This document shows, one piece after another, positions 1-61,244 of a stretch of 61,244 bases of DNA. Each line of letters opens with the position of its first letter. Position 1 is the first letter of the stretch. The stretch is from assembly GCA_016196755.1 (NCBI GenBank), contig JACPXC010000026.1:1-61244 (forward strand), read 5' to 3'. Under the pieces are notes generated by a model. It made no database searches. It saw only the letters and a program-made list of their open reading frames with translations, and was not told the DNA's origin. The translations under genes and the position numbers were made by a program. The DNA is from Elusimicrobiota bacterium. Its GTDB lineage: Bacteria; Elusimicrobiota; Elusimicrobia; UBA1565.

Positions 1-92
1 AGATGGCCCTCATGTATTCCCATTTGGCCCGTGGGCTCATCTTCGACGCCTCCGAAAGGCGCGTTATATTGCGCCGTTCGGTAACATCTTAA
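1..92 (+). CDS. possible 3' end of a truncated gene (tyrosine-recombinase-like tail?)
   Basis: A reading frame is open from the left window edge (frame starting at base 3) to a TAA at 90-92. Its last residues include MALMYSHLARG, which loosely resembles the C-terminal active-site Tyr region of phage-type integrases (M..RYAHL..). Only about 29 residues are visible, so both the reality of the gene and the family are guesses. It would place a recombinase next to the nucleotidyltransferase pair that follows. Confidence 0.25.
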   Translation, partial: MALMYSHLARGLIFDASERRVILRRSVTS

Positions 93-125
93 GTGAGTAA
101 GCGACCCCCGTTTCGGTAACATCTT
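77..125. repeat. 14-bp direct repeat upstream of the nucleotidyltransferase pair
   Basis: TTCGGTAACATCTT occurs exactly at 77-90 and again at 112-125, 35 bp apart. The copies lie just upstream of the small gene starting at 145. The GTAACAT core recurs in the operator-like sites at 56308-56329 and 56390-56396. The spacing and promoter-proximal position suggest a regulator binding site, but direct repeats could also mark an insertion junction. Confidence 0.5.
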
Positions 126-144
126 GGCTGATTAAATACGCGTC

Positions 145-384
145 ATGGACAATCGGCGGCTCAGGCCCTATACTTTGGGTATGCCTCGCCGTCTGAGCGT
201 CCGCGTCCTCGGTCAAGACGCTTGGCCCGATGCGCGGGTCGAGCAGCGCTCCTATTGGCTGTCTCGTCCTCCGGCCGCCCGCGTCGACGCCGGCCGGGAC
301 CTCCTGCGCAGGGTGCGCGCGTGGTTCCATCTGACGATCCCTTCTCGCTCGGCCTTCTTCGGCGCCATCAAGCACCTGCATTGA
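145..384 (+). CDS. small conserved partner of a nucleotidyltransferase
   Basis: This 79-residue basic protein contains the stretch YWLSRPPAARVDAGRDLLRR. That pattern (YW-S-PPxER...LLRR) is what I associate with short proteins encoded directly before minimal nucleotidyltransferase genes. Its TGA (382-384) overlaps the ATG (384) of the next gene as TGATG, so the two are probably translationally coupled. There is no Shine-Dalgarno sequence; an AT-rich TTAAAT lies seven bases before the ATG. It may be an antitoxin-like or regulatory partner; no catalytic motif is visible. Confidence 0.55.
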   Translation: MDNRRLRPYTLGMPRRLSVRVLGQDAWPDARVEQRSYWLSRPPAARVDAGRDLLRRVRAWFHLTIPSRSAFFGAIKHLH

Positions 385-845
385 TGCCGGAGACTCCCGA
401 AGAGGACTCCGCCCTCCACCTCTTCGACGAGGTCGTCGCGGCATTTAACAAGCACGGGGTGGACTACATGGTCATCGGCGGGTTCGCCGTCATCTATCAC
501 GGCCATGTTCGAGCGACCGAAGACCTCGACCTGTTCGTTCGTCGCAGCCGGGAAAACGTGAACAAGGTCATCGCCGCTCTAGACGAGGTGAGCGGCGGCG
601 AACTGAAGCTTCCCCCGGAAGTATTCACGGAAGGGAAGGGAGTGCTTCTCGGTGAAGCGCCTCTGCGCATCGACGTCCTGTCCCAAATCGCCGGGATCGA
701 CTTCGACTCGGCCTGGGGCCGTCGGGAAACTGACCGATTCGGTCCGGCTACGGTCTGCTACCTAGGCCGCGAGGATCTTATCGCCAACAAGCGCGCCGCC
801 GGCCGCCCGCAGGACCTCGTCGACGCGGCTGAACTCGAAAAGTAG
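384..845 (+). CDS. nucleotidyltransferase-fold protein (DUF6036/AbiEii-like)
   Basis: The protein (153 aa from the chosen ATG) has the pol-beta-type nucleotidyltransferase core: VIGGFAVIYHG, then RATEDLDLFVR with the acidic D-x-D pair, and later RIDVLSQIAG and DLIANKRAAGRPQDLVDA, which is the usual C-terminal K...RxKD-like segment of DUF6036/AbiEii proteins. The start at 384 is preferred over an in-frame start at 222 because the added residues are low-complexity and the TGATG overlap with the preceding gene fits coupling. Proteins of this class are often toxin or defence components paired with a small gene, as here. The substrate is unknown. Confidence 0.75.
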   Translation: MPETPEEDSALHLFDEVVAAFNKHGVDYMVIGGFAVIYHGHVRATEDLDLFVRRSRENVNKVIAALDEVSGGELKLPPEVFTEGKGVLLGEAPLRIDVLSQIAGIDFDSAWGRRETDRFGPATVCYLGREDLIANKRAAGRPQDLVDAAELEK

Positions 846-917
846 CCGCGCTCAGACCGAAGGACCCTACTCGGCGGCCTGACCCTCCAGCCGGGCGAGG
901 AGTGGTCCGGAGGCCCC

Positions 918-1862
918 ATGCGATACGCCCTCTTAGCCCTCTCCTTGGTCCTGGCCGCCCAGCCCGCCCACGCGGCCTCGAAGCTCAAGAAGTTCAAGAA
1001 GCTGCTCGTCTGCGGCGTCACCGGCGAGCAGAACGCCACGGTCGACCTAGAAGGCAAGGGCAAGGCGCTCGTGAGCACCAAGGAGGCCTTGGATGCCAGC
1101 GCGAAGACTTTGGCAGCGGAGCTCTCGGCCGCCGGCATCGGCATGGTGCCCTTCGCCGACGCCGCGGCGGCCGCCGAGGCTCGCATGGACCGGAAGGAGA
1201 AGGCTATGGAGGGGCAGCTCGACGACTATGCGGCCACCGCGGGCGCGGCGGCCGGCGGAGCGGAGATCGCGGGGATGAACGCCGCGATGCAGGCGGCGAT
1301 GAACAACCCCGCCCTGACGCCGGAGATGCGCGAGCAGATGCGCAAGGCCTTCGGCGCCTCGGCCGGCCAGGCCGCCGCCGGGACGCAGGCCAAGGTCCAG
1401 TCCGGCAACGTCAACATGATGAAGGCAGCGAAGGCGGGCAGGAAGGCGCAGGTCGGGAAAGACGGCAGTCCCTCGACCTGGCATGCCCGCCAGTTCTGCC
1501 CGGAACCTAAGGACGCGATCTTTCCCGACGCGCCCGGCGACGGACCGTCAGACCGCGGCGAGGCCTTCGCCTTCCTGGACGAGGTCGGCGCCGACGGCTG
1601 GCTTTTCGTCGACGCGAAGTTCGGCGAAAGCATAACAACGGTCACCGAGCAGGCGTGGAAGCTCACCCAAACGAGCTTCAATCCGCGCTGGGTCTACGAG
1701 GTGAAGTATTACGACAAGAAGGGCAAGATGGTATGGGGAAACCGCAAGCCCATCCGGAGCAAGGACATTAAGCTCGGTAAGACCGCGGCCGGGGCACAGA
1801 AGGCTGTCGACGCCAGCGCCCGCGACTCCATGAAGACGCTCGTCGCGGAGATGACGAAGTAG
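918..1862 (+). CDS. exported protein of unknown function
   Basis: The 314-residue product begins with a clear signal peptide (MRYALLALSLVLAAQPAHA) and continues with an Ala/Lys-rich, largely helical sequence. Residues about 85-190 are rich in A, M, Q and G with no cysteine pairs, and the C-terminal third contains more folded-looking sequence (FAFLDEVGADGWLFVDAKFG, WVYEVKYYDKKGKMVWGN). A GGAGG lies a few bases before the ATG. I recognise no family; the C-terminal half suggests a lipoprotein-like or CsgG-like periplasmic fold, which is speculation. It converges with the ABC-F gene with a gap of three bases. Confidence 0.75.
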   Translation: MRYALLALSLVLAAQPAHAASKLKKFKKLLVCGVTGEQNATVDLEGKGKALVSTKEALDASAKTLAAELSAAGIGMVPFADAAAAAEARMDRKEKAMEGQLDDYAATAGAAAGGAEIAGMNAAMQAAMNNPALTPEMREQMRKAFGASAGQAAAGTQAKVQSGNVNMMKAAKAGRKAQVGKDGSPSTWHARQFCPEPKDAIFPDAPGDGPSDRGEAFAFLDEVGADGWLFVDAKFGESITTVTEQAWKLTQTSFNPRWVYEVKYYDKKGKMVWGNRKPIRSKDIKLGKTAAGAQKAVDASARDSMKTLVAEMTK

Positions 1863-1865
1863 CGC

Positions 1866-3644
1866 CTACGCGCCGCCTAGCCGCTTGAGCCGGTCGGTCT
1901 TCTCGCCGAGCTGGTTCTGGACGGTCTCCATCTCGTCGCCCAGCGACTGGACCTTGGCGAAGTCGGCGTAGAGCTCGGGGTCGGCGAGCTTTCCCGCCAG
2001 CTCCTCCAGGCGTATCTCGAGGTCCAGGATCTCGCGCTCGAGGCGCTCCTTCTCCTTGGCCTGGCGCTTGACGTCGACCCGGCTCGGCCCGGCCGGGGCG
2101 GCGGCGGCCTCCGGCACGTCGGCCTTCGGCGGCAGGACCTCGGCCGAGAACTCCCCGTCGGCGATCATCTGCGCGCGGCGGCGCTCGAAGTACTCGTAGT
2201 TGCCCGGGAAGTAGCGCACCCTGCCGTGGTCGACGTGGACGACGTGCGTGGCCAGGCGGTTGACGAAGTAGATGTCGTGGCTGATGAGGCAGACCGTGCC
2301 TTCGAACTCGCTCAGGGCCGCCGCCAGCGCCTCCACCGAGGCCATATCCAAGTGGGTGGTCGGCTCGTCGAGGAAGAGGCAGTTCGGGGCCTCGAGCAGG
2401 ATCTTGACCAAGGCCAGGCGGCTCTTCTCGCCGCCCGAGAGGACATGGACGGGCTTGAAGATCGAGTCGCCGGAGAACAGGAAGGTGCCGAGGATGGTGC
2501 GCACCGCCAGTTCCCCGGTCTCGCGGTTGGCCGAGAGCGCCTCCTGGAAGACGGTCTTGTCGCCGGCGAGCTGTTCGGCGCGGTGCTGGGAGAAGTAGCC
2601 GGTCGTCACCTCGTGGCCCAGGCTGCGCTCGCCCTTCTCGAAGGGCAAGACGCCGGCCAGCATCCGGAGCAGGGTCGACTTCCCGGCCCCGTTGTGGCCG
2701 ACGAAGGCCAGCCGCCAGCCGCGCTCGAGCTCGAAGTCCAGGCCCTCGTAGACCTTGTTGGCGCCGTAGGATTTGTCGACGCCCTTGAGCTGCAGGACGC
2801 GCACGCCGCTGCGTCTGGGCTGCGGGAAGCGGATCTTCATCACCCGGTTCTCGGGCGGCACCTCGATGCGCTCGAGCTTCTCGAGGCGCTTGAGCATGCT
2901 CTGAGCGCGGGCCGCCGTCGAGTGGCGCACGCGGTTGCGGGCCACGAAGTCCTCCATCGCCGCGATCTCCTCCTGCTGCTGCTTGTAGGCCTTGATGAGC
3001 TTCTCCTTCTCGGCCTCGCGCGCGGCGAGGAAATCGCCGTAGGCGCCCGGATAGACCACGAGCTTGTGGTCCTGCACGCTGACCATCGCGCGCGTGACGT
3101 GGTCCATGAAGTCGCGGTCGTGGGAGACCAGGAGCAGGGCGCCCTTGCGCTTGAGCAAGTAGTCGCGCAGCCAGAACGTCGAGTCCAAGTCCAGGTGGTT
3201 GGTCGGCTCGTCGAGGAGCAGGAGGTCCGGGTCGTCGACCAGGAGGCGCGCCATCGACACGCGCATGGCCCAGCCGCCCGAGAGCTCCTTGATCGCGCGC
3301 TCGAAGTCCGTCCCCTTGAACCCGAGGCCCATCAGGATGGCCTTGGCGCGCGCCGTGAGGCGCCCGTCGGCGTCCTCGGTGCCGGCCAAGGCCCCGGCCA
3401 GCACCGAGCCCTCGGACAGCGGCGCGTTCTCCTGGGCCAGGTAGCCGACCCGCACCCCGCGCTTGATCGAGAGCTCTCCCGAGTCGGCCTCGAGCTCGCC
3501 GAGCAGCATCTTGAGCAAAGTCGACTTCCCGGCCCCGTTTGGCCCCACGAGGGCGAAGCGGTCGCCGGCGTTGATCTGCAGGTCGGCCCCGTCGAAGAGC
3601 AGCTGGCGGGCGAAGGACTTGTGGACGCCGCGCAGGGTGATCAT
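1866..3644 (-). CDS. ABC-F family ATPase (translation-associated)
   Basis: The 592-residue protein holds two ABC ATPase domains and no membrane domain. Domain 1 has Walker A GPNGAGKS (34-41), signature LSGGWAMR and Walker B LLLLDEPTNHLD. A charged helical linker (EAEKEKLIKAYKQQQEEI and following) joins it to domain 2, which has GHNGAGKS, LSGGEKSR and FLDEPTTHLD; a coiled-coil tail follows. This is the ABC-F plan (EttA, Uup, YheS), whose members act on ribosomes. The start at 3644 is supported by the ATGA overlap with the stop of the upstream hydroxylase gene and by the MITLRGVHKSF N-terminus. It is the last gene of a three-gene coupled run (epimerase, hydroxylase, ABC-F). Confidence 0.93.
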   Translation of the reverse strand: MITLRGVHKSFARQLLFDGADLQINAGDRFALVGPNGAGKSTLLKMLLGELEADSGELSIKRGVRVGYLAQENAPLSEGSVLAGALAGTEDADGRLTARAKAILMGLGFKGTDFERAIKELSGGWAMRVSMARLLVDDPDLLLLDEPTNHLDLDSTFWLRDYLLKRKGALLLVSHDRDFMDHVTRAMVSVQDHKLVVYPGAYGDFLAAREAEKEKLIKAYKQQQEEIAAMEDFVARNRVRHSTAARAQSMLKRLEKLERIEVPPENRVMKIRFPQPRRSGVRVLQLKGVDKSYGANKVYEGLDFELERGWRLAFVGHNGAGKSTLLRMLAGVLPFEKGERSLGHEVTTGYFSQHRAEQLAGDKTVFQEALSANRETGELAVRTILGTFLFSGDSIFKPVHVLSGGEKSRLALVKILLEAPNCLFLDEPTTHLDMASVEALAAALSEFEGTVCLISHDIYFVNRLATHVVHVDHGRVRYFPGNYEYFERRRAQMIADGEFSAEVLPPKADVPEAAAAPAGPSRVDVKRQAKEKERLEREILDLEIRLEELAGKLADPELYADFAKVQSLGDEMETVQNQLGEKTDRLKRLGGA

Positions 3645-4408
3645 GGGCCGAGCCTCACAGGGGACGCCAGGAACCCGCGCGGCGACAGGGCGCCCGCCCG
3701 GCCCTCCGGCAGACCGAGGACCTCGAGCTCTTCCCGCGTCGCCTCGGCCAGGGTGCCGAAGAGCCGGTCCCAGAGCAGGAAGATCGTCGAGAAGTTCATA
3801 TCCCGCGTCCGGCGCGACGCCGTGTGGTGCGCCGCATGCAGGCGCGGCGTCATGAGCAGGAGACGGACAGGCGGTTCGGCGCGGCCGAGGTCGACGTTGG
3901 CGTGATGGAACTGGGCGCAGGCTGTGATGGCCGTCTCGAAGAGGACGAAGGCCAGAGGGGATGGCCCCCAGGCCAGGAGCCATAAGGCCTTCATCCCGCC
4001 CGAGAGGACCAGCTCGCCGAAGTGGAAGCGCAGCGAGGTCGTGGCGTCGAGCTCGGTGTCGGAGTGATGGGCGCGGTGAAAGCGCCAGAAGAACGCGACG
4101 CGGTGGTTCATGCGATGCCACCAGTAGTCCAACAGGTCCAGGACGGCCAGCGAGACCGCTATCTCGGTCCAGCCCGACAGGCCCAGGAGGCCCGCGGCGC
4201 CCCAGCCCTTGGCGCGGACGAAGGCCGCCCAAGCCAAGAGCGGCGGCACCAAGGCCCAGCGCATGAGCGCGGTATTGAACGCCCCCACGCCCAGGTGGAA
4301 GGCCAGGCGGCGGCCGCGGCCCGCGCGCCAGGGCCGGGCCGGGACAAGGCCTTCCCAGAGCAGCATGAGGACGAGGCCGGCGAGGAATACCGCGGGACGC
4401 CAGGACAT
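3641..4408 (-). CDS. sterol desaturase / fatty acid hydroxylase family membrane protein
   Basis: The 255-residue integral membrane protein has the histidine boxes of the FA_hydroxylase superfamily: DYWWHRMNH, FHRAHHS, and later LHAAHHT plus FHHANVD. These ligate a di-iron centre that hydroxylates or desaturates lipids. Several hydrophobic segments precede the first box. The ATG at 4408 overlaps the stop of the upstream epimerase (TGATG), and its own stop overlaps the ABC-F start (ATGA), so the three genes are likely co-translated. The lipid substrate cannot be read from the sequence. Confidence 0.9.
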   Translation of the reverse strand: MSWRPAVFLAGLVLMLLWEGLVPARPWRAGRGRRLAFHLGVGAFNTALMRWALVPPLLAWAAFVRAKGWGAAGLLGLSGWTEIAVSLAVLDLLDYWWHRMNHRVAFFWRFHRAHHSDTELDATTSLRFHFGELVLSGGMKALWLLAWGPSPLAFVLFETAITACAQFHHANVDLGRAEPPVRLLLMTPRLHAAHHTASRRTRDMNFSTIFLLWDRLFGTLAEATREELEVLGLPEGRAGALSPRGFLASPVRLGP

Positions 4409-5310
4409 CAGCGCCCCAGCAGATGGCGCAGGGCGCCTTCGAGCTCGGGATGCTTGAAGGTGTAGCCCGCCTTCTTGAGGCGCGCCGGCAGCACGCGCTG
4501 GCCGGCCAAGAGCAGGGCCTCGCCCATCTCCCCGAAGAGCACGCGGACCATGAAGGCCGGCAGCGGCAGGGCCGCCGGCCGGCGCAGGACACGACCTAGG
4601 GTCGCCGCGAACTTGGCGCTGGTCACCGCGCCGGGGGCCGTGACATTGACCGGCCCCTTGAGCGAGCGCTCGGCCGCGCAGTGACGCAGAGCGCCCACGA
4701 CGTCGCCCAAGGCCACCCAGGACATCCACTGCTGGCCGTCGCCCACCGGCCCGCCCAGACCGAGCTTAAAAGGGGTCAGCATCTTGGCCAGCGCGCCGCC
4801 GTCGGGGGAGAGCACGACGCCCAGCCGGGCGTTGACGACCCGGATGCCGGCCCGGGCCGCCGGCTCGGCCGCCTCTTCCCAGGCCCGGCAGACCTGGGCC
4901 AAGAAGTCGCCGCCCGGCCCGGCGGTCTCGTCGAGGGCGTCGTCGCAGTCGCCGTAGTAGCCCACGGCGGAGGCGCAGACCAAGACCCGCGGCTTGCGCT
5001 TGAGGCCGGCCAGAGCCCCGGCCACGGCGGCGGTGCCGCGCACCCGGCTGTCGCGGATGGCGGCCTTGCGCGCGGGCGTCCAGCGCCCGGCGGCGATGTT
5101 TTCCCCGGCCAGGTGCACGACGGCGTCGACGCCCTCGAGGCCCGGTCCGACCTCCCCCGTGGCGGGGTCCCAGAAGACCCCGGGGGCGTCCTTTCGGCGC
5201 ACGAGGGGGACCATCTCGTGGCCGTCGGCTTTGAAGGAGGCCGCCAGGGCCGTCCCAATGAGTCCCGACGCGCCGCTCAGCGCGACGCGTTGGGCGACGC
5301 TACTTGCCAA
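4408..5310 (-). CDS. TIGR01777-type NAD(P)-dependent epimerase (YfcH-like)
   Basis: The 300-residue protein starts with a Rossmann motif GASGLIG (13-19) and has VDAVVHLAGENIAAGRW, SRVRGT and SAVGYYGD, followed by a DUF1731-like C-terminus (ALRHLLGR). This matches the SDR39U1/YfcH family, extended SDR enzymes of uncertain substrate. The ATG at 5310 lies within the last codons of the small gene upstream (stop 5300-5302), giving an 11-base overlap. It is the second gene of a four-gene minus-strand run. Confidence 0.9.
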   Translation of the reverse strand: MASSVAQRVALSGASGLIGTALAASFKADGHEMVPLVRRKDAPGVFWDPATGEVGPGLEGVDAVVHLAGENIAAGRWTPARKAAIRDSRVRGTAAVAGALAGLKRKPRVLVCASAVGYYGDCDDALDETAGPGGDFLAQVCRAWEEAAEPAARAGIRVVNARLGVVLSPDGGALAKMLTPFKLGLGGPVGDGQQWMSWVALGDVVGALRHCAAERSLKGPVNVTAPGAVTSAKFAATLGRVLRRPAALPLPAFMVRVLFGEMGEALLLAGQRVLPARLKKAGYTFKHPELEGALRHLLGR

Positions 5311-5485
5311 GCGCTTCGAGCTCCTGCTTGGCGCGGGCGAGTTCGGCTTCCATGGAGGCGATGAACTTCTCGGTGTACTTGCGCTCCAGGTGGTCGGGAG
5401 GGAAGAAAGCCAGGCGGCCGCGCATCTCGGGGATGGATTGTTCGATCCCCATGATCGTCCGCTCCAGCCTTTCTCTGGCGTCCAT
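5300..5485 (-). CDS. small coiled-coil protein
   Basis: The 61-residue product begins MDARERLERTIMGIEQ and ends with a charged helix rich in E, K and A (FIASMEAELARAKQELEALGK), so it is probably one or two amphipathic helices. A longer in-frame extension upstream would run antisense through the peroxiredoxin gene and was rejected. It overlaps the epimerase start and leads the minus-strand operon. Only 21 bases separate it from the divergent peroxiredoxin gene. Function unknown. Confidence 0.65.
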   Translation of the reverse strand: MDARERLERTIMGIEQSIPEMRGRLAFFPPDHLERKYTEKFIASMEAELARAKQELEALGK

Positions 5486-5492
5486 TCTAATT

Positions 5493-5500
5493 GTTATACT
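5493..5500. promoter_or_regulatory. overlapping divergent -10 elements, bcp / small coiled-coil gene
   Basis: The 21-base gap between the divergent starts at 5485 and 5507 contains GTTATACT. On the plus strand TATACT (5495-5500) ends six bases before the peroxiredoxin ATG. On the minus strand TATAAC (5493-5498) ends seven bases before the other ATG. Neither gene has a Shine-Dalgarno sequence, so both transcripts are probably leaderless and share one melting region. Confidence 0.55.
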
Positions 5501-5506
5501 TAACCC

Positions 5507-5980
5507 ATGGCCGCCAAGACAACCAAGGACCTCAAACCCGGCGACAAGGCCCCGGCTTTTGATTGCCTCGACGAGAAAGGGCAGCGACATGCTCTCAAGG
5601 ATTATAAGGGCAAGACCGTAATCCTCTACTTTTATCCGAAAGACGACACCCCGGGCTGCACCATCCAGGCCTGCGATTTCCGCGATAATATCGCCGCTTT
5701 CAAGGCCAAAGGGGCCGTCGTGCTCGGCGTCAGCCCTGATTCGGCGGCATCGCACCAGAAATTCATCAACAAATTCGGCCTTAATTTCCCCCTGCTCAGC
5801 GACGGGGACCAGGCCGTCTGCGAGGCCTACGGGGTCTGGAAGAAGAAGTCCTTCATGGGTAAGGAATACATGGGCGTGGAACGCTCGACCTTCGTCATCG
5901 GCGGCGACGGCAAGCTGCTCTTCATGGAGCGCGGCGTCACCCCGAAGGGTCACGCCGCCGCCATGCTGGAGAAAGCATAA
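5507..5980 (+). CDS. bcp: thioredoxin-dependent peroxiredoxin, Bcp/PrxQ type
   Basis: The 157-residue protein has the Bcp active site YPKDDTPGCTIQACDFRDN with peroxidatic Cys51 and the resolving Cys56 five residues later, as in atypical 2-Cys BCP/PrxQ enzymes. The conserved GVSPDSAASHQKFINKFGL and RSTFVIGGDGKL segments follow. It reduces H2O2 and alkyl hydroperoxides using thioredoxin. Its TAA overlaps the ATG of the ferredoxin gene (TAATG), which suggests coupled synthesis of a peroxide scavenger and an iron-sulfur protein. Confidence 0.95.
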   Translation: MAAKTTKDLKPGDKAPAFDCLDEKGQRHALKDYKGKTVILYFYPKDDTPGCTIQACDFRDNIAAFKAKGAVVLGVSPDSAASHQKFINKFGLNFPLLSDGDQAVCEAYGVWKKKSFMGKEYMGVERSTFVIGGDGKLLFMERGVTPKGHAAAMLEKA

Positions 5981-6387
5981 TGGCCGCCCCGATGAACGCC
6001 GCGCGCCGCGCCGCCCTGGTCAAGGGCGCCTCCAAGGCCAAGATCAAGGCCCGCGTCGACCTCGCCGGCTGCACCGGCTGCGAGGTCTGCATCTCGGCCT
6101 GTCCCGTGCCGACCTGCATCGAACCCTTCGGCGACGACATCTCGACGCGCGGCGTCTACGTCAACTTCGACCTCTGCATCGGCTGCAAGCTCTGCGTGAA
6201 GGACTGCCCGTGGGACACCATCGAGATGGTCCCCACCCCCACCGTGGAGGGGCAGGTCACCAGCCTCGAGTCCGCCCAGGTCCATGAGACGCCGATCTTC
6301 GAGCACATCGACCTGCTCGAGGAGCGCGTGAAGGCGCCCTTGCAGCAGAAGGGCATCGGCGCCGATAACGGCCTCCCAAGCCGTTAG
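5980..6387 (+). CDS. 2x[4Fe-4S] ferredoxin-type protein
   Basis: The 135-residue protein carries two CxxCxxCxxxC clusters: CTGCEVCISAC (Cys31, 34, 37, 41) with an extra Cys46, and CIGCKLCVKDCP (Cys66, 69, 72, 76). The spacing is that of bacterial 8Fe-8S ferredoxins. It has about 25 extra basic residues at the N-terminus and a 50-residue C-terminal tail. It probably acts as a cytoplasmic electron carrier; the partner enzyme is not evident nearby. It is co-translated with bcp. Confidence 0.88.
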   Translation: MAAPMNAARRAALVKGASKAKIKARVDLAGCTGCEVCISACPVPTCIEPFGDDISTRGVYVNFDLCIGCKLCVKDCPWDTIEMVPTPTVEGQVTSLESAQVHETPIFEHIDLLEERVKAPLQQKGIGADNGLPSR

Positions 6388-6406
6388 CAGTGCAGGATCA
6401 GCGGCG

Positions 6407-6775
6407 ATGAGCTTCGGTGCGGCGGTCCTGGTCGCGGCGGTTTATGCCGCCTACTCAGGCAGCTTCTATGTTATTGACTGGCTTTTCGCCCACGGCCATC
6501 CCCGGTTGGCGGCCGTGGCGGCCGTCTCGGCGCTCCTGGTGAATTGGGCGGCGGCCGCGGTCGCGACCTCCGGGCACAGCGACAGGGCGGGGAACCTGCT
6601 CTGGCTCCTCTTCGGCGCGGCCATCCCGTTCCTCGGAGGGCTGGGCCTGGCGTGCTTCGGCGACGGCGATTCGCACCGGAGCACCGGCATCGCGCTGATG
6701 GTCGGCACGATCGTGCCCGTCGTGATCTTCCTCTACATCGGCTGGGGCCACCTTCGCGGAAGAGCTCTGCGATAG
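6407..6775 (+). CDS. small integral membrane protein
   Basis: The 122-residue protein is predicted to have four hydrophobic segments: residues about 5-25, 33-55, 60-82 and 95-113 (GIALMVGTIVPVVIFLYIGW). No charged motif or family signature is recognisable. It follows the ferredoxin gene by 19 bases on the same strand and may be the third gene of that operon. Confidence 0.7.
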   Translation: MSFGAAVLVAAVYAAYSGSFYVIDWLFAHGHPRLAAVAAVSALLVNWAAAAVATSGHSDRAGNLLWLLFGAAIPFLGGLGLACFGDGDSHRSTGIALMVGTIVPVVIFLYIGWGHLRGRALR

Positions 6776-6786
6776 CCCGTGCTTGC

Positions 6787-6802
6787 GGCGCCGGGCGGCG
6801 CC
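6787..6802. terminator. GC hairpin between convergent genes
   Basis: GGCGCC-GGGC-GGCGCC forms a six-base-pair stem in the 27-base gap between the membrane protein stop and the Fic gene stop. It is followed by TTA only, with no clear U tract, so intrinsic termination is plausible but weak. Confidence 0.4.
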
Positions 6803-8257
6803 TTATGAGCCGTAGGCTAGAGTCGCCTCGCCCGGCTCCCTGAACGCGTTGGCCCGCTCGAGCGCGGATTTTGCGGAGTTGAAATCCGAGAAATCCAGCG
6901 CGGCCGAGAATTCCCGAGCCTTGGCCAGCATCCGGATGTACGGTTCGGGCCTTCCCTGCCGGGACAGCGCGCGCAGTGCGCCGAGATAGTCGTCGCGGAA
7001 CACGGTGGGGATGATGATCCGGCGTTCGTCGGTTTTCACCAGTTCGGCGTTCATCAGCACACGGGCGATCCGGCCGTTGCCGTCGTTGAAGGGGTGGACC
7101 TCGGAGATCAGGAACATCGCGTACATGGCCCGGGCCAGGGGAGATTCGAGCGGCTTGTAGAACTCGAACCCTCGGATCAGGGTCCCGCCAACGAGCTCCG
7201 GCGCGACGAAGAGCGTATCCCCCGCGCGATTGGGCGCGTCCTTGAATTCGCCGGGGTTCTTGTCCCGCCGGCTCGCCAAGAGCGTTTCATGCCGGGCCCG
7301 CAGAAGGGCCAGGAATTCCGCGGCGTTCTTTGGAAGCTTGCGCATCTCCTCGCGACTCGAGACGACGCGATAGGTCCCCAGGATATCGTGGGCGTCGTCC
7401 GGGCGCGCCGGAGGGATTTTTCCGTCGAAGACGATCTCCCGCGCGGCCTCGACCTCGAAACGCGTCCCCTCGATGTAGTTGGAGAAGTAGGCCTCGAAGA
7501 ACGCGAGGTTGCCCAGCGCGACGGAATCACGGTGCGGCTCCGGAACGCGGGGGAACTCGGAATCTCTCAGCGCCGCGAAGAGCGTCTCGAAGAGCCGGAC
7601 CCGGTCGGGATCGAACGGCTCTCCCGTCGCACGGGCCCTGGAAACGGCGGAGCGCAAGCCGCCGGCGGGCCGGGATCGCAGCAGCGCGCCGATGATCCCG
7701 CCGAGCTTCTCGAATTCCGAGCCCATGCCGGTCTCGGCGGCCGCGGTCCGGGCCTGGTCGCGCAGCGCATCGAGGCCGGCCTCGCCGTGGATGCGCACGA
7801 TCCGGTCGAGGCGCTCCTCGAGCTCTTCTCGAGAGACCGATTTGGCGTCGGGGCCGCGGCCCCGGCTCGGCTGGAGATTCTCCAGGAACGCCCGCTGGCG
7901 CGAGGCGATGTGGAGTCTGCCCATGAACAGCGTGTCGCCGCTCACCGGGCCGGGACCCTTGAGGACGCGGATGGTGTGCCCCGGGAGCCGGAATTTCTTG
8001 GTATAGGTGTAGGTCAGAAACACAGTGCCGTTCGCGCTCGGCTTGCCTTCGAGCGCCGTGCGGTGGCTCAAGACGGCGCGGGGAAACCGGCGCCCCAGGA
8101 TTTCGTAGAGATGGTCCCGGACGATTTTCTTGGGGTCGTCGATCAGGTTTGAGGAGTACAGCTTGGGCGCTATCTTGCGCAGCTTTCCGGTTCTGACGAG
8201 ATGGTATATCCGATCCGTCTCGCGTTTGTCGCCGCTGCTGAAGACCAGCTCAGGCAT
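6803..8257 (-). CDS. Fic family protein with N-terminal AbiEi-like winged-helix domain
   Basis: The 484-residue protein has the Fic motif HPFNDGNGR at about 388-396, which binds ATP and supports AMP transfer to a target hydroxyl. The sequence SNYIEG (259-264) fits the (S/T)xxxE(G/N) inhibitory helix, placed N-terminal to the Fic core as in class II self-inhibited Fic proteins. Residues 1-110 (DRIYHLVRTGKLRKIAPKLY, then SHRTALEGKPSANGTVFL) look like the AbiEi/type-IV antitoxin winged-helix found in other Fic proteins. That N-terminal domain may bind the paired repeats in its own promoter (8297-8346). No separate antitoxin gene is present. Confidence 0.88.
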   Translation of the reverse strand: MPELVFSSGDKRETDRIYHLVRTGKLRKIAPKLYSSNLIDDPKKIVRDHLYEILGRRFPRAVLSHRTALEGKPSANGTVFLTYTYTKKFRLPGHTIRVLKGPGPVSGDTLFMGRLHIASRQRAFLENLQPSRGRGPDAKSVSREELEERLDRIVRIHGEAGLDALRDQARTAAAETGMGSEFEKLGGIIGALLRSRPAGGLRSAVSRARATGEPFDPDRVRLFETLFAALRDSEFPRVPEPHRDSVALGNLAFFEAYFSNYIEGTRFEVEAAREIVFDGKIPPARPDDAHDILGTYRVVSSREEMRKLPKNAAEFLALLRARHETLLASRRDKNPGEFKDAPNRAGDTLFVAPELVGGTLIRGFEFYKPLESPLARAMYAMFLISEVHPFNDGNGRIARVLMNAELVKTDERRIIIPTVFRDDYLGALRALSRQGRPEPYIRMLAKAREFSAALDFSDFNSAKSALERANAFREPGEATLAYGS

Positions 8258-8296
8258 GAGCCATTTCCATTAAGGCGGGAAGTTCGACCAATATTC

Positions 8297-8346
8297 CGAT
8301 ATTTCTTCCAGCATTATACAGAAAATTCGATATTTTTTCCAGTATT
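8297..8346. promoter_or_regulatory. fic promoter with two 19-bp direct repeats
   Basis: On the plus strand CGATATTTCTTCCAGCATT (8297-8315) and CGATATTTTTTCCAGTATT (8328-8346) match at 17 of 19 positions and are 31 bp apart, close to three helical turns. A minus-strand TATAAT (8313-8318) sits at the edge of the first copy, about 56 bases before the fic ATG. The region is far more AT-rich than its surroundings. The repeats look like operators flanking the -10, suited to autoregulation by the winged-helix domain of the Fic protein. Confidence 0.65.
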
Positions 8347-8384
8347 TTGAGGTGCTACCCCTGAATCCCGCGTTCCCCGCCGCG

Positions 8385-9326
8385 TCAATCGGACGGCCTG
8401 CTCCTCCGATCGGCCTCCACGGCCGCCAGCAGGATCGTGAGCAGCACCGCCGCGCCGCCCAGCGTCTGGGTGCGCGAGAACGGCCAGCGCCGCTGCCCGG
8501 CCGGGACGACCGGGCTCTCCAGGGGCATTCCGGCCGCCTGGCCCGGCATCGCCGCCGGCGCCGGCTGGGCCGACAAGGCGTCGCGCAGCGCCCGGTCGCG
8601 TTCGGCCTCGAGCCGCTGGCTGCTGGCGAGGAGACTATCGGTCTTGATCGCCCGCTTCGCCCTCTTCGCCGCCGGCGGCGCCGCGGCGATCGCGATGGCG
8701 GGCTCCGGACCGGCTTCGACATCCGGCTGGAAGTCCGCCGAGGCGAAGGAACGCTCGGGGAACCAGCGGCCGAAAGGCGCGTCGAGCTCGAGGCTGTCGC
8801 CGGCGCTCATGCGGCCCGGGTCCGCCCCGGTCCAGGCGGTGATGCTCTCGCCGGCCTTGAGCACGCTGCCCCCCGCCAGGCTGACCCCGCCGCCCTCCAC
8901 CACGACGCCGCCCCCGTCATATACGGACACGGTGCCGCCCTCGGAGAGCGCCAGCTTGGCGCCGGAGACCTCCAGCACCAGCGGCGCCGACGCCCCGAGG
9001 AGCATGACGCGCAGGCCGCGCCGGCCGTAGGGCTCGGCCACGCCGAACAGGAATTTCGACCCCGGCCCGGCGAGTATGCGGGCATGCAGGTCGGATTCGA
9101 AGGAAGCAGCTCCTCCCGCGCCCATGTCGACCTCCGTGCCGGGCGCCAGCCCCACCACCTCTCCATCGACGAGCGGTCCGTCCAGCGTCAAGCCCGGCAG
9201 CCCCGGCGGCCGCACGACGACCTCGCCCGCCAAAGAATCCATGCGCAGGCGCGGGTCCCCCTCCGCCGCGCGGACCGGCGACGCCAACAAGGCCAGCAGG
9301 GCCACCGACAGAAGCAGGGTTTTCAT
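8385..9326 (-). CDS. exported FecR-domain-like protein
   Basis: The 313-residue protein has a signal peptide (MKTLLLSVALLALLASPVRA). A beta-rich region follows with the FecR-like pattern GEVVVRPPG, LAPGTEVDMGAGG and SVLKAGESITAW, then a Pro/Ala-rich linker, and finally a hydrophobic C-terminal helix (TLGGAAVLLTILLAAVEA) with basic residues after it. This is a plausible periplasmic sensor or scaffold anchored at its C-terminus. The start at 9326 is preferred to an in-frame GTG at 9344 because it begins the signal peptide. Confidence 0.7.
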   Translation of the reverse strand: MKTLLLSVALLALLASPVRAAEGDPRLRMDSLAGEVVVRPPGLPGLTLDGPLVDGEVVGLAPGTEVDMGAGGAASFESDLHARILAGPGSKFLFGVAEPYGRRGLRVMLLGASAPLVLEVSGAKLALSEGGTVSVYDGGGVVVEGGGVSLAGGSVLKAGESITAWTGADPGRMSAGDSLELDAPFGRWFPERSFASADFQPDVEAGPEPAIAIAAAPPAAKRAKRAIKTDSLLASSQRLEAERDRALRDALSAQPAPAAMPGQAAGMPLESPVVPAGQRRWPFSRTQTLGGAAVLLTILLAAVEADRRSRPSD

Positions 9327-9506
9327 TTTGGGTTCCCCTATCACAAGGCTAACCGGAGGAGGTCAAACCCTCATCAGGCGGCGGTCAATGTTCCATCAAA
9401 AGGCAATGGCGCCGGCCCGCCCAGCGGTCACAAATCCCTTGCAGGAAGCGGATGGGAATCCGCATCCCGGCGGCGCTAGAGTGTCTTTGAGCACCGGGAG
9501 GCCGAC

Positions 9507-9965
9507 ATGACCGTCATGAGAGCAGGAAAGGCGTCCGCCGTCTTCAATCCCGTCATCCAAAAGGCCGGGCTCTGGCTAAAGGACATCCAGGAGACCAGCG
9601 GCCTGCGCAGCCGCGCCGAGGCCTATTCCGCCATGCGGGCCGTCCTCCATGCCCTCCGGGACTGCCTTCCGCCGCGCTCGGCGGCAGACCTCGCCGCGCA
9701 GATGCCCATCCTGGTCAAGGGCGTCTTTTTCGACGGTTGGGAGGCGCGCGCCAAGCCGGACAGGCTGAGCCGGGATGAGTTCATGGAGCGCATCCGCCTA
9801 GGACTGCGCGGCTATCCCAGGCTCGATCCCGCGCTGGCGTTGACGGCCGTGATGGACGCCCTCTACCGCCACGTCTCGCGCGGGGAGCTCGACAGCGTCC
9901 GCGCCATCCTGCCCCGCGGGGTCCGGGAAGCCCTCAACCAGACGACGTCCCGCTCGGGCTATTAG
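9507..9965 (+). CDS. DUF2267 family protein
   Basis: The 152-residue protein matches DUF2267: WLKDIQETSGLRSRAEAYSAMRAVLHALRDCLPPRSAADLAAQMPILVKGVFFDGW, then DEFMERIRLGL, and RAILPRGVREAL near the end (quoted here as the run of motifs). The family is helical, cytoplasmic and often stress-associated, with unknown function. GGGAGG precedes the ATG, and TAGAGT lies about 26 bases upstream. Confidence 0.85.
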   Translation: MTVMRAGKASAVFNPVIQKAGLWLKDIQETSGLRSRAEAYSAMRAVLHALRDCLPPRSAADLAAQMPILVKGVFFDGWEARAKPDRLSRDEFMERIRLGLRGYPRLDPALALTAVMDALYRHVSRGELDSVRAILPRGVREALNQTTSRSGY

Positions 9966-9985
9966 TCCGTCCTAAGGAGGAGCCT

Positions 9986-10861
9986 ATGAACACGAGACTC
10001 AACCGGCCGGTCCAAGCCGGGCAGCTCTGCCGGGAGCTCGGACTCGTCATGAGCGGGCCGGACCGGGAGATCCGGGCGGTGGGCGGCTTGGATTCTCTCG
10101 ATGAGCATTCCCTGGCCTTCGTCCGGGACCGCGAGCCGGCCCCGGCCGCGACCGGCACGGTCTTCGCGCGCGCGCCGCTTGACGGCCGCGCCCTGAGCGT
10201 CATCGTGTCGGCCAGCCCCCGGCTCGACTTCATCCGCGCCCAGCACCTGCTGCGCGCGTCGCCGGGCTTCGTCGAGGACGCCGCCCCGCCCGAGCTTCAT
10301 CCGACGGTCGTGGTCGGGCGCGGGGCCGTCGTCGAGAACGGCGTGCGGATCGGGGAGGGCACCCGCATCGGCAGCGGCGCCGTCGTCAAGTCCGGGACGC
10401 TCATCGGCCGCTTCTGCGAGATCGAGGCGGGAGCCGTGGTCGGAGCGACCGGGTTCGGCTTCGAGACCGGCGCGGACGGCCATCCCATCAAGATGCTCCA
10501 GCTTGGCGGGCTGCGGATCGGCGACCACGTGGAGATCGGCAGCCTCACGACGGTCTGCCGCGGGGCGCTAGGCGACACGGTGGTCGAGGATCACGTGAAG
10601 ATCGCCGACCACGTCCACATCGGGCACAACTGCCGGATCGGCGCGGGGACGATGATCACGGCCTGCGCCGAGGTCAGCGGCTCGGTGACGATCGGCAAGA
10701 AGGCGTGGCTCGCCCCCAACTGCTCGATCATGCAGAAGGTCATCCTCGGAGACGGGTGCTTCATCGGCATCGGAGCCGTCGTGCTGCGCGGCGTGCCGGC
10801 GGGGGCCAAGATGTTCGGCAACCCGGCCATGCGGGTCGTCGTTCCTTCCGTGACCGCCTGA
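9986..10861 (+). CDS. LpxD-like hexapeptide-repeat acyltransferase
   Basis: The 291-residue protein has an N-terminal uridine-binding-type domain (about 10-100: GGLDSLDEHSLAFVRD) followed by left-handed beta-helix hexapeptide repeats. Residues 157-220 reproduce LpxD landmarks: GFGFETGADGHPIKMLQ, LTTVCRGALGDTVV and HIGHNCRIG, with His214 at the catalytic position. LpxD uses acyl-ACP to N-acylate UDP-3-acyl-glucosamine in lipid A synthesis. This copy is shorter than usual (about 340 aa) and is not beside lpxA or fabZ but is fused by a TGATG overlap to a PPTase gene, so it may instead use the carrier protein encoded at 12402-12671. AAGGAGG precedes the ATG. Confidence 0.8.
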   Translation: MNTRLNRPVQAGQLCRELGLVMSGPDREIRAVGGLDSLDEHSLAFVRDREPAPAATGTVFARAPLDGRALSVIVSASPRLDFIRAQHLLRASPGFVEDAAPPELHPTVVVGRGAVVENGVRIGEGTRIGSGAVVKSGTLIGRFCEIEAGAVVGATGFGFETGADGHPIKMLQLGGLRIGDHVEIGSLTTVCRGALGDTVVEDHVKIADHVHIGHNCRIGAGTMITACAEVSGSVTIGKKAWLAPNCSIMQKVILGDGCFIGIGAVVLRGVPAGAKMFGNPAMRVVVPSVTA

Positions 10862-11601
10862 TGCCGCCGGCGGCGCTCGGCCCCGACGAGGCGCACGTGT
10901 GGTGCGTCGGTCCGGCCGCGGCCGCGCGCCGTCCCGCGCTCCGGGCGCTCGGCCGGCGCCTCCTTGACCCCGAGGAGGAGGCGAGGCTCGAGCGCATCGC
11001 CCTCGTCGGCGCCCGGCACGAGTTCCTGCTCACCCGCGCGCTCTGCAGGACGGTCCTGTCCCGCTACGCCGACGTCCGGCCCGAGGAGTGGCGGTTCCGA
11101 AAGAACGCGTACGGCCGTCCGGAGGTGGCCGGCCCCCGCGGCTGCCCGCGCCTGCGCTTCAGCCTCTCCGGCGCGCGAGGCCTGGTCGCCTGCGCGGTGA
11201 CCTCGGGCGCGGACGCGGGCCTTGACGTCGAGCATCGCGCCGCGGCCCGAGGGTCGATGGCGCTCGCCGGGCGGTTCTTCTCGGCGCTCGAGGCGGGCGT
11301 CCTCCAGGCCGCAAAGCCCGCCGCCCGGCGCGAGCGCTTCCTCGAGTACTGGACGCTCAAGGAGGCCTTCCTCAAAGCCATCGGGAGAGGCCTGTCTTTG
11401 CCGTTGGACCGCCTGACGTTCCACCTCGACGAGGGTCCGCGCATCCGCGTGTCGTTGGCCCCCGGCCTCGAGGAGGAGCCGGGCCGCTGGCAGTTCGCCC
11501 TGTTCCGGCCCACGGCCCGGCACGTGATGGCCCTCGGGATCCGGCGCCCGGGCGGGACCGACCTCCGGATCAGCGTGCGAGAGGCTTTCCCGCCGCGGTG
11601 A
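10861..11601 (+). CDS. 4'-phosphopantetheinyl transferase, Sfp type
   Basis: The 246-residue protein contains the Sfp/Gsp signatures: FRKNAYGRPEV, LRFSLSGARGLVACAV, GLDVEH (120-125, Mg-binding acidic pair) and EYWTLKEAFLKAIGRGL with WxxKEA at 164-169. Such enzymes transfer phosphopantetheine from CoA to a serine of carrier proteins. The start overlaps the LpxD-like stop as TGATG. Its 3' end overlaps the convergent ligase gene by 32 bases. The obvious local substrate is the carrier protein at 12402-12671. Confidence 0.9.
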   Translation: MPPAALGPDEAHVWCVGPAAAARRPALRALGRRLLDPEEEARLERIALVGARHEFLLTRALCRTVLSRYADVRPEEWRFRKNAYGRPEVAGPRGCPRLRFSLSGARGLVACAVTSGADAGLDVEHRAAARGSMALAGRFFSALEAGVLQAAKPAARRERFLEYWTLKEAFLKAIGRGLSLPLDRLTFHLDEGPRIRVSLAPGLEEEPGRWQFALFRPTARHVMALGIRRPGGTDLRISVREAFPPR

Positions 11602-12427
11602 GCGCCCGGAGGGCCTCCGCGGGTCCCTTGAAGTGCTCGAGGAGGGCGTGCAGCCAGCGCTCGATGCCGAACGCGACGCAGCCCGTGTACGCGGGCGTGC
11701 CGTCCGCGTTCACGATCCGGCAGCGGTCGCCGAAGAAGTTCCGATGGAAGTTGAGCGACCCGAACGCCAAGGAGCCCCCGTAGACGAACTCCTCCTTCGT
11801 CGGGAACAGCAGCTGCATCCGGGCCCGCGGGTTCGCCGGCTGGAAGAAGGGGTCGTTGGCGGCCTTGACCTCGAACGGCAGTCCGAGATCCCGCAGGAAG
11901 CCCTGGATCGTCTCCTTAAACGAGCTCAGGTGCGCCTGCACCGCGTCCATGGACCCGATGCAGGCGATCTCCCGCATCGAGAAGCCCCACAACCGCTCGA
12001 GGCCGTTGTACTCCGTCTCGTTTCGGAAGCAGCTCGCGATCGTCGTGATGTAGGCCGGGCCCTCGAGCCTGGCGTCCCTGAGGAAGAGGTAGATGTTGTA
12101 GCAGGCCGCGGAGGGCAGGACGTGCCCGCTCGAGGCCATATGGTCCTTCGCGATCTCCTCGACGGCCGCTTTCCGGGCGTACTCGGCCTCCAGCTTCGCC
12201 GGGTCGATCCGGGTGACGGTCGCCGCCAGGTGCGGGAAGTTCTTGAAGTAGTCGAGATGGCTCAGGTCCTTGACCCGCATCAGCGGCGGGAAGAGCATCG
12301 CGGACGCCTGGCACGGCTGAGCCCATTCCAGGAACCGCGCGTCCAGCAGGGTCCGGATCCTGACCAGCTCGGGACCAAGGGTCGCCAAGCCGCCGTCGAC
12401 GCTATAGTCCGACTCGAGTCTGCGCAT
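11570..12427 (-). CDS. amino acid:[carrier protein] ligase (class II aaRS-like, SerRS homologue)
   Basis: The 285-residue protein is a class II synthetase catalytic core without a tRNA-binding arm. Motif 2 is CFRNETEYNGLERLWGFSMRE (133-153 in part) and motif 3 is GCVAFGIERW (249-258). Cys133 and Cys250 sit where the zinc-binding cysteines of the atypical SerRS-like enzymes lie; those enzymes activate small amino acids (Gly, Ala) and load them on carrier proteins instead of tRNA. AAGGAGG precedes the ATG, which lies inside the last 26 bases of the carrier-protein gene. Substrate choice cannot be read here. Pairing with a carrier protein makes the family call fairly secure. Confidence 0.85.
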   Translation of the reverse strand: MRRLESDYSVDGGLATLGPELVRIRTLLDARFLEWAQPCQASAMLFPPLMRVKDLSHLDYFKNFPHLAATVTRIDPAKLEAEYARKAAVEEIAKDHMASSGHVLPSAACYNIYLFLRDARLEGPAYITTIASCFRNETEYNGLERLWGFSMREIACIGSMDAVQAHLSSFKETIQGFLRDLGLPFEVKAANDPFFQPANPRARMQLLFPTKEEFVYGGSLAFGSLNFHRNFFGDRCRIVNADGTPAYTGCVAFGIERWLHALLEHFKGPAEALRALTAAGKPLAR

Positions 12428-12671
12428 GGCGCCCCTCCTTGAGGATGGTGTTCCGGATCCGTCTCAGCGTCCTAAACGAGTCCGCGGCGGCCGGGGACGC
12501 CAGCGGGATGCGTCGGCCGGTGAACTCTTCCACGAAGTAGACGAAGTTGACGAAGGTCACCGAGTCCAGGATGCGGTTGTCGATCAGGTCGGTGTCGAGG
12601 CCGATGTCCTTGACGTCCGGCCTCTGGCGCAGCAGCCAGCTCTTGAGCTCCTCGATGCGTTCGTCATCCAT
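12402..12671 (-). CDS. acyl/aminoacyl carrier protein
   Basis: The 89-residue acidic, helical protein has the carrier-protein attachment site NRILDSVTFVNF, with Ser37 as the likely phosphopantetheine acceptor in a DSV context, followed by FVYFVEEFTGRRIP, which matches helix II-III of carrier proteins. GGAGGGAT lies just before the ATG. It sits between the diiron oxygenase gene and the ligase gene and overlaps the latter, which is the arrangement expected if the ligase loads it. It is distinct from a housekeeping ACP because no fatty acid genes adjoin it. Confidence 0.85.
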   Translation of the reverse strand: MDDERIEELKSWLLRQRPDVKDIGLDTDLIDNRILDSVTFVNFVYFVEEFTGRRIPLASPAAADSFRTLRRIRNTILKEGRHAQTRVGL

Positions 12672-12682
12672 GGGATCCCTCC

Positions 12683-13543
12683 CTAAAACAGAGCCTCGCC
12701 GTCCTTGCAGATGCCGTTGCTGCGAATGAACGCCAGGGACCTGGCGAGGAAGGCGCCGTGATGCCTGCGCCGGCCGGGCTGCCGGAGCAGTTCGCGGCGG
12801 AAGGCGTAGAAGTCCGGGATCCCGGCGTCCTCGTACATCTGGGGGTTGTAGAGCGACTGCAGCGTCAGCGTGATGTGCTGCTTGAGGTGCGCCGCGGCGT
12901 CGGCCTCCTCGTCGGGGCTCAGGTCGAGCTGGGCATGGAGGCGCTTGGCGACCTGGCGGCCGGCGGCGATGTGCCGGGACTCGTCGTCGTGGTGGGCCGC
13001 GTTGAGGTCCCGGACGATCGCGGGGAGCCGCGCGTCGCCGCTCATGCGCACGTTGAAGGTGTCGCCGATCTCCTCGAAGATCAAGATCCGCATGAAGGTC
13101 AGGAAGGCCTCCAGCTCGGGACGGCGCCCGCCGCCCGACACGCTGACCGTCGAGTCGGGATAGATCTTCCCATAGCGCCGGCAGAACTCGCTGAAGAACC
13201 AGATGTGGTCGTTCTCCTCGCCGATGAAGCGATGGAAGAACCCGGACGGGGCCTCGAAGCCGGGCGTGTGGATATGCCCGCTGACCTCCGCGATGAGCCT
13301 GCGCTCCCCGTGCAGCGTCATGCTGTAGAAGTTCATGCTCTCCCAGAGGGAGAGCGCCTTGAGCGTCCGCGGGTCGAGCGCGTCCATCAGCGGCGTGTCG
13401 TAGACGGACAGCAGCTCGGGAGGCATCGTCCAATCGTCCGGAGCGAGGGCGGCCGGCCACGAGAAGCGCCGGAGCGGGTCGTAGTCGTGCGCGATCGAGC
13501 TCTCGGTCAGCCTGTCGAGGGCGGCGGCGTAGGCGTCTTGCAT
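12683..13543 (-). CDS. AurF-like diiron oxygenase (amine N-oxygenase family)
   Basis: The 286-residue protein has the ligand set of the AurF/CmlI diiron family: Glu80 (LHGERR), Glu110-x2-His113 (EENDHIWFF), Glu157/158 (IFEEIGD), then His184, Glu188 and His191 (HHDDESRH). The extra histidine relative to ferritins is typical of AurF. These enzymes oxygenate amino groups (p-aminobenzoate, the chloramphenicol precursor) and CmlI relatives work in carrier-protein pathways. GGAGGAG precedes the ATG. It leads the operon oxygenase, carrier protein, ligase, so the substrate may be a carrier-bound amino acid; that is inference. Confidence 0.85.
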   Translation of the reverse strand: MQDAYAAALDRLTESSIAHDYDPLRRFSWPAALAPDDWTMPPELLSVYDTPLMDALDPRTLKALSLWESMNFYSMTLHGERRLIAEVSGHIHTPGFEAPSGFFHRFIGEENDHIWFFSEFCRRYGKIYPDSTVSVSGGGRRPELEAFLTFMRILIFEEIGDTFNVRMSGDARLPAIVRDLNAAHHDDESRHIAAGRQVAKRLHAQLDLSPDEEADAAAHLKQHITLTLQSLYNPQMYEDAGIPDFYAFRRELLRQPGRRRHHGAFLARSLAFIRSNGICKDGEALF

Positions 13544-13565
13544 CGGCTCCTCCAGTCGAGACGTA

Positions 13566-13646
13566 AGTGTAATCGCCCGGCGGACCGGATGCCTATCTCC
13601 GGCGTGTCATGGTTTTATTGCCTGCGAAGCCAATATCCAAATTTGG
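13566..13646. promoter_or_regulatory. divergent promoter region, oxygenase operon / TolC-RND
   Basis: The 130-base gap between the divergent starts at 13543 and 13674 contains a minus-strand TACACT (13566-13571) 22 bases before the oxygenase ATG and a perfect 10-bp palindrome CCAAATTTGG (13637-13646). The palindrome lies 27 bases before the TolC-family ATG. It could be a shared operator linking biosynthesis and export. The TolC-family gene has no Shine-Dalgarno sequence. Confidence 0.4.
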
Positions 13647-13673
13647 TAGCTTCGGGTTCCTCCTTAGTACACC

Positions 13674-14945
13674 ATGCTCCTAGCCGCCGCTTTATTCGCT
13701 TTTACCGGCCTGGCGCGCGCCGACGACGCCGCCGCGGCCGCCACCGTCACGCTCCGCCAGTGCTACGACTGGGCCCTGGAGCGCAGCGAGGACCTGAAGA
13801 GACGCGCCGAGGACGTCGTCCAGGCCGAACAGCTGGCGCGCGGGGCCTTCGCCGGGCTCACGCCGCGCGTGGACTGGCAGTTCACCCAAGTCTGGCAGGA
13901 CCCCGAAGGGGTGCGCCGCCTCGAAGCCCAGGGCTTCTCGGGCTTCGTGCAGCGCGAGCAGGCCGAGTCCTTCTTTTCCCTGAATCAGCCCGTGTTCTCC
14001 GGCTTCAAGGAGTTCTCGGCGCTCAAGGGCTTCCGCAAGCAGAGCGAGCGGGACGCCCTGCGCGTCCTGCGCGCCAAGCGCGAGCTCTTCGAGCGCGCCG
14101 CCGCCGCCTACTACGCTGTCCTGGGCCGCGAGACCGAGGCGGCCAACACCGGCGAGAGCCTCTCTCTCGCCCAGGACCGGGTCAAGGAGCTCGGCGGCCT
14201 CAAGCGCCTGGGCAAGGCCCGCCAGAGCGAGCAGTTCACGGCCCAGGCCCACGCCGCGGCCCTGCGCGCCGAGCTGCGCCGCTCGCAGGCGCGGATCGCC
14301 TCGGCGCGCGAGGAGCTCTCGTTTCTCACCGGCCGGGACCTGTCCAAGCGGGTCTTGGTCGACGAGCTGGCCGGGCGGCTGGTGCCGCCGCTCGAGGCCG
14401 CGCTGTCGGCCGCGCGCGAGCGCTCCGACGTCCGCGCCCAGCGCGACGACGCCGCCGCCGCGGACCTGCGCGTGCGCTTCGAGCGCGGCTCCTACTGGCC
14501 CAGCGTCGACCTGGCCGGCCGCTACTACACGCGCCGGGCCACCTTCATGCGCGAGATCGACTGGGACGCGGCGCTCAGCCTGCGCCTGCCGCTCTTCCAG
14601 GGCGCGCGGGTCGACGCCGCGGTCAAGCGCGCGCAGTCGGCGCACCGGCAGTCCCTGCTCGTCTTAGAAGAGCTCGAGCGGCTGGCCGCCTACCAGACCC
14701 GCCGCCTCCACGGCGAGCTGGCGAGCTCCCTCGAGGCGGCGACGGCCCAAGAGGAGTCGGCCGAGGCGGCGCGCCGGAGCTACGAGTCCCAGCGCGAGGA
14801 GTACACCTTGGGCTTGGTCACGAACCTCGACGTCCTCCAGGCCCTGGACCTCCTGCAGGTCCAGCGCGGCGCGCGCGACGCGGCCCGCCTCGAGGTGCGC
14901 CGCCTGACGATCGGCCTAGGCGTCGCCACCGAGACCCTGCCGTGA
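13674..14945 (+). CDS. TolC-family outer membrane efflux protein
   Basis: The 423-residue protein has a short signal peptide (LLAAALFAFTGLARA) and two long helical segments typical of TolC-like channels (about 30-220 and 230-420: DWALERSEDLKRRAEDVVQAEQ, SYESQREEYTLGLVTNLDVLQ). These form the trans-periplasmic tunnel for tripartite efflux or type I secretion. Its stop overlaps the GTG start of the RND gene. A periplasmic adaptor gene is missing from this operon. Confidence 0.88.
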   Translation: MLLAAALFAFTGLARADDAAAAATVTLRQCYDWALERSEDLKRRAEDVVQAEQLARGAFAGLTPRVDWQFTQVWQDPEGVRRLEAQGFSGFVQREQAESFFSLNQPVFSGFKEFSALKGFRKQSERDALRVLRAKRELFERAAAAYYAVLGRETEAANTGESLSLAQDRVKELGGLKRLGKARQSEQFTAQAHAAALRAELRRSQARIASAREELSFLTGRDLSKRVLVDELAGRLVPPLEAALSAARERSDVRAQRDDAAAADLRVRFERGSYWPSVDLAGRYYTRRATFMREIDWDAALSLRLPLFQGARVDAAVKRAQSAHRQSLLVLEELERLAAYQTRRLHGELASSLEAATAQEESAEAARRSYESQREEYTLGLVTNLDVLQALDLLQVQRGARDAARLEVRRLTIGLGVATETLP

Positions 14946-17900
14946 TCCTCTCCGACCTGTCGATCAAGCGCCCGGTCTTCGCTTGGATGCTCATGGCCGG
15001 GATGCTGGTCTTCGGCGCGATCGGCTTTGGCCAGATCGGGCAGAGCCAACTGCCCGACGTGGACTTCCCGATGCTGACCGTGATGGTCACGTGGGAAGGC
15101 GCCTCCCCCGAGGTCATGGAGACCGAGGTCGTCGACGTCATGGAGAACTCGGTGACCTCGGTCAAAGGGGTCAAGAAAGTGACCTCGGTGACCCGCCAGG
15201 GCATGGCCACGATAAGCCTGGAGTTCGGCCTCGAGACCGACGTCGACGTGGCCCTGCAGGACGTCCAGAGCAAGCTCTCCCAGGCCCAGATGCTCCTGCC
15301 CAAGGACATCGACCCGCCCATCATCACGAAGTTCAACCCGGACGACCAGCCGTTCATGTGGATCTCGCTCTCCGGCGGCCGCGACGAGCGCGAGCTCATG
15401 CAGTTCGTCAAAGACGAGCTCAAGGACAAGTTCACGACCCTGCCCGGCGTGGGCGACGTCTTCCTGGGCGGCTATCTGGAGCCCTCGGTGCGGGTCTGGC
15501 TCGACCCCGAGAAGATGCGCGCGCGCGAGCTCACCGTCGACGACGTCCTCGGCGCCCTGCGCTCGGAGCACGCCGAGCGGCCCGCGGGGACGCTGTCCAC
15601 CGCCCAGAAGGAGTGGAACCTGCGCGTGATGGGCGAGGCCCAGTCGGTGGCCGAGCTCGAGGACCTCGTCATCGCCGACCGCAGCGGCCGCCCCATCTAC
15701 ACGACCTTCCGCTTAAAGGACATCGCCCGGGTGGAGGACGCATTGTCCGACCCGCGCGGGATCGCGCGCGTCGGCGGGCGGTACGCGGTGGGCCTCGGCA
15801 TCCTCAAGCAGCGCAACGCCAACGCCGTGGAGGTCGGGCGCGCCGCCAAGAAGCGCGTGGAGGAGCTCAACAAGACCCTGCCCAAGGGGATGACCCTGGT
15901 GGTCAACTTCGACGGCACCATGTTCATCGAGCAGTCCACCCACGAGCTCAACTTCAACCTCATCCTGGCCGCGGTGCTGACCTCGCTGATCTGCTGGCTC
16001 TTCCTCGGCTCCTGGAGCTCGGCGGTCAACGTCTTCCTGGCCATCCCGACCTCGATCCTCGGCACCTTCATCGTGCTCTTCTTCCTCGGCTACACGCAGA
16101 ACACCTTCACCCTGCTGGGCCTGACTCTGGTCATCGGCATCGTGGTCGACGACGCCATCATGGTGCTCGAGAACATCGTGCGCCACCGCGAGGACGGCGA
16201 GCCCCAGGTGAAGGCCGCCATCCTGGGCGCGCGGGAGATATACTTCGCGGCCCTGGCGGCCTCGGTGGCCATCCTCGCCATCTTCGTGCCCGTGCTCTTC
16301 GTCAAGGGCGTCATCGGCAAGTACTTCCTGCAGTTCGGCGTGACCATATCCGCCGCCGTCATGCTCTCCCTGCTCGAGGCGCTGACCCTGGCGCCGATGC
16401 GCTGCTCCCAGTTCCTGCAGGTGGGCGAGCGCCGCGGCCTGAGCGGCCTGGTCGACCGGGCGATGACCGCCGCCGCCGAGCGCTATCGCCGCAGCCTGCA
16501 CTGGTGCCTCAAGCGCCGCTGGCGGGTGGTCCTGGGCTCGACGGCGCTGTTTGCGGCCTCGCTGGCCCTCTTCGCCGTCGTTCGCATGGAGCTCATGCCG
16601 GCCCAGGACCAGAGCATGCTGCTCATCCAGCTGGAGACCGAGGTGGGCTCGTCTTTGCGGGCCACCGACGAGGCGTTCAAGGGGGCCGAGGCCTACCTCA
16701 TGAGCCGCGGCGAGGTGGAGCGCTACTACACGGCCGTCGGCGGCTTCGAGGGCGGCGAGATCAACTCCGGGATGATCTTCGTCACCCTCAAGGCCCCCGG
16801 CGACCGGCCGGTGCCGGAGGGCCGCTCCAAGGCGCTGAGCCAGCAGGAGCTCCAGGACGATTTCAGACAGCGGCTCACCGGCCTTCCGGGGCTCAAGAAG
16901 GTCATCCTGCTCGACCTCTCCACCGGCGGCGGCGGCGCCGAGCCCGGCTTCCCGGTGGACTTCACCATCCAGGGCCGCGACTGGGAGCAGCTCGGGAAAT
17001 TGAGCGAGACGTTCCAGGAGGAGATGCGCAAGACCGGCCTCATGGTCGACGTGAACTCCAACTACAAGCTCGGGATGCCGGAGATCCAGATCAACCCCGA
17101 CCGCGCGTCGGCGGCCAAGCGCGGGGTCAGCGTGGCCTCGATCGCCAACGCCGTCAACGCCTGCCTGGGCGGCGTGCGCGCGGGCAAGTTCTCGCGCGGC
17201 GGCCACCGCTACGACATCCGCGTGCGCTTTGCGGCCTCCGACCGGACCAAGCCCGCGGACATCGAGAAGATCGACGTGCGCAACAACCGCGGCCAGGTCG
17301 TCGCGCTCTCGGCGTTGGTCACGCTCAAGGAGAAGAACACCCTGCTCAGCATCACGCGCCAGAACCGCTCGCGCGCCATCCGCCTCCAGGCCAACGTCGC
17401 CAGCGGGAAGTCGCAGAAGGAGGCCTTGGCCGCCGCCGAGGCCATCGCCAAGCGCCTGCTCCCCGAGGGCGTCAAGCTGGCCTTCTCGGGCACCGCCGAG
17501 ACCTTCCAGGAGGCCTTCATGGGCCTGCTCATCGCCCTGGTGCTGGGGGTCCTGGTGGCCTACATGGTGCTGGGCGCCCAGTTCAACAGCTTCATCCACC
17601 CCTTGCTCGTGCTCCTGGCCCTGCCCTTCAGCATCACCGGGGCGGTGCTGGCGCTGGTCATAGGCCAGCAGTCGCTGAACATGTTCAGCATGATCGGGAT
17701 CGTCCTCCTCATGGGCATCGTCAAGAAGAACTCCATCCTGCTCGTCGATTTCACCAACGAGCAGCGCAAGAGGGGGTTCCCGGTCGACGAGGCGCTGATC
17801 AAGGCCTGCCCGCTGCGCCTGCGCCCGATCATCATGACGACGGCGGCCACGATCGCCGCGGCCATCCCGCCGGCCCTGGCGCTGGGGCCCGGCGCCGAGA

Positions 17901-18070
17901 CGCGCGTGCCGATGGCGCTGGTCATCATCGGCGGCGTCAGCGTGTCGGCGCTGCTCACCCTCTTCGTCGTCCCCTGCGCCTACAGCCTGGCGGCGCGGCT
18001 GGAGAGCCACAAGCACGACGGGGCTCTTAAGGAAGCCCTGCGCGAGCTGGGCGAAGTCCCGGCTCCCTAG
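14942..18070 (+). CDS. RND-superfamily efflux transporter (HAE1/AcrB-like)
   Basis: The 1042-residue transporter begins with GTG overlapping the TolC-family stop (GTGA). It has the RND plan: ILSDLSIKRPVFAWMLMAG as TM1, two large periplasmic loops, and the proton relay motif GIVVDDAIMVLENIVRH in TM4. The duplicated half contains GIVLLMGIVKKNSILLVDF and ends with MALVIIGGVSVSALLTLFVVP. Drug/metabolite:H+ antiport is the family role. Placement directly divergent from the carrier-protein operon suggests export of its product, an inference. A HlyD-type adaptor is expected but not seen nearby. Confidence 0.93.
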   Translation: MILSDLSIKRPVFAWMLMAGMLVFGAIGFGQIGQSQLPDVDFPMLTVMVTWEGASPEVMETEVVDVMENSVTSVKGVKKVTSVTRQGMATISLEFGLETDVDVALQDVQSKLSQAQMLLPKDIDPPIITKFNPDDQPFMWISLSGGRDERELMQFVKDELKDKFTTLPGVGDVFLGGYLEPSVRVWLDPEKMRARELTVDDVLGALRSEHAERPAGTLSTAQKEWNLRVMGEAQSVAELEDLVIADRSGRPIYTTFRLKDIARVEDALSDPRGIARVGGRYAVGLGILKQRNANAVEVGRAAKKRVEELNKTLPKGMTLVVNFDGTMFIEQSTHELNFNLILAAVLTSLICWLFLGSWSSAVNVFLAIPTSILGTFIVLFFLGYTQNTFTLLGLTLVIGIVVDDAIMVLENIVRHREDGEPQVKAAILGAREIYFAALAASVAILAIFVPVLFVKGVIGKYFLQFGVTISAAVMLSLLEALTLAPMRCSQFLQVGERRGLSGLVDRAMTAAAERYRRSLHWCLKRRWRVVLGSTALFAASLALFAVVRMELMPAQDQSMLLIQLETEVGSSLRATDEAFKGAEAYLMSRGEVERYYTAVGGFEGGEINSGMIFVTLKAPGDRPVPEGRSKALSQQELQDDFRQRLTGLPGLKKVILLDLSTGGGGAEPGFPVDFTIQGRDWEQLGKLSETFQEEMRKTGLMVDVNSNYKLGMPEIQINPDRASAAKRGVSVASIANAVNACLGGVRAGKFSRGGHRYDIRVRFAASDRTKPADIEKIDVRNNRGQVVALSALVTLKEKNTLLSITRQNRSRAIRLQANVASGKSQKEALAAAEAIAKRLLPEGVKLAFSGTAETFQEAFMGLLIALVLGVLVAYMVLGAQFNSFIHPLLVLLALPFSITGAVLALVIGQQSLNMFSMIGIVLLMGIVKKNSILLVDFTNEQRKRGFPVDEALIKACPLRLRPIIMTTAATIAAAIPPALALGPGAETRVPMALVIIGGVSVSALLTLFVVPCAYSLAARLESHKHDGALKEALRELGEVPAP

Positions 18071-18546
18071 CGCGCCGGGCAGGCCGGCGCCCCGGAGGGG
18101 GCCGAGCCGCGGATGTAGTGGTCGCGGAACCAGGTCTGGACGTGCACGGCCTCGCTCTCCTCGGAGTCCCCGAACTGGGAGATGGGCAGCCCCTTATAGC
18201 GGACCTGGATGAAGTGGACGTACTCGTGGGCCAGGGAATCGGCGATGTCGCGCTTGAGCCGCCCGTAGTAGCCGGCGTCCTCTATGAGGAAGATGCGGTC
18301 GGCGGAGGGCGAGTAGGCGTTGGTGAAGACCTCGGGCCGTGAGCCCCACTGCGGCTGGAGGGCGTCGGCGAACTCGGCCAAGGGCGTCTCGGTCTCGAGC
18401 CGGATGGGCGGCGGGGCGATGGAGGGGTCGAGGCGCACGTTCATCGCGAAGGCCACGGCCTCCAGCACGCATTTGGGCTCGTGGCGCAGCGGCATGCGGG
18501 GGATCGCGGCCGAGGCCAGCACCGCCAGGAGCAAGAATGCCTTCAT
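18067..18546 (-). CDS. exported HExxH protein (DUF6647-like)
   Basis: The 159-residue protein has a signal peptide (MKAFLLLAVLASAAIP) and the motif SLAHEYVHFIQ, an HExxH zinc-metalloprotease signature. The same region resembles DUF6647 proteins. A third zinc ligand is not obvious; a candidate is the ESEAVHVQTWF segment about 20 residues later. CATCCT lies six bases before the ATG. The 3' end overlaps the RND stop by four bases. Confidence 0.7.
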   Translation of the reverse strand: MKAFLLLAVLASAAIPRMPLRHEPKCVLEAVAFAMNVRLDPSIAPPPIRLETETPLAEFADALQPQWGSRPEVFTNAYSPSADRIFLIEDAGYYGRLKRDIADSLAHEYVHFIQVRYKGLPISQFGDSEESEAVHVQTWFRDHYIRGSAPSGAPACPAR

Positions 18547-18602
18547 GGCGATAGGATGGCGCCGCTAGCGCCGGCCGGCAGGGGCCTTAAGGTCCAGCGG
18601 GC

Positions 18603-19175
18603 CTAGGACTGGAGGTGCCAGAGGCGGGCGGGGCCGCGCCGCCAATTCAGGCCGCGGGCGGAGCAAAACCGCTCTACGCCGCGCTCCACGCCCGGCGTCT
18701 TCTCCGAGAGGTCGTGGCCGGCCAGCAGGCCGCCGGGCCTGAGCGCGGGCGCCCAGGCCTCCAGGTTGGCTAGCACGGACTCTTCGTCGTGGGAAGCGTC
18801 GATGAAGACCAGGTCGACCGAACCAGAGGCGAAGCTCCGGGCCGCGGCCAGGGAGTCCATCGCCAAGACGGTCGGCGCGCAGCCTATCGCGGCCATGTTG
18901 CGCTCGAAGGCCGCGCGCACGTCCTCCTCGGCCAATAGCCGCGCGTAGTCTTCGGCATAGGCGTCGCGCGAGCCTCGCCAGGAGTCGACGCACCAGAGGG
19001 CGGCTCCATTATCGCGGCAGACCGGGGCGACGAAGGAGGTCGAGCGGCCCTTCCAACAGCCGACCTCGACGACGACCCCCGCCCCGGCCTCGGCGGCGCG
19101 CGCCGCGTACCAGCGGCCTTCCTCAGGGAGGAACCAGCCTTGCGGCAGATCGAGCTGCGTGTCGAGGGAACGCAT
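18603..19175 (-). CDS. class I SAM-dependent methyltransferase (Methyltransf_24-like)
   Basis: The 190-residue protein contains the SAM-binding loop VVVEVGCWKGRSTSF, the second acidic strand LWCVDSW and the post-IV segment SVDLVFIDASHDEESVLANLEAW, as in cephalosporin-hydroxylase/macrocin O-methyltransferase-like families. The acceptor substrate is unknown. CATAAT (19184-19189) lies eight bases before the ATG. The gene stands alone between two minus-strand exported-protein genes. Confidence 0.85.
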   Translation of the reverse strand: MRSLDTQLDLPQGWFLPEEGRWYAARAAEAGAGVVVEVGCWKGRSTSFVAPVCRDNGAALWCVDSWRGSRDAYAEDYARLLAEEDVRAAFERNMAAIGCAPTVLAMDSLAAARSFASGSVDLVFIDASHDEESVLANLEAWAPALRPGGLLAGHDLSEKTPGVERGVERFCSARGLNWRRGPARLWHLQS

Positions 19176-19216
19176 GGCAGGTCATTATGGACCGTCAACG
19201 GTTTTGACGCCAGAGG

Positions 19217-19251
19217 TGCAATCCGTTCTCCAAACTACGGTGGGGATTGCA
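19217..19251. repeat. 8-bp inverted repeat in an intergenic region
   Basis: TGCAATCC (19217-19224) and GGATTGCA (19244-19251) are exact inverted copies separated by 19 bases in the 179-base gap between the methyltransferase and the exported protein at 19355. The gap is otherwise featureless. It may act as a weak terminator for the gene upstream on the minus strand or as a protein site. Confidence 0.3.
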
Positions 19252-19354
19252 GCGGGAACCTAATCACACTGCGTCCAGGCAGAGTCGAATTGCGTTTCCG
19301 TGAATCGAACGATCCGCGCGGACAGTCAATCCCTGCTCCCGCGCGAGAGGTGGT

Positions 19355-21112
19355 TCAGCGCGCCCAGCCGTCCTCCGACAGCAAGCGGGCCAGGTCCCAG
19401 CGGCGCCGGACGACGTTGGAATCGGCCGCGCCCTCGAAGGTGTCGACCGTGCCGTCGGCATTGATCATTCGCCCGGTCGGGTAGACGTGCCAAAGGTCTG
19501 GGATGCCGGGGTTCTCCGTCTCATAAGGCCGGAGCGGCTGGACGGCGTCGGCATAGGTGGCGAGGACTCGCTTGAGCGAGGCGTCACGCAGCTTTACCGC
19601 GACCGTATAGACGCGTTTGCGCTTGCCGCCGACCGTGAGAAGGCGTATCGCATGGTCGAAGCTCAGGAATGCGGTCTCGCCTTCCTTCAATACCGACGAC
19701 GCCGCCTTCGGCAGCCTTCCCGCCCGCACCCACGGACGACCGTAACCTTCGGAGACGTATAGGATGTTGCCGCGCCGCCGCAAACGGACAGGAGGCGCGC
19801 CGGGACCGAGGCCCTTGCCGGTCTCCGCGCGCAGCGTCTCGTTGGCGTCGAGCTCCGCCATGAGCTTCCCCCAGTCCGGGCCGGTCTCCAGCTCCGAGCG
19901 CGACAGCGGGAAGCTCTGCTCGGCGTAATCGGCGGGTTTGAAGCCCGCCGGCAGGCGCGGATCCCCAACCGCGTAGCGGTGGCGGGCGAGCATCCGCGCT
20001 CGCCCGGCGTTGTCGGCGACGAGGATGCCGTTCTTGGCGTCGACGATGCTGAAAGCGCCGTCCGGGCCCTGGACCGGCAGGGGGCTCAGCGCGATGAGCT
20101 TCGGCGCGCCGCCCTCGTCCCTCGCCAGGCGCGGCACGCCGTCCTTATCCACGACCACCGGGATGAAGGCGTTGCGCGAGCTCTTCTCCGACATCGCGCC
20201 GTGCGGCGAGTGGTCGGTGACGCCCAGATAGAGCCGCTCCCCCCTTCCACGCGTTTTCAGCCGCGAGAGCCGCGGGTCCTCGAGCAGGCGTTCCGGCGTC
20301 GACTCCAGGGCGCGCTCGATGAAGCGCGGCGCTCGTCTGGGCCGCAGTTCGAAGAGCAGGGTATCGGAGAAGTAGTCGCTGGTGGACACCTCGCCGTGGG
20401 GGCCCACCCGGGTGCCGTAGCCCGCCCGCACCGCGCGCACCCAGATGAAGTCGCGTCCCCCCAGGCGGACGGCCGCGGGGTTCATCAGGTCGACGTAGCG
20501 CCGCCCGCCGAAGACGTAGCCCTGGGGCCGCAGGGCGCGCCCCAGGAGCGGCCCGCCGTCGGGCAGCGACCAGGCCCGGCTCTCAGGCCGCAAGTTTCCC
20601 ACGGCAGGCGGCTCCCAGGCCGCCGCGGCCGCCTTGGCCCGGGCGATCAGCGCGCGGCCGCGCGCGGCGGAACGCCGCTCCACGTCCCTACGCGCCTCGA
20701 CCGCCTCGGCAGCCAGAGCCGGGGACAGATAGGGCGCCAGAGTCCCCTCGAGATAGCGGAGCTCCCGACGGAGCGGCTCTAGGTCGCCCGTCCCGTCCGC
20801 CCGCGCAGCCTCGAGCAAGGGGGCGACCGCGGCCGCTGCCTGCGCGCTCAAGAGAGCGACGCCTTCGTCGCGCAGCAGGGCTTGGCGGTCCGGAGCCAAG
20901 GCGCGGTACTGGGCGGCGCTCAGGCCTTGGGCCGACAGCGCCGAGACCAAGGGCGCCAGGCTCCGCGGCGAGGCCTGCGCCAGGCCGGCTCCGCGCAGGG
21001 CCGCCGTCCAGCCCGCGCCGGCGGCCGGGAAGCGCGGCAAAGGCGGGGCGACGACGCCCGCCGCCTCGGCGCCGCAGGCCAGGACAAGCAAGGCCAAGGG
21101 GCGAAGAATCAC
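19355..21112 (-). CDS. large exported protein of unknown function
   Basis: The 585-residue protein starts at GTG (21112), six bases downstream of TAGACT, with a signal peptide (MILRPLALLVLACGAEAAG). The first 200 residues are Ala/Leu/Arg-rich and helical. Residues about 200-585 look like a folded beta-rich domain (YVFGGRRYVDLMNPAAVRLG, RLYLGVTDHSPHGAM, FSIVDAKNGILVADNAGRAR, DLWHVYPTGRMINADGTVDT). I recognise no family. It is probably periplasmic or surface-located. Confidence 0.7.
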   Translation of the reverse strand: MILRPLALLVLACGAEAAGVVAPPLPRFPAAGAGWTAALRGAGLAQASPRSLAPLVSALSAQGLSAAQYRALAPDRQALLRDEGVALLSAQAAAAVAPLLEAARADGTGDLEPLRRELRYLEGTLAPYLSPALAAEAVEARRDVERRSAARGRALIARAKAAAAAWEPPAVGNLRPESRAWSLPDGGPLLGRALRPQGYVFGGRRYVDLMNPAAVRLGGRDFIWVRAVRAGYGTRVGPHGEVSTSDYFSDTLLFELRPRRAPRFIERALESTPERLLEDPRLSRLKTRGRGERLYLGVTDHSPHGAMSEKSSRNAFIPVVVDKDGVPRLARDEGGAPKLIALSPLPVQGPDGAFSIVDAKNGILVADNAGRARMLARHRYAVGDPRLPAGFKPADYAEQSFPLSRSELETGPDWGKLMAELDANETLRAETGKGLGPGAPPVRLRRRGNILYVSEGYGRPWVRAGRLPKAASSVLKEGETAFLSFDHAIRLLTVGGKRKRVYTVAVKLRDASLKRVLATYADAVQPLRPYETENPGIPDLWHVYPTGRMINADGTVDTFEGAADSNVVRRRWDLARLLSEDGWAR

Positions 21113-21209
21113 CCCTTCAGTCTATTGCGGTTGGTCCCCTGCCCCTATGGGTCTCTCGGACGGTTTGGAGGCGGCATTAGGCCCGCGGGCCTTTGGTATC
21201 CTATCGTCG

Positions 21210-21761
21210 ATGAGACGCGCCTTAGCCCTGCTCCTGCTCGCCGCCCCCGCATTTCTACCTCGAATTCGTGATCGACGGCGAGCCGGCCCTGACCGAGACC
21301 CAGATCACCGCCGAAGACTTCCGCTTCGCTCTGGCCAACGGCGTCGCCTCCAGCCTCGACTACAAGGACTTCCTCAAGCGCTACCGCCCTACCGCAAGGC
21401 CGAGGCGAGGACGCTGGAGACCGTCCAGAGGCTGGCGGAGGAGGACGACGAACCCATCGAAGACGGCGAGAAGCCGGTCGACCTCGAGAGACTCAAAGGC
21501 TTCGAGTTTACGCTGCTCGAGTTCGACCCCTACACCGACGAACTCGCCGCCCTGGGCTGGGCTCAGGCCGAGGCCGTCCTCGCCGAGCTCGACGCCGGCC
21601 GCCCGGTCGGCGTCGGCATCATCGGCCACGTCTTCGCCGCCACCGGCTACCGCGAGTACGCCGACGGCAGGCTCGTCCTCGAGATCCGCGACTCAGACGG
21701 CGGCCGCCTGCTCCAGCCCGAGGAGTTCGGCGAGATCCACCGGCTCTTCCGAGTCAAGTAG
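21210..21761 (+). pseudogene. degraded papain-like (C1A) protease paralogue
   Basis: The start region encodes a signal peptide (MRRALALLLLAAPA), after which the homologous sequence continues in the next frame (FYLEFVIDGEPALTE, NGVASSLDYKDFLKRYR) and returns to the first frame near 21388 (YRKAEARTLETVQRLAEE). The order and wording match the intact protease at 24153 (YGVATTPQYEDFLERYR, YREAEQRTMADIERRR; DAGRPVGVGI versus RAGRPVGVSY). The block carrying the catalytic Cys is absent, and the NSW segment is replaced by IRDSDGG. Two frame changes plus the missing core indicate a decayed gene; a simple sequencing error would not remove the core. TATCCT lies seven bases before the ATG. Confidence 0.65.
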
Positions 21762-21774
21762 ACGCGGCAGACGC

Positions 21775-21805
21775 GCGGACGGGAGGCGGGGCGCCTCCCG
21801 TCCGC
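21775..21805. terminator. strong GC hairpin between convergent genes
   Basis: GCGGACGGGAGGCG (21775-21788) and its exact complement (21792-21805) form a 14-bp stem with a GGG loop. It lies between the stops of the pseudogene (21761) and the DUF2383 gene (21813) and could terminate transcription from both sides. There is no U tract. Confidence 0.65.
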
Positions 21806-21812
21806 CCTTACG

Positions 21813-22253
21813 TCACGCCGTCTGAAGCAGCCGGTCGAGGACGGGGATGTGCGCCTCCGTCTTCGGCAGCAGGCTCGAGCGGATGATCCGCTTGGTCTCG
21901 GTGTCGAGCTTGTCGCTGACGAGCGCGTCCACGTAGCCGTGGATGCCGTGCTCCTCGCCTTCCTTCAGCGCCTTGATGGCGGCCTTTTTGCCGAACGCCT
22001 TCGCGGCGCCCTCGACCACCTTGGCCCATTCGCCCCAGGTCCCGGAGTGGGTCTGGACCTTGCTCGAGGAGCGCGCCATGCGCTCCTGGAGGAGGCGGAC
22101 GGCGTCCTCGTGCTCGGCCTCGATGCGCTGAAGCTCGCCGCTGGCCGGCCCGTCCGGCAGCTTCTCCAGAGCCTGCTTGTAGGTCTCTACCGCGGCCAGC
22201 TCGCCGCGTACGAGCGAGGCCAGCGCGCTGCCGTCGTCAGTTTTCTTGTTCAT
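21813..22253 (-). CDS. ferritin-like DUF2383 (PA2169-type) protein
   Basis: The 146-residue helical protein shows the DUF2383 pattern: LVRGELAAVETYKQAL, IEAEHEDAVRLLQERM, EGEEHGIHGYVDAL and LLPKTEAHIPVLDRLL. The spaced E..ExxH residues suggest a four-helix ferritin-like bundle that may bind metal. AGGAGGATAG precedes the ATG. It follows a gene for a tiny basic protein on the same strand by 13 bases, so the pair could be a stress operon. Confidence 0.85.
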   Translation of the reverse strand: MNKKTDDGSALASLVRGELAAVETYKQALEKLPDGPASGELQRIEAEHEDAVRLLQERMARSSSKVQTHSGTWGEWAKVVEGAAKAFGKKAAIKALKEGEEHGIHGYVDALVSDKLDTETKRIIRSSLLPKTEAHIPVLDRLLQTA

Positions 22254-22266
22254 CTATCCTCCTGAT

Positions 22267-22401
22267 TCAAGCGTTCATCTCATCTAAGACCTTATCGGGG
22301 ACCTTCGAGCGCCGCCGCGCGGCCGCCCGGCGCCGAGGCGCCGCTGGTTTACGCGCGCGCCGTCCCCGGCCGGCCTTCATGCTGCGTCTCTTCGGTGCCA
22401 T
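22267..22401 (-). CDS. 44-residue Arg/Lys/Ala-rich basic protein
   Basis: An ATG at 22401 with a perfect AAGGAGG seven bases upstream opens a 44-codon frame ending at TGA 22267-22269. The product is extremely basic (KAGRGRRARKPAAPRRRAAA) and ends with a short acidic/hydrophobic tail (VPDKVLDEMNA). It resembles a histone-H1-tail-like or nucleic-acid-binding peptide. It is the first gene before the DUF2383 protein, which has its own Shine-Dalgarno sequence. Function unknown. Confidence 0.6.
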   Translation of the reverse strand: MAPKRRSMKAGRGRRARKPAAPRRRAAARRRSKVPDKVLDEMNA

Positions 22402-22475
22402 GACGCCTCCTTGCTTCCTTCATTATGCCGTCGGGCGCCCGGCGTCGCGAATAGAGGGAGGGTCAATCAATTGTC

Positions 22476-22481
22476 TATCAT
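22476..22481 (+). promoter_or_regulatory. -10 element, leaderless start
   Basis: TATCAT ends six bases before the ATG at 22488, which has no Shine-Dalgarno sequence. Confidence 0.5.
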
Positions 22482-22487
22482 CCCCTC

Positions 22488-22970
22488 ATGCTGACCATCG
22501 CTCTTTCCCTTCTTCTGGGCCTGCCCGCCGCCGCCCGGACTCCCGATGCCGCCGTCGCCGCCGTCCTCGACGACTGGCACGCCGCCGCCGCGAAGCCCGA
22601 TGAGGAACGCTACTTCGCGCACTTCGCCCCCGACGCGGTCTTTATCGGCACCGATGCCTGGGAGCGCTGGGATCTGGAGGCCTTCCGCGAGTACGCCCAC
22701 AAGCGCTTCGTCACCGGAAAGGGCTGGACCCTCGTCCCCTCGGACCGGCATGTCTCTTTCTCGCCCGACGGCAAGACCGCCTGGTTCGATGAGGCCGTGA
22801 CCTCACAGTCCTACGGCCTCAGCCGCGGCTCCGGCGTGCTTGTTCGCTCGGGCGACAGGTGGCTGATCGCCCAGTACAACCTCTCGGTCCCCATCCCCAA
22901 CGACCTGCTCCTCAACTTCGCGGGCATCATCAAGGCCTGGAAGGAGAAAGGCGCGCCGCCAAGACCCTGA
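22488..22970 (+). CDS. exported SnoaL/DUF4440-like (NTF2-fold) protein
   Basis: The 160-residue protein has a short signal peptide (MLTIALSLLLGLPAAA) and an NTF2-like fold pattern: VLDDWHAAAAKPDEERYFAHFAPDAVFIG, then WDLEAFREYAHKRF, then FSPDGKTAWFDEAV and RWLIAQYNLSVPIPNDL (motifs in order). This matches SnoaL-like_3/DUF4440 proteins. No obvious catalytic residues are recognisable, so it may bind a small ligand in the periplasm. Confidence 0.78.
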   Translation: MLTIALSLLLGLPAAARTPDAAVAAVLDDWHAAAAKPDEERYFAHFAPDAVFIGTDAWERWDLEAFREYAHKRFVTGKGWTLVPSDRHVSFSPDGKTAWFDEAVTSQSYGLSRGSGVLVRSGDRWLIAQYNLSVPIPNDLLLNFAGIIKAWKEKGAPPRP

Positions 22971-23037
22971 CAGATCCGGCCGCTCGGTTAGTTGCCACCG
23001 CCCTCGCGGAAATCCTATGCTGGGCCTAAGTCGTAGT

Positions 23038-23058
23038 TAGGCCGAAAGGCCTAGGAGG
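23038..23058 (+). promoter_or_regulatory. GNRA-type hairpin abutting a Shine-Dalgarno sequence
   Basis: TAGGCC-GAAA-GGCCTA (23038-23053) forms a six-base-pair stem capped by a GAAA tetraloop, directly followed by AGGAGG (23053-23058) and the ATG at 23063. It could stabilise the mRNA 5' end or set access to the ribosome-binding site. A TATGCT about 20 bases upstream is a candidate -10. Confidence 0.4.
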
Positions 23059-23062
23059 CCGA

Positions 23063-24148
23063 ATGCGCAGCCTTGCGATTGGCGCCCTCGTCGCCCTGCT
23101 CTCTCCCGCCGTCCGCGCCGCCGTCGCCCCACTCTCGCCCGCCCTTCGCCTCGATTTCGACCAGCCCCTCGAACCGCGCGCCGGCCTGCGCTCCGCCTCC
23201 CAGGAACCCGCCCCCGCCCTCGGCAAGGACGAGCAGGGCTTCTTCACTTATAAGGTCGAGGCCTACCCGGCCCAGGGCGTCTCCTGCCCCGAGGCCGCCG
23301 CCCGCCTGGGCGCCGCGCTGGCCGAGGCCGCCGGCGTTACGGTCAGCGCCGCCATCTGCGAGAAAGCCGGCGCCGGAGGCTACGACCTGGCCATCGAATA
23401 CCGCTCGGCCGAGAAGCTGAACCTGGTCTCCACGGGCAAGGTCAACGCCGGCGCCTACGACCGCGGCGGCTACGCCTCGAAGGCGGCCTGCGAGGCCGCC
23501 CGCGCGCCTGAGGCGGCGCGTTTCGCCAAGGCCACCGGCCTCGCCCCCGTGGCCGTGTTCTGCACCCAGGGCAAGATGCCCATCGAGGGCTCCTGGACCC
23601 TCGTCATCGACGGCTTCGGCAAGCCCGAACTGCTCCCCCAGGTCGCCGGCACCTATCTCTTCGGCCAGGTGCAGGGCTTCTCGGAGTCGACCTTCCTGGC
23701 CGCGGTCCGCGCCGGCCTCGAGCGCGAGGGGCTGGACGTCTCGTTCGTGCGCGTGAAGCCCTCGATCGGCTACAGCGAGCTATCCACGCTCTATTACGCC
23801 AAGTCCCGCGTCCGCCTCCAGGGCACGGAGCTGGCCAAGCTCAACACCGCCGCCCAGTGCGCCGAGCAGCTGGCCGCGGCCCGGACGGCCCTGTCCGGCA
23901 GCCGCGAGCCGGTGGTGTCCTTCTGCCAGCGCACGGCGGTCGGGATGCCCTACGAGGTGGCCCTCATCAACGCCGGCACCCCGGCGCCCAAAGCCAGCGC
24001 GGGCTACGAGACCCACGCCAGCTACGCGGCCTGCATGGCGGGCCGCGGCCGCATGGAAGACTACTACCGCGGCCTCGGCAAGACCGTCCTCGGCAGCGTC
24101 TGCAGCTGGTCCGAGAGCGCCTGGCGCGTCGTGGTGCTCCAGCCCTAG
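23063..24148 (+). CDS. exported protein of unknown function
   Basis: The 361-residue protein has a signal peptide (MRSLAIGALVALLSPAVRA) and a Cys-containing body. Cysteines occur about once per repeat-like unit (VSCPEAAARLGAALAEAAGV, KAACEAARAPEAARF, AAQCAEQLAAARTAL, ASYAACMAGRGRMEDY). The spacing suggests four similar segments of about 70-80 residues each with a helical x-AAC-E motif followed by a strand ending in C. Disulfides are plausible. It precedes the papain-like protease by four bases and may be processed with or protect it; no family recognised. Confidence 0.75.
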   Translation: MRSLAIGALVALLSPAVRAAVAPLSPALRLDFDQPLEPRAGLRSASQEPAPALGKDEQGFFTYKVEAYPAQGVSCPEAAARLGAALAEAAGVTVSAAICEKAGAGGYDLAIEYRSAEKLNLVSTGKVNAGAYDRGGYASKAACEAARAPEAARFAKATGLAPVAVFCTQGKMPIEGSWTLVIDGFGKPELLPQVAGTYLFGQVQGFSESTFLAAVRAGLEREGLDVSFVRVKPSIGYSELSTLYYAKSRVRLQGTELAKLNTAAQCAEQLAAARTALSGSREPVVSFCQRTAVGMPYEVALINAGTPAPKASAGYETHASYAACMAGRGRMEDYYRGLGKTVLGSVCSWSESAWRVVVLQP

Positions 24149-24152
24149 GCTC

Positions 24153-25154
24153 ATGCGGGGGCTGGCCGCTCTCCTGCTCGCGTCAGCCGCGGCGTCCGTG
24201 GCCGCCCACGAGACGGCGCTCGGCTCCCTGCGGCGCTTCGAGGCCGCGCCCTTCCCGGTGCCGCCGATCGGCATCGCCGGCCCGCCCATCCCGGCCCTGC
24301 GCGGGACGCCGGGCGACCCTGGAATCGACCTCTCGGGACAGTTCCCCACCGCGTCGCGCGACCAGCACGACGTGGGCTCCTGCCACACCTTCACCGCCGT
24401 GGGCCTGCTCGAGGCGGCCTACTATCGACGCACCGGCGAGCATGCGCGCTTCTCCGAGGCCGACCTATACCTGCGCTACCGCCTCATGACCGGCAGCGCC
24501 TACGACGCCTGGGTCTGGATGAAGAAGCCGGAGCTCGCCGAGGGCGGCATGGTCAAGGGAGACATCGAGGCCGCCCTGCGCTACGGCGTGGCCACGACCC
24601 CGCAGTACGAGGACTTCCTCGAGCGCTACCGCCGCTACCGGGAGGCCGAGCAGCGCACCATGGCCGACATCGAGCGCCGGCGCGCGCTCGACCCATGGTA
24701 CGTGCGGCTCCTCTACGATCCGCGCCGCCACTGGCAGCGGCTCCAGCAGGACCCCGCGGCCCAGCGCATGCTGCAGGACTACCTCATCGGCAGCGACCCC
24801 GCTCTCGAGCGCGAGCGCGAGGAGAACCGCCGTAAGCTCGCCGGCCTGAGCGTCGACCGCCGTTTCTACGTGACCTTGCCGAGCTCGCTCGACGCTCCGG
24901 CCGACGCCTGCCGCCGCGACGGCAAGCCAAGCACGGATTTCGTCATGAGCGAGCTGCGCGCGGGGCGGCCGGTGGGGGTCAGCTACTTCACCGACAAGAA
25001 GTGGGGCAGCCACGTGCTCATCATCAAGGGCTACCGCCTCGACGAGTCCGGCGCCGTCGTATTCACGACCCGCAACTCCTGGGGCGCCTCCGGGAACTTC
25101 GACCTGCAGACCTCGGACATGTGCAAGGTGCACCAGGTCGCCAGCGTGCGCTGA
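24153..25154 (+). CDS. exported papain-like (C1A) cysteine peptidase
   Basis: The 333-residue protein has a signal peptide (MRGLAALLLASAAASVAA) and papain-family landmarks: SRDQHDVGSCHTFTAVGLLEA with oxyanion Gln and catalytic Cys (about residue 75), GSHVLIIKGYRLDE with the catalytic His, and TRNSWGASGNFDL with the Asn and following Ser-Trp. A helical insertion of about 100 residues (YREAEQRTMADIERRRALDP and beyond) separates the two halves. It is likely active in the periplasm or outside. It forms a two-gene unit with the Cys-rich exported protein at 23063; a decayed paralogue lies at 21210. Confidence 0.88.
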   Translation: MRGLAALLLASAAASVAAHETALGSLRRFEAAPFPVPPIGIAGPPIPALRGTPGDPGIDLSGQFPTASRDQHDVGSCHTFTAVGLLEAAYYRRTGEHARFSEADLYLRYRLMTGSAYDAWVWMKKPELAEGGMVKGDIEAALRYGVATTPQYEDFLERYRRYREAEQRTMADIERRRALDPWYVRLLYDPRRHWQRLQQDPAAQRMLQDYLIGSDPALEREREENRRKLAGLSVDRRFYVTLPSSLDAPADACRRDGKPSTDFVMSELRAGRPVGVSYFTDKKWGSHVLIIKGYRLDESGAVVFTTRNSWGASGNFDLQTSDMCKVHQVASVR

Positions 25155-25157
25155 GGG

Positions 25158-27665
25158 CTAGCCGCGGCGCCGGTCGACGACGCGGACGAGCTTCCCGGTG
25201 CGCGGCTGGCGCGGCAGCGCCCCCGGCGCGACGACCTCCAGCTCCAGGGGCGCCAACCAGCCGCGCTCCAGGGAGTCGCGCAGCTCGAACGCCGAGCGCA
25301 TGAGCGCCGCGCGCAGGCGTTCGGCCAGCGCCTCAGCCGGCGCCGGGCCGCGGCCGCGCTCGACGCGCAGGGTCAGCCGGTCCCGTCCGCCCGGCGAGTC
25401 CACGACGGCCTGATAGAAGAGGCTCAGGCCCCGCACCGCCGCCACGGCGCGCGAGACGTCGCCCAGGTCGAGGTGGGCGCCCCCGACGTTGACGCGGTCG
25501 TCGCAGCGCCCCAAGAGCTCGAAGAGCGGGGACGGGTCGCCGCAGGGACAGGGCCGCCCCAGCCAGCGCCCGCGGTCGCCGGTCCGGTAGCGGATGACCG
25601 GCATCAAGCGCCGCAGGAGGTTCGTCGCCACGAGCTCGCCGGCGACGATCTCCAGTTTCTGGAGGCCCTCGGCGGCGTGGTGGACCGAGCCCCGGCAGCG
25701 CGGGCACTGGGTGCCGATGAGGCCCGCGTCGACGCTGGCGTAGCCGGCCGAGCGCACGAGCCTCACGCCCAGAGCGCTCCGCCAGGCGCGCGCCATCTCG
25801 GCGGTGACGTGCTCGCCGCCGTAGAAGACCTTAGAGACCCGCAAGCCGCGCGCCGACTCCTGGCGGGCCAGCTCGAGGATCGTGGATGGCAGGCCGATGA
25901 TGACGTTGGCCTTGAAGCGCCGCACCGCCTCGAGGGCCGCGGATGGGTCCGAGGTCCCGGCGATGGGCAGGTGGAGGACGTCCGAGGAGCCCAAGGCTCC
26001 CGCGACGGCGAGGAACGAGGACCACAAGCTGCCCGCCGCGAACAGGTTAGCCACCACGTCGCCCGGCTCGAGGCCCCCGCGGCGCAGCCCCCGGCCGAGC
26101 CAAGCGCAGGTGGCGTCGAACTCGCGCTGGGTGTAGAGGGAGAACTTGGGACGCCCGGTCGAGCCGCCGCTGGCGAAGAGCACGCGGCCCTCGCCGTCCC
26201 CGGCGCGGGTCAGGAGCGCCCGCGAGCGCGGCGGAGAGTGCTTGTAGAGGTCCTCCTTGTCGAGCAAGGGGACTCCGGCGAGGCCGCGCGGCGCGCGGGG
26301 AAGCCGCCGCCGATAGAACGGCGACTCCGCGGCGGCCTGTCCCAGCAGCGAACGCAGGCCGGCGGCGGCGCCGGGCGCCTTGGCGACCATGCGCGTCAGC
26401 TCGCGCAGCGGGTAGCGCCCGTCATGCGGCTCCCCGGCCGAGCTCTCCAGCATGCGGCCCAGCTCGGGAGTCCGGCTCGCCCCGGCGGCCGCAAGCGCCG
26501 CGGAGTAGTCCTCGCGCTCCCGGGGGCCGACGAGCAGGCCCGCGCTCTGTAGATAGGCCGCGGCGGGCTCGACCTGCGCGCGGAGACCCTCGAGCCCGCG
26601 GTAGGACGAGACCTGGATGTAGCGGTTGAGCGGCGAGGCGCGCAAGGCCCCGTCGCGCCGCCAGGCCACCGTCCAGCCGGCTCCCGCCAGCAGGCGGCCG
26701 CGGCCCTCAAGCTCGGCGGCCAACGCGCGGTGGCGCTCCGCGGCGCGGTCGGCGGCGGCGTCGGCCGGAAGCCTGCCGGGCGGCACCTCCCGGTCCAGCC
26801 GCGCGAGTTCGGCAGCCAGCGCGCCCAGCAGCTCCTCGGGGTCGTCGTCCTCGACGAACAGGGTCTGCGGCGAGGCGCAGGCCGCCTGGTCCCACCAGAC
26901 GATGTCCCGGGCCGCGCGACGCGCGGCCTCGCGCGGCCCATGAAGAGCCAGCCCCGCCCGGCTGATGACGCCAAACGAGAGCTTCGGCCCGAAAGCGACG
27001 AGACGGCAGCCCGGCCCCAGCCCCTCGCGGTATGACGCCACGGCCTCCGCTCCGCCCCAAACCACGACCCCCTGCAGGCGGCGCTTGAACACGGCCGAGA
27101 CGTCCTTGCGCGCGCTGTCCCACGACACGATGGCCAGACCCGAACTCAATTCGCCGTCGCGGTCGGCGCGGCGCAGGCTCTCGGCGAAAAGCCCGGGGAA
27201 GACCGGGTCCGCCGACGAGGAGCGCAGGATCGTCACGTTGTGGGTCAGCAGGCTCATCAGCACCGAGTCGATGCAGCCCAGGAAGATGTTCCCGGCCGCC
27301 ACGTGCAGCACCGCGCCCAGCGGCAGCGTCCGGCCCTCATCGAGGGCCTCCTCGCCGCCCAGTTCCTCGCGCAGCCGCCGGCGCAGCGCGGTGCGCTCGA
27401 AGAGGCGCGGGAGGATGTCGAGCGTCCGCCGGACGGTCTCGGGCGAGAAGCCTGTGACGCCCGGCATGAGCGCTTGGGCCTTGCGCCGCAGCGGCGAGGC
27501 GGGGTCGGCCCAGAGGCGCCCCGTCTCGTGGAGGACCTCGAGCGTCTTCCAGTGGCCGCGCGCCGCGGCGCGCGCCCGGCGGCGCAGCGCGTCGCGGCAG
27601 AGCGCCTCGGCCGCGGCCGGGCTGGGCGCCCAGACGGCCCGCCGCCCCCACAGGAAGGCGCTCAC
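25158..27665 (-). CDS. LuxC acyl-CoA reductase fused to a PaaK/CapK-type adenylate-forming domain
   Basis: The 835-residue protein starts at GTG (27665) overlapping the LuxE stop. Residues 1-400 are LuxC-like: LPLGAVLHVAAGNIFLGC and WWDQAACASPQTLFVED with Cys263 at the position of the thioester-forming cysteine. Residues about 425-835 are a phenylacetate-CoA-ligase-like domain: FYRRRLP, FASGGSTGRPKF (P-loop), FYGGEHVT, YRTGDRGRWLGRPCPCG, and RVNVGGAHLD. LuxC reduces acyl groups to aldehyde; PaaK-type domains activate carboxylates. I know these as separate proteins; one chain is unusual. It is the third gene of the GNAT-LuxE-LuxC operon. Confidence 0.85.
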   Translation of the reverse strand: MSAFLWGRRAVWAPSPAAAEALCRDALRRRARAAARGHWKTLEVLHETGRLWADPASPLRRKAQALMPGVTGFSPETVRRTLDILPRLFERTALRRRLREELGGEEALDEGRTLPLGAVLHVAAGNIFLGCIDSVLMSLLTHNVTILRSSSADPVFPGLFAESLRRADRDGELSSGLAIVSWDSARKDVSAVFKRRLQGVVVWGGAEAVASYREGLGPGCRLVAFGPKLSFGVISRAGLALHGPREAARRAARDIVWWDQAACASPQTLFVEDDDPEELLGALAAELARLDREVPPGRLPADAAADRAAERHRALAAELEGRGRLLAGAGWTVAWRRDGALRASPLNRYIQVSSYRGLEGLRAQVEPAAAYLQSAGLLVGPREREDYSAALAAAGASRTPELGRMLESSAGEPHDGRYPLRELTRMVAKAPGAAAGLRSLLGQAAAESPFYRRRLPRAPRGLAGVPLLDKEDLYKHSPPRSRALLTRAGDGEGRVLFASGGSTGRPKFSLYTQREFDATCAWLGRGLRRGGLEPGDVVANLFAAGSLWSSFLAVAGALGSSDVLHLPIAGTSDPSAALEAVRRFKANVIIGLPSTILELARQESARGLRVSKVFYGGEHVTAEMARAWRSALGVRLVRSAGYASVDAGLIGTQCPRCRGSVHHAAEGLQKLEIVAGELVATNLLRRLMPVIRYRTGDRGRWLGRPCPCGDPSPLFELLGRCDDRVNVGGAHLDLGDVSRAVAAVRGLSLFYQAVVDSPGGRDRLTLRVERGRGPAPAEALAERLRAALMRSAFELRDSLERGWLAPLELEVVAPGALPRQPRTGKLVRVVDRRRG

Positions 27666-28780
27666 GCCGCCCTCAGGAGCTCGGCCGCGGTGACCGCGCA
27701 GCCCTTGGCCGGAGCGGTGCCGGCTCGTCCGAGCAGCTCCAGCGTCCGGCCGGGCGTGCCGCAGCGGCAGAGCGGGCGCGTCAGACCCCAGTCGGAGGCC
27801 AGGACCGAAAACGACGGATAGCTGGTCAGATAGGGCGTGACCAGTTGGAGCAGCCCCTTGCGTCCATGCGGCAGGGACTTCAGGGTCCAGGGGTCGCGTA
27901 CGATGACTCGTGCGTAGTCGGGCACGTGCATGCGGCCCAGGCGGCACTCCACGTAGGGGATCCCATGCTCGACTAGGCCGTAGAGGTCGCGGATGTTGGC
28001 GCGCGGGATGCCGAGCCAAGACGAGACCTCCGCGTAGAACTCGACCTTGGGGATGGCGTCGCCGGCATGGCCTTTCCAGCCCCCGCCGCTGAGCACCCAG
28101 CTCTCCGGCCCCAGGCGCAGGGGCGGCAGGCCGCGTTCGCGCCAGGCCCGCATGGTGAAGAGCACGTGAGCGGGAAATCCCAGGACGCGCAGCGGCAAGC
28201 CGCTGCGCGACATCCGCCCCAGGGCCGCCAGCGCGGCGTCGAGGTCAAAGCGGAACTCCCCGCCTGAGGGCCGCCGTATCGCGTAATGGACCTCGGCCTT
28301 AGCGGTGAAGGAGGTCAGCAGTTCGTCGGTGAACGCCGTGCCCAGATCCTTGGCCTGGCGAGGGTCGTAGGTCATGCAAAGGTAGTTGGCGGGCCGGCCC
28401 TCGGCGACCATGCCCAGCGCCGCGTAGACCTTCCGCGCGCTGAGCCGGACGCGGCGCAGGGAGCCTTCGTCGAGCACGATGCGGCTGCGCTGGCCGCCGG
28501 TGCCGCTGCTGGTCAAGGAGAGCGCCGGCCGGAAGGGAGGTCTCGGACGAAAGTCGTGCTCCTTGAAGACGGCGACGTGGAGGAAGGGGAGGCGCTCCAC
28601 CGCTCCCTCCGAGCGCAGCGCGGCCGGGGAAAAGCCCTCGCGGGCGTAGAGCCGGGCCAAGGCCGGGAAGCGCCGGGCCTGGAGCCGCGCGCAGTCCCGT
28701 AGGGCGGCGACGAACCGTCCGCCCCGGGAGCGCGGGAACGGCTCGGCCGCGAAGAGGGCGTCGATGGCGGAGGCGCTCAT
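27662..28780 (-). CDS. LuxE-like acyl-protein synthetase
   Basis: The 372-residue protein matches the LuxE family (Acyl-protein synthetase): LPFLHVAVFKEHDF, SLTSSGTGGQRSRIVLD (adenylate P-loop), then VLSGGGWKGHAGDAIPK, YGLVEHGIPYVEC and a C-terminal CRCGTPGRTLELLGR. LuxE activates fatty acids as acyl-AMP and passes them to LuxC. The start overlaps the GNAT stop (ATGA) and its stop overlaps the LuxC-fusion start (GTGA), so the three are translationally chained. No luxA, luxB or luxD genes are present, so light production is not implied. Confidence 0.88.
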   Translation of the reverse strand: MSASAIDALFAAEPFPRSRGGRFVAALRDCARLQARRFPALARLYAREGFSPAALRSEGAVERLPFLHVAVFKEHDFRPRPPFRPALSLTSSGTGGQRSRIVLDEGSLRRVRLSARKVYAALGMVAEGRPANYLCMTYDPRQAKDLGTAFTDELLTSFTAKAEVHYAIRRPSGGEFRFDLDAALAALGRMSRSGLPLRVLGFPAHVLFTMRAWRERGLPPLRLGPESWVLSGGGWKGHAGDAIPKVEFYAEVSSWLGIPRANIRDLYGLVEHGIPYVECRLGRMHVPDYARVIVRDPWTLKSLPHGRKGLLQLVTPYLTSYPSFSVLASDWGLTRPLCRCGTPGRTLELLGRAGTAPAKGCAVTAAELLRAA

Positions 28781-29964
28781 TCTCCCGGGAGCACGGCGCC
28801 GATGTGCTGCTCGCGCCAGAGCCGGTAGTATTCCTTGAGATAGTCGGTATAGGCGGGCTGGAGGACCAGGCCTTTGAAGTCCAGGATGCTCAACGAGCGC
28901 GACAAGACGACGTAGTCGCGCCCCCGCTCTCCCGCCGCGTCCCAGCGCATGGCGGGATAGTAGGCCGAGGGCAGAAAGCGGGCGGCCAGCGCCTGCTGCA
29001 GACGCTCGGCCTCGCCGGCCTCGACGAGCGCCTCCAAGTAGCGCACCCCCATCCCTTCCAGGCAGGCCGCCCCGTGGTCGAGCATGGCGCGCGCCTCGAG
29101 GTTGTCGGAGAACGCCCCGATGAGCACGCAGTGGCCGTCCTTGGTCGAGCGGTAGATGAAGAGCTCGGTCCTGCCGTCCGGGCTGACCAGGAGCAGGTTG
29201 GGCTCGTGGAACGGGAAGAAGTCGAACAGCAGCCGCCCTTTCACCCTCGCCTCGGCGAAGCGGCGCAGGATGAACTGCGGGGCGGAGACGACCTCGAAGG
29301 CGGTAGCCGGACCGGCGGCCTCGGGCAGGGCCGGCAGGTCCACGTACTCGGCGTCGGGGATGCCGGTCTCCCGGCGCACGATCGCGAAGAACGGCTTGAG
29401 CAGGGAAGGCAGCCGCGGGGTTCCCCGCCGCCCCGCCAAGGCCCCGGCGCCGTAATAGACGGCCAGCGTATGGGTCTCGGACTTGTGCACCTTGTGCGCG
29501 TTCGGGAAGATGCCGAGCTTCTTGAAGCCCGCCTTCTCGGCCAGCCGCTGGGGACCGAGGCTGACCGTGCGTGTCGTCGCATAGACGCTGCGCGCCGCGC
29601 GCAGGCGGTTGGCGACGATGTCGACCCCGAAGTCCAGCATGCTCCCGGCCACGTCCTGGCCGCGGAAGCCCTCGGCGACCACGGCCCCGAATACCTTCGC
29701 AAGGTGGATGGAGCGGTCGACGTGGAACAGCAGGCTGCCCACCACCTCTTCGCCGTCGCGGGCCAGGAACCAGAGGTAACGGTCGCTGGCGATGGCCGCC
29801 GCGCACTCGGCGGGGTTGTAGACCATCGAGAACGGGTAGTTCCCGCCGTAGACGAGGTGATAGAGCCAGCGGATGCGCAGCGCGTCGTCGGGGGCGGCGG
29901 GCGTGATGAGGACCCGCTTGCCGCCTTCGAGCGTAAGCTCCAGCCGATGGTCGCCGCCGGTCAC
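28777..29964 (-). CDS. GNAT-family acyltransferase of the Lux-like operon
   Basis: The protein has an N-terminal GNAT fold: RIRWLYHLVYGGNYPF, FLARDGEEVVGSLLFHVD and the acetyl-CoA loop VVAEGFRGQDVAGSMLDFGVD, then RLAEKAGFKKLGIFPN. A second domain of about 200 residues (FIYRSTKDGHCVLIGAFSDN and beyond) resembles a diverged GNAT half. The start is uncertain: GTG at 29964 is chosen because the alternative TTG at 30006 lies within TTGACA, a likely -35 for this operon. It may acylate an amine with the activated acyl group or precede it; the role is unknown. Confidence 0.72.
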   Translation of the reverse strand: MTGGDHRLELTLEGGKRVLITPAAPDDALRIRWLYHLVYGGNYPFSMVYNPAECAAAIASDRYLWFLARDGEEVVGSLLFHVDRSIHLAKVFGAVVAEGFRGQDVAGSMLDFGVDIVANRLRAARSVYATTRTVSLGPQRLAEKAGFKKLGIFPNAHKVHKSETHTLAVYYGAGALAGRRGTPRLPSLLKPFFAIVRRETGIPDAEYVDLPALPEAAGPATAFEVVSAPQFILRRFAEARVKGRLLFDFFPFHEPNLLLVSPDGRTELFIYRSTKDGHCVLIGAFSDNLEARAMLDHGAACLEGMGVRYLEALVEAGEAERLQQALAARFLPSAYYPAMRWDAAGERGRDYVVLSRSLSILDFKGLVLQPAYTDYLKEYYRLWREQHIGAVLPGE

Positions 29965-30000
29965 GCGCTTGGTTGTATCAAATCGGCTCGCTCCGGATGC

Positions 30001-30006
30001 TGTCAA
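30001..30006 (-). promoter_or_regulatory. candidate -35 of the GNAT-LuxE-LuxC operon
   Basis: Minus-strand TTGACA matches the sigma-70 -35 consensus exactly. A weaker TTTGAT follows after 18 bases, just upstream of the GTG at 29964, which would leave a very short or absent leader. Confidence 0.4.
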
Positions 30007-30018
30007 ACGAACACGGAC

Positions 30019-31848
30019 TCAATCCGCCTTGCCGCAGCGGCGCTCGAGCTCGGCCTGCTCCTCTTCGTACTCGGACCTTGCCCGCGCGCGGTCCTCATCG
30101 TCGCTCAGCTCCTGGACCGGGCGGCGGGCCGCGCGCTGCTGCTCGAACCTCTTCTGCTCGCGCGCGAAGCGTTCCTCGCCCATCGCGCGGCCTTCCCGCC
30201 GCCGGCAGCGCCGCGCCTCGCTAAATAACGACCGCGACACCGGGATCGCGCCCTCGCGGACCCACCGGCTGCCGATCTTGTACTCGTCGTGGAGCACCGC
30301 GAGGAGCTCGTCGAGCCGGGCCTCGCGCAGGGCCAGGGTCACCCGCGCGTCCTTGACCGACGCGTCGGGCTCGAAGCGGCGCCCGGTCCGCGCCGAGACC
30401 AGGTCCAGGACCCGGACCAGATCGGCGTCCTTGACCACCAGGTCGAGCGTCCGGTCCTCGGGGCGGTCGACGCTGAGATCGCTGTCAAAGACGCCCCGGC
30501 TCGTGAACGCCGCCGAGGCCTCCGGCAGGCCCTCCGGCCGGCTGACGCGGATGGCGTCGCCCTCCCAGCGGTAGCCGAGCTGGAAGAGCCCGGCCAGCTG
30601 GGCCAGGATCCGCCCGAGCGCCGCCCCCTCGTAGCGGCCCGTCACCGTGCCGGCCTTCCCCGCCGCCGCGTCGAGGCGGAAGTCGAGCCCGCTCTGGCGC
30701 CCCAGGCCGGCGAAGAGCTCCGGCATGGGAGAAGCTTTGGCGGCCAGCGTCGGCTTCTTCTCGAGGAGCGCCGCGGTCTTGCCGGCCTTCCCCTCGATCT
30801 TGGGCGCCGCCCGAGGGTCGGGGGCGAGGGCCGGCGCGGGTGCCAGCAGCCGGACCTCCTTCTTATGATGGCGGCGCGCGAGCTCGACGGCGCCGTCGGG
30901 GCGGCGGAGATGGCCGATCCCGTGCAGGTCGTGGAGGACGGCCAGATAGTCGCGCACAGCCGCCCCTCCGAAGGCGATCGACAGGCGCTCCCCCGCCAGG
31001 GCGGGGTCGAGCTCGAAGCGCAGCCCGGTCTTCGTCGACAGGCGGCCGGCGACCTCCGCGATGTCGGCGTCGAGGAAACCGGGGAAGAGCGGCTTGTCCA
31101 AGGGGTCCGCGGGCCCGGCCGGCTTGGCCGGCACGGCCTTCATCTTGCTCGATATCGACATGCCCATGCCGTTGGCCCCGAGTTCCGGCGCCTCGGCCCA
31201 GAGGACCCCCTTCTCCCAGCGGTAGGCGACGTCGAAGCTGCCCTGGATGTCCCACAGGAGCTTTCCGACCGGATAGTCGACCATCTCCCCGTCCATCTGC
31301 CGCTTGGGCTTGGCCAGGGACGTGCCGATCCGGACCGAGAAGCCCTTGAGGCGCCCCGCCTCCTCGATGACGGCGGCGGGCGGCGTGCCCTCGGCCTTGA
31401 TCGAGACCGTTTCCCGGAGCCGCTTGCGGAAGCCGTCGTCGATCCCGTCCACGTTCAGGTCGTGCTCCCAGAACGGCCGGCGGCTGACGCGGATCGCCCC
31501 GTCTTCCCAACGGTAGGCGATGTCGTTCCAGCGCGCGAGCCAGAGCAGGAACTTCCCCAACGGCATGCCGAGCGCATGGGAGGAGTCATGCTCCCGGGAC
31601 AGGTCCACGTCCTTGTCGAAGACGAAGCGCAGCCCGTGGGTCTTCTCCATGCTGTCGAACACGCCGCGGAACGTCGTCTTGTCGGCGACGCCGTCGTACT
31701 TCGCGTCTAGGAGCTTGGCCGCGGCGCCGCCCTGTCCCTCGATCTTGAGGCGCTTGCGCCAGCCGTCCGGGCTGCGGAAGTCGTCATCGGCGCGCGCCGG
31801 CGCCGCCACGGCACACAGCAGGGACAGCAATAGGGTCAGCATCCTCAC
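30019..31848 (-). CDS. exported protein with five STN/secretin-N-like repeats
   Basis: The 609-residue protein has a signal peptide (MRMLTLLLSLLCAVAAPARA) and five related segments of about 60-75 residues at roughly 60-125, 148-212, 265-330, 375-440 and 475-540. Each reads like an STN domain: GLRFVFDKDVDL...ALGMPLGKFLLWLARWNDIAYRW, GLRFELDPALAG, GLDFRLDAAAGK, GRRFEPDASVKD. A basic, Glu/Arg-rich coiled tail (30019-30230) ends the protein. STN domains occur in secretins, TonB receptors and FecR-type signal proteins. The GTG start overlaps the anti-sigma-like stop, so it belongs to the ECF operon. Confidence 0.75.
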   Translation of the reverse strand: MRMLTLLLSLLCAVAAPARADDDFRSPDGWRKRLKIEGQGGAAAKLLDAKYDGVADKTTFRGVFDSMEKTHGLRFVFDKDVDLSREHDSSHALGMPLGKFLLWLARWNDIAYRWEDGAIRVSRRPFWEHDLNVDGIDDGFRKRLRETVSIKAEGTPPAAVIEEAGRLKGFSVRIGTSLAKPKRQMDGEMVDYPVGKLLWDIQGSFDVAYRWEKGVLWAEAPELGANGMGMSISSKMKAVPAKPAGPADPLDKPLFPGFLDADIAEVAGRLSTKTGLRFELDPALAGERLSIAFGGAAVRDYLAVLHDLHGIGHLRRPDGAVELARRHHKKEVRLLAPAPALAPDPRAAPKIEGKAGKTAALLEKKPTLAAKASPMPELFAGLGRQSGLDFRLDAAAGKAGTVTGRYEGAALGRILAQLAGLFQLGYRWEGDAIRVSRPEGLPEASAAFTSRGVFDSDLSVDRPEDRTLDLVVKDADLVRVLDLVSARTGRRFEPDASVKDARVTLALREARLDELLAVLHDEYKIGSRWVREGAIPVSRSLFSEARRCRRREGRAMGEERFAREQKRFEQQRAARRPVQELSDDEDRARARSEYEEEQAELERRCGKAD

Positions 31849-32585
31849 AAGGCCTCCTTGCGCAGGGACTCGGCCAGCCTGAGCGCGTCCTCGAGAACCA
31901 GCGTCCGGCCGCCGACGTTAAACGACATCCCGTCCTTCTCCCAGACCAGCCCGTAGCCGCCGTCCACCCAGGCCGCGGGCGTCCCGGCCACCCGCACGCG
32001 CCGGGCCTCCGCCGCGACGACGTGACGGACGCGGCTGGGGGTCTGATAGACCACGAGCTCCGTCCCGCCATGGAGGTAGACGAAGATGGCCCCGCCCAAC
32101 GGCGTCAGGACGGCGCTCTCGAACGCGTAGCCGGCCGGCACCCAGCGCGGCGCGTAGAGCCCAGGCATCGCCGACCGGGCTCCGTCCAGGCCGTCGTGGA
32201 AGCGCAGGTCGGCCGCCGCCCCCACGGGGACGTCGCCGCTGAAGTTCCCGATCGTGGTCTGCACCACCCAGGTCCGCGGCCGGGCCTCGGCCGTGGCGAT
32301 GCGCTCGGGCACGAAGCTCCCGACCTCGGTCCGGGGCCCCACGAACCAGCGCGAGAAGAACGTGCGCAGCGTGGCCGAGACGGGCATCGCGGCATAGAGC
32401 ACGACCAGGACCCCAGCCAGCCCCGCCGCCCACAACAGAGGCGGCGCCGGGCGGAACCGGGAGCGGCCGCGAGCCGACTCCACGAGGCGCCGCTTCAAGG
32501 ACTCCCTGACCCGGCTCTCACGGCTCAGGTCGGAGGCGGCCAGCAGCTTTCCCGTCTCGACGTCCTCGCTCTCGTCATCCGGCAT
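31845..32585 (-). CDS. membrane anti-sigma-factor-like protein (DUF4367-like)
   Basis: The 246-residue protein has a cytoplasmic N-terminus (about 1-48) rich in charged residues, one membrane helix (LLWAAGLAGVLVVLYAAMPV, 49-68) and a periplasmic domain with PRWVPAGYAFESAVLTPLGG, IFVYLHGGTELVVYQT and VWEKDGMSFNVGGR, which fits DUF4367 domains found in anti-sigma factors. It overlaps the ECF sigma gene by 11 bases and the STN-repeat gene by four. It probably sequesters the sigma factor, but no zinc-binding HxxxCxxC motif is visible. Confidence 0.75.
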   Translation of the reverse strand: MPDDESEDVETGKLLAASDLSRESRVRESLKRRLVESARGRSRFRPAPPLLWAAGLAGVLVVLYAAMPVSATLRTFFSRWFVGPRTEVGSFVPERIATAEARPRTWVVQTTIGNFSGDVPVGAAADLRFHDGLDGARSAMPGLYAPRWVPAGYAFESAVLTPLGGAIFVYLHGGTELVVYQTPSRVRHVVAAEARRVRVAGTPAAWVDGGYGLVWEKDGMSFNVGGRTLVLEDALRLAESLRKEAL

Positions 32586-33126
32586 GGCTGCCCTCCTCGC
32601 CCAAGCTCCGCCGCAGGGTCTTGAGGCTCCTAAACAAGATGACGGCCACGTTGCCCTCCGTAAGACCGATGAGGCCGGCGATGGCGCGGTTGGTCATATC
32701 GGCGTAGTAGCGCAGGCAGACGATGTCCCGGGCGCGCTCGTCGAGAGCGGCCAGGGCCGCCTGGAGGCGGCGTTCATCCTCGGAACGCGCGGCGGCCTCC
32801 GGCGGCCTCGGGCCCGGGTCCGGGGTGTCGAAGAGCTCGAGCAGGCCTCCCAAGAGGCGCCGGCGCAGACGGCGGAAGCGGTCGGCCGCGGCGTTGCGGG
32901 CGATCCCGAACAGCCAGGCCCCGCGCTCCCCGGCCGCCGGGTCGTAGCGGTGCCAGCCCTCCAGGGCCCGCGTGAAGACCTCCGAGACCAGCTCGTCGGC
33001 TTCGGTGCCCGAGCCGGTGCGGTGGCGGGCGTAGTTGTAGACCTTTGCGAAAGACCGCTCATAGAAGGCTTCGAACTCCTGGACCTGGCTCTCATCCATG
33101 TCGGGGCCGTGCATTCTACTTCGCAT
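32575..33126 (-). CDS. ECF-type RNA polymerase sigma factor
   Basis: The 183-residue protein has region 2 ([57 protein letters not shown]) and region 4 ([50 protein letters not shown]) of sigma-70 family group 4 proteins. The start is uncertain: ATGs at 33126, 33114 and 33099 are in frame, and a TAGAAT directly upstream of the last one would fit a start at 33099. It heads a sigma/anti-sigma/STN-repeat operon and is divergent from the GGQ protein gene. Confidence 0.9.
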
Positions 33127-33163
33127 CTCGACCCAAGAGTATTACAGAACGGCCGGGGGGTGC

Positions 33164-33169
33164 TATCAT
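33164..33169 (+). promoter_or_regulatory. -10 element, leaderless start
   Basis: TATCAT ends nine bases before the ATG at 33179; there is no Shine-Dalgarno sequence. Confidence 0.45.
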
Positions 33170-33178
33170 CACTCCGTC

Positions 33179-33571
33179 ATGGAGAGCAACGCCGCCGACC
33201 AGCGCCTGGCCAAGCTGGGCGTGCGTCCCGGCGACCTGGTCGAGACCTTCACGCGCTCGGGAGGCGCCGGCGGCCAGAACGTCAACAAGGTCGAGACCGC
33301 CGTCTACCTCCTTCATAAGCCCACCGGGATATGGGTGCGCTGCCAGGACGAGCGCTCCCAGGCCGACAACCGCCGCCTGGCCCGCCTGCGTCTGGCCGAG
33401 CGCCTCGAGGCCCGGGTCCGCGACGAGGCCGCGCGCATCCGCCACGCCGCCGAGAAGGCCCGCCGCTCCAAGCGCGGCCGTTCCCGGAACTCCAAGAAGA
33501 TCACCGTCGAGGCCAAGCGCCGCCGCGCCGACGTCAAGGGCGGCCGCGGCCGGGTGCGGGGCTACGAGTGA
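33179..33571 (+). CDS. GGQ-domain peptide chain release factor-like protein
   Basis: The 130-residue protein is a stand-alone RF-1 catalytic domain: [20 protein letters not shown] with GGQ at 31-33, then a strongly basic tail ([19 protein letters not shown]). This matches ribosome-rescue hydrolases or RF-like proteins (RF-H/C12orf65/ArfB type), which release nascent chains from stalled ribosomes. Codon-recognition domains are absent. Its stop overlaps the GTG start of engB (GTGA), so it is coupled to a ribosome-assembly GTPase. Confidence 0.88.
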
Positions 33572-34167
33572 GGACGCTCTTAGACGACGTCAAGTTCCTG
33601 CTCAGCGAGTCGGCCCCCGAGCGCCTCCCCCCCTGCGTCGCCGAGGTCACCTTCGTGGGACGCTCCAACGTGGGCAAGAGCACCCTGCTCAACGCGCTCT
33701 GCCGCAAGGACCTGGCCCGGGTGTCGAGCACCCCGGGGCGCACCCGCCTCATCAACGTCTTTTTGGTCGGCAAGGACCGTTGGCTGGTCGACCTGCCCGG
33801 CTACGGCTTCGCCGCCGGCCCGAAGGCCGAGCGGGCGGGCTGGGGCCCGATGATCGAGGCCTACCTGTCCAAGCGGCCGTCCCTGCGCATGGTCTTCCTG
33901 TTGGTGGACGCGAAGGTCGGGCCGACCAAGCTCGACCTGGAGATGGCCGACTGGCTGCAGTCCCACCGCCTGCCGTGGCGCCCCGTGGCCACCAAGAGCG
34001 ACCAGGTGAAGGCCGGGCGCACGGTCCAGCAGAAGCGCGAATGGGCCGCCGCCTTGGGCGTCTCGGAGGCGGCTTTGGGCTGGGTCAGCGCCGACACCGG
34101 CTCCGGAATCCGGGCGCTGGGCGACGAGGTCTCCGCCCTGCTCCGGGACGAAATCGGAACGACCTAG
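33568..34167 (+). CDS. engB: ribosome biogenesis GTP-binding protein EngB/YsxC
   Basis: The 199-residue GTPase has G1 GRSNVGKST (31-39), the STPGRTR switch, G3 DLPGYGFA and G4 TKSD, all in EngB order, and normal family length. EngB binds the large ribosomal subunit precursor. It starts at GTG inside the stop of the release-factor-like gene. The pair suggests a small translation-quality operon. Confidence 0.95.
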
Positions 34168-34226
34168 GCCCTTAGGCCTGCCCAGAGGAGGTCCAAAAGC
34201 TCCTATTCCGTACCCCGACCTCCGGT

Positions 34227-34237
34227 TATGATAGAAT
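34227..34237 (+). promoter_or_regulatory. tandem -10-like hexamers
   Basis: TATGAT (34227-34232) and overlapping TAGAAT (34232-34237) lie 20-25 bases before the GTG at 34258, which is preceded by GAGAGG. Confidence 0.4.
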
Positions 34238-34257
34238 CGTAGCAAGAGAGGTTCCCC

Positions 34258-34425
34258 GTGCCCTGCTCGACGACGAACTTAGCCAGACCCGCGATCACCG
34301 ACCGCTTTCCGCGCTCGAAGAGCGTTTGGTTCGAGCAAAGCCGTCCCGAGACGCTCAAGGCCGCCGCCCCCCGCCGCCATCGCCAGCACGACCGCAAGTC
34401 GAAGATGTGCGGCATCGTGTTCTGA
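34258..34425 (+). CDS. 55-residue small protein ending in MCGIVF
   Basis: A GTG preceded by AGAGAGG opens a 55-codon frame with non-random composition: an N-terminal PCSTTNLARPAITDRFPRSK, then WFEQSRP, then a basic RRHRQHDRKSK and a terminal MCGIVF. The stop lies 19 bases inside the next gene, which would allow translational coupling. The end resembles the MCGIV start of class II glutamine amidotransferases, but truncated after six residues, which may be chance. I do not recognise the family. Confidence 0.45.
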   Translation: MPCSTTNLARPAITDRFPRSKSVWFEQSRPETLKAAAPRRHRQHDRKSKMCGIVF

Positions 34426-35447
34426 ATCCGCTCGCCGCGCTCCTCCTCCTCAGCTCCGCCGCGCAAGCCGCCGCCCCCGTGGAGGCCGACCGTTTCCGTT
34501 CCGAGGCCGTCTTCGGCGCCGCCCGCGTCCTGACCATGCCGCCGTTCACGCTCCAGGCCCGCCCCGCCCCCGCCGTCCACGCCGCCCCCGCGCTCTGCTC
34601 GGGCCTCGACTTCTCGAACGTCACCTGGCCGGCCTCGTTCTCGGCCGAGGACAAGCTGGCCCTGCCCTCGGCGCTCAACATCACGGGCAGCTTCGAGGGC
34701 GCCGCCGGCTGGGGCAACATCACCGACAACTTCGACGGCCAGGGCCTGAGCCTGGGCCTGCTCAACCAAAACCTCGGGCAAGGCACCCTGCAGCCCCTCC
34801 TCCTCAAGATGCGCGACGACCACCCCGGCGTCCTCTCCGCGGGCTTCTCGGCGCCGCACCGGGCCTCCCTGCTCGGCATGCTGACCCAGTGGGAGACGGC
34901 CATGGGGCCTCCCCGCCCCGCGCACTACTCCCGGCTCGACCAGCCGCCTTCGGGGGGCGTCATCCTGGCCTCGCCGGGCGACGGGGCCAGCGTCGACTGG
35001 GCCAAGGCCAACCTTTACGCCGGCGCGGCCTTCGACCCGGCCTGGAAGGCCGAACTGGTCGCCCTGGCGCTCACCCCGGAGTACGTCTCCCTGCAGGTCG
35101 CCGAGGCGGTCAGCCTTCATGAGAAGGCGGTGGGCTACGAGAGCCGCATCGGGATCCGGGAACTGCGGGCCTACCTCATGCTCTTCGACGTGGTGGTCCA
35201 GAACGGCGGCCTCCACCCCATCGACCTGACCGAGTACGACGACTATGTCGCCGCCAACCCCTCGGCCTCGGTCACCGCCAAGCTCGAGAAGCTGCTCGAG
35301 CTGCGCCTGCGCCACGTGCGCCGGCGCTTCGTAGCCGACGTACGCGCCCGAAAACGCGCTATCATTAATGGCAGGGGTCGAGTCCACGGCTCGGACCGCG
35401 ACCTTCCGGTCCAGTACTGCTACGACGGCGCCTGGCCGTACAAGTAA
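34407..35447 (+). CDS. exported protein of unknown function
   Basis: The GTG at 34407 starts a signal peptide (RVLNPLAALLLLSSAAQAAAP). The mature part (about 320 aa) is mostly helical and has few cysteines: LCSGLDFSNVTWPASFSAED, GWGNITDNFDGQGLSLGLLN, and IRELRAYLMLFDVVVQNGGL. The segments GNITDNFDGQGLSLG and ..LQ.....G are reminiscent of peptidoglycan-binding chitosanase-type folds (GH46-like), which I cannot confirm. It follows the MCGIVF small gene with overlap and precedes ygiQ by nine bases. Confidence 0.72.
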   Translation: MRHRVLNPLAALLLLSSAAQAAAPVEADRFRSEAVFGAARVLTMPPFTLQARPAPAVHAAPALCSGLDFSNVTWPASFSAEDKLALPSALNITGSFEGAAGWGNITDNFDGQGLSLGLLNQNLGQGTLQPLLLKMRDDHPGVLSAGFSAPHRASLLGMLTQWETAMGPPRPAHYSRLDQPPSGGVILASPGDGASVDWAKANLYAGAAFDPAWKAELVALALTPEYVSLQVAEAVSLHEKAVGYESRIGIRELRAYLMLFDVVVQNGGLHPIDLTEYDDYVAANPSASVTAKLEKLLELRLRHVRRRFVADVRARKRAIINGRGRVHGSDRDLPVQYCYDGAWPYK

Positions 35448-35456
35448 CCCTCCTTT

Positions 35457-37382
35457 ATGAAGTCCGACGACGCCCGTTTCCTGGTCCTGACCCGCGCCGA
35501 CATGGAGGCGCGCGGTTGGGACGCTGTCGACATCGTCTTCGTCACCGGCGACGCCTATATCGACCATTACTCCTTCGCCATGGCCCTTTTGGGCCGGGTG
35601 CTGGAGGAAGCCGGCTTCCGGGTGGCGCTCTTGTCCCAGCCCGACTGGCGTTCCGCCGAGCCCTGGCGGAGCTTCGGCCGTCCCCGGCTGTTCTTCGCGG
35701 TCAGCGCGGGGAACATGGACTCGATGATCAACCACTATACGGCCAACCGCAAGGTCCGCAACGACGACGCCTACTCCCCGGGCGGGAAGATCGGCCTGCG
35801 GCCCGACCGCGCCACGATCCCGTACTGCCAGCGCGCCCGCGAGGCCTACCCCGGCGTGCCGGTCATCGCGGGGGGTGTCGAGGCCTCGCTGAGGCGCCTG
35901 GCCCATTACGACTACTGGAGCGACACGGTCAAGCCGTCGATCCTGCTGGACTCGAAGGCGGACCTGGTGGCCTACGGGATGGGCGAGGAGAACATCGTCG
36001 AGATCGCCCGGCGGCTCCAGGCGGGCAAGACCGTCAAGGACCTCCGCGACCTGCGCGGGGTGGCCTACGCCCTGGGCGCCAGCGAGACGCCGCCGGCCCC
36101 GGGCCCCGACGTGCGCCACATCCCCTCCTTCGAGGACGTGAAGGCCGACAAGGACAAGTTCCTCAAGGCCACCGCCGCCATCCACCATGAGACCAACCCC
36201 TTCAACGCGAAGACCATCGTCCAATACCACGCCCGCCGCGCCGTGGTCCAGACCCCGCCCCAGCTGCCGGTCTCCCAGGAGCGCATGGACTTCTACTACG
36301 GCCTGCCCTACGCGCGCCGGCCGCACCCGGCCTACCGCGAGCCCATCCCGGCCATGGAGATCATCCGCGACTCGGTGACCATCATGCGCGGCTGCTTCGG
36401 GGGCTGCACCTTCTGCTCGATCACCACCCACCAGGGCCGCATCATCCAGTCGCGGTCCAAGGAAAGCGTCCTGGCCGAGCTCAACCTGATGGCGGCCGAC
36501 CCCGAGTTCAAGGGCACGGTCTCCGACATCGGCGGCCCCACGGCGAACATGTACGAGATGCGCTGCGCGGAGCCCGAAGTCGAGAAGATCTGCCGGCGGC
36601 TCTCCTGCGTGCATCCCACGGTCTGCAAGTTCCTCGGCACGAGCCACGGCCCGCTCCTCGAGCTCATGAAAGAATCGCGCCAGGTCCCGGGGATCAAGAA
36701 GGTCCTGGTCGCCAGCGGCATCCGCATGGATCTGGCCCGGCTCTCGCCCGAGTACATGTCGGAGCTGACCGCCCACCACATCGGCGGCCGGCTCAAGGTG
36801 GCCCCCGAGCACACCGACCCCAAGGTCCTCAACGCGATGAAGAAGCCCACCCACGACACCTTCGAGGACTTCGCGGCCCAGTTCGAGGCCGAGAACAAGA
36901 AGGCCGGCAAGAAGCAGTACCTGGTGCCCTACTTCATCGCCAGCCACCCGGGCTCCACGCTCAAGTCGATGATCGAGCTGGCCGTGTTCCTCAAGCGCAA
37001 CGGCTACAAGCCCGACCAGGTCCAGGACTTCATCCCCGCCCCCTTCGACGTGGCCACGGCGATGTACTACACCGGCAAAGACCCCATGACCGGCGCCGAG
37101 ATCCCCATAGCCAAGAACCTGCGCGACCGCCGCCTCCAGCGCGCCCTTCTGCAGTTCTTCAAGCCCGAGAACTACTTCGAGGTCCACGACGCCTTGGTAA
37201 AGGCCCAGCGCCGCGACCTCATCGGCGACGGCTGCGACTGCCTCATCTCCAAAACCCCCCCGATGGCCGCCCTGCGCGCCCGCCGCGAGAGCGCCGCCAA
37301 GGACGCCGCCGACCACGTCCACACGGTCGACAACCCCAAGAAGGGCTACCGGCCCAAGCGCTCCTCCGCGCGCCGCAAGTAG
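35457..37382 (+). CDS. ygiQ: YgiQ family radical SAM protein
   Basis: The 641-residue protein matches YgiQ over its length: N-terminal [37 protein letters not shown], and the radical SAM cluster motif [12 protein letters not shown] (CxxxCxxC, about residues 313-320). It continues with [13 protein letters not shown] and [16 protein letters not shown], and has a basic C-terminal tail ([14 protein letters not shown]). Function of YgiQ is not established; radical chemistry with a [4Fe-4S] cluster is expected. No Shine-Dalgarno sequence precedes the ATG. Confidence 0.93.
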
Positions 37383-37391
37383 AGACCGTTA

Positions 37392-37412
37392 GACCCACTA
37401 CCTAAGTGGGTC
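37392..37412. terminator. 8-bp perfect hairpin after ygiQ
   Basis: GACCCACT-ACCTA-AGTGGGTC lies ten bases after the ygiQ stop and forms a perfect stem of eight pairs with a five-base loop. No U tract follows. It is a likely terminator or mRNA end. Confidence 0.55.
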
Positions 37413-37518
37413 CGAGGACCTACCCGGCGCCTTCCCCTCCGTCACTCGTCCGCCCCGCCGAGAGGTGCCAAACTTAAGCACCGGGCCGGGGGGGCCGGTT
37501 CAGGACCCGGAGGTGGGT

Positions 37519-38709
37519 ATGGCGGCGCATCGATATTCATTCATTGGAGTCATCGTCGCGGCGGGGCTGACGCTCCTTTCAGGCCTGATCGGCCCTGCAT
37601 CGGCGCAAGAGCCGTTCACCGAAAACCCCGAGTTCGCCGGCCTGCGCGACAAGATGCGGCGGGTCGGCCGCAAGGCCCAGGCGACCAGCCAGGAGGCGGC
37701 CCTTACCCCCATCGTCTTCACCAACGTCTACAGCCGCCCCAACGACGACCGCTTCCAGAACGGAGGGAGCTCCGGCGAGCCTTACGAGGTGGCCCGCATC
37801 AGCGCTACGCTCCAGTTGACCCCCGAGCGCGGGGGCGGCTGGCAGGCCCGGCTCATCTGGAGGGCCGTCATGGTGACCGGACGCCATGTCGAGTCCGGCC
37901 GCGCCTTCCAGCTCGAGGTGACGACCAACGCCTTCTCCGGAGCCGCTCCCGCGCCGGTCCGGCTGGCGTTCCGCTATCCCCCGGGCGTGACGGAGGCCTC
38001 GACCGCCGCGCAAAAGCGCGGCAGCGTCCTTTCGGCCGACATCGACCTCGGCGCCATCCCGGCGCGGCCCGACGCTGCCTATCGCGGCGGGCTCGGCATC
38101 GTCTTTCGCGGAACGGGGGAAGACCGCGGCACGGAACAGCTGGAGGGCCGCGCCGGGGCCGTGTTCCAGCGGCTGGAGTGGGAGGCTGATGTGCGCGAAG
38201 GCCGTATCGCCCGCGGGGACGTCTCCGCCCGCCGCTTCGCCGACCCTCAGGTGCGCCTGGTCTGGAGCAGCTACCAGAACGAGCTCAGCGTCCAGCCCTA
38301 TCGCACCGAGCCGGCCGACGCCGCTCTCCTGCCCGAGGAGGTGGGCGACGGGTCGCGGCTGACGCCCATCCAGCGCCAGACGGTGGCCGTAGGGCGCATC
38401 TTGGTCGCCGCGCGCTGCATCAGCTGTCATGACAGCGGCAACCAAAGCGCCTATATCATGCACGATGGCAACGGAGTCCCGAAGAGCCCGCGCACCTTTG
38501 CGGGTCAGATCAGCAGCCTCCTCAACAACCTCGACGCCTGGGACGCCGAACGCCTGCCCGGGGACCGGCGGCGCTACCCCGCCTCGATGATCGCCCGCGC
38601 CCGCGCCATCCCGGAGGCCGACCGCCGGACCATGCTGGAATGGGTGGCGGCCGTGGCGGCCCATTTCCGAGAACTGGACGGCACCCCCCCGCCCCCCTCG
38701 GGCCGCTGA
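37519..38709 (+). CDS. exported protein with a C-terminal c-type cytochrome-like domain
   Basis: The 396-residue protein begins at ATG 37519 with GGAGG nearby and has a signal peptide (YSFIGVIVAAGLTLLSGLIG). The middle is beta-rich. Near the C-terminus RCISCHDSGNQS contains a single CxxCH heme-binding motif, followed by LLNNLDAWDAERLPGD and a helix ending before a Pro-rich tail. This could be a monoheme cytochrome; an axial Met is not obvious (YIMHDGNG is one candidate). Upstream in-frame ATG at 37465 was rejected because it adds residues before the signal peptide. Confidence 0.72.
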   Translation: MAAHRYSFIGVIVAAGLTLLSGLIGPASAQEPFTENPEFAGLRDKMRRVGRKAQATSQEAALTPIVFTNVYSRPNDDRFQNGGSSGEPYEVARISATLQLTPERGGGWQARLIWRAVMVTGRHVESGRAFQLEVTTNAFSGAAPAPVRLAFRYPPGVTEASTAAQKRGSVLSADIDLGAIPARPDAAYRGGLGIVFRGTGEDRGTEQLEGRAGAVFQRLEWEADVREGRIARGDVSARRFADPQVRLVWSSYQNELSVQPYRTEPADAALLPEEVGDGSRLTPIQRQTVAVGRILVAARCISCHDSGNQSAYIMHDGNGVPKSPRTFAGQISSLLNNLDAWDAERLPGDRRRYPASMIARARAIPEADRRTMLEWVAAVAAHFRELDGTPPPPSGR

Positions 38710-38724
38710 GGCGGGAAGGTCCCC

Positions 38725-38753
38725 TTGCGGGCGGCGATTTTGGGGCCTATACT
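38725..38753 (+). promoter_or_regulatory. sigma-70-like promoter, leaderless start
   Basis: TTGCGG (38725-38730), a 17-base spacer and TATACT (38748-38753) precede the ATG at 38760 by six bases. No Shine-Dalgarno sequence is present. Confidence 0.6.
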
Positions 38754-38759
38754 CGGGAT

Positions 38760-39710
38760 ATGGCCGAGTTCCCGCAGATCGGGGTTCGGAGATTGGGCTC
38801 CGACCCCGCGAAGAAGAAGTACGGGACCATCGTCTACGGACTCAAGGTCTTCGTGGACGGCCTCAGCGAGGCCAGCGGATTCTCGTCCGCCCAGGTCGTA
38901 GCGGCCATGACCATGACGGGCCTCCTCGGCGCGGCCGTCGTGATCGGGGCCGCCGTCGTCCTTATGCGCGACGGCTCGCCCGCCGCCGCCCGCCCGTCCT
39001 TCGAGGCGGCCCGGACGGCCCCCGAGCCCGACGCCGCGTCGCGGCCGGCCTCGCCCGCCCCGCTCTCACCGTTCGCGCAGGCCGCGCCGTCGCCGTCGTC
39101 CTATCACACCACTTCCCTTCCCATCGAGCCGCTCCCCGCCGCGCCGCCGCCCGTGGCGCGGCAGACGACGCCGGAACCCGCGCCCGCCAGGAGGCCGGCG
39201 GCGCCCGCCCGCGCCCCGATGGCGGCCAATCGGAACCCCGTCGAGTCGTGGGCTCAGATGTCGGATTTCAAGAGCCGGACCGTGACCTCCACCGCGCAGA
39301 GGGATCTGCCGCAAGACGTCCCCTCCGGCGAGGGCCGCTTCACGAGCCGGTTCAAGGCCGAGTCGGGAGGCTACGGGGACGACATCCCCGAGGTCGGCGA
39401 CATCGCGGGCGGCGTGCTCGGCACCGACCAAGGGCCGCTCAAGAAGAAGCTGGCGGCCAAGACCGGCGAGGCCCCCAAGGGAAAGGACGGGAAATCCGAG
39501 GGTCCGGTGCCCCACGCCGAGATGCCCGACACCGGACCCGGCGTCCAGCTCAACAACGTGCCGGCGGCCGGCGGCCCCGCCGGGGTCGCGCGCATCGAAA
39601 AGGCGGGCGACCCGCTGAGCACCCCCATCGACGTCAACCGCATCACGCTGGACCCCAGCAAAGCCCACAACGTCGACCAGTCCGGCGGCGTGATCGGGAT
39701 CGGCCGCTAG
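38760..39710 (+). CDS. single-pass membrane protein with Pro/Ala-rich periplasmic region
   Basis: The 316-residue protein has about 45 cytoplasmic residues, one membrane helix (AAMTMTGLLGAAVVIGAAVVL) and a Pro/Ala/Arg-rich extracytoplasmic part (APEPDAASRPASPAPLSPF, then AARRPAAPARAP). The C-terminal 120 residues have little predicted structure except DDIPEVGDIAGGVLG. No family recognised. Its TAG lies within CTAG, shared with the stop of the convergent gene at 39707. Confidence 0.65.
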   Translation: MAEFPQIGVRRLGSDPAKKKYGTIVYGLKVFVDGLSEASGFSSAQVVAAMTMTGLLGAAVVIGAAVVLMRDGSPAAARPSFEAARTAPEPDAASRPASPAPLSPFAQAAPSPSSYHTTSLPIEPLPAAPPPVARQTTPEPAPARRPAAPARAPMAANRNPVESWAQMSDFKSRTVTSTAQRDLPQDVPSGEGRFTSRFKAESGGYGDDIPEVGDIAGGVLGTDQGPLKKKLAAKTGEAPKGKDGKSEGPVPHAEMPDTGPGVQLNNVPAAGGPAGVARIEKAGDPLSTPIDVNRITLDPSKAHNVDQSGGVIGIGR

Positions 39711-41068
39711 TCGAGCGGCGTCACGTAGGGCTCTCCCATCAAGGCGACCAAGTCGTCTAAGTCGCGCGGGGCGGGCGCCCAGACCACCTGATCCCCTCTC
39801 AGCATCGCGCTCTTGCGCCCGGCCGCGGTCTGGTGCAGATAGGCCGTGAAGACGCCGCCTTGGTTCTTGGAGAGGTATACCGTGCCGCACTGGCTGATGC
39901 ACTCCTTGAGGCCGCGCCTGCTGAACCACCCCCCGGCCGCGGTCAGGAAGAGCGGCACGTTCCAGAGCGCCTTCCGCACCGGGTCGTCGTCCTCCTTCTC
40001 GTAGTCGACCAGGCGGCCCTTGCAGGCGGCGCGCAGCCAGCGCGTGCGCAGGACGGCCTCCTCGAGGATGCTCTCGTCGCGCGCCAGACCTACGCCGCGG
40101 CCCAGGCCCAACCGGTCGAGGAAAGCCTCGAGCGGACCTTTCCGGGAGGCCGGCCGGGCCTCTCCGCCCCAGACCCCCCTTAATGAGGAGTCCAGGAGCA
40201 GGCGGCGGGTCTGCGTGGCCTCGCGGGCCTGGACCTTCGCCATGCTCCCGGCGAAGTCGCGCATCTTGGCGTGGAGGGCCTCCAAGGCGGGGGCCAAGGC
40301 TTTCCCCTCCACGACCCGCGACAGCGAGGCGTCGAGCGGCAGGTCCGGCCCCGTGAGGACGGCGTCGACCGGTCCCCAGGGCGTGGCGAGCTCGATGGTC
40401 TGCGCCGCGACGCCGTCGACGACCAGGCGCAGCCGGCTCATCTCGCGGAACGGGTCCTCCGCCGCCAGCAGCAGGGCGCGCAGGCCGCCGAGCTCATAGA
40501 GCCCGCCGCGGACTCTCTCAGCCTCGAGGACTTTCCCGTTGACCGACACCGCCGTCTTCCCGAGCACGAGGCGCCCCTCGAGGGCCAGCGCGGCGCGCTC
40601 CACGTCGACGACCGCCCCGGCCTTGAGCTCGACGCTCAGCGCGGTGGCCGCCGGCGTCCAGAGTTCCGGCAGAGGCGTGAGCGCCTCGAGATCCTTGCCC
40701 GCGAAGACCGCTCCCCGCTTTCCGTCGCCCGAGCACAGGCGCAGGGTCTTCACCGGCAGGCGGGAGACGCCGAGCAGGGCGGCGGCCAGTTGTCCCAGCC
40801 GCCGCGGGGCGTCGGAGTCGTCGAACAGAGCCTGGAACGGGTCGGCGAGCTCGTCGGCGGTGAAGCCCGCGCCGTCGAACTCGACGCGCAGGGAGCGGCC
40901 CGTCACCGAGACGTCGAGCCGCTTGGCGCCGGAGAGCTCGGCGCAGCGCACCCAGGGCACGAACAGGTCGCGCTCGCCGAGCTGGAAGGCCGCCAGCTTC
41001 GCCAGGGCGGCCTTACGGTCGACGCGCAAGCGCCCCCCGCCCACGAACGTCCCCTCTTCCTCCGCCAT
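39707..41068 (-). CDS. unknown cytoplasmic protein, possibly a degenerate GHKL-type ATPase
   Basis: The 453-residue protein has no signal peptide or membrane helix. Residues about 35-110 read LFVPWVRCAELSGAKRLDVS, VEFDGAGFTADELADPFQAL and DDSDAPRRLGQLAAALLGVS, which faintly follow the GHKL/HSP90 N-terminal order (N-box helix, D-x-G-x-G loop, lid, G2 loop) but lack the canonical Asn and full glycines. The rest is beta/alpha with a C-terminal GWFSRRGLKECISQCGTVYL. It is the left partner of an extremely short divergent promoter. The family is unassigned; the ATPase idea is weak. Confidence 0.6.
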   Translation of the reverse strand: MAEEEGTFVGGGRLRVDRKAALAKLAAFQLGERDLFVPWVRCAELSGAKRLDVSVTGRSLRVEFDGAGFTADELADPFQALFDDSDAPRRLGQLAAALLGVSRLPVKTLRLCSGDGKRGAVFAGKDLEALTPLPELWTPAATALSVELKAGAVVDVERAALALEGRLVLGKTAVSVNGKVLEAERVRGGLYELGGLRALLLAAEDPFREMSRLRLVVDGVAAQTIELATPWGPVDAVLTGPDLPLDASLSRVVEGKALAPALEALHAKMRDFAGSMAKVQAREATQTRRLLLDSSLRGVWGGEARPASRKGPLEAFLDRLGLGRGVGLARDESILEEAVLRTRWLRAACKGRLVDYEKEDDDPVRKALWNVPLFLTAAGGWFSRRGLKECISQCGTVYLSKNQGGVFTAYLHQTAAGRKSAMLRGDQVVWAPAPRDLDDLVALMGEPYVTPLD

Positions 41069-41074
41069 GTCCTA

Positions 41075-41090
41075 AGTATATTGCTAAACT
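41075..41090. promoter_or_regulatory. back-to-back -10 elements in a 27-base divergent gap
   Basis: The intergenic gap is only 27 bases (41069-41095). Minus-strand TATACT (41075-41080) ends six bases before the ATG at 41068, and plus-strand TAAACT (41085-41090) ends five bases before the ATG at 41096. The four bases between them are TTGC. Any -35 elements would have to lie inside the opposite genes. Both genes lack a Shine-Dalgarno sequence. Confidence 0.6.
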
Positions 41091-41095
41091 TGTCC

Positions 41096-41506
41096 ATGGC
41101 CCAGTATCGAAAACGACGCATCGCGCACGGACCCAACAAGAACGAGGAGAAGGTCCGCCGCGGCCAGGAGGCCGAGACCCGCTCCCGTTCGACGTCCCTG
41201 GGCGAGCGCTTCCCCGCCGTCGACCGGCTGATCCTGGAACTGACCGTCACCGCCCCTCAGGACGGCTCCGTCGAGCGCTCCACGCGCGACATCTCCGCTG
41301 ACCAGGGCTGCGAGCTGACGCTGGGCTGTCCCGGCCGCTGCGGCCGCGGCGTCTTCGACTTGGCCGCCATGGTCACCGCCGCCGTCGAGGCGAAGAATCC
41401 CGCGGCCACCGGCGCCGCGGTCTGCCAGGAGCCGTTCTTGCCCGGCCTCCCCGACGTCTGCGGCGTGAAGGTCGACTGCCGCCTCACCATCACGTTCAAG
41501 CCTTGA
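41096..41506 (+). CDS. Cys-containing small protein of unknown function
   Basis: The 136-residue protein has a basic N-terminus (AQYRKRRIAHGPNKNEEKVR) and six cysteines in two groups: CELTLGCPGRCGRG and CQEPFLPGLPDVCGVKVDC. These could bind zinc or form disulfides, though no signal peptide is present. Between them is a FDLAAMVTAAVEAK helix. Its stop overlaps the TTG start of the cytosine deaminase gene, so the two are coupled. No family recognised. Confidence 0.65.
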   Translation: MAQYRKRRIAHGPNKNEEKVRRGQEAETRSRSTSLGERFPAVDRLILELTVTAPQDGSVERSTRDISADQGCELTLGCPGRCGRGVFDLAAMVTAAVEAKNPAATGAAVCQEPFLPGLPDVCGVKVDCRLTITFKP

Positions 41507-41949
41507 GCGCCCGGGACCCGGGACTCGAAGCCGCCGTGGCGGAGGCCCGCGCCGGCCTCGCCGAGGGAGGCATCCCGATCGGCTCCGCCCTGGTCATCGA
41601 CGGCAAGGTGGTCGGGCGCGGCCACAACCGGCGGGTCCAGAAGGGCAGCGCCGTGCTCCACGCCGAGATGGACTGCCTGGAGAACGCCGGACGGCTCAAG
41701 GCCGCGGACTACGCGCGCGCCGCCCTCTACTCCACCCTATCGCCCTGCGACATGTGCACGGGCGCTCTGCTCCTCTACAAGATCCCGCGGGTCGTCGTCG
41801 GGGAGAACCGGACCTTCAAGGGCCCGGAGGACTACTCGCGCTCGCGCGGCGTGGACCTGCGCGTCGTCGACGACGCGGAGTGCGTCCGGCTCATGCGGGA
41901 ATTCATCGCCGCCAAGCCCGCGCTCTGGAACGAGGATATAGGCGTCTAG
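41503..41949 (+). CDS. cytosine deaminase, yeast FCY1-like (CDA fold)
   Basis: The 148-residue protein matches fungal-type cytosine deaminase along its length: HAEMDCLENAGRL with the zinc His and catalytic Glu, YSTLSPCDMCTGALLLYKIP with the two zinc cysteines, VVGENRTFKGPEDYSRSRGV and the C-terminal WNEDIG, which closes the active site in the yeast enzyme. It converts cytosine to uracil. It starts at TTG within the stop of the previous gene (TTGA). Confidence 0.92.
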   Translation: MSARDPGLEAAVAEARAGLAEGGIPIGSALVIDGKVVGRGHNRRVQKGSAVLHAEMDCLENAGRLKAADYARAALYSTLSPCDMCTGALLLYKIPRVVVGENRTFKGPEDYSRSRGVDLRVVDDAECVRLMREFIAAKPALWNEDIGV

Positions 41950-41955
41950 ACGGGC

Positions 41956-43455
41956 TTACGCCTTGCCGGCCGCGCGCTCTTTAGCGAGCACGCTGTGGTG
42001 GCGGCCGTAGGAGAAGTAGATCACGAAGCCCAGCCCCAGCCATACCGCCAAGCGCACCCAGTTCTCCACCGGCAGCGAGAACATGAGCAGCAGGCAGAGC
42101 AGGATTCCCGCGACCGGCAGTGCCGGTGAGAACGGGACCCGGAACGGCCGCTCGGCCTCGGGATTAGTCCTGCGCATGATGAGGACGGCCGCGCAGACGA
42201 TGACGAAGGCCAGCAGGGTGCCGATGTTGACGAGCTCGGCGAGTATGCGCAGCGGCACGAGCGCTCCGAGAAGCGCCACGACCACGCCGGTCAGGATGGT
42301 CGACTTGTAGGGGGTGCGGAACTTCTCGTGCACCGCCCCGAAGAAGCTCTGCGGGACCAGGCCGTCGCGCGCCATGGCTAGGAACACGCGCGGCTGGCTC
42401 AGCATCATGACGAGCAGCACCGAGGTGATGCCGGCCAGCGCCGCCGCCGAGATCAGAAACTGCGCCCAGGGCAGGCCGACCTGCCGGAAGGCGTCGGAGA
42501 CCGGGGCGTCGATGTTGATCTTGTCGTAGGGCACCATCCAGGTCAGCACCGCCGACACCGCGATGTAGAGCACGGTGCAGATGATCAGCGAGGCGATGAT
42601 GCCGATCGGCACGTCGCGCTGGGGGTTCTTGGCCTCCTCGGCGTGCGTGGAGACCGAGTCGAAGCCGATGTAGGCGAAGAAGATCATCGCCGAGCCGGCG
42701 AGGATGCCCAGCGGCTCGCCGCCGGCCCCGGTCTGGCCCCAGATGGTCTTGCCGAAGAAGCTGATGCCGCCCCAGCCGTAGGGCGCGAAGGGGGTCCAGT
42801 TCTCGGGCTTCACGTAGAAGGCGCCGACGACGATGACGAATAAGACGACGGCGACCTTCAAGATCACCATCGCGGTGTTGAATTTGACGCTCTCCTCGAT
42901 GCCCTTGACGAGGACGACCGTGACCAGGAGCGCGATCAGGATGGCCGGCAGGTCGAACCAGGTCCCGGTGGCCGAGATCAGGCCGGTGGCGGGGTTGAAG
43001 TCGAAGGGGGCGTTGGTCAGCACTTTTGGTATCTGCATCCCGAATATACCTATGAAGTCCTGAAAATAGTGCGACCAGCCGTGAGCCACGGTGGCCGAGG
43101 CCACGGTATACTCGAGGACCAGGTCCCAGCCGATGATCCAGGCGAAGAGCTCGCCCAAGGTGGCGTAGGCGTAGGTGTAGGCGGAGCCCGCCACCGGCAC
43201 CATCGAGGCGAATTCGGCGTAGCAGAGCGCCGCGAAGATGCAGGCGATGCCGGCCACGATGAAGGAGACGATGAGCGCGGGGCCGGCCTTGTCATGGGCG
43301 GCCACCCCGGTCAAAACGAAGATGCCGGTGCCGATGATGGCGCCGATGCCGAGGCTGGAGAGCTGGACGGGGCCCAGCACGCGCTTGAGGCGGTTCTCGT
43401 GCTTCATCTCCTCCAGCAGCATGGCCAGAGGCTTCTTCGCAAAGAGATAGTTCAT
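41956..43455 (-). CDS. APC-family amino acid permease
   Basis: The 499-residue protein has about 12-14 membrane helices and typical APC/cationic-amino-acid-transporter sequences: SLGIGAIIGTGIFVLTG in helix 1, AGIACIFAALCYAEFASMVP, and AMIFFAYIGFDSVSTHAEEA. It resembles YfnA-like permeases. The substrate is probably a cationic or neutral amino acid. CATAAT (43463-43468) lies seven bases before the ATG. Confidence 0.92.
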   Translation of the reverse strand: MNYLFAKKPLAMLLEEMKHENRLKRVLGPVQLSSLGIGAIIGTGIFVLTGVAAHDKAGPALIVSFIVAGIACIFAALCYAEFASMVPVAGSAYTYAYATLGELFAWIIGWDLVLEYTVASATVAHGWSHYFQDFIGIFGMQIPKVLTNAPFDFNPATGLISATGTWFDLPAILIALLVTVVLVKGIEESVKFNTAMVILKVAVVLFVIVVGAFYVKPENWTPFAPYGWGGISFFGKTIWGQTGAGGEPLGILAGSAMIFFAYIGFDSVSTHAEEAKNPQRDVPIGIIASLIICTVLYIAVSAVLTWMVPYDKINIDAPVSDAFRQVGLPWAQFLISAAALAGITSVLLVMMLSQPRVFLAMARDGLVPQSFFGAVHEKFRTPYKSTILTGVVVALLGALVPLRILAELVNIGTLLAFVIVCAAVLIMRRTNPEAERPFRVPFSPALPVAGILLCLLLMFSLPVENWVRLAVWLGLGFVIYFSYGRHHSVLAKERAAGKA

Positions 43456-43470
43456 GGGCGCTATTATGCC

Positions 43471-44196
43471 CTATTTGTATTCGATGTAGGCGCTGTCGAC
43501 CGCGGTCTGGATCGACATCGGGGACACGAAGGAGCGCTGGCGCCAGTAGTGCCGGTCGTCCTGCCAGCCGACGGTCTCGACGACGTCGGAACCGTCCTTG
43601 CCGGAGTGGACGAACTCCTCGGTCTTCTCGACGACGGCCTGGCCGTCGAGCACCACCTTCCACGACACGGACCAGCGCGCCTTGCCCTTGTCCTCGGGCG
43701 CGGAGCGGATGCGCAGGGTTACCTCGGCCTTGCGCTCGAGGCGCGTCCCGTCGGCGGCGTAGGTGGCGTAGGGCAGGGTCTCGAAGAACTGCGCGTCGTT
43801 CTTGGCGCCCTTCTCGTGGGAGACGTTGCGCTCGGTGCCCGGCATAGCGTGGTAGGTGAAGCGCGGGCGCAGGGTGTTCTCTCCGCGCTTGACCACGATG
43901 GGGGCGTAGTAGCGCGTCACGCTGCTGACGTCGTAATAGAGGAGGTGCTTGCCGGGCCTGATCGCCGTGAGACTGCGGCGCAGATGGTCGCCCGGCCGGC
44001 CTTCGAGCGTCAGGCGCGGACCGTGGTCGAGGACGACGTCGGTCCGGACGTTGAAGTCCTCGAAGCTCACCACCGTGCGCTTGTAGCGGACGACCCCAAG
44101 CGCGGCCAGGGCGCCGAGGACGACCAGGGCCGCGGCCAGGCGGAACCTGTCGACCTTGGTCGGGTCGGCGGCGTCCGGCGGGGCGTTGTCGGCCAT
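43471..44196 (-). CDS. membrane-anchored protein of unknown function
   Basis: The 241-residue protein has a cytoplasmic N-terminus, one membrane helix (FRLAAALVVLGALAALGVV, about 18-36) and an extracytoplasmic domain of about 200 residues that is largely beta: SFEDFNVRTDVVLDHGPRLT, LLYYDVSSVTRYYAPIVVK, RWSVSWKVVLDGQAVVEKTE. Family unknown. TAAACT (44204-44209) lies seven bases before the ATG. Confidence 0.72.
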   Translation of the reverse strand: MADNAPPDAADPTKVDRFRLAAALVVLGALAALGVVRYKRTVVSFEDFNVRTDVVLDHGPRLTLEGRPGDHLRRSLTAIRPGKHLLYYDVSSVTRYYAPIVVKRGENTLRPRFTYHAMPGTERNVSHEKGAKNDAQFFETLPYATYAADGTRLERKAEVTLRIRSAPEDKGKARWSVSWKVVLDGQAVVEKTEEFVHSGKDGSDVVETVGWQDDRHYWRQRSFVSPMSIQTAVDSAYIEYK

Positions 44197-44259
44197 CGCT
44201 GGGAGTTTAGCCGGAATTGTTAGGATTGCGCCAGAAACTTCTGATCAGGTACTCGAGTT

Positions 44260-45054
44260 TTACATTCGGGTTCCGAACCCGAACTCGTAGGCCAGCCCTA
44301 CCGACGCCCCGCGCGTGGCGGCCGTATTCCCCGCCGAGGTCGTCCACTGCAGGCGCGAGGTGACGCCCAGCCCCGAGCGATGGAAGGCCGCCAGGCCGCC
44401 CTCCAGCGTGAGGTACGGCCCGACCCCTTCGGTCCTCCTCGGCGTGAACGGCCCGAGGAACTTATAGGCGTAGAAGATCCCCGTCCCCGGCCACAACGTG
44501 GACAGGCCGTGCGGCCTGAGGGTCCAGGACTGGCCCAGCGGCACCTCCGCGACCAACGTGATCGGCACCCCTAACCCCAGGGCGATCGCGGTATCGGGGG
44601 TGAAGCTGGAGCGCTTGCCCGCCGTCAGGACGTTGAACGAGGCCGGGTAGTTCGCGATGGTGAACGGCGCCACGAGGCCGAAGGCCAGCGTGAGCTTGCT
44701 CGCCCCGACCGCGTAGGCCTTTCCGGCCATGCCGCGCACGCTGCCCCCCGCCACCGACATGTCGATCCGCCCGGCGGGACCGCCGTCGGAGGTGCCGGAC
44801 ATGATGGCCGCGTCGGAGCCGAGGAAGAGCGCCCACTCTTTGCCGATCCCCTGCCGGAGGGTCCAGAAGAAGACCGGCCCGGACAGCGAGTGGCCCTTGC
44901 CGTCATAGCTGGCGTAGCCCCCGCCGAAGCCGAAGGCGGAGCGGGAGTCCGGCCGGTCGGAGATGAAGCCGGGCGAGGTCAGCGGCAGGAACTCCTGGCG
45001 GGCTTGGGCGGGGAGAGCGGCGGCGAGGACGACGAGGAGCGTGGCTGATCGCAT
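44260..45054 (-). CDS. predicted outer-membrane beta-barrel-like protein
   Basis: The 264-residue protein has a signal peptide (RSATLLVVLAAALPAQA) and alternating hydrophobic strands with Gly and aromatic residues (SAFGFGGGYASYDGKGHSLS, GPFTPRRTEGVGPYLTLEGG). It ends with GASVGLAYEFGFGTRM. A C-terminal aromatic residue is absent, so assembly by the BAM machinery is uncertain. TAGAGT (45060-45065) lies five bases before the ATG. Confidence 0.68.
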   Translation of the reverse strand: MRSATLLVVLAAALPAQARQEFLPLTSPGFISDRPDSRSAFGFGGGYASYDGKGHSLSGPVFFWTLRQGIGKEWALFLGSDAAIMSGTSDGGPAGRIDMSVAGGSVRGMAGKAYAVGASKLTLAFGLVAPFTIANYPASFNVLTAGKRSSFTPDTAIALGLGVPITLVAEVPLGQSWTLRPHGLSTLWPGTGIFYAYKFLGPFTPRRTEGVGPYLTLEGGLAAFHRSGLGVTSRLQWTTSAGNTAATRGASVGLAYEFGFGTRM

Positions 45055-45155
45055 GCCTAACTCTAGCCGACGAACGTCGCGTTCGCCAGACCCAAGACCG
45101 TTTGTTCAAATATCATTCAGGCCTAAGGGCCTGCTGGATGGCTGGGCCTTTGGGG

Positions 45156-45161
45156 TATAAT
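45156..45161 (+). promoter_or_regulatory. consensus -10 (TATAAT), leaderless start
   Basis: A perfect TATAAT ends six bases before the ATG at 45168. No Shine-Dalgarno sequence is present. Confidence 0.6.
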
Positions 45162-45167
45162 CGGGCC

Positions 45168-45830
45168 ATGAACAGACTCCTGCTCGCCGCCCTCGTGCTG
45201 TCCTCCAACGTCGGCGCCGCCGTCGCCCCGAGCCTCCCTCAGCCGCTGCTCCGAGGCGCGGCCCCGACGGCCGGGCCGGTGGTCCAGGGCCGCCGCTACG
45301 TCAGCGCCTCGGTACGCGGCTCGCTGCGCGACCGCTGGGACGTCTCAGACCACCAGGGCCGGCTCTGGCTCAACATCTCCGCCATGGCCAACTCGGTCCA
45401 TTTCAGCGGCCGTCCCATCAGCGGCTCGATGTTCGGCGGCCCGAGCTCCTGGTCGATCTCGGGCGGCTCGGTGTCCGGCGGCATCTCGCGCTGGGGCGGC
45501 GGCATGAGCGTCAACGCCACGATGTACCGGCCGTCGCCGCGCCGGGTCCATTTCACGCTCAGCGCGAGCGGCCCGGCCAACGACCCGAACCGTCCCCCGT
45601 CGCTTTCGCTGCATTCGATGGATGCCAGCCTCAACTTCACGCCGAGCTTCAACGGCTACTCGCTCAGCGGCATGATCGACGAGGAGCGCTTCGGCGACGA
45701 GGGGCTGGCGGTGGCCTGCCTGGCGGCTTCTTTGGTCCTCAAGGAAGCCCAGGCCAAGCGCGGCGGCGGCCTGCCCAAGGCCGACTGGCTCCAGAAGAGC
45801 CCGCTCCTCGCCCCCCTCCTCAAGAAATAG
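45168..45830 (+). CDS. exported protein of unknown function
   Basis: The 220-residue protein has a signal peptide (MNRLLLAALVLSSNVGAAVA) and a Ser/Gly-rich beta-like middle (RPISGSMFGGPSSWSISGG, SVSGGISRWGGGMSVNATMY) and a more helical end (EEGL..LAVACLAASLVLKEAQA type). The repeated SxSGGS pattern suggests a beta-solenoid or a surface domain. No family recognised. Confidence 0.68.
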   Translation: MNRLLLAALVLSSNVGAAVAPSLPQPLLRGAAPTAGPVVQGRRYVSASVRGSLRDRWDVSDHQGRLWLNISAMANSVHFSGRPISGSMFGGPSSWSISGGSVSGGISRWGGGMSVNATMYRPSPRRVHFTLSASGPANDPNRPPSLSLHSMDASLNFTPSFNGYSLSGMIDEERFGDEGLAVACLAASLVLKEAQAKRGGGLPKADWLQKSPLLAPLLKK

Positions 45831-45858
45831 AGAATCCTTCCTCGCCGTAAACAAAATT

Positions 45859-45879
45859 GTAACCGGCGACGGTTACCCT
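45859..45879 (+). promoter_or_regulatory. inverted repeat overlapping a -10 element
   Basis: GTAACCG-GCGA-CGGTTAC (45859-45876) is a perfect seven-base inverted repeat that overlaps TACCCT (45874-45879), which ends seven bases before the ATG at 45887. It looks like a repressor site set on a leaderless promoter. The GTAAC half-site resembles those at 56308-56396. Confidence 0.4.
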
Positions 45880-45886
45880 CTTCCGT

Positions 45887-46342
45887 ATGAGACTGACCGC
45901 GCTCCTCGGCCTCCTGCTCGCGGCCTCCCCGGCCGGCGCTCAAACGGCGGGAGCCCTGAGCCGCGACCAGGCCCTCGACATGATGGTCGACGCGGTCAAA
46001 GGCTGGGGCGTGGAGCAAGACGAGGTGAGATCGGCCCAGGCTTTCATCAACGACCGCTCGTCCTGGGGGCCCGAGCTCAAGGCCGCGGCGGGCGTGGCGG
46101 AAGGCGCTATGGTCTATCTCCAAGGCATGAGCCTCAGCCATCGCTACCGGATGTGGCGCCTCAACCTGGGGACCCCGTCGGGCCAATCCCTCAACGACAT
46201 CGTGGCCGGCGGCAACGGCCGTCTTGCCAGCATCGGCCTTGGCCTGGGCCAGCGCTGGAGCGCCGAGGCTGTGCTCGGCCTGCGCGAAGGCCGCTTCAAC
46301 AACGACTCGCTCCGCTTCAACTACACGCTGAAGTTCGACTAA
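45887..46342 (+). CDS. small exported protein
   Basis: The 151-residue protein has a signal peptide (MRLTALLGLLLAASPAGA). The body is a helical N-terminal half (DQALDMMVDAVKGWGVEQDE) followed by beta-like sequence (GNGRLASIGLGLGQRWSAEA, NDSLRFNYTLKFD). The alternating pattern and aromatic end hint at a small outer-membrane-associated protein. Its TAA overlaps the TAG of the convergent transglutaminase-like gene. Confidence 0.65.
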   Translation: MRLTALLGLLLAASPAGAQTAGALSRDQALDMMVDAVKGWGVEQDEVRSAQAFINDRSSWGPELKAAAGVAEGAMVYLQGMSLSHRYRMWRLNLGTPSGQSLNDIVAGGNGRLASIGLGLGQRWSAEAVLGLREGRFNNDSLRFNYTLKFD

Positions 46343-47227
46343 GGTAACGGAGCGAACAGCTCCCGCGTCCCGCGCTTGTCCGCGGGCCCCAGCGCGTCTT
46401 TCCCGTCCTTGAGGACGATCCCCGCCGTCGGGAACGCGGGCCGGCACGGCTCTCCCTATGGAGGCGTTGGCCACCGGGATGTTCAGCGCCCGCAGGACGC
46501 CGTTGTAGAAGCCCAGGGCGCCCAAGCAGCCCGGCACGTAGCGCCAGCGCTCGGGACGGCCGTCGTCTTTCGGGAAGAGGATGCTCTCCACGGGGACCGG
46601 CCCTTTGTAGCCGTAGAGGGACCTTAGGTCGGAGCCCGTGCCGTCACGGACCTCGCGGCGCATCCAATCGGTCAGCGCGTAGACCATGGCCTCGGGCGTC
46701 TCGGCGATGAGCCACTTATCCTTCAAGAAGCCGTAGGTGACCCGCGGGTTCCAGGCGCTGGCGTCCCCCATGAGGGTGGTCAGGAAACGGTACCCGCCGT
46801 CGGGCTGGCGCGCGAACAGCGTGCGCGAGTCGAGCAGGTGCGCGCGTTCGTCGGCGTCCATGTCCTTGAGCGACCAGCCCACGGCCTCTTGCCGCTCGAG
46901 CCAGAGGCTATGGGCGGCGTGGGCGACGTACACCTTCCAGGCATGCTCGTCGGAGATAGAGCCCCGCCCGGTGTCGTCCATCGGCCAAGGCGGGCCTTTC
47001 AAGTCCGACCCGCCGCCTCCGTCGCGAAACTCCAGGGCATGGTCGAGGTCGACCTTCTGGAGCGAGGTCCACTCCTTGAACGGCTTCGGGCCATCGGGGC
47101 CTTCCCAGACCAGGCTGCGGGTTATCTTTCGGCCGGCGAGGAGCGACCGGTAGGGCTTGTAGCGCTGGCGGCCGGCGCATGCCGAAGACAGCGCGACGAC
47201 GAGGACCAGGAGGGCGGCACGTTTCAC
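46339..47227 (-). CDS. transglutaminase-like lipoprotein, frameshifted near its 3' end
   Basis: The product starts at GTG with a lipoprotein signal peptide (LVVALSSACAG; lipidated Cys17 or so). The core has the transglutaminase-like Cys motif VPGCLGALGFYNGVLRALNIP. After VANASIG the frame changes: a GGG in place of GG near 46459 shifts reading, and the natural continuation in the other frame is EPCRPAFPTAGIVLKDGKD...FAPLP ending at TAG 46339-46341. As written, translation would instead run on antisense through the opposite gene. It may be a pseudogene or a sequencing indel. Confidence 0.65.
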
Positions 47228-47232
47228 GGGGA

Positions 47233-47239
47233 TATTCTA
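47233..47239. promoter_or_regulatory. fully overlapping divergent -10 elements
   Basis: The seven bases TATTCTA serve both strands: plus TATTCT (47233-47238) is ten bases before the ATG at 47249, and minus TAGAAT (47234-47239) is six bases before the GTG at 47227. The gap between the two genes is only 21 bases. Confidence 0.6.
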
Positions 47240-47248
47240 ACATCAGGC

Positions 47249-47671
47249 ATGGCCAGCCGACTGCCGCCCAAGCTGCTCGCGTTCTACCGAGAGACGGATT
47301 ACGCCGTGAAGGGTCCCAAGGGGCGCTTCGTCCTGCGCGTCGGGACTGCCTCCAAGGAGTTGGCCGCCCTCCTCAAGTCCTCGCGCCATGCCTGCGCAGC
47401 GTTCATCACCGCCAGCAACCCTCTAGGGGAACCCACGTCGGCTGGGCTCAACGCGAAGGCCCTGGCCGCCCTAAAAGCCGACCTGGAGGCGGCGGACTGC
47501 CCGGTCCTGCCCGGCTTCGGCGAGGGTAGGCAGGGCTGGGCCGGCGAGGAGAGCCTGCTTGTCCTCGGCCTCGAGCGCGAGGCCGCCAAGCGCCTGGCGC
47601 GCAAGTACGGACAGAACGCCCTGCTGTGGGCGGCCCGCGACGCCGTGCCCGAGCTGATCCTGCTGCGCTGA
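47249..47671 (+). CDS. DUF3293 family protein
   Basis: The 140-residue cytoplasmic protein matches DUF3293: LLAFYRETDYAV, ACAAFITASNPLGEPTSAGLN and EESLLVLGLEREAAKRLARKYGQNALLW. The function of the family is unknown. The short upstream region contains only a -10-like element. Confidence 0.85.
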   Translation: MASRLPPKLLAFYRETDYAVKGPKGRFVLRVGTASKELAALLKSSRHACAAFITASNPLGEPTSAGLNAKALAALKADLEAADCPVLPGFGEGRQGWAGEESLLVLGLEREAAKRLARKYGQNALLWAARDAVPELILLR

Positions 47672-47687
47672 CCAGCCGAGCCCGGGC

Positions 47688-48428
47688 TCAGTTCCGGCGG
47701 GACTGCAGCTTGGCCAGAAGCCGCAGCATCTCGAGATAGAGCCAGACCAGCGTGACGATGAGGCCGAAGGCCCCGTACCACTCCATGTACTTGGGCGCGC
47801 CGGAGTCCGCCCCGCGCTCGATGAAGTCGAAGTCCATCACGAGGTTGAAGGCCGCCAGGCCGACCACGAAGAGGCTGAAGAGGATGCCCATGGGACCGTT
47901 GGAGTGGATGAACGGGATCTGCACGCCGAAGAACCCCATCACCATGTTGATGAGATAGAGGATCATGACGCCGCCGGTGGCCGCGGCCACGCCCAGGCGC
48001 ATGTTGTCGGTGACGGCGATGAGCTTGGAGCTGTAGGCCAACAGCAGGGCGAAGAGCGTCCCGAAGGTCAGACCCACGGCGTTCATGACGATGCCGGGGA
48101 AGCGCGCCTCGTAGGTGGCCGAGAGGCCGCCCAAGAGCAGCCCCTCGAGAGCGCCGTAGAGCGGCGTCGTGTAGGGCGCCGCGGTCTTCTTGAACACGGT
48201 GATAAGGCCCACGACCAGGCCGCCCAGGCCGCCGAGCAGCATGAAACCGCCGACGGGCTGGCCCTGGGCATGGCGCTCCCAGGTATACATGGCCGTCGCC
48301 ATGAGGATGAGGAGGGTAAAGCCGGTCTTGTTGACCGTGCCCTGGACGGTCATGGCCGTCCCTTCGCGCTCGGCGCGCAGCGAGCGGAAGGCGTCGTCGG
48401 AGAGCGCGGGGTTGCCGGAGCGCATCAT
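47688..48428 (-). CDS. Bax inhibitor-1/YccA family membrane protein
   Basis: The 246-residue protein has seven hydrophobic segments, including the family-typical TPLYGALEGLLLGGLSATYE, MDFDFIERGADSGAPKYMEW and GAFGLIVTLVWLYLEMLRLL. It fits the Bax_inhibitor_1-like (YetJ/YccA-type) family, in which conserved Asp residues mediate pH-dependent ion leak. It follows the small protein at 48433 by four bases and may be co-transcribed. Confidence 0.88.
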   Translation of the reverse strand: MMRSGNPALSDDAFRSLRAEREGTAMTVQGTVNKTGFTLLILMATAMYTWERHAQGQPVGGFMLLGGLGGLVVGLITVFKKTAAPYTTPLYGALEGLLLGGLSATYEARFPGIVMNAVGLTFGTLFALLLAYSSKLIAVTDNMRLGVAAATGGVMILYLINMVMGFFGVQIPFIHSNGPMGILFSLFVVGLAAFNLVMDFDFIERGADSGAPKYMEWYGAFGLIVTLVWLYLEMLRLLAKLQSRRN

Positions 48429-48432
48429 GGGG

Positions 48433-48675
48433 CTATTCCTTGGCCTTGAGCTCGGCGTCGTTGTCGGCGATGAAGGACTTGATGGCGTCGGCCGAGTCGA
48501 GGATCTTGATCCACTGCTCCTTGTAGAGCGTGACGGGGAAGCGGCCCATGCCGTAGAGGGACAGGGCGCCCTTCTGGCTGACCTTCAGCGAGATGCCGCG
48601 CGAGCTGGTTTTTTTAAGCGACGCGTTCTCGGCCTTCAGCTTCTCGAGTTCCGCCATCAGGGCTTCTTCGCTCAT
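48433..48675 (-). CDS. small conserved protein with coiled-coil N-terminus
   Basis: The 80-residue protein starts at ATG 48675 with AAGGAG eight bases upstream. A short leucine-repeat helix (AELEKLKAENASL) precedes a compact domain with KVSQKGALSLYGMGRFPVTLYKEQWIKILD and EDNDAEL-like end. I have the impression of a widespread small cyanobacterial/planctomycete family with the GRFPVTLY motif, but I cannot name it. An in-frame ATG at 48705 lacks a Shine-Dalgarno sequence. Confidence 0.7.
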   Translation of the reverse strand: MSEEALMAELEKLKAENASLKKTSSRGISLKVSQKGALSLYGMGRFPVTLYKEQWIKILDSADAIKSFIADNDAELKAKE

Positions 48676-48714
48676 AGGGTCTCCTTGGGGCGCCGTCACT
48701 TCCATACTACGAAA

Positions 48715-49568
48715 TCAGCAGTCGCGCAGCAGCGCCTCGGCCCGCGCCCGCGCGGCCTCGAGATAACGCAGTAAAGTCTCCTCGAAGTCGAGCTCGCCGC
48801 GCCAGAACGGCGGCACGCCGAGCTCCTTGAGCCGCGCCCCTGGCAAGGGCGCCCGCTCCAGGCGCGCGGGGGACGGCCCCCAGCCGGCGGGCAGCTCCTT
48901 TGGCAGGGCGAAGAAGCCCTCGATGCGGCCCGACAGGTCGGCCCCGGCCGGCTCCTTCTTCGGCCCGGCGCGGCGGACCGGGCTCCGGGACGAGCGCAGG
49001 AGGGTGAGGAGCTTCGTCCGGCTGATGCCGCGCAGCGTGAACAGGAGAAAGGGGTCGCGGTCGAACTCCTGGGCCAGGATGAAGTGCACGGCGGCGATGT
49101 GCTTGCAGGGGTTGGCGGCGTCGGGGCAGGTGCAGGAGGCGGCGATGTCTTGGCGCGAGGCCGGGAACAGCGGCTTGGCCTTCGGGAAGGCGTCCTCGAT
49201 GTCGCGCGGCATCTCGAAGGCCAGCAGCTGGGCCGGGAGCAGGGCCTGGCGCGACACCGCCGCGGCCACCCGGCGCCAATCCTTGGCCGCCAGGACGGCC
49301 AGCGCTATCGTCACCTCGTAGGGCTTTCCTCTGGAACCCTGCACGCGGGCCCGGACCTTGCCCGGGGCTACCCGGACCGCCAAGACCTGGCCCTTCTTGG
49401 CGTAGACCTTGCCGCGCTCGAGACGGGGCTGCCAGCCGAAGGACTCCAGCGCCGCGGTCCAGCGCCGCCCCCACCAGGTCTCCCCCACCTTGCCGCGGCC
49501 GGCGCGCAGTTTCAGGCCGCCGGAGACGGCCCGGGCCTTGCTGCGGAAGAAGCGCCGGGGAGGCGGCC

Positions 49569-49572
<4 letters not shown>
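48715..49572 (-). CDS. SWIM zinc-finger protein
   Basis: The 285-residue protein starts at GTG (49572) overlapping the SNF2 stop. The SWIM motif CTCPDAANPCKHIAAVHF (CxCx-n-CxH) is near residue 145. N-terminal residues (FFRSKARAVSGGLKLRAGRGKVGETWWGRRW) match the domain that accompanies bacterial SWIM proteins. Such genes are usually paired with SNF2-family helicases; the SWIM protein probably assists DNA or protein binding. The remaining sequence is helical with basic residues. Confidence 0.88.
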
Positions 49573-52529
<2,957 letters not shown>

Positions 52530-52535
52530 CCGGGT

Positions 52536-52541
52536 ATTTTA
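52536..52541 (-). promoter_or_regulatory. -10 element of the SNF2/SWIM operon
   Basis: Minus-strand TAAAAT ends six bases before the TTG at 52529; no Shine-Dalgarno sequence. Confidence 0.5.
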
Positions 52542-52622
52542 CTTCTATTGACCCGCTTGCGCCTCATACCCGCCGGTCCGGCCAGCCCCCCGTTCTCGGT
52601 TCCCTCCGCCCGTCTCCACGGC

Positions 52623-53381
52623 CTACTGGCCGAGATTCTTCATGACGGCCGTCGCCAGATCCATCGGAAGCGGGAAGAACAGCGTGGTGTTCTTCTCCCC
52701 CCCCAGGATCTGAGCGGTCTGCAGGAAGCGCAGCTGCATCCCCGCGGGCTGGGCGCTGAGGACGCCCGCCGCCTCGGCCAGCTTCTTGGAGGCCTGCAGC
52801 TCGCCCTCGGCGATGATCACCTTGGCGCGGCGCTCGCGCTCCGCCTCGGCCTGCTGGGCGATCGCCCTCTGCATCTGGTCCGGGATCACGACGTCCTTGA
52901 CCTCGACGGCGCTCACCTTGATCCCCCAGGAGTCGGTCTGCTGGTCGATGATCTGCTGCAGCCGGTGATTGACCTTGTCGCGCTCGCTGAGCAGCTCGTC
53001 GAGCTCGGCCTGTCCGACGACGCTGCGCAGGGTGGTCTGGGCGATCTGGGAGGTCGCTTGCATGAAGTTCTGGATCTGGTTGACGGCCTTCGCCGGGTCC
53101 AGGACCCGGAAATAGCAGACGGCGTTGACCTTGGCCGGGACGTTGTCGCGCGTGATCACGTCTTGGACCGGCACGTCGAGCGTGATGGTGCGCAGATCGA
53201 TCTTGACCATCTTGTCGATGCCGGGGATCAGGAGGATGAGGCCGGGGCCCTTGATCCCGATCATCCGTCCCAGCCGGAAGACCACGCCGCGCTCGTATTC
53301 CCGGAGGATGCGGATCGCCTGTCCGAGCAGGACGACCACCGCCAGGACGGCGGGCATGGCGACGCTAAGCGTTTCGGTCAT
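52623..53381 (-). CDS. slipin (SPFH/band 7 membrane protein)
   Basis: The 252-residue protein begins at ATG 53381 after GAGGAGG. It has an N-terminal membrane helix ([18 protein letters not shown]) and the SPFH domain of slipins: [76 protein letters not shown]. It forms membrane microdomain scaffolds. It follows the NfeD gene, and NfeD/slipin are a classic protease-scaffold pair. Confidence 0.93.
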
Positions 53382-54708
53382 GATGTGCCTCCTCGAGTCG
53401 TTCGACGTAGAGCGCATTGCCTTGGACGCCGCGCACCTTGACGCGCCCGCCCTTCCCGACCGGGGAGGAAGCTTCGGCGGTCCACAGCTCGCCGGCGACG
53501 AAGACCAGCCCGCGCGGGTCGAGCGGCTCGCGCGCCTCCCCGACGAGGCCGACGAGGGTCTCGACGCCGACGGCGGGCGGCAGCCGCCGGGTCTTGAGCA
53601 GCTTGGCCACGACCAGCGTGAAGAAGGCCCCGGTCGTCGCCACCAAGCCGCCTAGGACGCCCAAAGACAGGCGCAGATAGGCTTGGTCGGTGTCGAAGAG
53701 GAAGAAAGAGCCCAGCGCCAGTATGGTCAGGCCCCCTATCGAGAGCAGGCCGTAGGACGGTATCTGAAGCTCCAGGACCAGCAGGACGAGGCCCAGGAGC
53801 AGGAGCAGCAGGCCGGCGTAGTTGACCGGCAGGATGCTCAGCGAGTAGCCGGCCAGTATCAGGCTCGTCAAGCCCACGACCGCCCCGAATCCCACCCCTG
53901 GGCTGCTGAACTCGTAGATCAAGCCGTAGACGCCGATCATCAGGAAGAGCAGCGCGAGGTTCGGGTTGGCGATGACCTGCAGGATGCGGCGCAGGGGGCT
54001 CATCGGGAACTCCACGACCTCCGCCTTCGCGAGGGCCAGGCGCAGCCGGCGGCCGCCCTTGGAAAGGCGCCGCCCCTCCAGCTTCTCGAAGAGCTCCTTG
54101 CGGTCGCGGGCGAGGACATCCACGACCTTCTGCGCCAACGCCTCGTCGGCGGTCAGCGAGACGCTCTCCCGAACCGCCCGCTCGGCCCACTCGGCGTTGC
54201 GGCCCTTCTCGGCGGCGAGCACGCGGACGTAAGCCGCGGCGTCCGAGACGGCCTTCTCGCTCATGACCGAGCGCTCCTTCTCCGCGTCCTTGCCCGAGGA
54301 GCCCCCGCCGCCCACTCCGACCGGATGGGCCGCGCCGAGGTGGGTCCCCGGCGCCATGGCGGCCGCGTCCGAGGCAGCGAGGATGAAGACGCCCGCCGAG
54401 GTCGCCCGAGCGCCGGGCGGAGCGACATGGACGATGATCGGCAGCGGGCTGTTGAGCATGGCTTGGACGATCTCGCGGGTGGAATCGAGCAGTCCGCCCG
54501 GGGTATCGAGCTCGATGAGCACGGCCGCGGCGCCCTCGGCGCGGGCGTGCTCGATGCCGTCTTGGAGGTGCCGGCTCATGGGCGGGGTGATCGCCCCCCT
54601 GGCCTCCAGACGGACGACCTTCGCGGCCTCCGCGGCCGCGGCGGGTGCGCCCAGCAGCAGCGACAGGGCGGCGGCCTGAAGCAAGCCCTTCCAGTCCTTC
54701 TCGCTCAC
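53365..54708 (-). CDS. NfeD-family membrane serine protease (long form)
   Basis: The 447-residue protein starts at GTG (54708), preceded by AAGGAG, and has a signal peptide or N-terminal helix. The ClpP-like domain is [40 protein letters not shown] with the nucleophile Ser in GARATSAG, and the [20 protein letters not shown] segment. Four hydrophobic helices follow, then an OB-fold NfeD domain at the C-terminus ([20 protein letters not shown]). Long NfeD proteases cleave slipin C-termini, and the slipin gene overlaps by 17 bases. An extended ATG start was rejected because it lacks a Shine-Dalgarno sequence. Confidence 0.9.
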
Positions 54709-54970
54709 GGAGACTCCTTGGCTTCTATCATCGACGCGCAGGGAATCCTCGCTCATTGAGCGAGGCGCCTCCATGGAGGTGCCGTAACCTCTCTGTGACC
54801 GACGAGCGCGCCGTGAGATGACGGCGATGGCGGGTCCCTCTTGCGGATGAGCGTCATCAAACTTGAGTGCTAAAGAATTTTTTGCAGTTCGCGCAGTGCC
54901 AACGCCGGCCCCCGCGTACGATCGGGGAAAATCGCGGACCGGCGCTCGATTTCTCTTTCCGTTTCATTTT

Positions 54971-56295
54971 TCACCCTCCGGACGAATCGATCATCCGCCT
55001 GCGCGACCGCCAGGGATGAAACCCGTCAGCGCGAGGCACGAACCCTATCGCATCGGCTTCCAGTCTCTCCTCTTCCGCCTTCAGCGCCGCCTTTCGCTGT
55101 TCCTTAAGCTCGGCGACGCTATCCGCCAGATGGCTGTCCGTCGGCGTCCCACCTCGCTCAGGCCTTTCAGCAGAGCGTTGACGACGATCTCTTGGACATA
55201 GGACATCGAGAAACCGTGCGAGGCCTCCGCCGCCTCATCTAAGGCTTTGGCGGAGAAATGCTTCCCCCCCTTGCGTCCGAGCAGGAGGCGCCGCTGCTCG
55301 GGCATGGGAAGTGGGAAGCGCCAGATCCGGTCGAAACGGCTAGGCCGGTGCACCAGCGCGGGGTCGATCTTCTCCGGATGGTTGGAAGTGGCGATTACGA
55401 GGACTCCCTCGGAGGCCTTAAGTCCATCGAGCATGTTCAGGAAGTACGACATGCCCACATTGCGGCTATGGACGACGCGGTCGAGGTCCTCGATCATCAG
55501 GATCGCCGGCGCGATGCGCCGCGCCTGCTCGAACGCGGCGGACAGATCCTCATCGCCCAACCCCGCGGTGGCATGCAGCGCCACGAGCGAAACCTTGGCG
55601 GAGTTGGCTAAGGCTCTGAGCGTCTGGGTCTTGCCGCAGCCCGGCGGCCCGGTGAAGATGAAGCCCCGGCGATAGGACAGACCGAGCTCGATGTAGCGTT
55701 CGCGCGTCTTGGCGTCGAAAAAGGCCTCGACGTTCGATCGGATCTCCGAAGCGAGCCTGTCGGGGAGGATGACGTCCTCCCAAGAGACGTTGGGTACGGG
55801 GATGTCGTCTCCGTTGACGATGTGAATCCAACGATTCATGCCGCGTTGGCGCCCGTCGGCATACCGGCGCAGCGCCGCGTATAGACCGCGAAGCGCGGCG
55901 TTGGACTTCACCGCGGCCAGAATCATGTCATCGCTGCCCCCCTCCCCGCCTTGAACCCGCACCGCCAGGTGATGTATCGGCTCTCCCTCCCATTCAAGGT
56001 CCACCTCACCCGTCCAGCGGCGGGTGTCCAGCTCCTTCCGATCCCATTCCGAACCGATTTCTACGGCGTGGGAATTTCCCGGCTCGCCAGCCATGTCGGC
56101 GACCCTGACCTCATGATGCGTGTCGCGGCGCCTCACGGATCCGGGATGAGCGTCGCGCAGAAAATCCACGAGATAAGCCAGCCCGAGCTTCTCTTGCAGA
56201 CGGACGGAGATCGCATAGACCAGCCAGCCGTCCGCCTTGGGATGCTCAGCGGCGAACTTCCCCTTGAGCCACACTAGATATTCGGTCGGATTCAT
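54971..56295 (-). CDS. AAA+ ATPase (frameshifted near its 3' end)
   Basis: The protein has an N-terminal domain of about 185 residues, then the AAA module: Walker A FTGPPGCGKTQTL, Walker B AILMIEDLDRV, sensor 1 VIATSNHPEKI and an R-finger-like RPSRFDRIWRF. As written, translation ends at 55081 in GLSEVGRRRTAIW. The other frame continues after a shift in the GGG at 55147-55149 with TPTDSHLADSVAELKEQRKA and ALKAEEERLEADAIGF, ending at TGA 54971-54973, which looks like the authentic coiled-coil tail. One missing G restores it. It resembles BCS1-type AAA proteins of unknown role and diverges from the HTH gene. Confidence 0.78.
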
Positions 56296-56307
56296 GCGGT
56301 TCGTTTT

Positions 56308-56329
56308 AATGTTACTTCATTGTAACATT
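56308..56329. promoter_or_regulatory. perfect 8-bp inverted repeat operator (AATGTTAC/GTAACATT)
   Basis: AATGTTAC (56308-56315), six bases TTCATT, and GTAACATT (56322-56329) form a perfect inverted repeat 13 bases upstream of the AAA+ ATPase start. A third half-site GTAACAT (56390-56396) lies between the -10 and ATG of the divergent HTH gene. The HTH protein is the natural candidate binder. Confidence 0.65.
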
Positions 56330-56357
56330 CAATCCCGTTTCCGTCAAGACCTCTCGC

Positions 56358-56386
56358 TTGACATGACGCCGAACGGCGGTTACGAT
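56358..56386 (+). promoter_or_regulatory. sigma-70 promoter of the HTH gene
   Basis: TTGACA (56358-56363), exactly 17 bases, and TACGAT (56381-56386) precede the ATG at 56395 by eight bases, so the transcript is leaderless or nearly so. A GTAACAT half-site covers the start region. Confidence 0.65.
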
Positions 56387-56394
56387 CAAGTAAC

Positions 56395-56898
56395 ATGCGC
56401 CGAAAGCCGGATTGGGCGAAGACTCTAAGCGACCCCTTGAGCGGCGCCTCGCTGCTAACCGCCGGAGAAGCCGCGCACTACCTGAATTACCACCCCGTGT
56501 CGGTCCGACGACTGGTCGGCCAAGGCGACCTACGTCCCTATAAGACAGTCGGCCGGGCCCACCTTTTCATGCGCGAAGAGCTGGACCGCTTCAGATACGG
56601 CAGCGCCCGGGCCAAGGGCAAGGCGGGGGTCGAGCCTCTCCAGGCCCCCCCTGCGACGCCGTCGATGAGCCCGGAACTGAAGGCAGTGGTCACGGTGATG
56701 GTTAAGGGACGGGCAAGGGTCCACAAGCGACTGAAGGCCTTCCATTGGGAGGACATTCCGGCGCTGCGGGCCCAAGTGGACTCCCGGTACGGCAGGACGA
56801 CGTTTTGCATAACGATAGAGCTGCCGGATGGGTCCGGGTGCGAGCTGCGATTTCATCCGTCGGCCATGGAGGCGGAGCATTACGGGAAGCTCCGCTAG
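56395..56898 (+). CDS. HTH (excisionase/MerR-like) DNA-binding protein
   Basis: The 167-residue protein has a helix-turn-helix of the HTH_17/excisionase type: LLTAGEAAHYLNYHPVSVRR and LVGQGDLRPYKTVGRAHLFM (about 20-60). After a Pro/Ala linker a second domain (LKAVVTVMVKGRARVHKRLK and DSRYGRTTFCITIELPDGSG) may sense or bind a partner. It is transcribed divergently from the AAA+ ATPase across a region with GTAAC inverted repeats, so it probably regulates both genes. Its TAG and the TAG of the DUF1016 gene share CTAG. Confidence 0.82.
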   Translation: MRRKPDWAKTLSDPLSGASLLTAGEAAHYLNYHPVSVRRLVGQGDLRPYKTVGRAHLFMREELDRFRYGSARAKGKAGVEPLQAPPATPSMSPELKAVVTVMVKGRARVHKRLKAFHWEDIPALRAQVDSRYGRTTFCITIELPDGSGCELRFHPSAMEAEHYGKLR

Positions 56899-57962
56899 CC
56901 TGCACGGCGGCCGACTATTCGGCTGCCGAACTCCTCCTCCAACTCCCCCACCGTAGGCAAAGTCCCCTTGAGCTCCTCCGGCAGCGCCTTGGTCAGCCTG
57001 AAGGCTGAGACGCCTATCGGCCTGCGCGAGTCGCGCAACGCGTACTCGGCGACCAGCTTGTTCTTGGAGCGGCACAGGATGATGCCCAGCGTCGCCTTGT
57101 CGTCCGGATGCCTCATCAGGTCGTCGACCGCGGACAGATAAAAACTCATCTTCCCGGTGTACTCAGGCTTGAAGGGACCGTTTTTGAGTTCTATGACGAC
57201 ATAGCAGCGCAGCTTGAGGTTGTAGAAGAGCAGGTCGATGTAGAAGTCGTCGCCGCCAACCTCGAGGTGGACCTGCTGGCCGACGAAGGCGAAGCCGGCA
57301 CCCAGTTCCATCAGGAACTTGCGGACATGCTCGACCAAACCGCGCTCCAGTTCCTTTTCGCGAGCGTCTGCGGTCAATGTAAGAAAATCAAAGGTGTATG
57401 GGTCTTTGATGACCTGTTCGGCAAGATCAGACTGGAGCGGGGGCAGAGTCGCCTTGAAGTTGGTTACGGCCTTGCCCTGACGCCCATAGAGGCCGGATTC
57501 TATATGGTGGATGAGTATTGGCCGAGTCCAGCCATGCTCAATGCTCATCCTTGCGTACCAGAGGCGTTGATCGGAATCATCGAGTTTGTCCAATAACTCG
57601 CGGTTATGCCCCCACGGCAATTCCCCCACGGAGCGTGGGGGAATTGGGCCTAGGGCCGCCCAAGCCAGATAGAATGCACGCATGTAGCGGACGTTCGTCG
57701 GTGAAAATCCTCCTACTCCTGGGAAGCCTGCCTGCAAATCACGGGCAAGATGCTCTACGATGCCCTTTCCCCAACCATCGCTACGCTGCCGATCGACTAT
57801 CGATTTCCCGAGGTCCCAATACAACCGTATAAGCTCGCTGTTTGCCGAGAGCGAGGCCTTGATCTGCGCGGTCCTGATGCGAGCTTTGACCTGCTCGAGG
57901 AACTTCCGGTAACCAGCCGGAAGACTCAGGCCTTGGGAACCCATATCTACAAGTACGCTCAC
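56895..57962 (-). CDS. DUF1016 (YhcG-type) PDDEXK nuclease-like protein, copy 1
   Basis: The 355-residue protein has the N-terminal DUF1016 helical region (ELIRLYWDLGKSIVDRQRSDGWG and RDLQAGFPGVGGFSPTNVRYM), the motif ELPWGHNRELLDKL, and the C-terminal PDDEXK nuclease domain with DFYIDLLFYNLKLRCYVVIELK (acidic residues and E-x-K). YhcG-type proteins are found in defence contexts and with toxin-antitoxin systems. A 25-bp palindrome (57620-57644) encodes IPPRSVGEL just before LPWGHN. Starts at GTG; ATG at 57941 is an alternative. It is the first of two paralogues here. Confidence 0.88.
   Translation of the reverse strand: MSVLVDMGSQGLSLPAGYRKFLEQVKARIRTAQIKASLSANSELIRLYWDLGKSIVDRQRSDGWGKGIVEHLARDLQAGFPGVGGFSPTNVRYMRAFYLAWAALGPIPPRSVGELPWGHNRELLDKLDDSDQRLWYARMSIEHGWTRPILIHHIESGLYGRQGKAVTNFKATLPPLQSDLAEQVIKDPYTFDFLTLTADAREKELERGLVEHVRKFLMELGAGFAFVGQQVHLEVGGDDFYIDLLFYNLKLRCYVVIELKNGPFKPEYTGKMSFYLSAVDDLMRHPDDKATLGIILCRSKNKLVAEYALRDSRRPIGVSAFRLTKALPEELKGTLPTVGELEEEFGSRIVGRRAG
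57618..57646. repeat. palindrome P1, in-frame inside DUF1016 copy 1
   Basis: The core at 57620-57644 is a perfect 25-bp palindrome ATTC-N7-N3-N7'-GAAT; pairing extends one base on each side and one more to 13-bp arms. Inner arm on the minus strand: CCCCACG, loop CTC. Read on the coding strand it encodes IPPRSVGEL. Confidence 0.9.
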
Positions 57963-57983
57963 CCCCCCATTTTGGTTCCTTCC

Positions 57984-58010
57984 AATTCTGTCACAACCTG
58001 TGACAGAATT
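57984..58010. repeat. palindrome P2, upstream of DUF1016 copy 1
   Basis: The core 57985-58009 is ATTC-N7-N3-N7'-GAAT with 12-bp arms in total. The inner arm is TGTCACA on the minus strand with a GGT loop. It lies 22 bases upstream of the GTG at 57962. In the minus-strand phase shared by the other copies it would read ILSQVVTEL, but it is outside the annotated gene. Confidence 0.9.
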
Positions 58011-58043
58011 ATGAATTACCCTTTAAAAACATTACTTTCCGCA

Positions 58044-58070
58044 AATTCTCGCACAGGTTGTGCGAGAATT
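58044..58070. repeat. palindrome P3, between DUF1016 copy 1 and MATE
   Basis: The core 58045-58069 has the same architecture, with 12-bp arms. Inner arm TCGCACA on the minus strand, loop ACC. It starts exactly 60 bp after P2. In the minus-strand phase of the family it would read ILAQPVREF; no gene covers it. Confidence 0.9.
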
Positions 58071-58101
58071 GTGCAAGGGCCCTAGCCATCCGATACCTTC
58101 A

Positions 58102-58107
58102 TAAGAT
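58102..58107 (+). promoter_or_regulatory. -10 element, leaderless start
   Basis: TAAGAT ends six bases before the GTG at 58114; no Shine-Dalgarno sequence. Confidence 0.45.
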
Positions 58108-58113
58108 ATCCCC

Positions 58114-59448
58114 GTGAAGACCCTCCTGACCCTAGCCTGGCCCATCATCATCTCCCGCTCGGCCCAGGTGGTCATCGGCCTAGCCGACGCCCTGATGATC
58201 GCCCACCTGGGCGAGAGCGCCATGGCCGCCACGACCGCCGGCTCTTTGAACGCCGTGGCGGCGATGATCTTCCCGATGGGCATCGTCTTCATCGTCTCCT
58301 CCTTCTCCTCCCAGCTGACCGGCCGCGGGGACGCCGCCGGGGCGCGCCGCTACGGCTGCTACGGCCTGGCCACCTCTTTCCTGGCCCAGCTGGTGATGCT
58401 CCCCCTCCTCTGGCTGCTTCCGCACATCCTGGGCGCGCTCCACTACGCCCCTGAAGTGGAACGCCTGATGACGTCCTACCTCTCCATACGCCTGCTCTCC
58501 ACCGGCTTCGCGGTGGGCCTCGAGGCGTTGGCCGGCTATTTCGGCGGCCTGGGCGACACGGCCATCGGCATGCGGGCCAACATGGCGGCGATGGTCCTGA
58601 ACATCCTCTTCAACTGGCTGACGATCGACGGCCGCCTGGGCTTGCCTGCCATGGGCGTGCGCGGAGCGGCGCTGAGCAGCGCGCTGGCTACCTTCGGGGG
58701 CTTCTGCGTGATCCTGACGGCCTTCGCCCGCTCCGGCGGCCTGGCCTGGTCCGGGCTGCGCTGGGGCGAGTTCAAGCGCATGCTGGGTTTCGGCCTTCCC
58801 CTGGGCCTTAACTGGTCCTTCGAGTTCTACGCCTTCATCGCCTTCGTGAACATCGTGGTGGCCGGCTTAGGGACGAGCTCGCTGGCGGCGATGATGGCCG
58901 TCATCCAGATCAACTCGGTGGCCTTCATGCCGGCCTTCGGGCTGGCCAGCGCGGGCTCCATCTTGGTGGGGCAGAGGATCGGCGCCGGTAATAAAGACGC
59001 CGTCCCTGGGATCGTGAAGACGACCTTTACCGCGGCCGGCGGCTGGATGGGGCTGGCGGCGCTGGTTTATCTGGCCTTCCCTTCCTTGCTGCTCAGACCT
59101 TTCGTTTCGCCGGATACGGACGGCTCATTCTTGCGGGTGGGCGTGGGGATGCTGATGATGTCGGCGTTATGGCAGGCGTTCGACGCGGGCGGCATGACGC
59201 TGACGGAGGCGCTGAGGGCGGCGGGGGATACGGCGTTTCCGATGTGGGCTCGAGCGGGGTTGGCTTGGGGGTTCTTTTTGCCGGGGAGCTGGATCGGGGT
59301 GAGGTGGTTGGGCGGGGATGAGACGACGGCGATGGCGTTTTTGCTGGCGTATCTGGGGTTGTTGGCCATCGCGCTTTTCATCCGGTTCAGGAGCGGGGCG
59401 TGGCGGAAGATCGAGCTTGTCGAGGAGCCGTTGGTTCCTACCGCTTAG
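58114..59448 (+). CDS. MATE-family multidrug/Na+ antiporter
   Basis: The 444-residue protein has about 12 membrane helices in two bundles with MATE signatures: AWPIIISRSAQVVIGLADAL, LGESAMAATTAGSLNAV, and AFGLASAGSILVGQRIGAGN in the second half. The start is GTG with no Shine-Dalgarno sequence. The base composition of its last third shifts to G-rich runs (GGGG and CGGGG) unlike the C-rich first two thirds, although the frame is intact. It lies between the two DUF1016 genes. Confidence 0.9.
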   Translation: MKTLLTLAWPIIISRSAQVVIGLADALMIAHLGESAMAATTAGSLNAVAAMIFPMGIVFIVSSFSSQLTGRGDAAGARRYGCYGLATSFLAQLVMLPLLWLLPHILGALHYAPEVERLMTSYLSIRLLSTGFAVGLEALAGYFGGLGDTAIGMRANMAAMVLNILFNWLTIDGRLGLPAMGVRGAALSSALATFGGFCVILTAFARSGGLAWSGLRWGEFKRMLGFGLPLGLNWSFEFYAFIAFVNIVVAGLGTSSLAAMMAVIQINSVAFMPAFGLASAGSILVGQRIGAGNKDAVPGIVKTTFTAAGGWMGLAALVYLAFPSLLLRPFVSPDTDGSFLRVGVGMLMMSALWQAFDAGGMTLTEALRAAGDTAFPMWARAGLAWGFFLPGSWIGVRWLGGDETTAMAFLLAYLGLLAIALFIRFRSGAWRKIELVEEPLVPTA

Positions 59449-59533
59449 TCAGACAGAACATCAGCAGGCGCCAGAAGCCGCTCAACACGACGTGGCGCTG
59501 GTGGACGATCTGGCCGGCCGGGATGTTTCTCAT
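59438..59533 (-). CDS. 31-residue small protein (possible)
   Basis: An ATG at 59533 with GAGGAGAG nine bases upstream opens a 31-codon frame (RNIPAGQIVHQRHVVLSGFW, then RLLMFCLTKR) that overlaps the last 11 bases of the MATE gene. A hydrophobic patch near the end is possible membrane or peptide-binding sequence. The good Shine-Dalgarno sequence is the main evidence. Confidence 0.4.
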   Translation of the reverse strand: MRNIPAGQIVHQRHVVLSGFWRLLMFCLTKR

Positions 59534-59544
59534 TTCACTCTCCT

Positions 59545-59922
59545 CTAAATACGCTTGATGGTCATCATCGGGGTCCCGTCGGCCGCCCGGGTGAATCTCC
59601 GGACCTCGGGTGAGGCGAAGACGTCGATGAGCCTGTCCTGCAGTCCGGGATGGCGGGCGATGGCCGCGGCGAGCTCGACGCCCTCCGGCTCGCCGAACTC
59701 GGCCAGCAGGCGCCGCATGCGCGCTTGAGAGTCGCCGACGGTGCGGGAGAGGGCGCGCTTCTCGAAGTCGGTGAGGATGGGCTGGCGGGCGACGCGCTGG
59801 AGCTCGACTGTCCGCGCGGCTTTTTGCGAAATGGGCGCCGAGGGGGCGGGCGGCGGCACCGGCCGGTTTCCCTGCGCTCTCACGAACAACCCCGCCGCCA
59901 GCGCCAGCATCAAGAGCTTCAT
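59545..59922 (-). CDS. small exported protein
   Basis: The 125-residue protein has a signal peptide (MKLLMLALAAGLFVRAQ) and then a Pro-rich stretch (PVPPPAPSAPIS) followed by a helical domain (ARQPILTDFEKRALSRTVGD, RRLLAEFGEPEGVELAAAIA). Family unknown. It is the first gene upstream of the 31-residue frame on the same strand. Confidence 0.68.
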   Translation of the reverse strand: MKLLMLALAAGLFVRAQGNRPVPPPAPSAPISQKAARTVELQRVARQPILTDFEKRALSRTVGDSQARMRRLLAEFGEPEGVELAAAIARHPGLQDRLIDVFASPEVRRFTRAADGTPMMTIKRI

Positions 59923-59992
59923 TGTTCCCTCCCGTCATCAGAAGCATGACGGGCGGGGTTCACCCGGGGTTCACGGGGACCTCAACGGAGGC

Positions 59993-61096
59993 TCAACAAT
60001 CGGCAGCGCTGTGCAGGTCCGACAATTCCCGTCTGAGCTCGGCCGCCAGTTCCGCCTCTGTGGGCAGATATAGCTTATAACGGCTGGCGAAGATCTTCGC
60101 GCGGTTCGTTCCCAGGGTATACCGGACGACGGCGTCATTCTTATCGGTGCAGAGGATGAGGCCGAGCGTAGGGCCGTCTCCCTTCGTCCGGCGCTCGGAG
60201 TCGTAGTAGTTGACGTAGAGCTGCATCTGCCCGAGGTCTTGGTGGGTGAGCTTGCCAACCTTGAGGTCGACGAGCACATAGCACTTGAGGACGGCGTCGT
60301 AGAACACCAGGTCGACGTAGAAATGGTCGCCGTCCAGGCTGAGGCGCTGCTGCCGGGATACGAAGGCGAAGCCATTTCCTAGTTCGAGCAGGAACCCCCT
60401 CAAGTTGTCGATCAAAGCGCCTTCCAGGTTCGACTCGGCCAGCTTGGGCGACTCCGGCAAACCGAGGAATTCCATGACGACAGGGTCCTTGAAGGCATCC
60501 TCGGGCCGGCGAACGTCATGCCCCTTCGTGGCCAGCTTCATGAGACCGGCTTTGTCCTTGCTCAGAGCCAGGCGCTCGTAGAGCAGGCTGTTTATCTGCC
60601 GCTCCAATTCCCGCCCCGACCAGGCGTTCTTGACGGCCTCGATTTCGTAGAACCCGCGGGCTCCGAGGTCGGACACGCGCATAAGGCTCCGATAATGCCG
60701 CCAGCTCAGGTTTGCGTTGAGGCGGCCGGGATGCCGCAATTCGCTACCCGGTGGGTAGCGAATCGGCTCGTAAGGGATGGGTGGAGATTCGCTTCCCACC
60801 GGGAAGCGAATCTTGTTCTCTTCCAACAGCCCGGGGAAACAGACGAAGAACTGGCGGAAAAATTTAAGGTTCTGGAACGAATAGCCTTTTCCATAGTCAA
60901 CCAACAGGCGGCCAGCCAGTCCTTTCAGAATTTTCTTTCCATACTCTGCTCGCTTCTTCCCCCGCTGTTCCTCCTTGACGATTTCCCGCCCAATGAGCCA
61001 ATTTGAGATTACCTGCGCCGTATCGACCGAACGCGCCGCGTTGCGACGCGCGGACTCGATGATCTCGCTGACCCGGCCATATAAGGCGGCTCCCAT
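59993..61096 (-). CDS. DUF1016 (YhcG-type) PDDEXK nuclease-like protein, copy 2
   Basis: The 367-residue protein has the same plan as copy 1: ARRNAARSVDTAQVISNWLI, GKGYSFQNLKFFRQFFVCF, then LSWRHYRSLMRV and the PDDEXK domain with HFYVDLVFYDAVLKCYVLVDLK. Two palindromes (60739-60763 and 60787-60811) sit in frame between the FFRQFFVCFPGLL and LSWRHY parts, encoding IRYPPGSEL and IRFPVGSES. They make this insertion hydrophilic, with an IR-P-GSE pattern. It is diverged from copy 1, so the duplication is old. ATG at 61096; TAGGCT lies nine or so bases upstream. Confidence 0.88.
   Translation of the reverse strand: MGAALYGRVSEIIESARRNAARSVDTAQVISNWLIGREIVKEEQRGKKRAEYGKKILKGLAGRLLVDYGKGYSFQNLKFFRQFFVCFPGLLEENKIRFPVGSESPPIPYEPIRYPPGSELRHPGRLNANLSWRHYRSLMRVSDLGARGFYEIEAVKNAWSGRELERQINSLLYERLALSKDKAGLMKLATKGHDVRRPEDAFKDPVVMEFLGLPESPKLAESNLEGALIDNLRGFLLELGNGFAFVSRQQRLSLDGDHFYVDLVFYDAVLKCYVLVDLKVGKLTHQDLGQMQLYVNYYDSERRTKGDGPTLGLILCTDKNDAVVRYTLGTNRAKIFASRYKLYLPTEAELAAELRRELSDLHSAADC
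60739..60763. repeat. palindrome P4, in-frame inside DUF1016 copy 2
   Basis: The core is a perfect 25-bp palindrome ATTC-N7-N3-N7'-GAAT with arms of exactly 11 bp. Inner arm GCTACCC on the minus strand, loop ACC. On the coding strand it reads ATT CGC TAC ... GAA T and encodes IRYPPGSEL. Confidence 0.9.
60785..60813. repeat. palindrome P5, in-frame inside DUF1016 copy 2
   Basis: The 25-bp core (60787-60811) extends to 13-bp arms at 60785-60797 and 60801-60813. Inner arm GCTTCCC on the minus strand, loop GGT. It encodes IRFPVGSES. It starts 48 bp after P4 (core to core), separated by a segment encoding PPIPYEP. Confidence 0.9.
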
Positions 61097-61169
61097 GAAT
61101 ACTAGCCTACATTCCGCAACTCGCGGGTAGACGTTTTCTGAATTATCCCGCCTCGTCCGCGTGCCCGTC

Positions 61170-61244
61170 CTAGGAGTATGGCTCTCGGGGAACCTCCAAC
61201 AACCTGAGCAGCAGCTTCTGTAGCGCCGTGAGCTCGATTGGGAA
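61170..61244 (-). CDS. possible C-terminal end of a gene cut by the window edge
   Basis: On the minus strand a frame open from the right edge runs 24 codons (IELTALQKLLLRLLEVPREP near its end) and stops at TAG 61170-61172. The amphipathic Leu-rich helix is plausible as a protein terminus. Nothing more can be said. Confidence 0.3.
   Translation of the reverse strand, partial: FPIELTALQKLLLRLLEVPREPYS

What the first reader, a model, noticed from the sequence alone, without database searches (positions are those of the whole stretch)
57618..60813. A five-member family of perfect 25-bp palindromes in and next to two DUF1016 genes
Five sites (cores 57620-57644, 57985-58009, 58045-58069, 60739-60763, 60787-60811) share an invariant frame ATTC-N7-N3-N7'-GAAT. 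The inner seven bases are different in four of the five (CCCCACG, TGTCACA, TCGCACA, GCTACCC, GCTTCCC on the minus strand), yet every copy is perfectly self-complementary, so the palindrome itself is under selection or is copied as a unit, not the sequence. I know of palindromic elements inserted in frame in rickettsial genes (RPE), but I do not recall this one or a tie to YhcG-type nucleases.
Basis: seen in the sequence. Interest (0 to 1): 0.9.

Follow-up and report, generated by a model that had tools for sequence, protein, structure and literature searches.

The report
Nuclease genes carrying their own recognition site
The perfect palindromes are very probably the DNA-recognition sites of the nuclease (DUF1016/YhcG) whose gene they sit in: across bacteria and archaea most of these genes carry a roughly 27-bp two-fold symmetric site whose bases change together with the DNA-reading amino acids of the encoded protein, so a large unstudied nuclease family has a readable target, and it lies in its own gene.

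Summary
Confirmed, and much larger than reported. All five palindromes are real and are the only palindromic ATTC-N17-GAAT sites among 21 in the 4.6-Mb genome, which has only these two DUF1016_N genes. A palindrome at the same place, with different sequence, occurs in most of 251 DUF1016 genes from many phyla (76% versus 4.5% after synonymous-codon shuffling; neighbouring genes 6.1% versus 6.2%). The unit is about 27 bp; G·T mismatches are not favoured, so an mRNA hairpin is unlikely; copies are not dispersed, so it is not RPE- or REP-like. Bases -2 to -9 of each half-site covary with specific residues (89, 92, 93, 118, 121, 147, 148; also 69) with sensible contact chemistry (Arg-G, Glu-C). 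Ten residue-base rules hold in 608 contrasts and fail in 6, and predict held-out genes. The N-domain model resembles ParB/Noc DNA-binding domains; residues 118 and 121 align with ParB G201 and R204, which contact parS. So DUF1016_N very probably binds, as a dimer, a site inside its own gene. The nuclease active site is intact in 310 of 311 genes. The purpose of self-binding is inferred (likeliest: autogenous control or tethering). Unexplained: arms also change together at weakly read positions.

The parts
56895..57962 (-). Gene 1: DUF1016_N + YhcG_C PD-(D/E)XK nuclease, 355 aa
   Evidence: Pfam PF17761 E=1.5e-38 and PF06250 E=2.7e-64; catalytic D243, E258, K260 present
59993..61096 (-). Gene 2: DUF1016_N + YhcG_C nuclease, 367 aa
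   Evidence: Pfam PF17761 E=1e-34 and PF06250 E=3.1e-55
57618..57646 (.). Palindrome inside gene 1 (29 bp), encodes IPPRSVGEL just before LPWGHN
57984..58010 (.). Palindrome upstream of gene 1 (27 bp, centre 35 bp before the start codon)
58044..58070 (.). Palindrome upstream of gene 1 (27 bp, centre 95 bp before the start codon)
60739..60763 (.). Second palindrome inside gene 2 (25 bp), half-site GCTACCC
60785..60813 (.). First palindrome inside gene 2 (29 bp), half-site GCTTCCC
57684..57698 (-). Gene 1 codons 89-93 (TNVRY), inferred base-reading residues for half-site positions -5 to -9
   Evidence: covariation
57600..57611 (-). Gene 1 codons 118-121 (GHNR), inferred to read -3/-4; aligned with ParB G201-R204
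   Evidence: PMC7383237
57519..57524 (-). Gene 1 codons 147-148 (RP), inferred to read -3/-2
60860..60874 (-). Gene 2 codons QNLKF (equivalent to 89-93)
60689..60700 (-). Gene 2 codons RHYR (equivalent to 118-121)
60611..60616 (-). Gene 2 codons GR (equivalent to 147-148)

Best explanation
Each palindrome is a two-fold symmetric, about 27-bp DNA site recognised by the DUF1016 (YhcG) protein of the gene that carries it. The N-terminal domain is a ParB/Noc-like helix-turn-helix domain; two protomers would read the two half-sites, with residues at the starts of helices (69; 89, 92, 93; 118, 121; 147, 148) touching bases -9 to -2. The C-terminal domain is a PD-(D/E)XK nuclease with intact catalytic residues. 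SHOWN by computation: family-wide presence, DNA-level selection, residue-base covariation that predicts held-out genes, ParB/Noc-like predicted fold. INFERRED: binding as a dimer on double-stranded DNA. INFERRED AND LESS CERTAIN (about 0.5 given binding): the protein docks on its own gene to limit its expression and/or hold the nuclease in check; extra copies around the start codon or in the gene add docking sites. Because the site lies between the codons that set specificity, a transfer or recombination that changes specificity tends to carry the matching site along. The confidence given is for recognition of the own-gene site, not for its purpose.
For: 251 DUF1016 genes: palindrome score of 8 or more in 76% versus 4.5% after synonymous shuffling; 313 control ORFs from the same loci 6.1% versus 6.2%. 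Leave-one-out pairing 89-96% at +-2 to 8, 80-82% at +-9 to 12, near chance from +-14. Covariation columns found by MI are also top-ranked at every position -2 to -8 in 141 nearest-neighbour pairs; -3/118 (3e-11) and -7/89 (4e-13) exceed all 705 control nucleotides. Base rules: R89 with G(-7) 62/65, R148 with C(-2) 153/155, K147 with C(-3) 31/31, E92 with C(-8) 23/25. Residue-discordant pairs: 608 consistent, 6 opposite; ten rules p 2e-6 to 2e-28 versus best of 231 control rules 2e-7. In held-out genes of at most 60% identity to training genes the rules beat majority base and nearest homologue at every position. Fold: 11 of the top 12 rows for the N-domain model are ParB/Noc/Spo0J, Z 8.0-6.5; Noc DNA-binding domain bound to NBS Z 9.0 for the full model; Pfam HTH_ParB hits 23 of 41 N-domains, best 3e-5; hhalign puts 118/121 on the G and R of ParB GHAR, positions that Jalal 2020 (PMC7383237) show to specify or contact parS. 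E. coli natural experiment: K89/R92 alleles have first site -8G -7C, R89/W92 alleles -8T -7G. Catalytic D-[DE]-K intact in 310/311. Extra sites near genes: 92 inside, 21 upstream, 4 downstream versus 14 in all in a shuffled control.
Against: No binding, regulation or cleavage was measured. Window gene 1 fits the code only in part: R147/-3C fits all copies and P148/-2A the two upstream copies, but Y93 and R121 would predict -5A and -4C and the sites have C and A; the same deviation is seen in L200 and L138. Arms change together even where copies in one gene differ (mirrored 106 versus about 17 expected), which dimer reading alone does not require. Minimum p-values near 1e-7 can arise from uneven divergence, so positions -2, -4 and -5 are weak in the pair test alone. 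The 141 pairs and the discordant pairs are disjoint but not fully independent on the tree. Z of 8 to 9 for a helical domain can be chance (tool notes). No promoter consensus was found at the upstream sites. About a quarter of genes lack a clear palindrome.
Confidence: 0.86

Rival explanations
1. Self-cutting or homing-like selfish gene: the nuclease cleaves or nicks the palindrome in copies of its own gene, and repair spreads the allele together with the matching specificity codons.
For: Nuclease residues conserved in 310/311; the site lies between the specificity codons; E. coli has a divergent allele exchanged around the palindromes; deletions and an IS1 insertion with ends at or near palindromes in E. 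coli; presence on plasmids and phages.
Against: A gene that is cut by its own product gains nothing unless cutting is conditional; E. coli keeps the gene and its sites in most genomes; deletions are expected at repeats anyway; no empty or cut-resistant allele was found.
Confidence: 0.2
2. mRNA hairpin: the coding-strand stem-loop is bound by the protein or regulates translation.
For: Copies often lie within the likely transcript (upstream, inside, downstream); mirrored changes at weakly read positions are what a stem requires.
Against: G.T mismatches, allowed in RNA, are fewer than A.C on the coding strand (30 versus 51; 10 versus 20); the centre is R-N-Y with -1 and +1 independent; the residue-base chemistry and the ParB/Noc-like fold point to DNA.
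Confidence: 0.06
3. Mobile palindromic element (RPE- or REP-like) with DUF1016 as insertion hotspot.
For: Copies in other reading frames (L123, L129) and tandem copies show that the DNA, not the peptide, is kept and can duplicate locally.
Against: Not dispersed: one CAGACANTGTCTG per genome in most of 17 genomes; own genome has the sites only at these genes. Sequence tracks protein residues.
Confidence: 0.04
4. Mutational by-product: quasi-palindrome correction by template switching keeps the arms identical, with no binding function.
For: Mirrored allele changes in a non-coding E. coli copy (TGCAGACAGTGTCTGCA versus TCCAGACACTGTCTGGA); 106 mirrored changes.
Against: Cannot explain fixed location across phyla, absence in control ORFs or covariation with amino acids. 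It may act in addition and keep weakly read positions mirrored.
Confidence: 0.02

Closest known systems
ParB-parS and Noc-NBS
   Same: Palindromic site bound two-fold symmetrically by a helix-turn-helix domain; base specificity set by few residues in helices a4, a6, a8 (PMC7383237); DUF1016 118/121 align with ParB G201/R204. A parS is recalled (own knowledge) to occur within spo0J of B. subtilis.
   Different: DUF1016 has a PD-(D/E)XK nuclease and no ParB N-terminal domain was found; sites are hypervariable, odd-centred, about 27 bp, and sit in or beside the protein's own gene across the family instead of near oriC.
YhcG/DUF1016 PD-(D/E)XK family (COG4804; PADLOC PDC-S02)
   Same: This is the protein family. 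Kosinski 2005 (PMC1189080) assigned the nuclease domain and left the N-domain unknown.
   Different: No paper found links the family to a palindrome or names its DNA target.
Rickettsia palindromic elements (RPE) and PARCELs
   Same: Dyad-symmetric DNA read in frame inside genes (PMC4316617; PMC2996958).
   Different: RPEs and PARCELs are dispersed or coding-repeat elements; these sites are confined to one gene family and match its protein.
Autogenous operators inside a regulator's own gene (for example PurR; from memory)
   Same: A DNA-binding protein with a site in its own gene.
   Different: Here the site is in a fixed coding position of a nuclease family and its sequence diversifies with the protein.

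Membership tests
YhcG/DUF1016 nuclease | DUF1016_N domain | tested here: met
   PF17761 over cut-off in both genes
YhcG/DUF1016 nuclease | YhcG_C PD-(D/E)XK domain with D...[DE]xK | tested here: met
   PF06250 in both genes; motif intact in 310/311 family members
YhcG/DUF1016 nuclease | Nuclease activity | not testable with these tools
   no biochemical data found
ParB/Noc | ParB/Noc DNA-binding fold | tested here: inconclusive
   ParB/Noc/Spo0J fill the top of the list, Z 8.0-9.0, but Z under 13 in helical domains can be chance
ParB/Noc | HTH_ParB sequence match | tested here: inconclusive
   23 of 41 N-domains hit PF17762 (best 3e-5, over cut-off in L103); window gene 1 itself does not; hhalign E 5e-4, probability 28-33%
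ParB/Noc | N-terminal ParB CTPase domain | tested here: not met
   Pfam finds only DUF1016_N and YhcG_C
ParB/Noc | Palindromic site with specificity from a4, a6, a8 residues | tested here: met
   covariation at 89/92/93, 118/121, 147/148; computational only
Rickettsia palindromic element | Dispersed in many unrelated genes and spacers | tested here: not met
REP/RAYT | Dispersed REP hairpins | tested here: not met
REP/RAYT | Y1 transposase (TnpA_REP) | not tested
   not searched for
Homing endonuclease | Cleaves cognate site and spreads by repair | not testable with these tools
   needs cleavage and conversion assays
PADLOC PDC-S02 | Model match | tested here: met
   E 4e-145 and 1e-133
PADLOC PDC-S02 | Anti-phage activity | not testable with these tools
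   candidate status only

The most novel reading that the evidence does not exclude
A self-addressed nuclease: the coding DNA of the gene is the docking site that keeps its own sequence-specific nuclease in check, so that loss, displacement or mismatch of the gene frees an active nuclease. Site and specificity evolve as one inseparable unit across bacteria and archaea, with a readable protein-DNA code.
Probability: 0.3. Interest if true: 0.97.

Novelty: new variant of a known kind. Interest (0 to 1): 0.92.

Why it matters
DUF1016/YhcG is a widespread nuclease family without a known function; 4,393 of 5,426 complete E. coli genomes match yhcG. This work gives its N-domain a likely function (ParB/Noc-like site-specific DNA binding), gives most members a predicted target, and shows that the target lies in the gene itself. 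It also provides hundreds of natural protein-site pairs, a rare data set for protein-DNA recognition codes, and makes the function directly testable in E. coli K-12.

Tried and rejected
mRNA hairpin: no G-U excess. Dispersed repeat: rejected; the degenerate core NACGCANTGCGTN gave mostly background counts. A first attempt to find extra copies by one arm gave too many chance hits and was replaced. Orthogonality of sites among paralogues in one genome: 0 of 52 identical pairs versus about 1.8 expected, inconclusive. PDB by sequence: no relative of the full protein, weak unrelated hits for the N-domain profile. Viral scans gave few loci. NCBIfam gave no hit. The truncated E. coli allele was considered as palindrome-driven replacement, but it is near-identical in 722 genomes, so most likely a single old event.
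Full report
WHAT IS THERE. The five palindromes are at the stated places and perfect. Maximal extents are 57618-57646, 57984-58010, 58044-58070, 60739-60763 and 60785-60813. The genome (4.59 Mb, 67 contigs) holds 21 ATTC-N17-GAAT sites, 3 of the reversed control pattern, and only these five are palindromes. It holds only two DUF1016_N genes, the two in the window. Both are DUF1016_N + YhcG_C nucleases. The core GCTWCCCNNNGGGWAGC of gene 2 occurs nowhere else without mismatch.

A FAMILY-WIDE FEATURE. Relatives were collected from genome, viral, plasmid, phage and E. coli collections. Most carry a near-perfect palindrome of different sequence at the same place, centred on the codon six before the W of LSWSHY/LPWGHN. 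Strong palindromes occur in a Rhodococcus plasmid gene and an IncHI1 plasmid gene, a weak one in Wolbachia phage WO. With synonymous codons shuffled inside each gene, a score of 8 or more is expected in 4.5% of genes and is seen in 76% of 251; 313 other ORFs of the same loci give 6.1% against 6.2% expected. A few genes carry the palindrome in another reading frame, so the DNA and not the peptide is kept. The symmetric unit is about 27 bp: leave-one-out pairing is 89-96% at +-2 to 8, 80-82% at +-9 to 12, 76% at +-13 and near chance beyond.

WHAT KIND OF SIGNAL. G.T mismatches are not favoured over A.C on the coding strand (10 versus 20; 30 versus 51), which argues against an mRNA stem. The central bases are R-N-Y with -1 and +1 independent (94 AT, 21 AC, 20 GT, 6 GC), as expected for two half-sites read separately. 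CAGACANTGTCTG occurs once in most of 17 genomes that carry such a site in a DUF1016 gene, so it is not a dispersed repeat.

PROTEIN AND SITE EVOLVE TOGETHER. Mutual information between half-site bases and protein columns, outside the palindrome-encoded residues, singles out residue 92 for -8, 89 for -7, 93 for -6/-5, 121 for -4, 147 and 118 for -3, 148 for -2 (numbering of window gene 1). The pairs make chemical sense: R89 with G (62/65), R148 with C, that is G on the other strand (153/155), R/K147 with C (70/75), V/L/F147 with A, T/S/A147 with G, R/K121 with C (77/84), R93 with C (33/37), E92 with C (23/25), W/F/Y92 with T. In 141 disjoint nearest-neighbour pairs the same columns rank first at every position -2 to -8, and residue 69 at -9. 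A control with 705 other nucleotides shows that divergence alone can give a minimum p near 2e-9, so -3 (3e-11) and -7 (4e-13) stand out and -2, -4, -5 do not by that test alone. The direct contrast is stronger: in pairs that differ in the residue class, the predicted base is with the carrier in 608 and against it in 6, ten rules together; the best of 231 control rules reached 2e-7 against 2e-6 to 2e-28. The pairs are disjoint but not fully independent on the tree. Among 57 new genes with palindromes (of 66), for those at most 60% identical to training genes, the rules predict better than the majority base and the nearest homologue at every position, with n of 22-25 per position.

NATURAL EXPERIMENTS. 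E. coli yhcG has three in-gene sites and one 30 bp after the stop. Most alleles have K89/R92 and a first site with -8G -7C; the divergent M1-type alleles have R89/W92 and a first site with -8T -7G, as the code predicts; the other sites of these alleles fit less well at -7 and -8. The non-coding copy shows a mirrored change (TGCAGACAGTGTCTGCA versus TCCAGACACTGTCTGGA). Window gene 2 fits the code: Q89/-7C, K92/-8G, R121/-4C, G147/-3C, R148/-2C; its two copies differ only at -5, facing F93. Window gene 1 fits only in part (see evidence against).

STRUCTURE. AlphaFold2 models (N-domain pLDDT 86.6, pTM 0.79) place the covarying residues at the starts of helices 67-79, 88-102, 117-126 and 147-155; the palindrome-encoded residues form the loop between two of them. 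The N-domain resembles ParB/Noc/Spo0J DNA-binding domains. Pfam HTH_ParB matches 23 of 41 N-domains, over the LSWSHYR...GWSVRELER stretch, and hhalign pairs residues 118 and 121 with the G and R of ParB GHAR. Jalal et al. 2020 (PMC7383237) report that ParB contacts parS through helices a4, a6 and a8 and that position 201 helps to switch specificity, with R204 also contacting DNA. The C-domain is a standard PD-(D/E)XK fold with its active site intact in 310 of 311 genes.

HOW IT MOST LIKELY WORKS. Shown: presence, DNA-level selection, covariation, prediction. Strongly inferred: a dimer of the ParB-like N-domain binds the palindrome in duplex DNA. Less certain: the purpose. That the match is kept argues that binding to the own gene helps the gene; autogenous control or tethering of the nuclease is the simplest reading, and upstream extra copies (21 against 4 downstream) fit it, although nine of the 21 come from two arrays and some are chance hits (shuffled control 14 in all). 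Self-cutting for spread is the main rival.

LEFT UNEXPLAINED. Extra copies in one gene differ at weakly read positions but mirror the change in both arms (106 against about 17 expected); L135 and L205 carry upstream arrays of four to five such sites with shuffled order. Template-switch correction, a need for hairpin or cruciform formation, or sites matched to other specificities could each explain this.

LITERATURE. Ten held papers mention DUF1016 and none of those looked into links it to a palindrome. The library lacks most subscription papers, so absence here is not proof of novelty.

Noticed in passing
L278:5778-6600 (E. coli G3X16-2) and 722 E. coli genomes: yhcG is cut at the right edge of its last palindrome and the nuclease half is replaced up to just past the downstream palindrome by about 480 bp with a 101-aa ORF annotated 'transposase' that has no Pfam hit.
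   Followed up: partly
L135 and L205, 100-270 bp upstream of the DUF1016 gene: Arrays of four to five palindromes with fixed -8T, -4A, -3C, -2C and mirrored variation at -7 to -5; the order of the units differs between the two related genomes.
   Followed up: partly
L200 (G185:C28, same genus as the window genome): Two DUF1016 genes 87% alike outside the palindrome with different half-sites, and three flanking palindromes of another class (such as AACTTGAGGTGCCAAATTGGCACCTCAAGTT).
   Followed up: no
L194, L233, L240, L245, L249 near gene position 465-565: A second site position, between the N- and C-domains, in the ISWTKH/LPWGHN clades.
   Followed up: no
flanking control ORFs: Six of 313 control ORFs score 11 or more (about 0.4 expected); another family might carry intragenic palindromes.
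   Followed up: no
L285, L283, L293, L292, L281, L280 (E. coli yhcG alleles): Deletions of 39-80 bp with ends in or next to the palindromes (one frameshift type) and an IS1 insertion at the last palindrome.
   Followed up: partly
L299 (plasmid p8025, 4947-6011): DUF1016 gene directly between a site-specific integrase and radC on an IncHI1 plasmid.
   Followed up: no
genomes with several matches: Many split or truncated DUF1016 fragments next to full copies in archaeal and planctomycete genomes, which suggests frequent gene decay or large insertions at the site.
   Followed up: no
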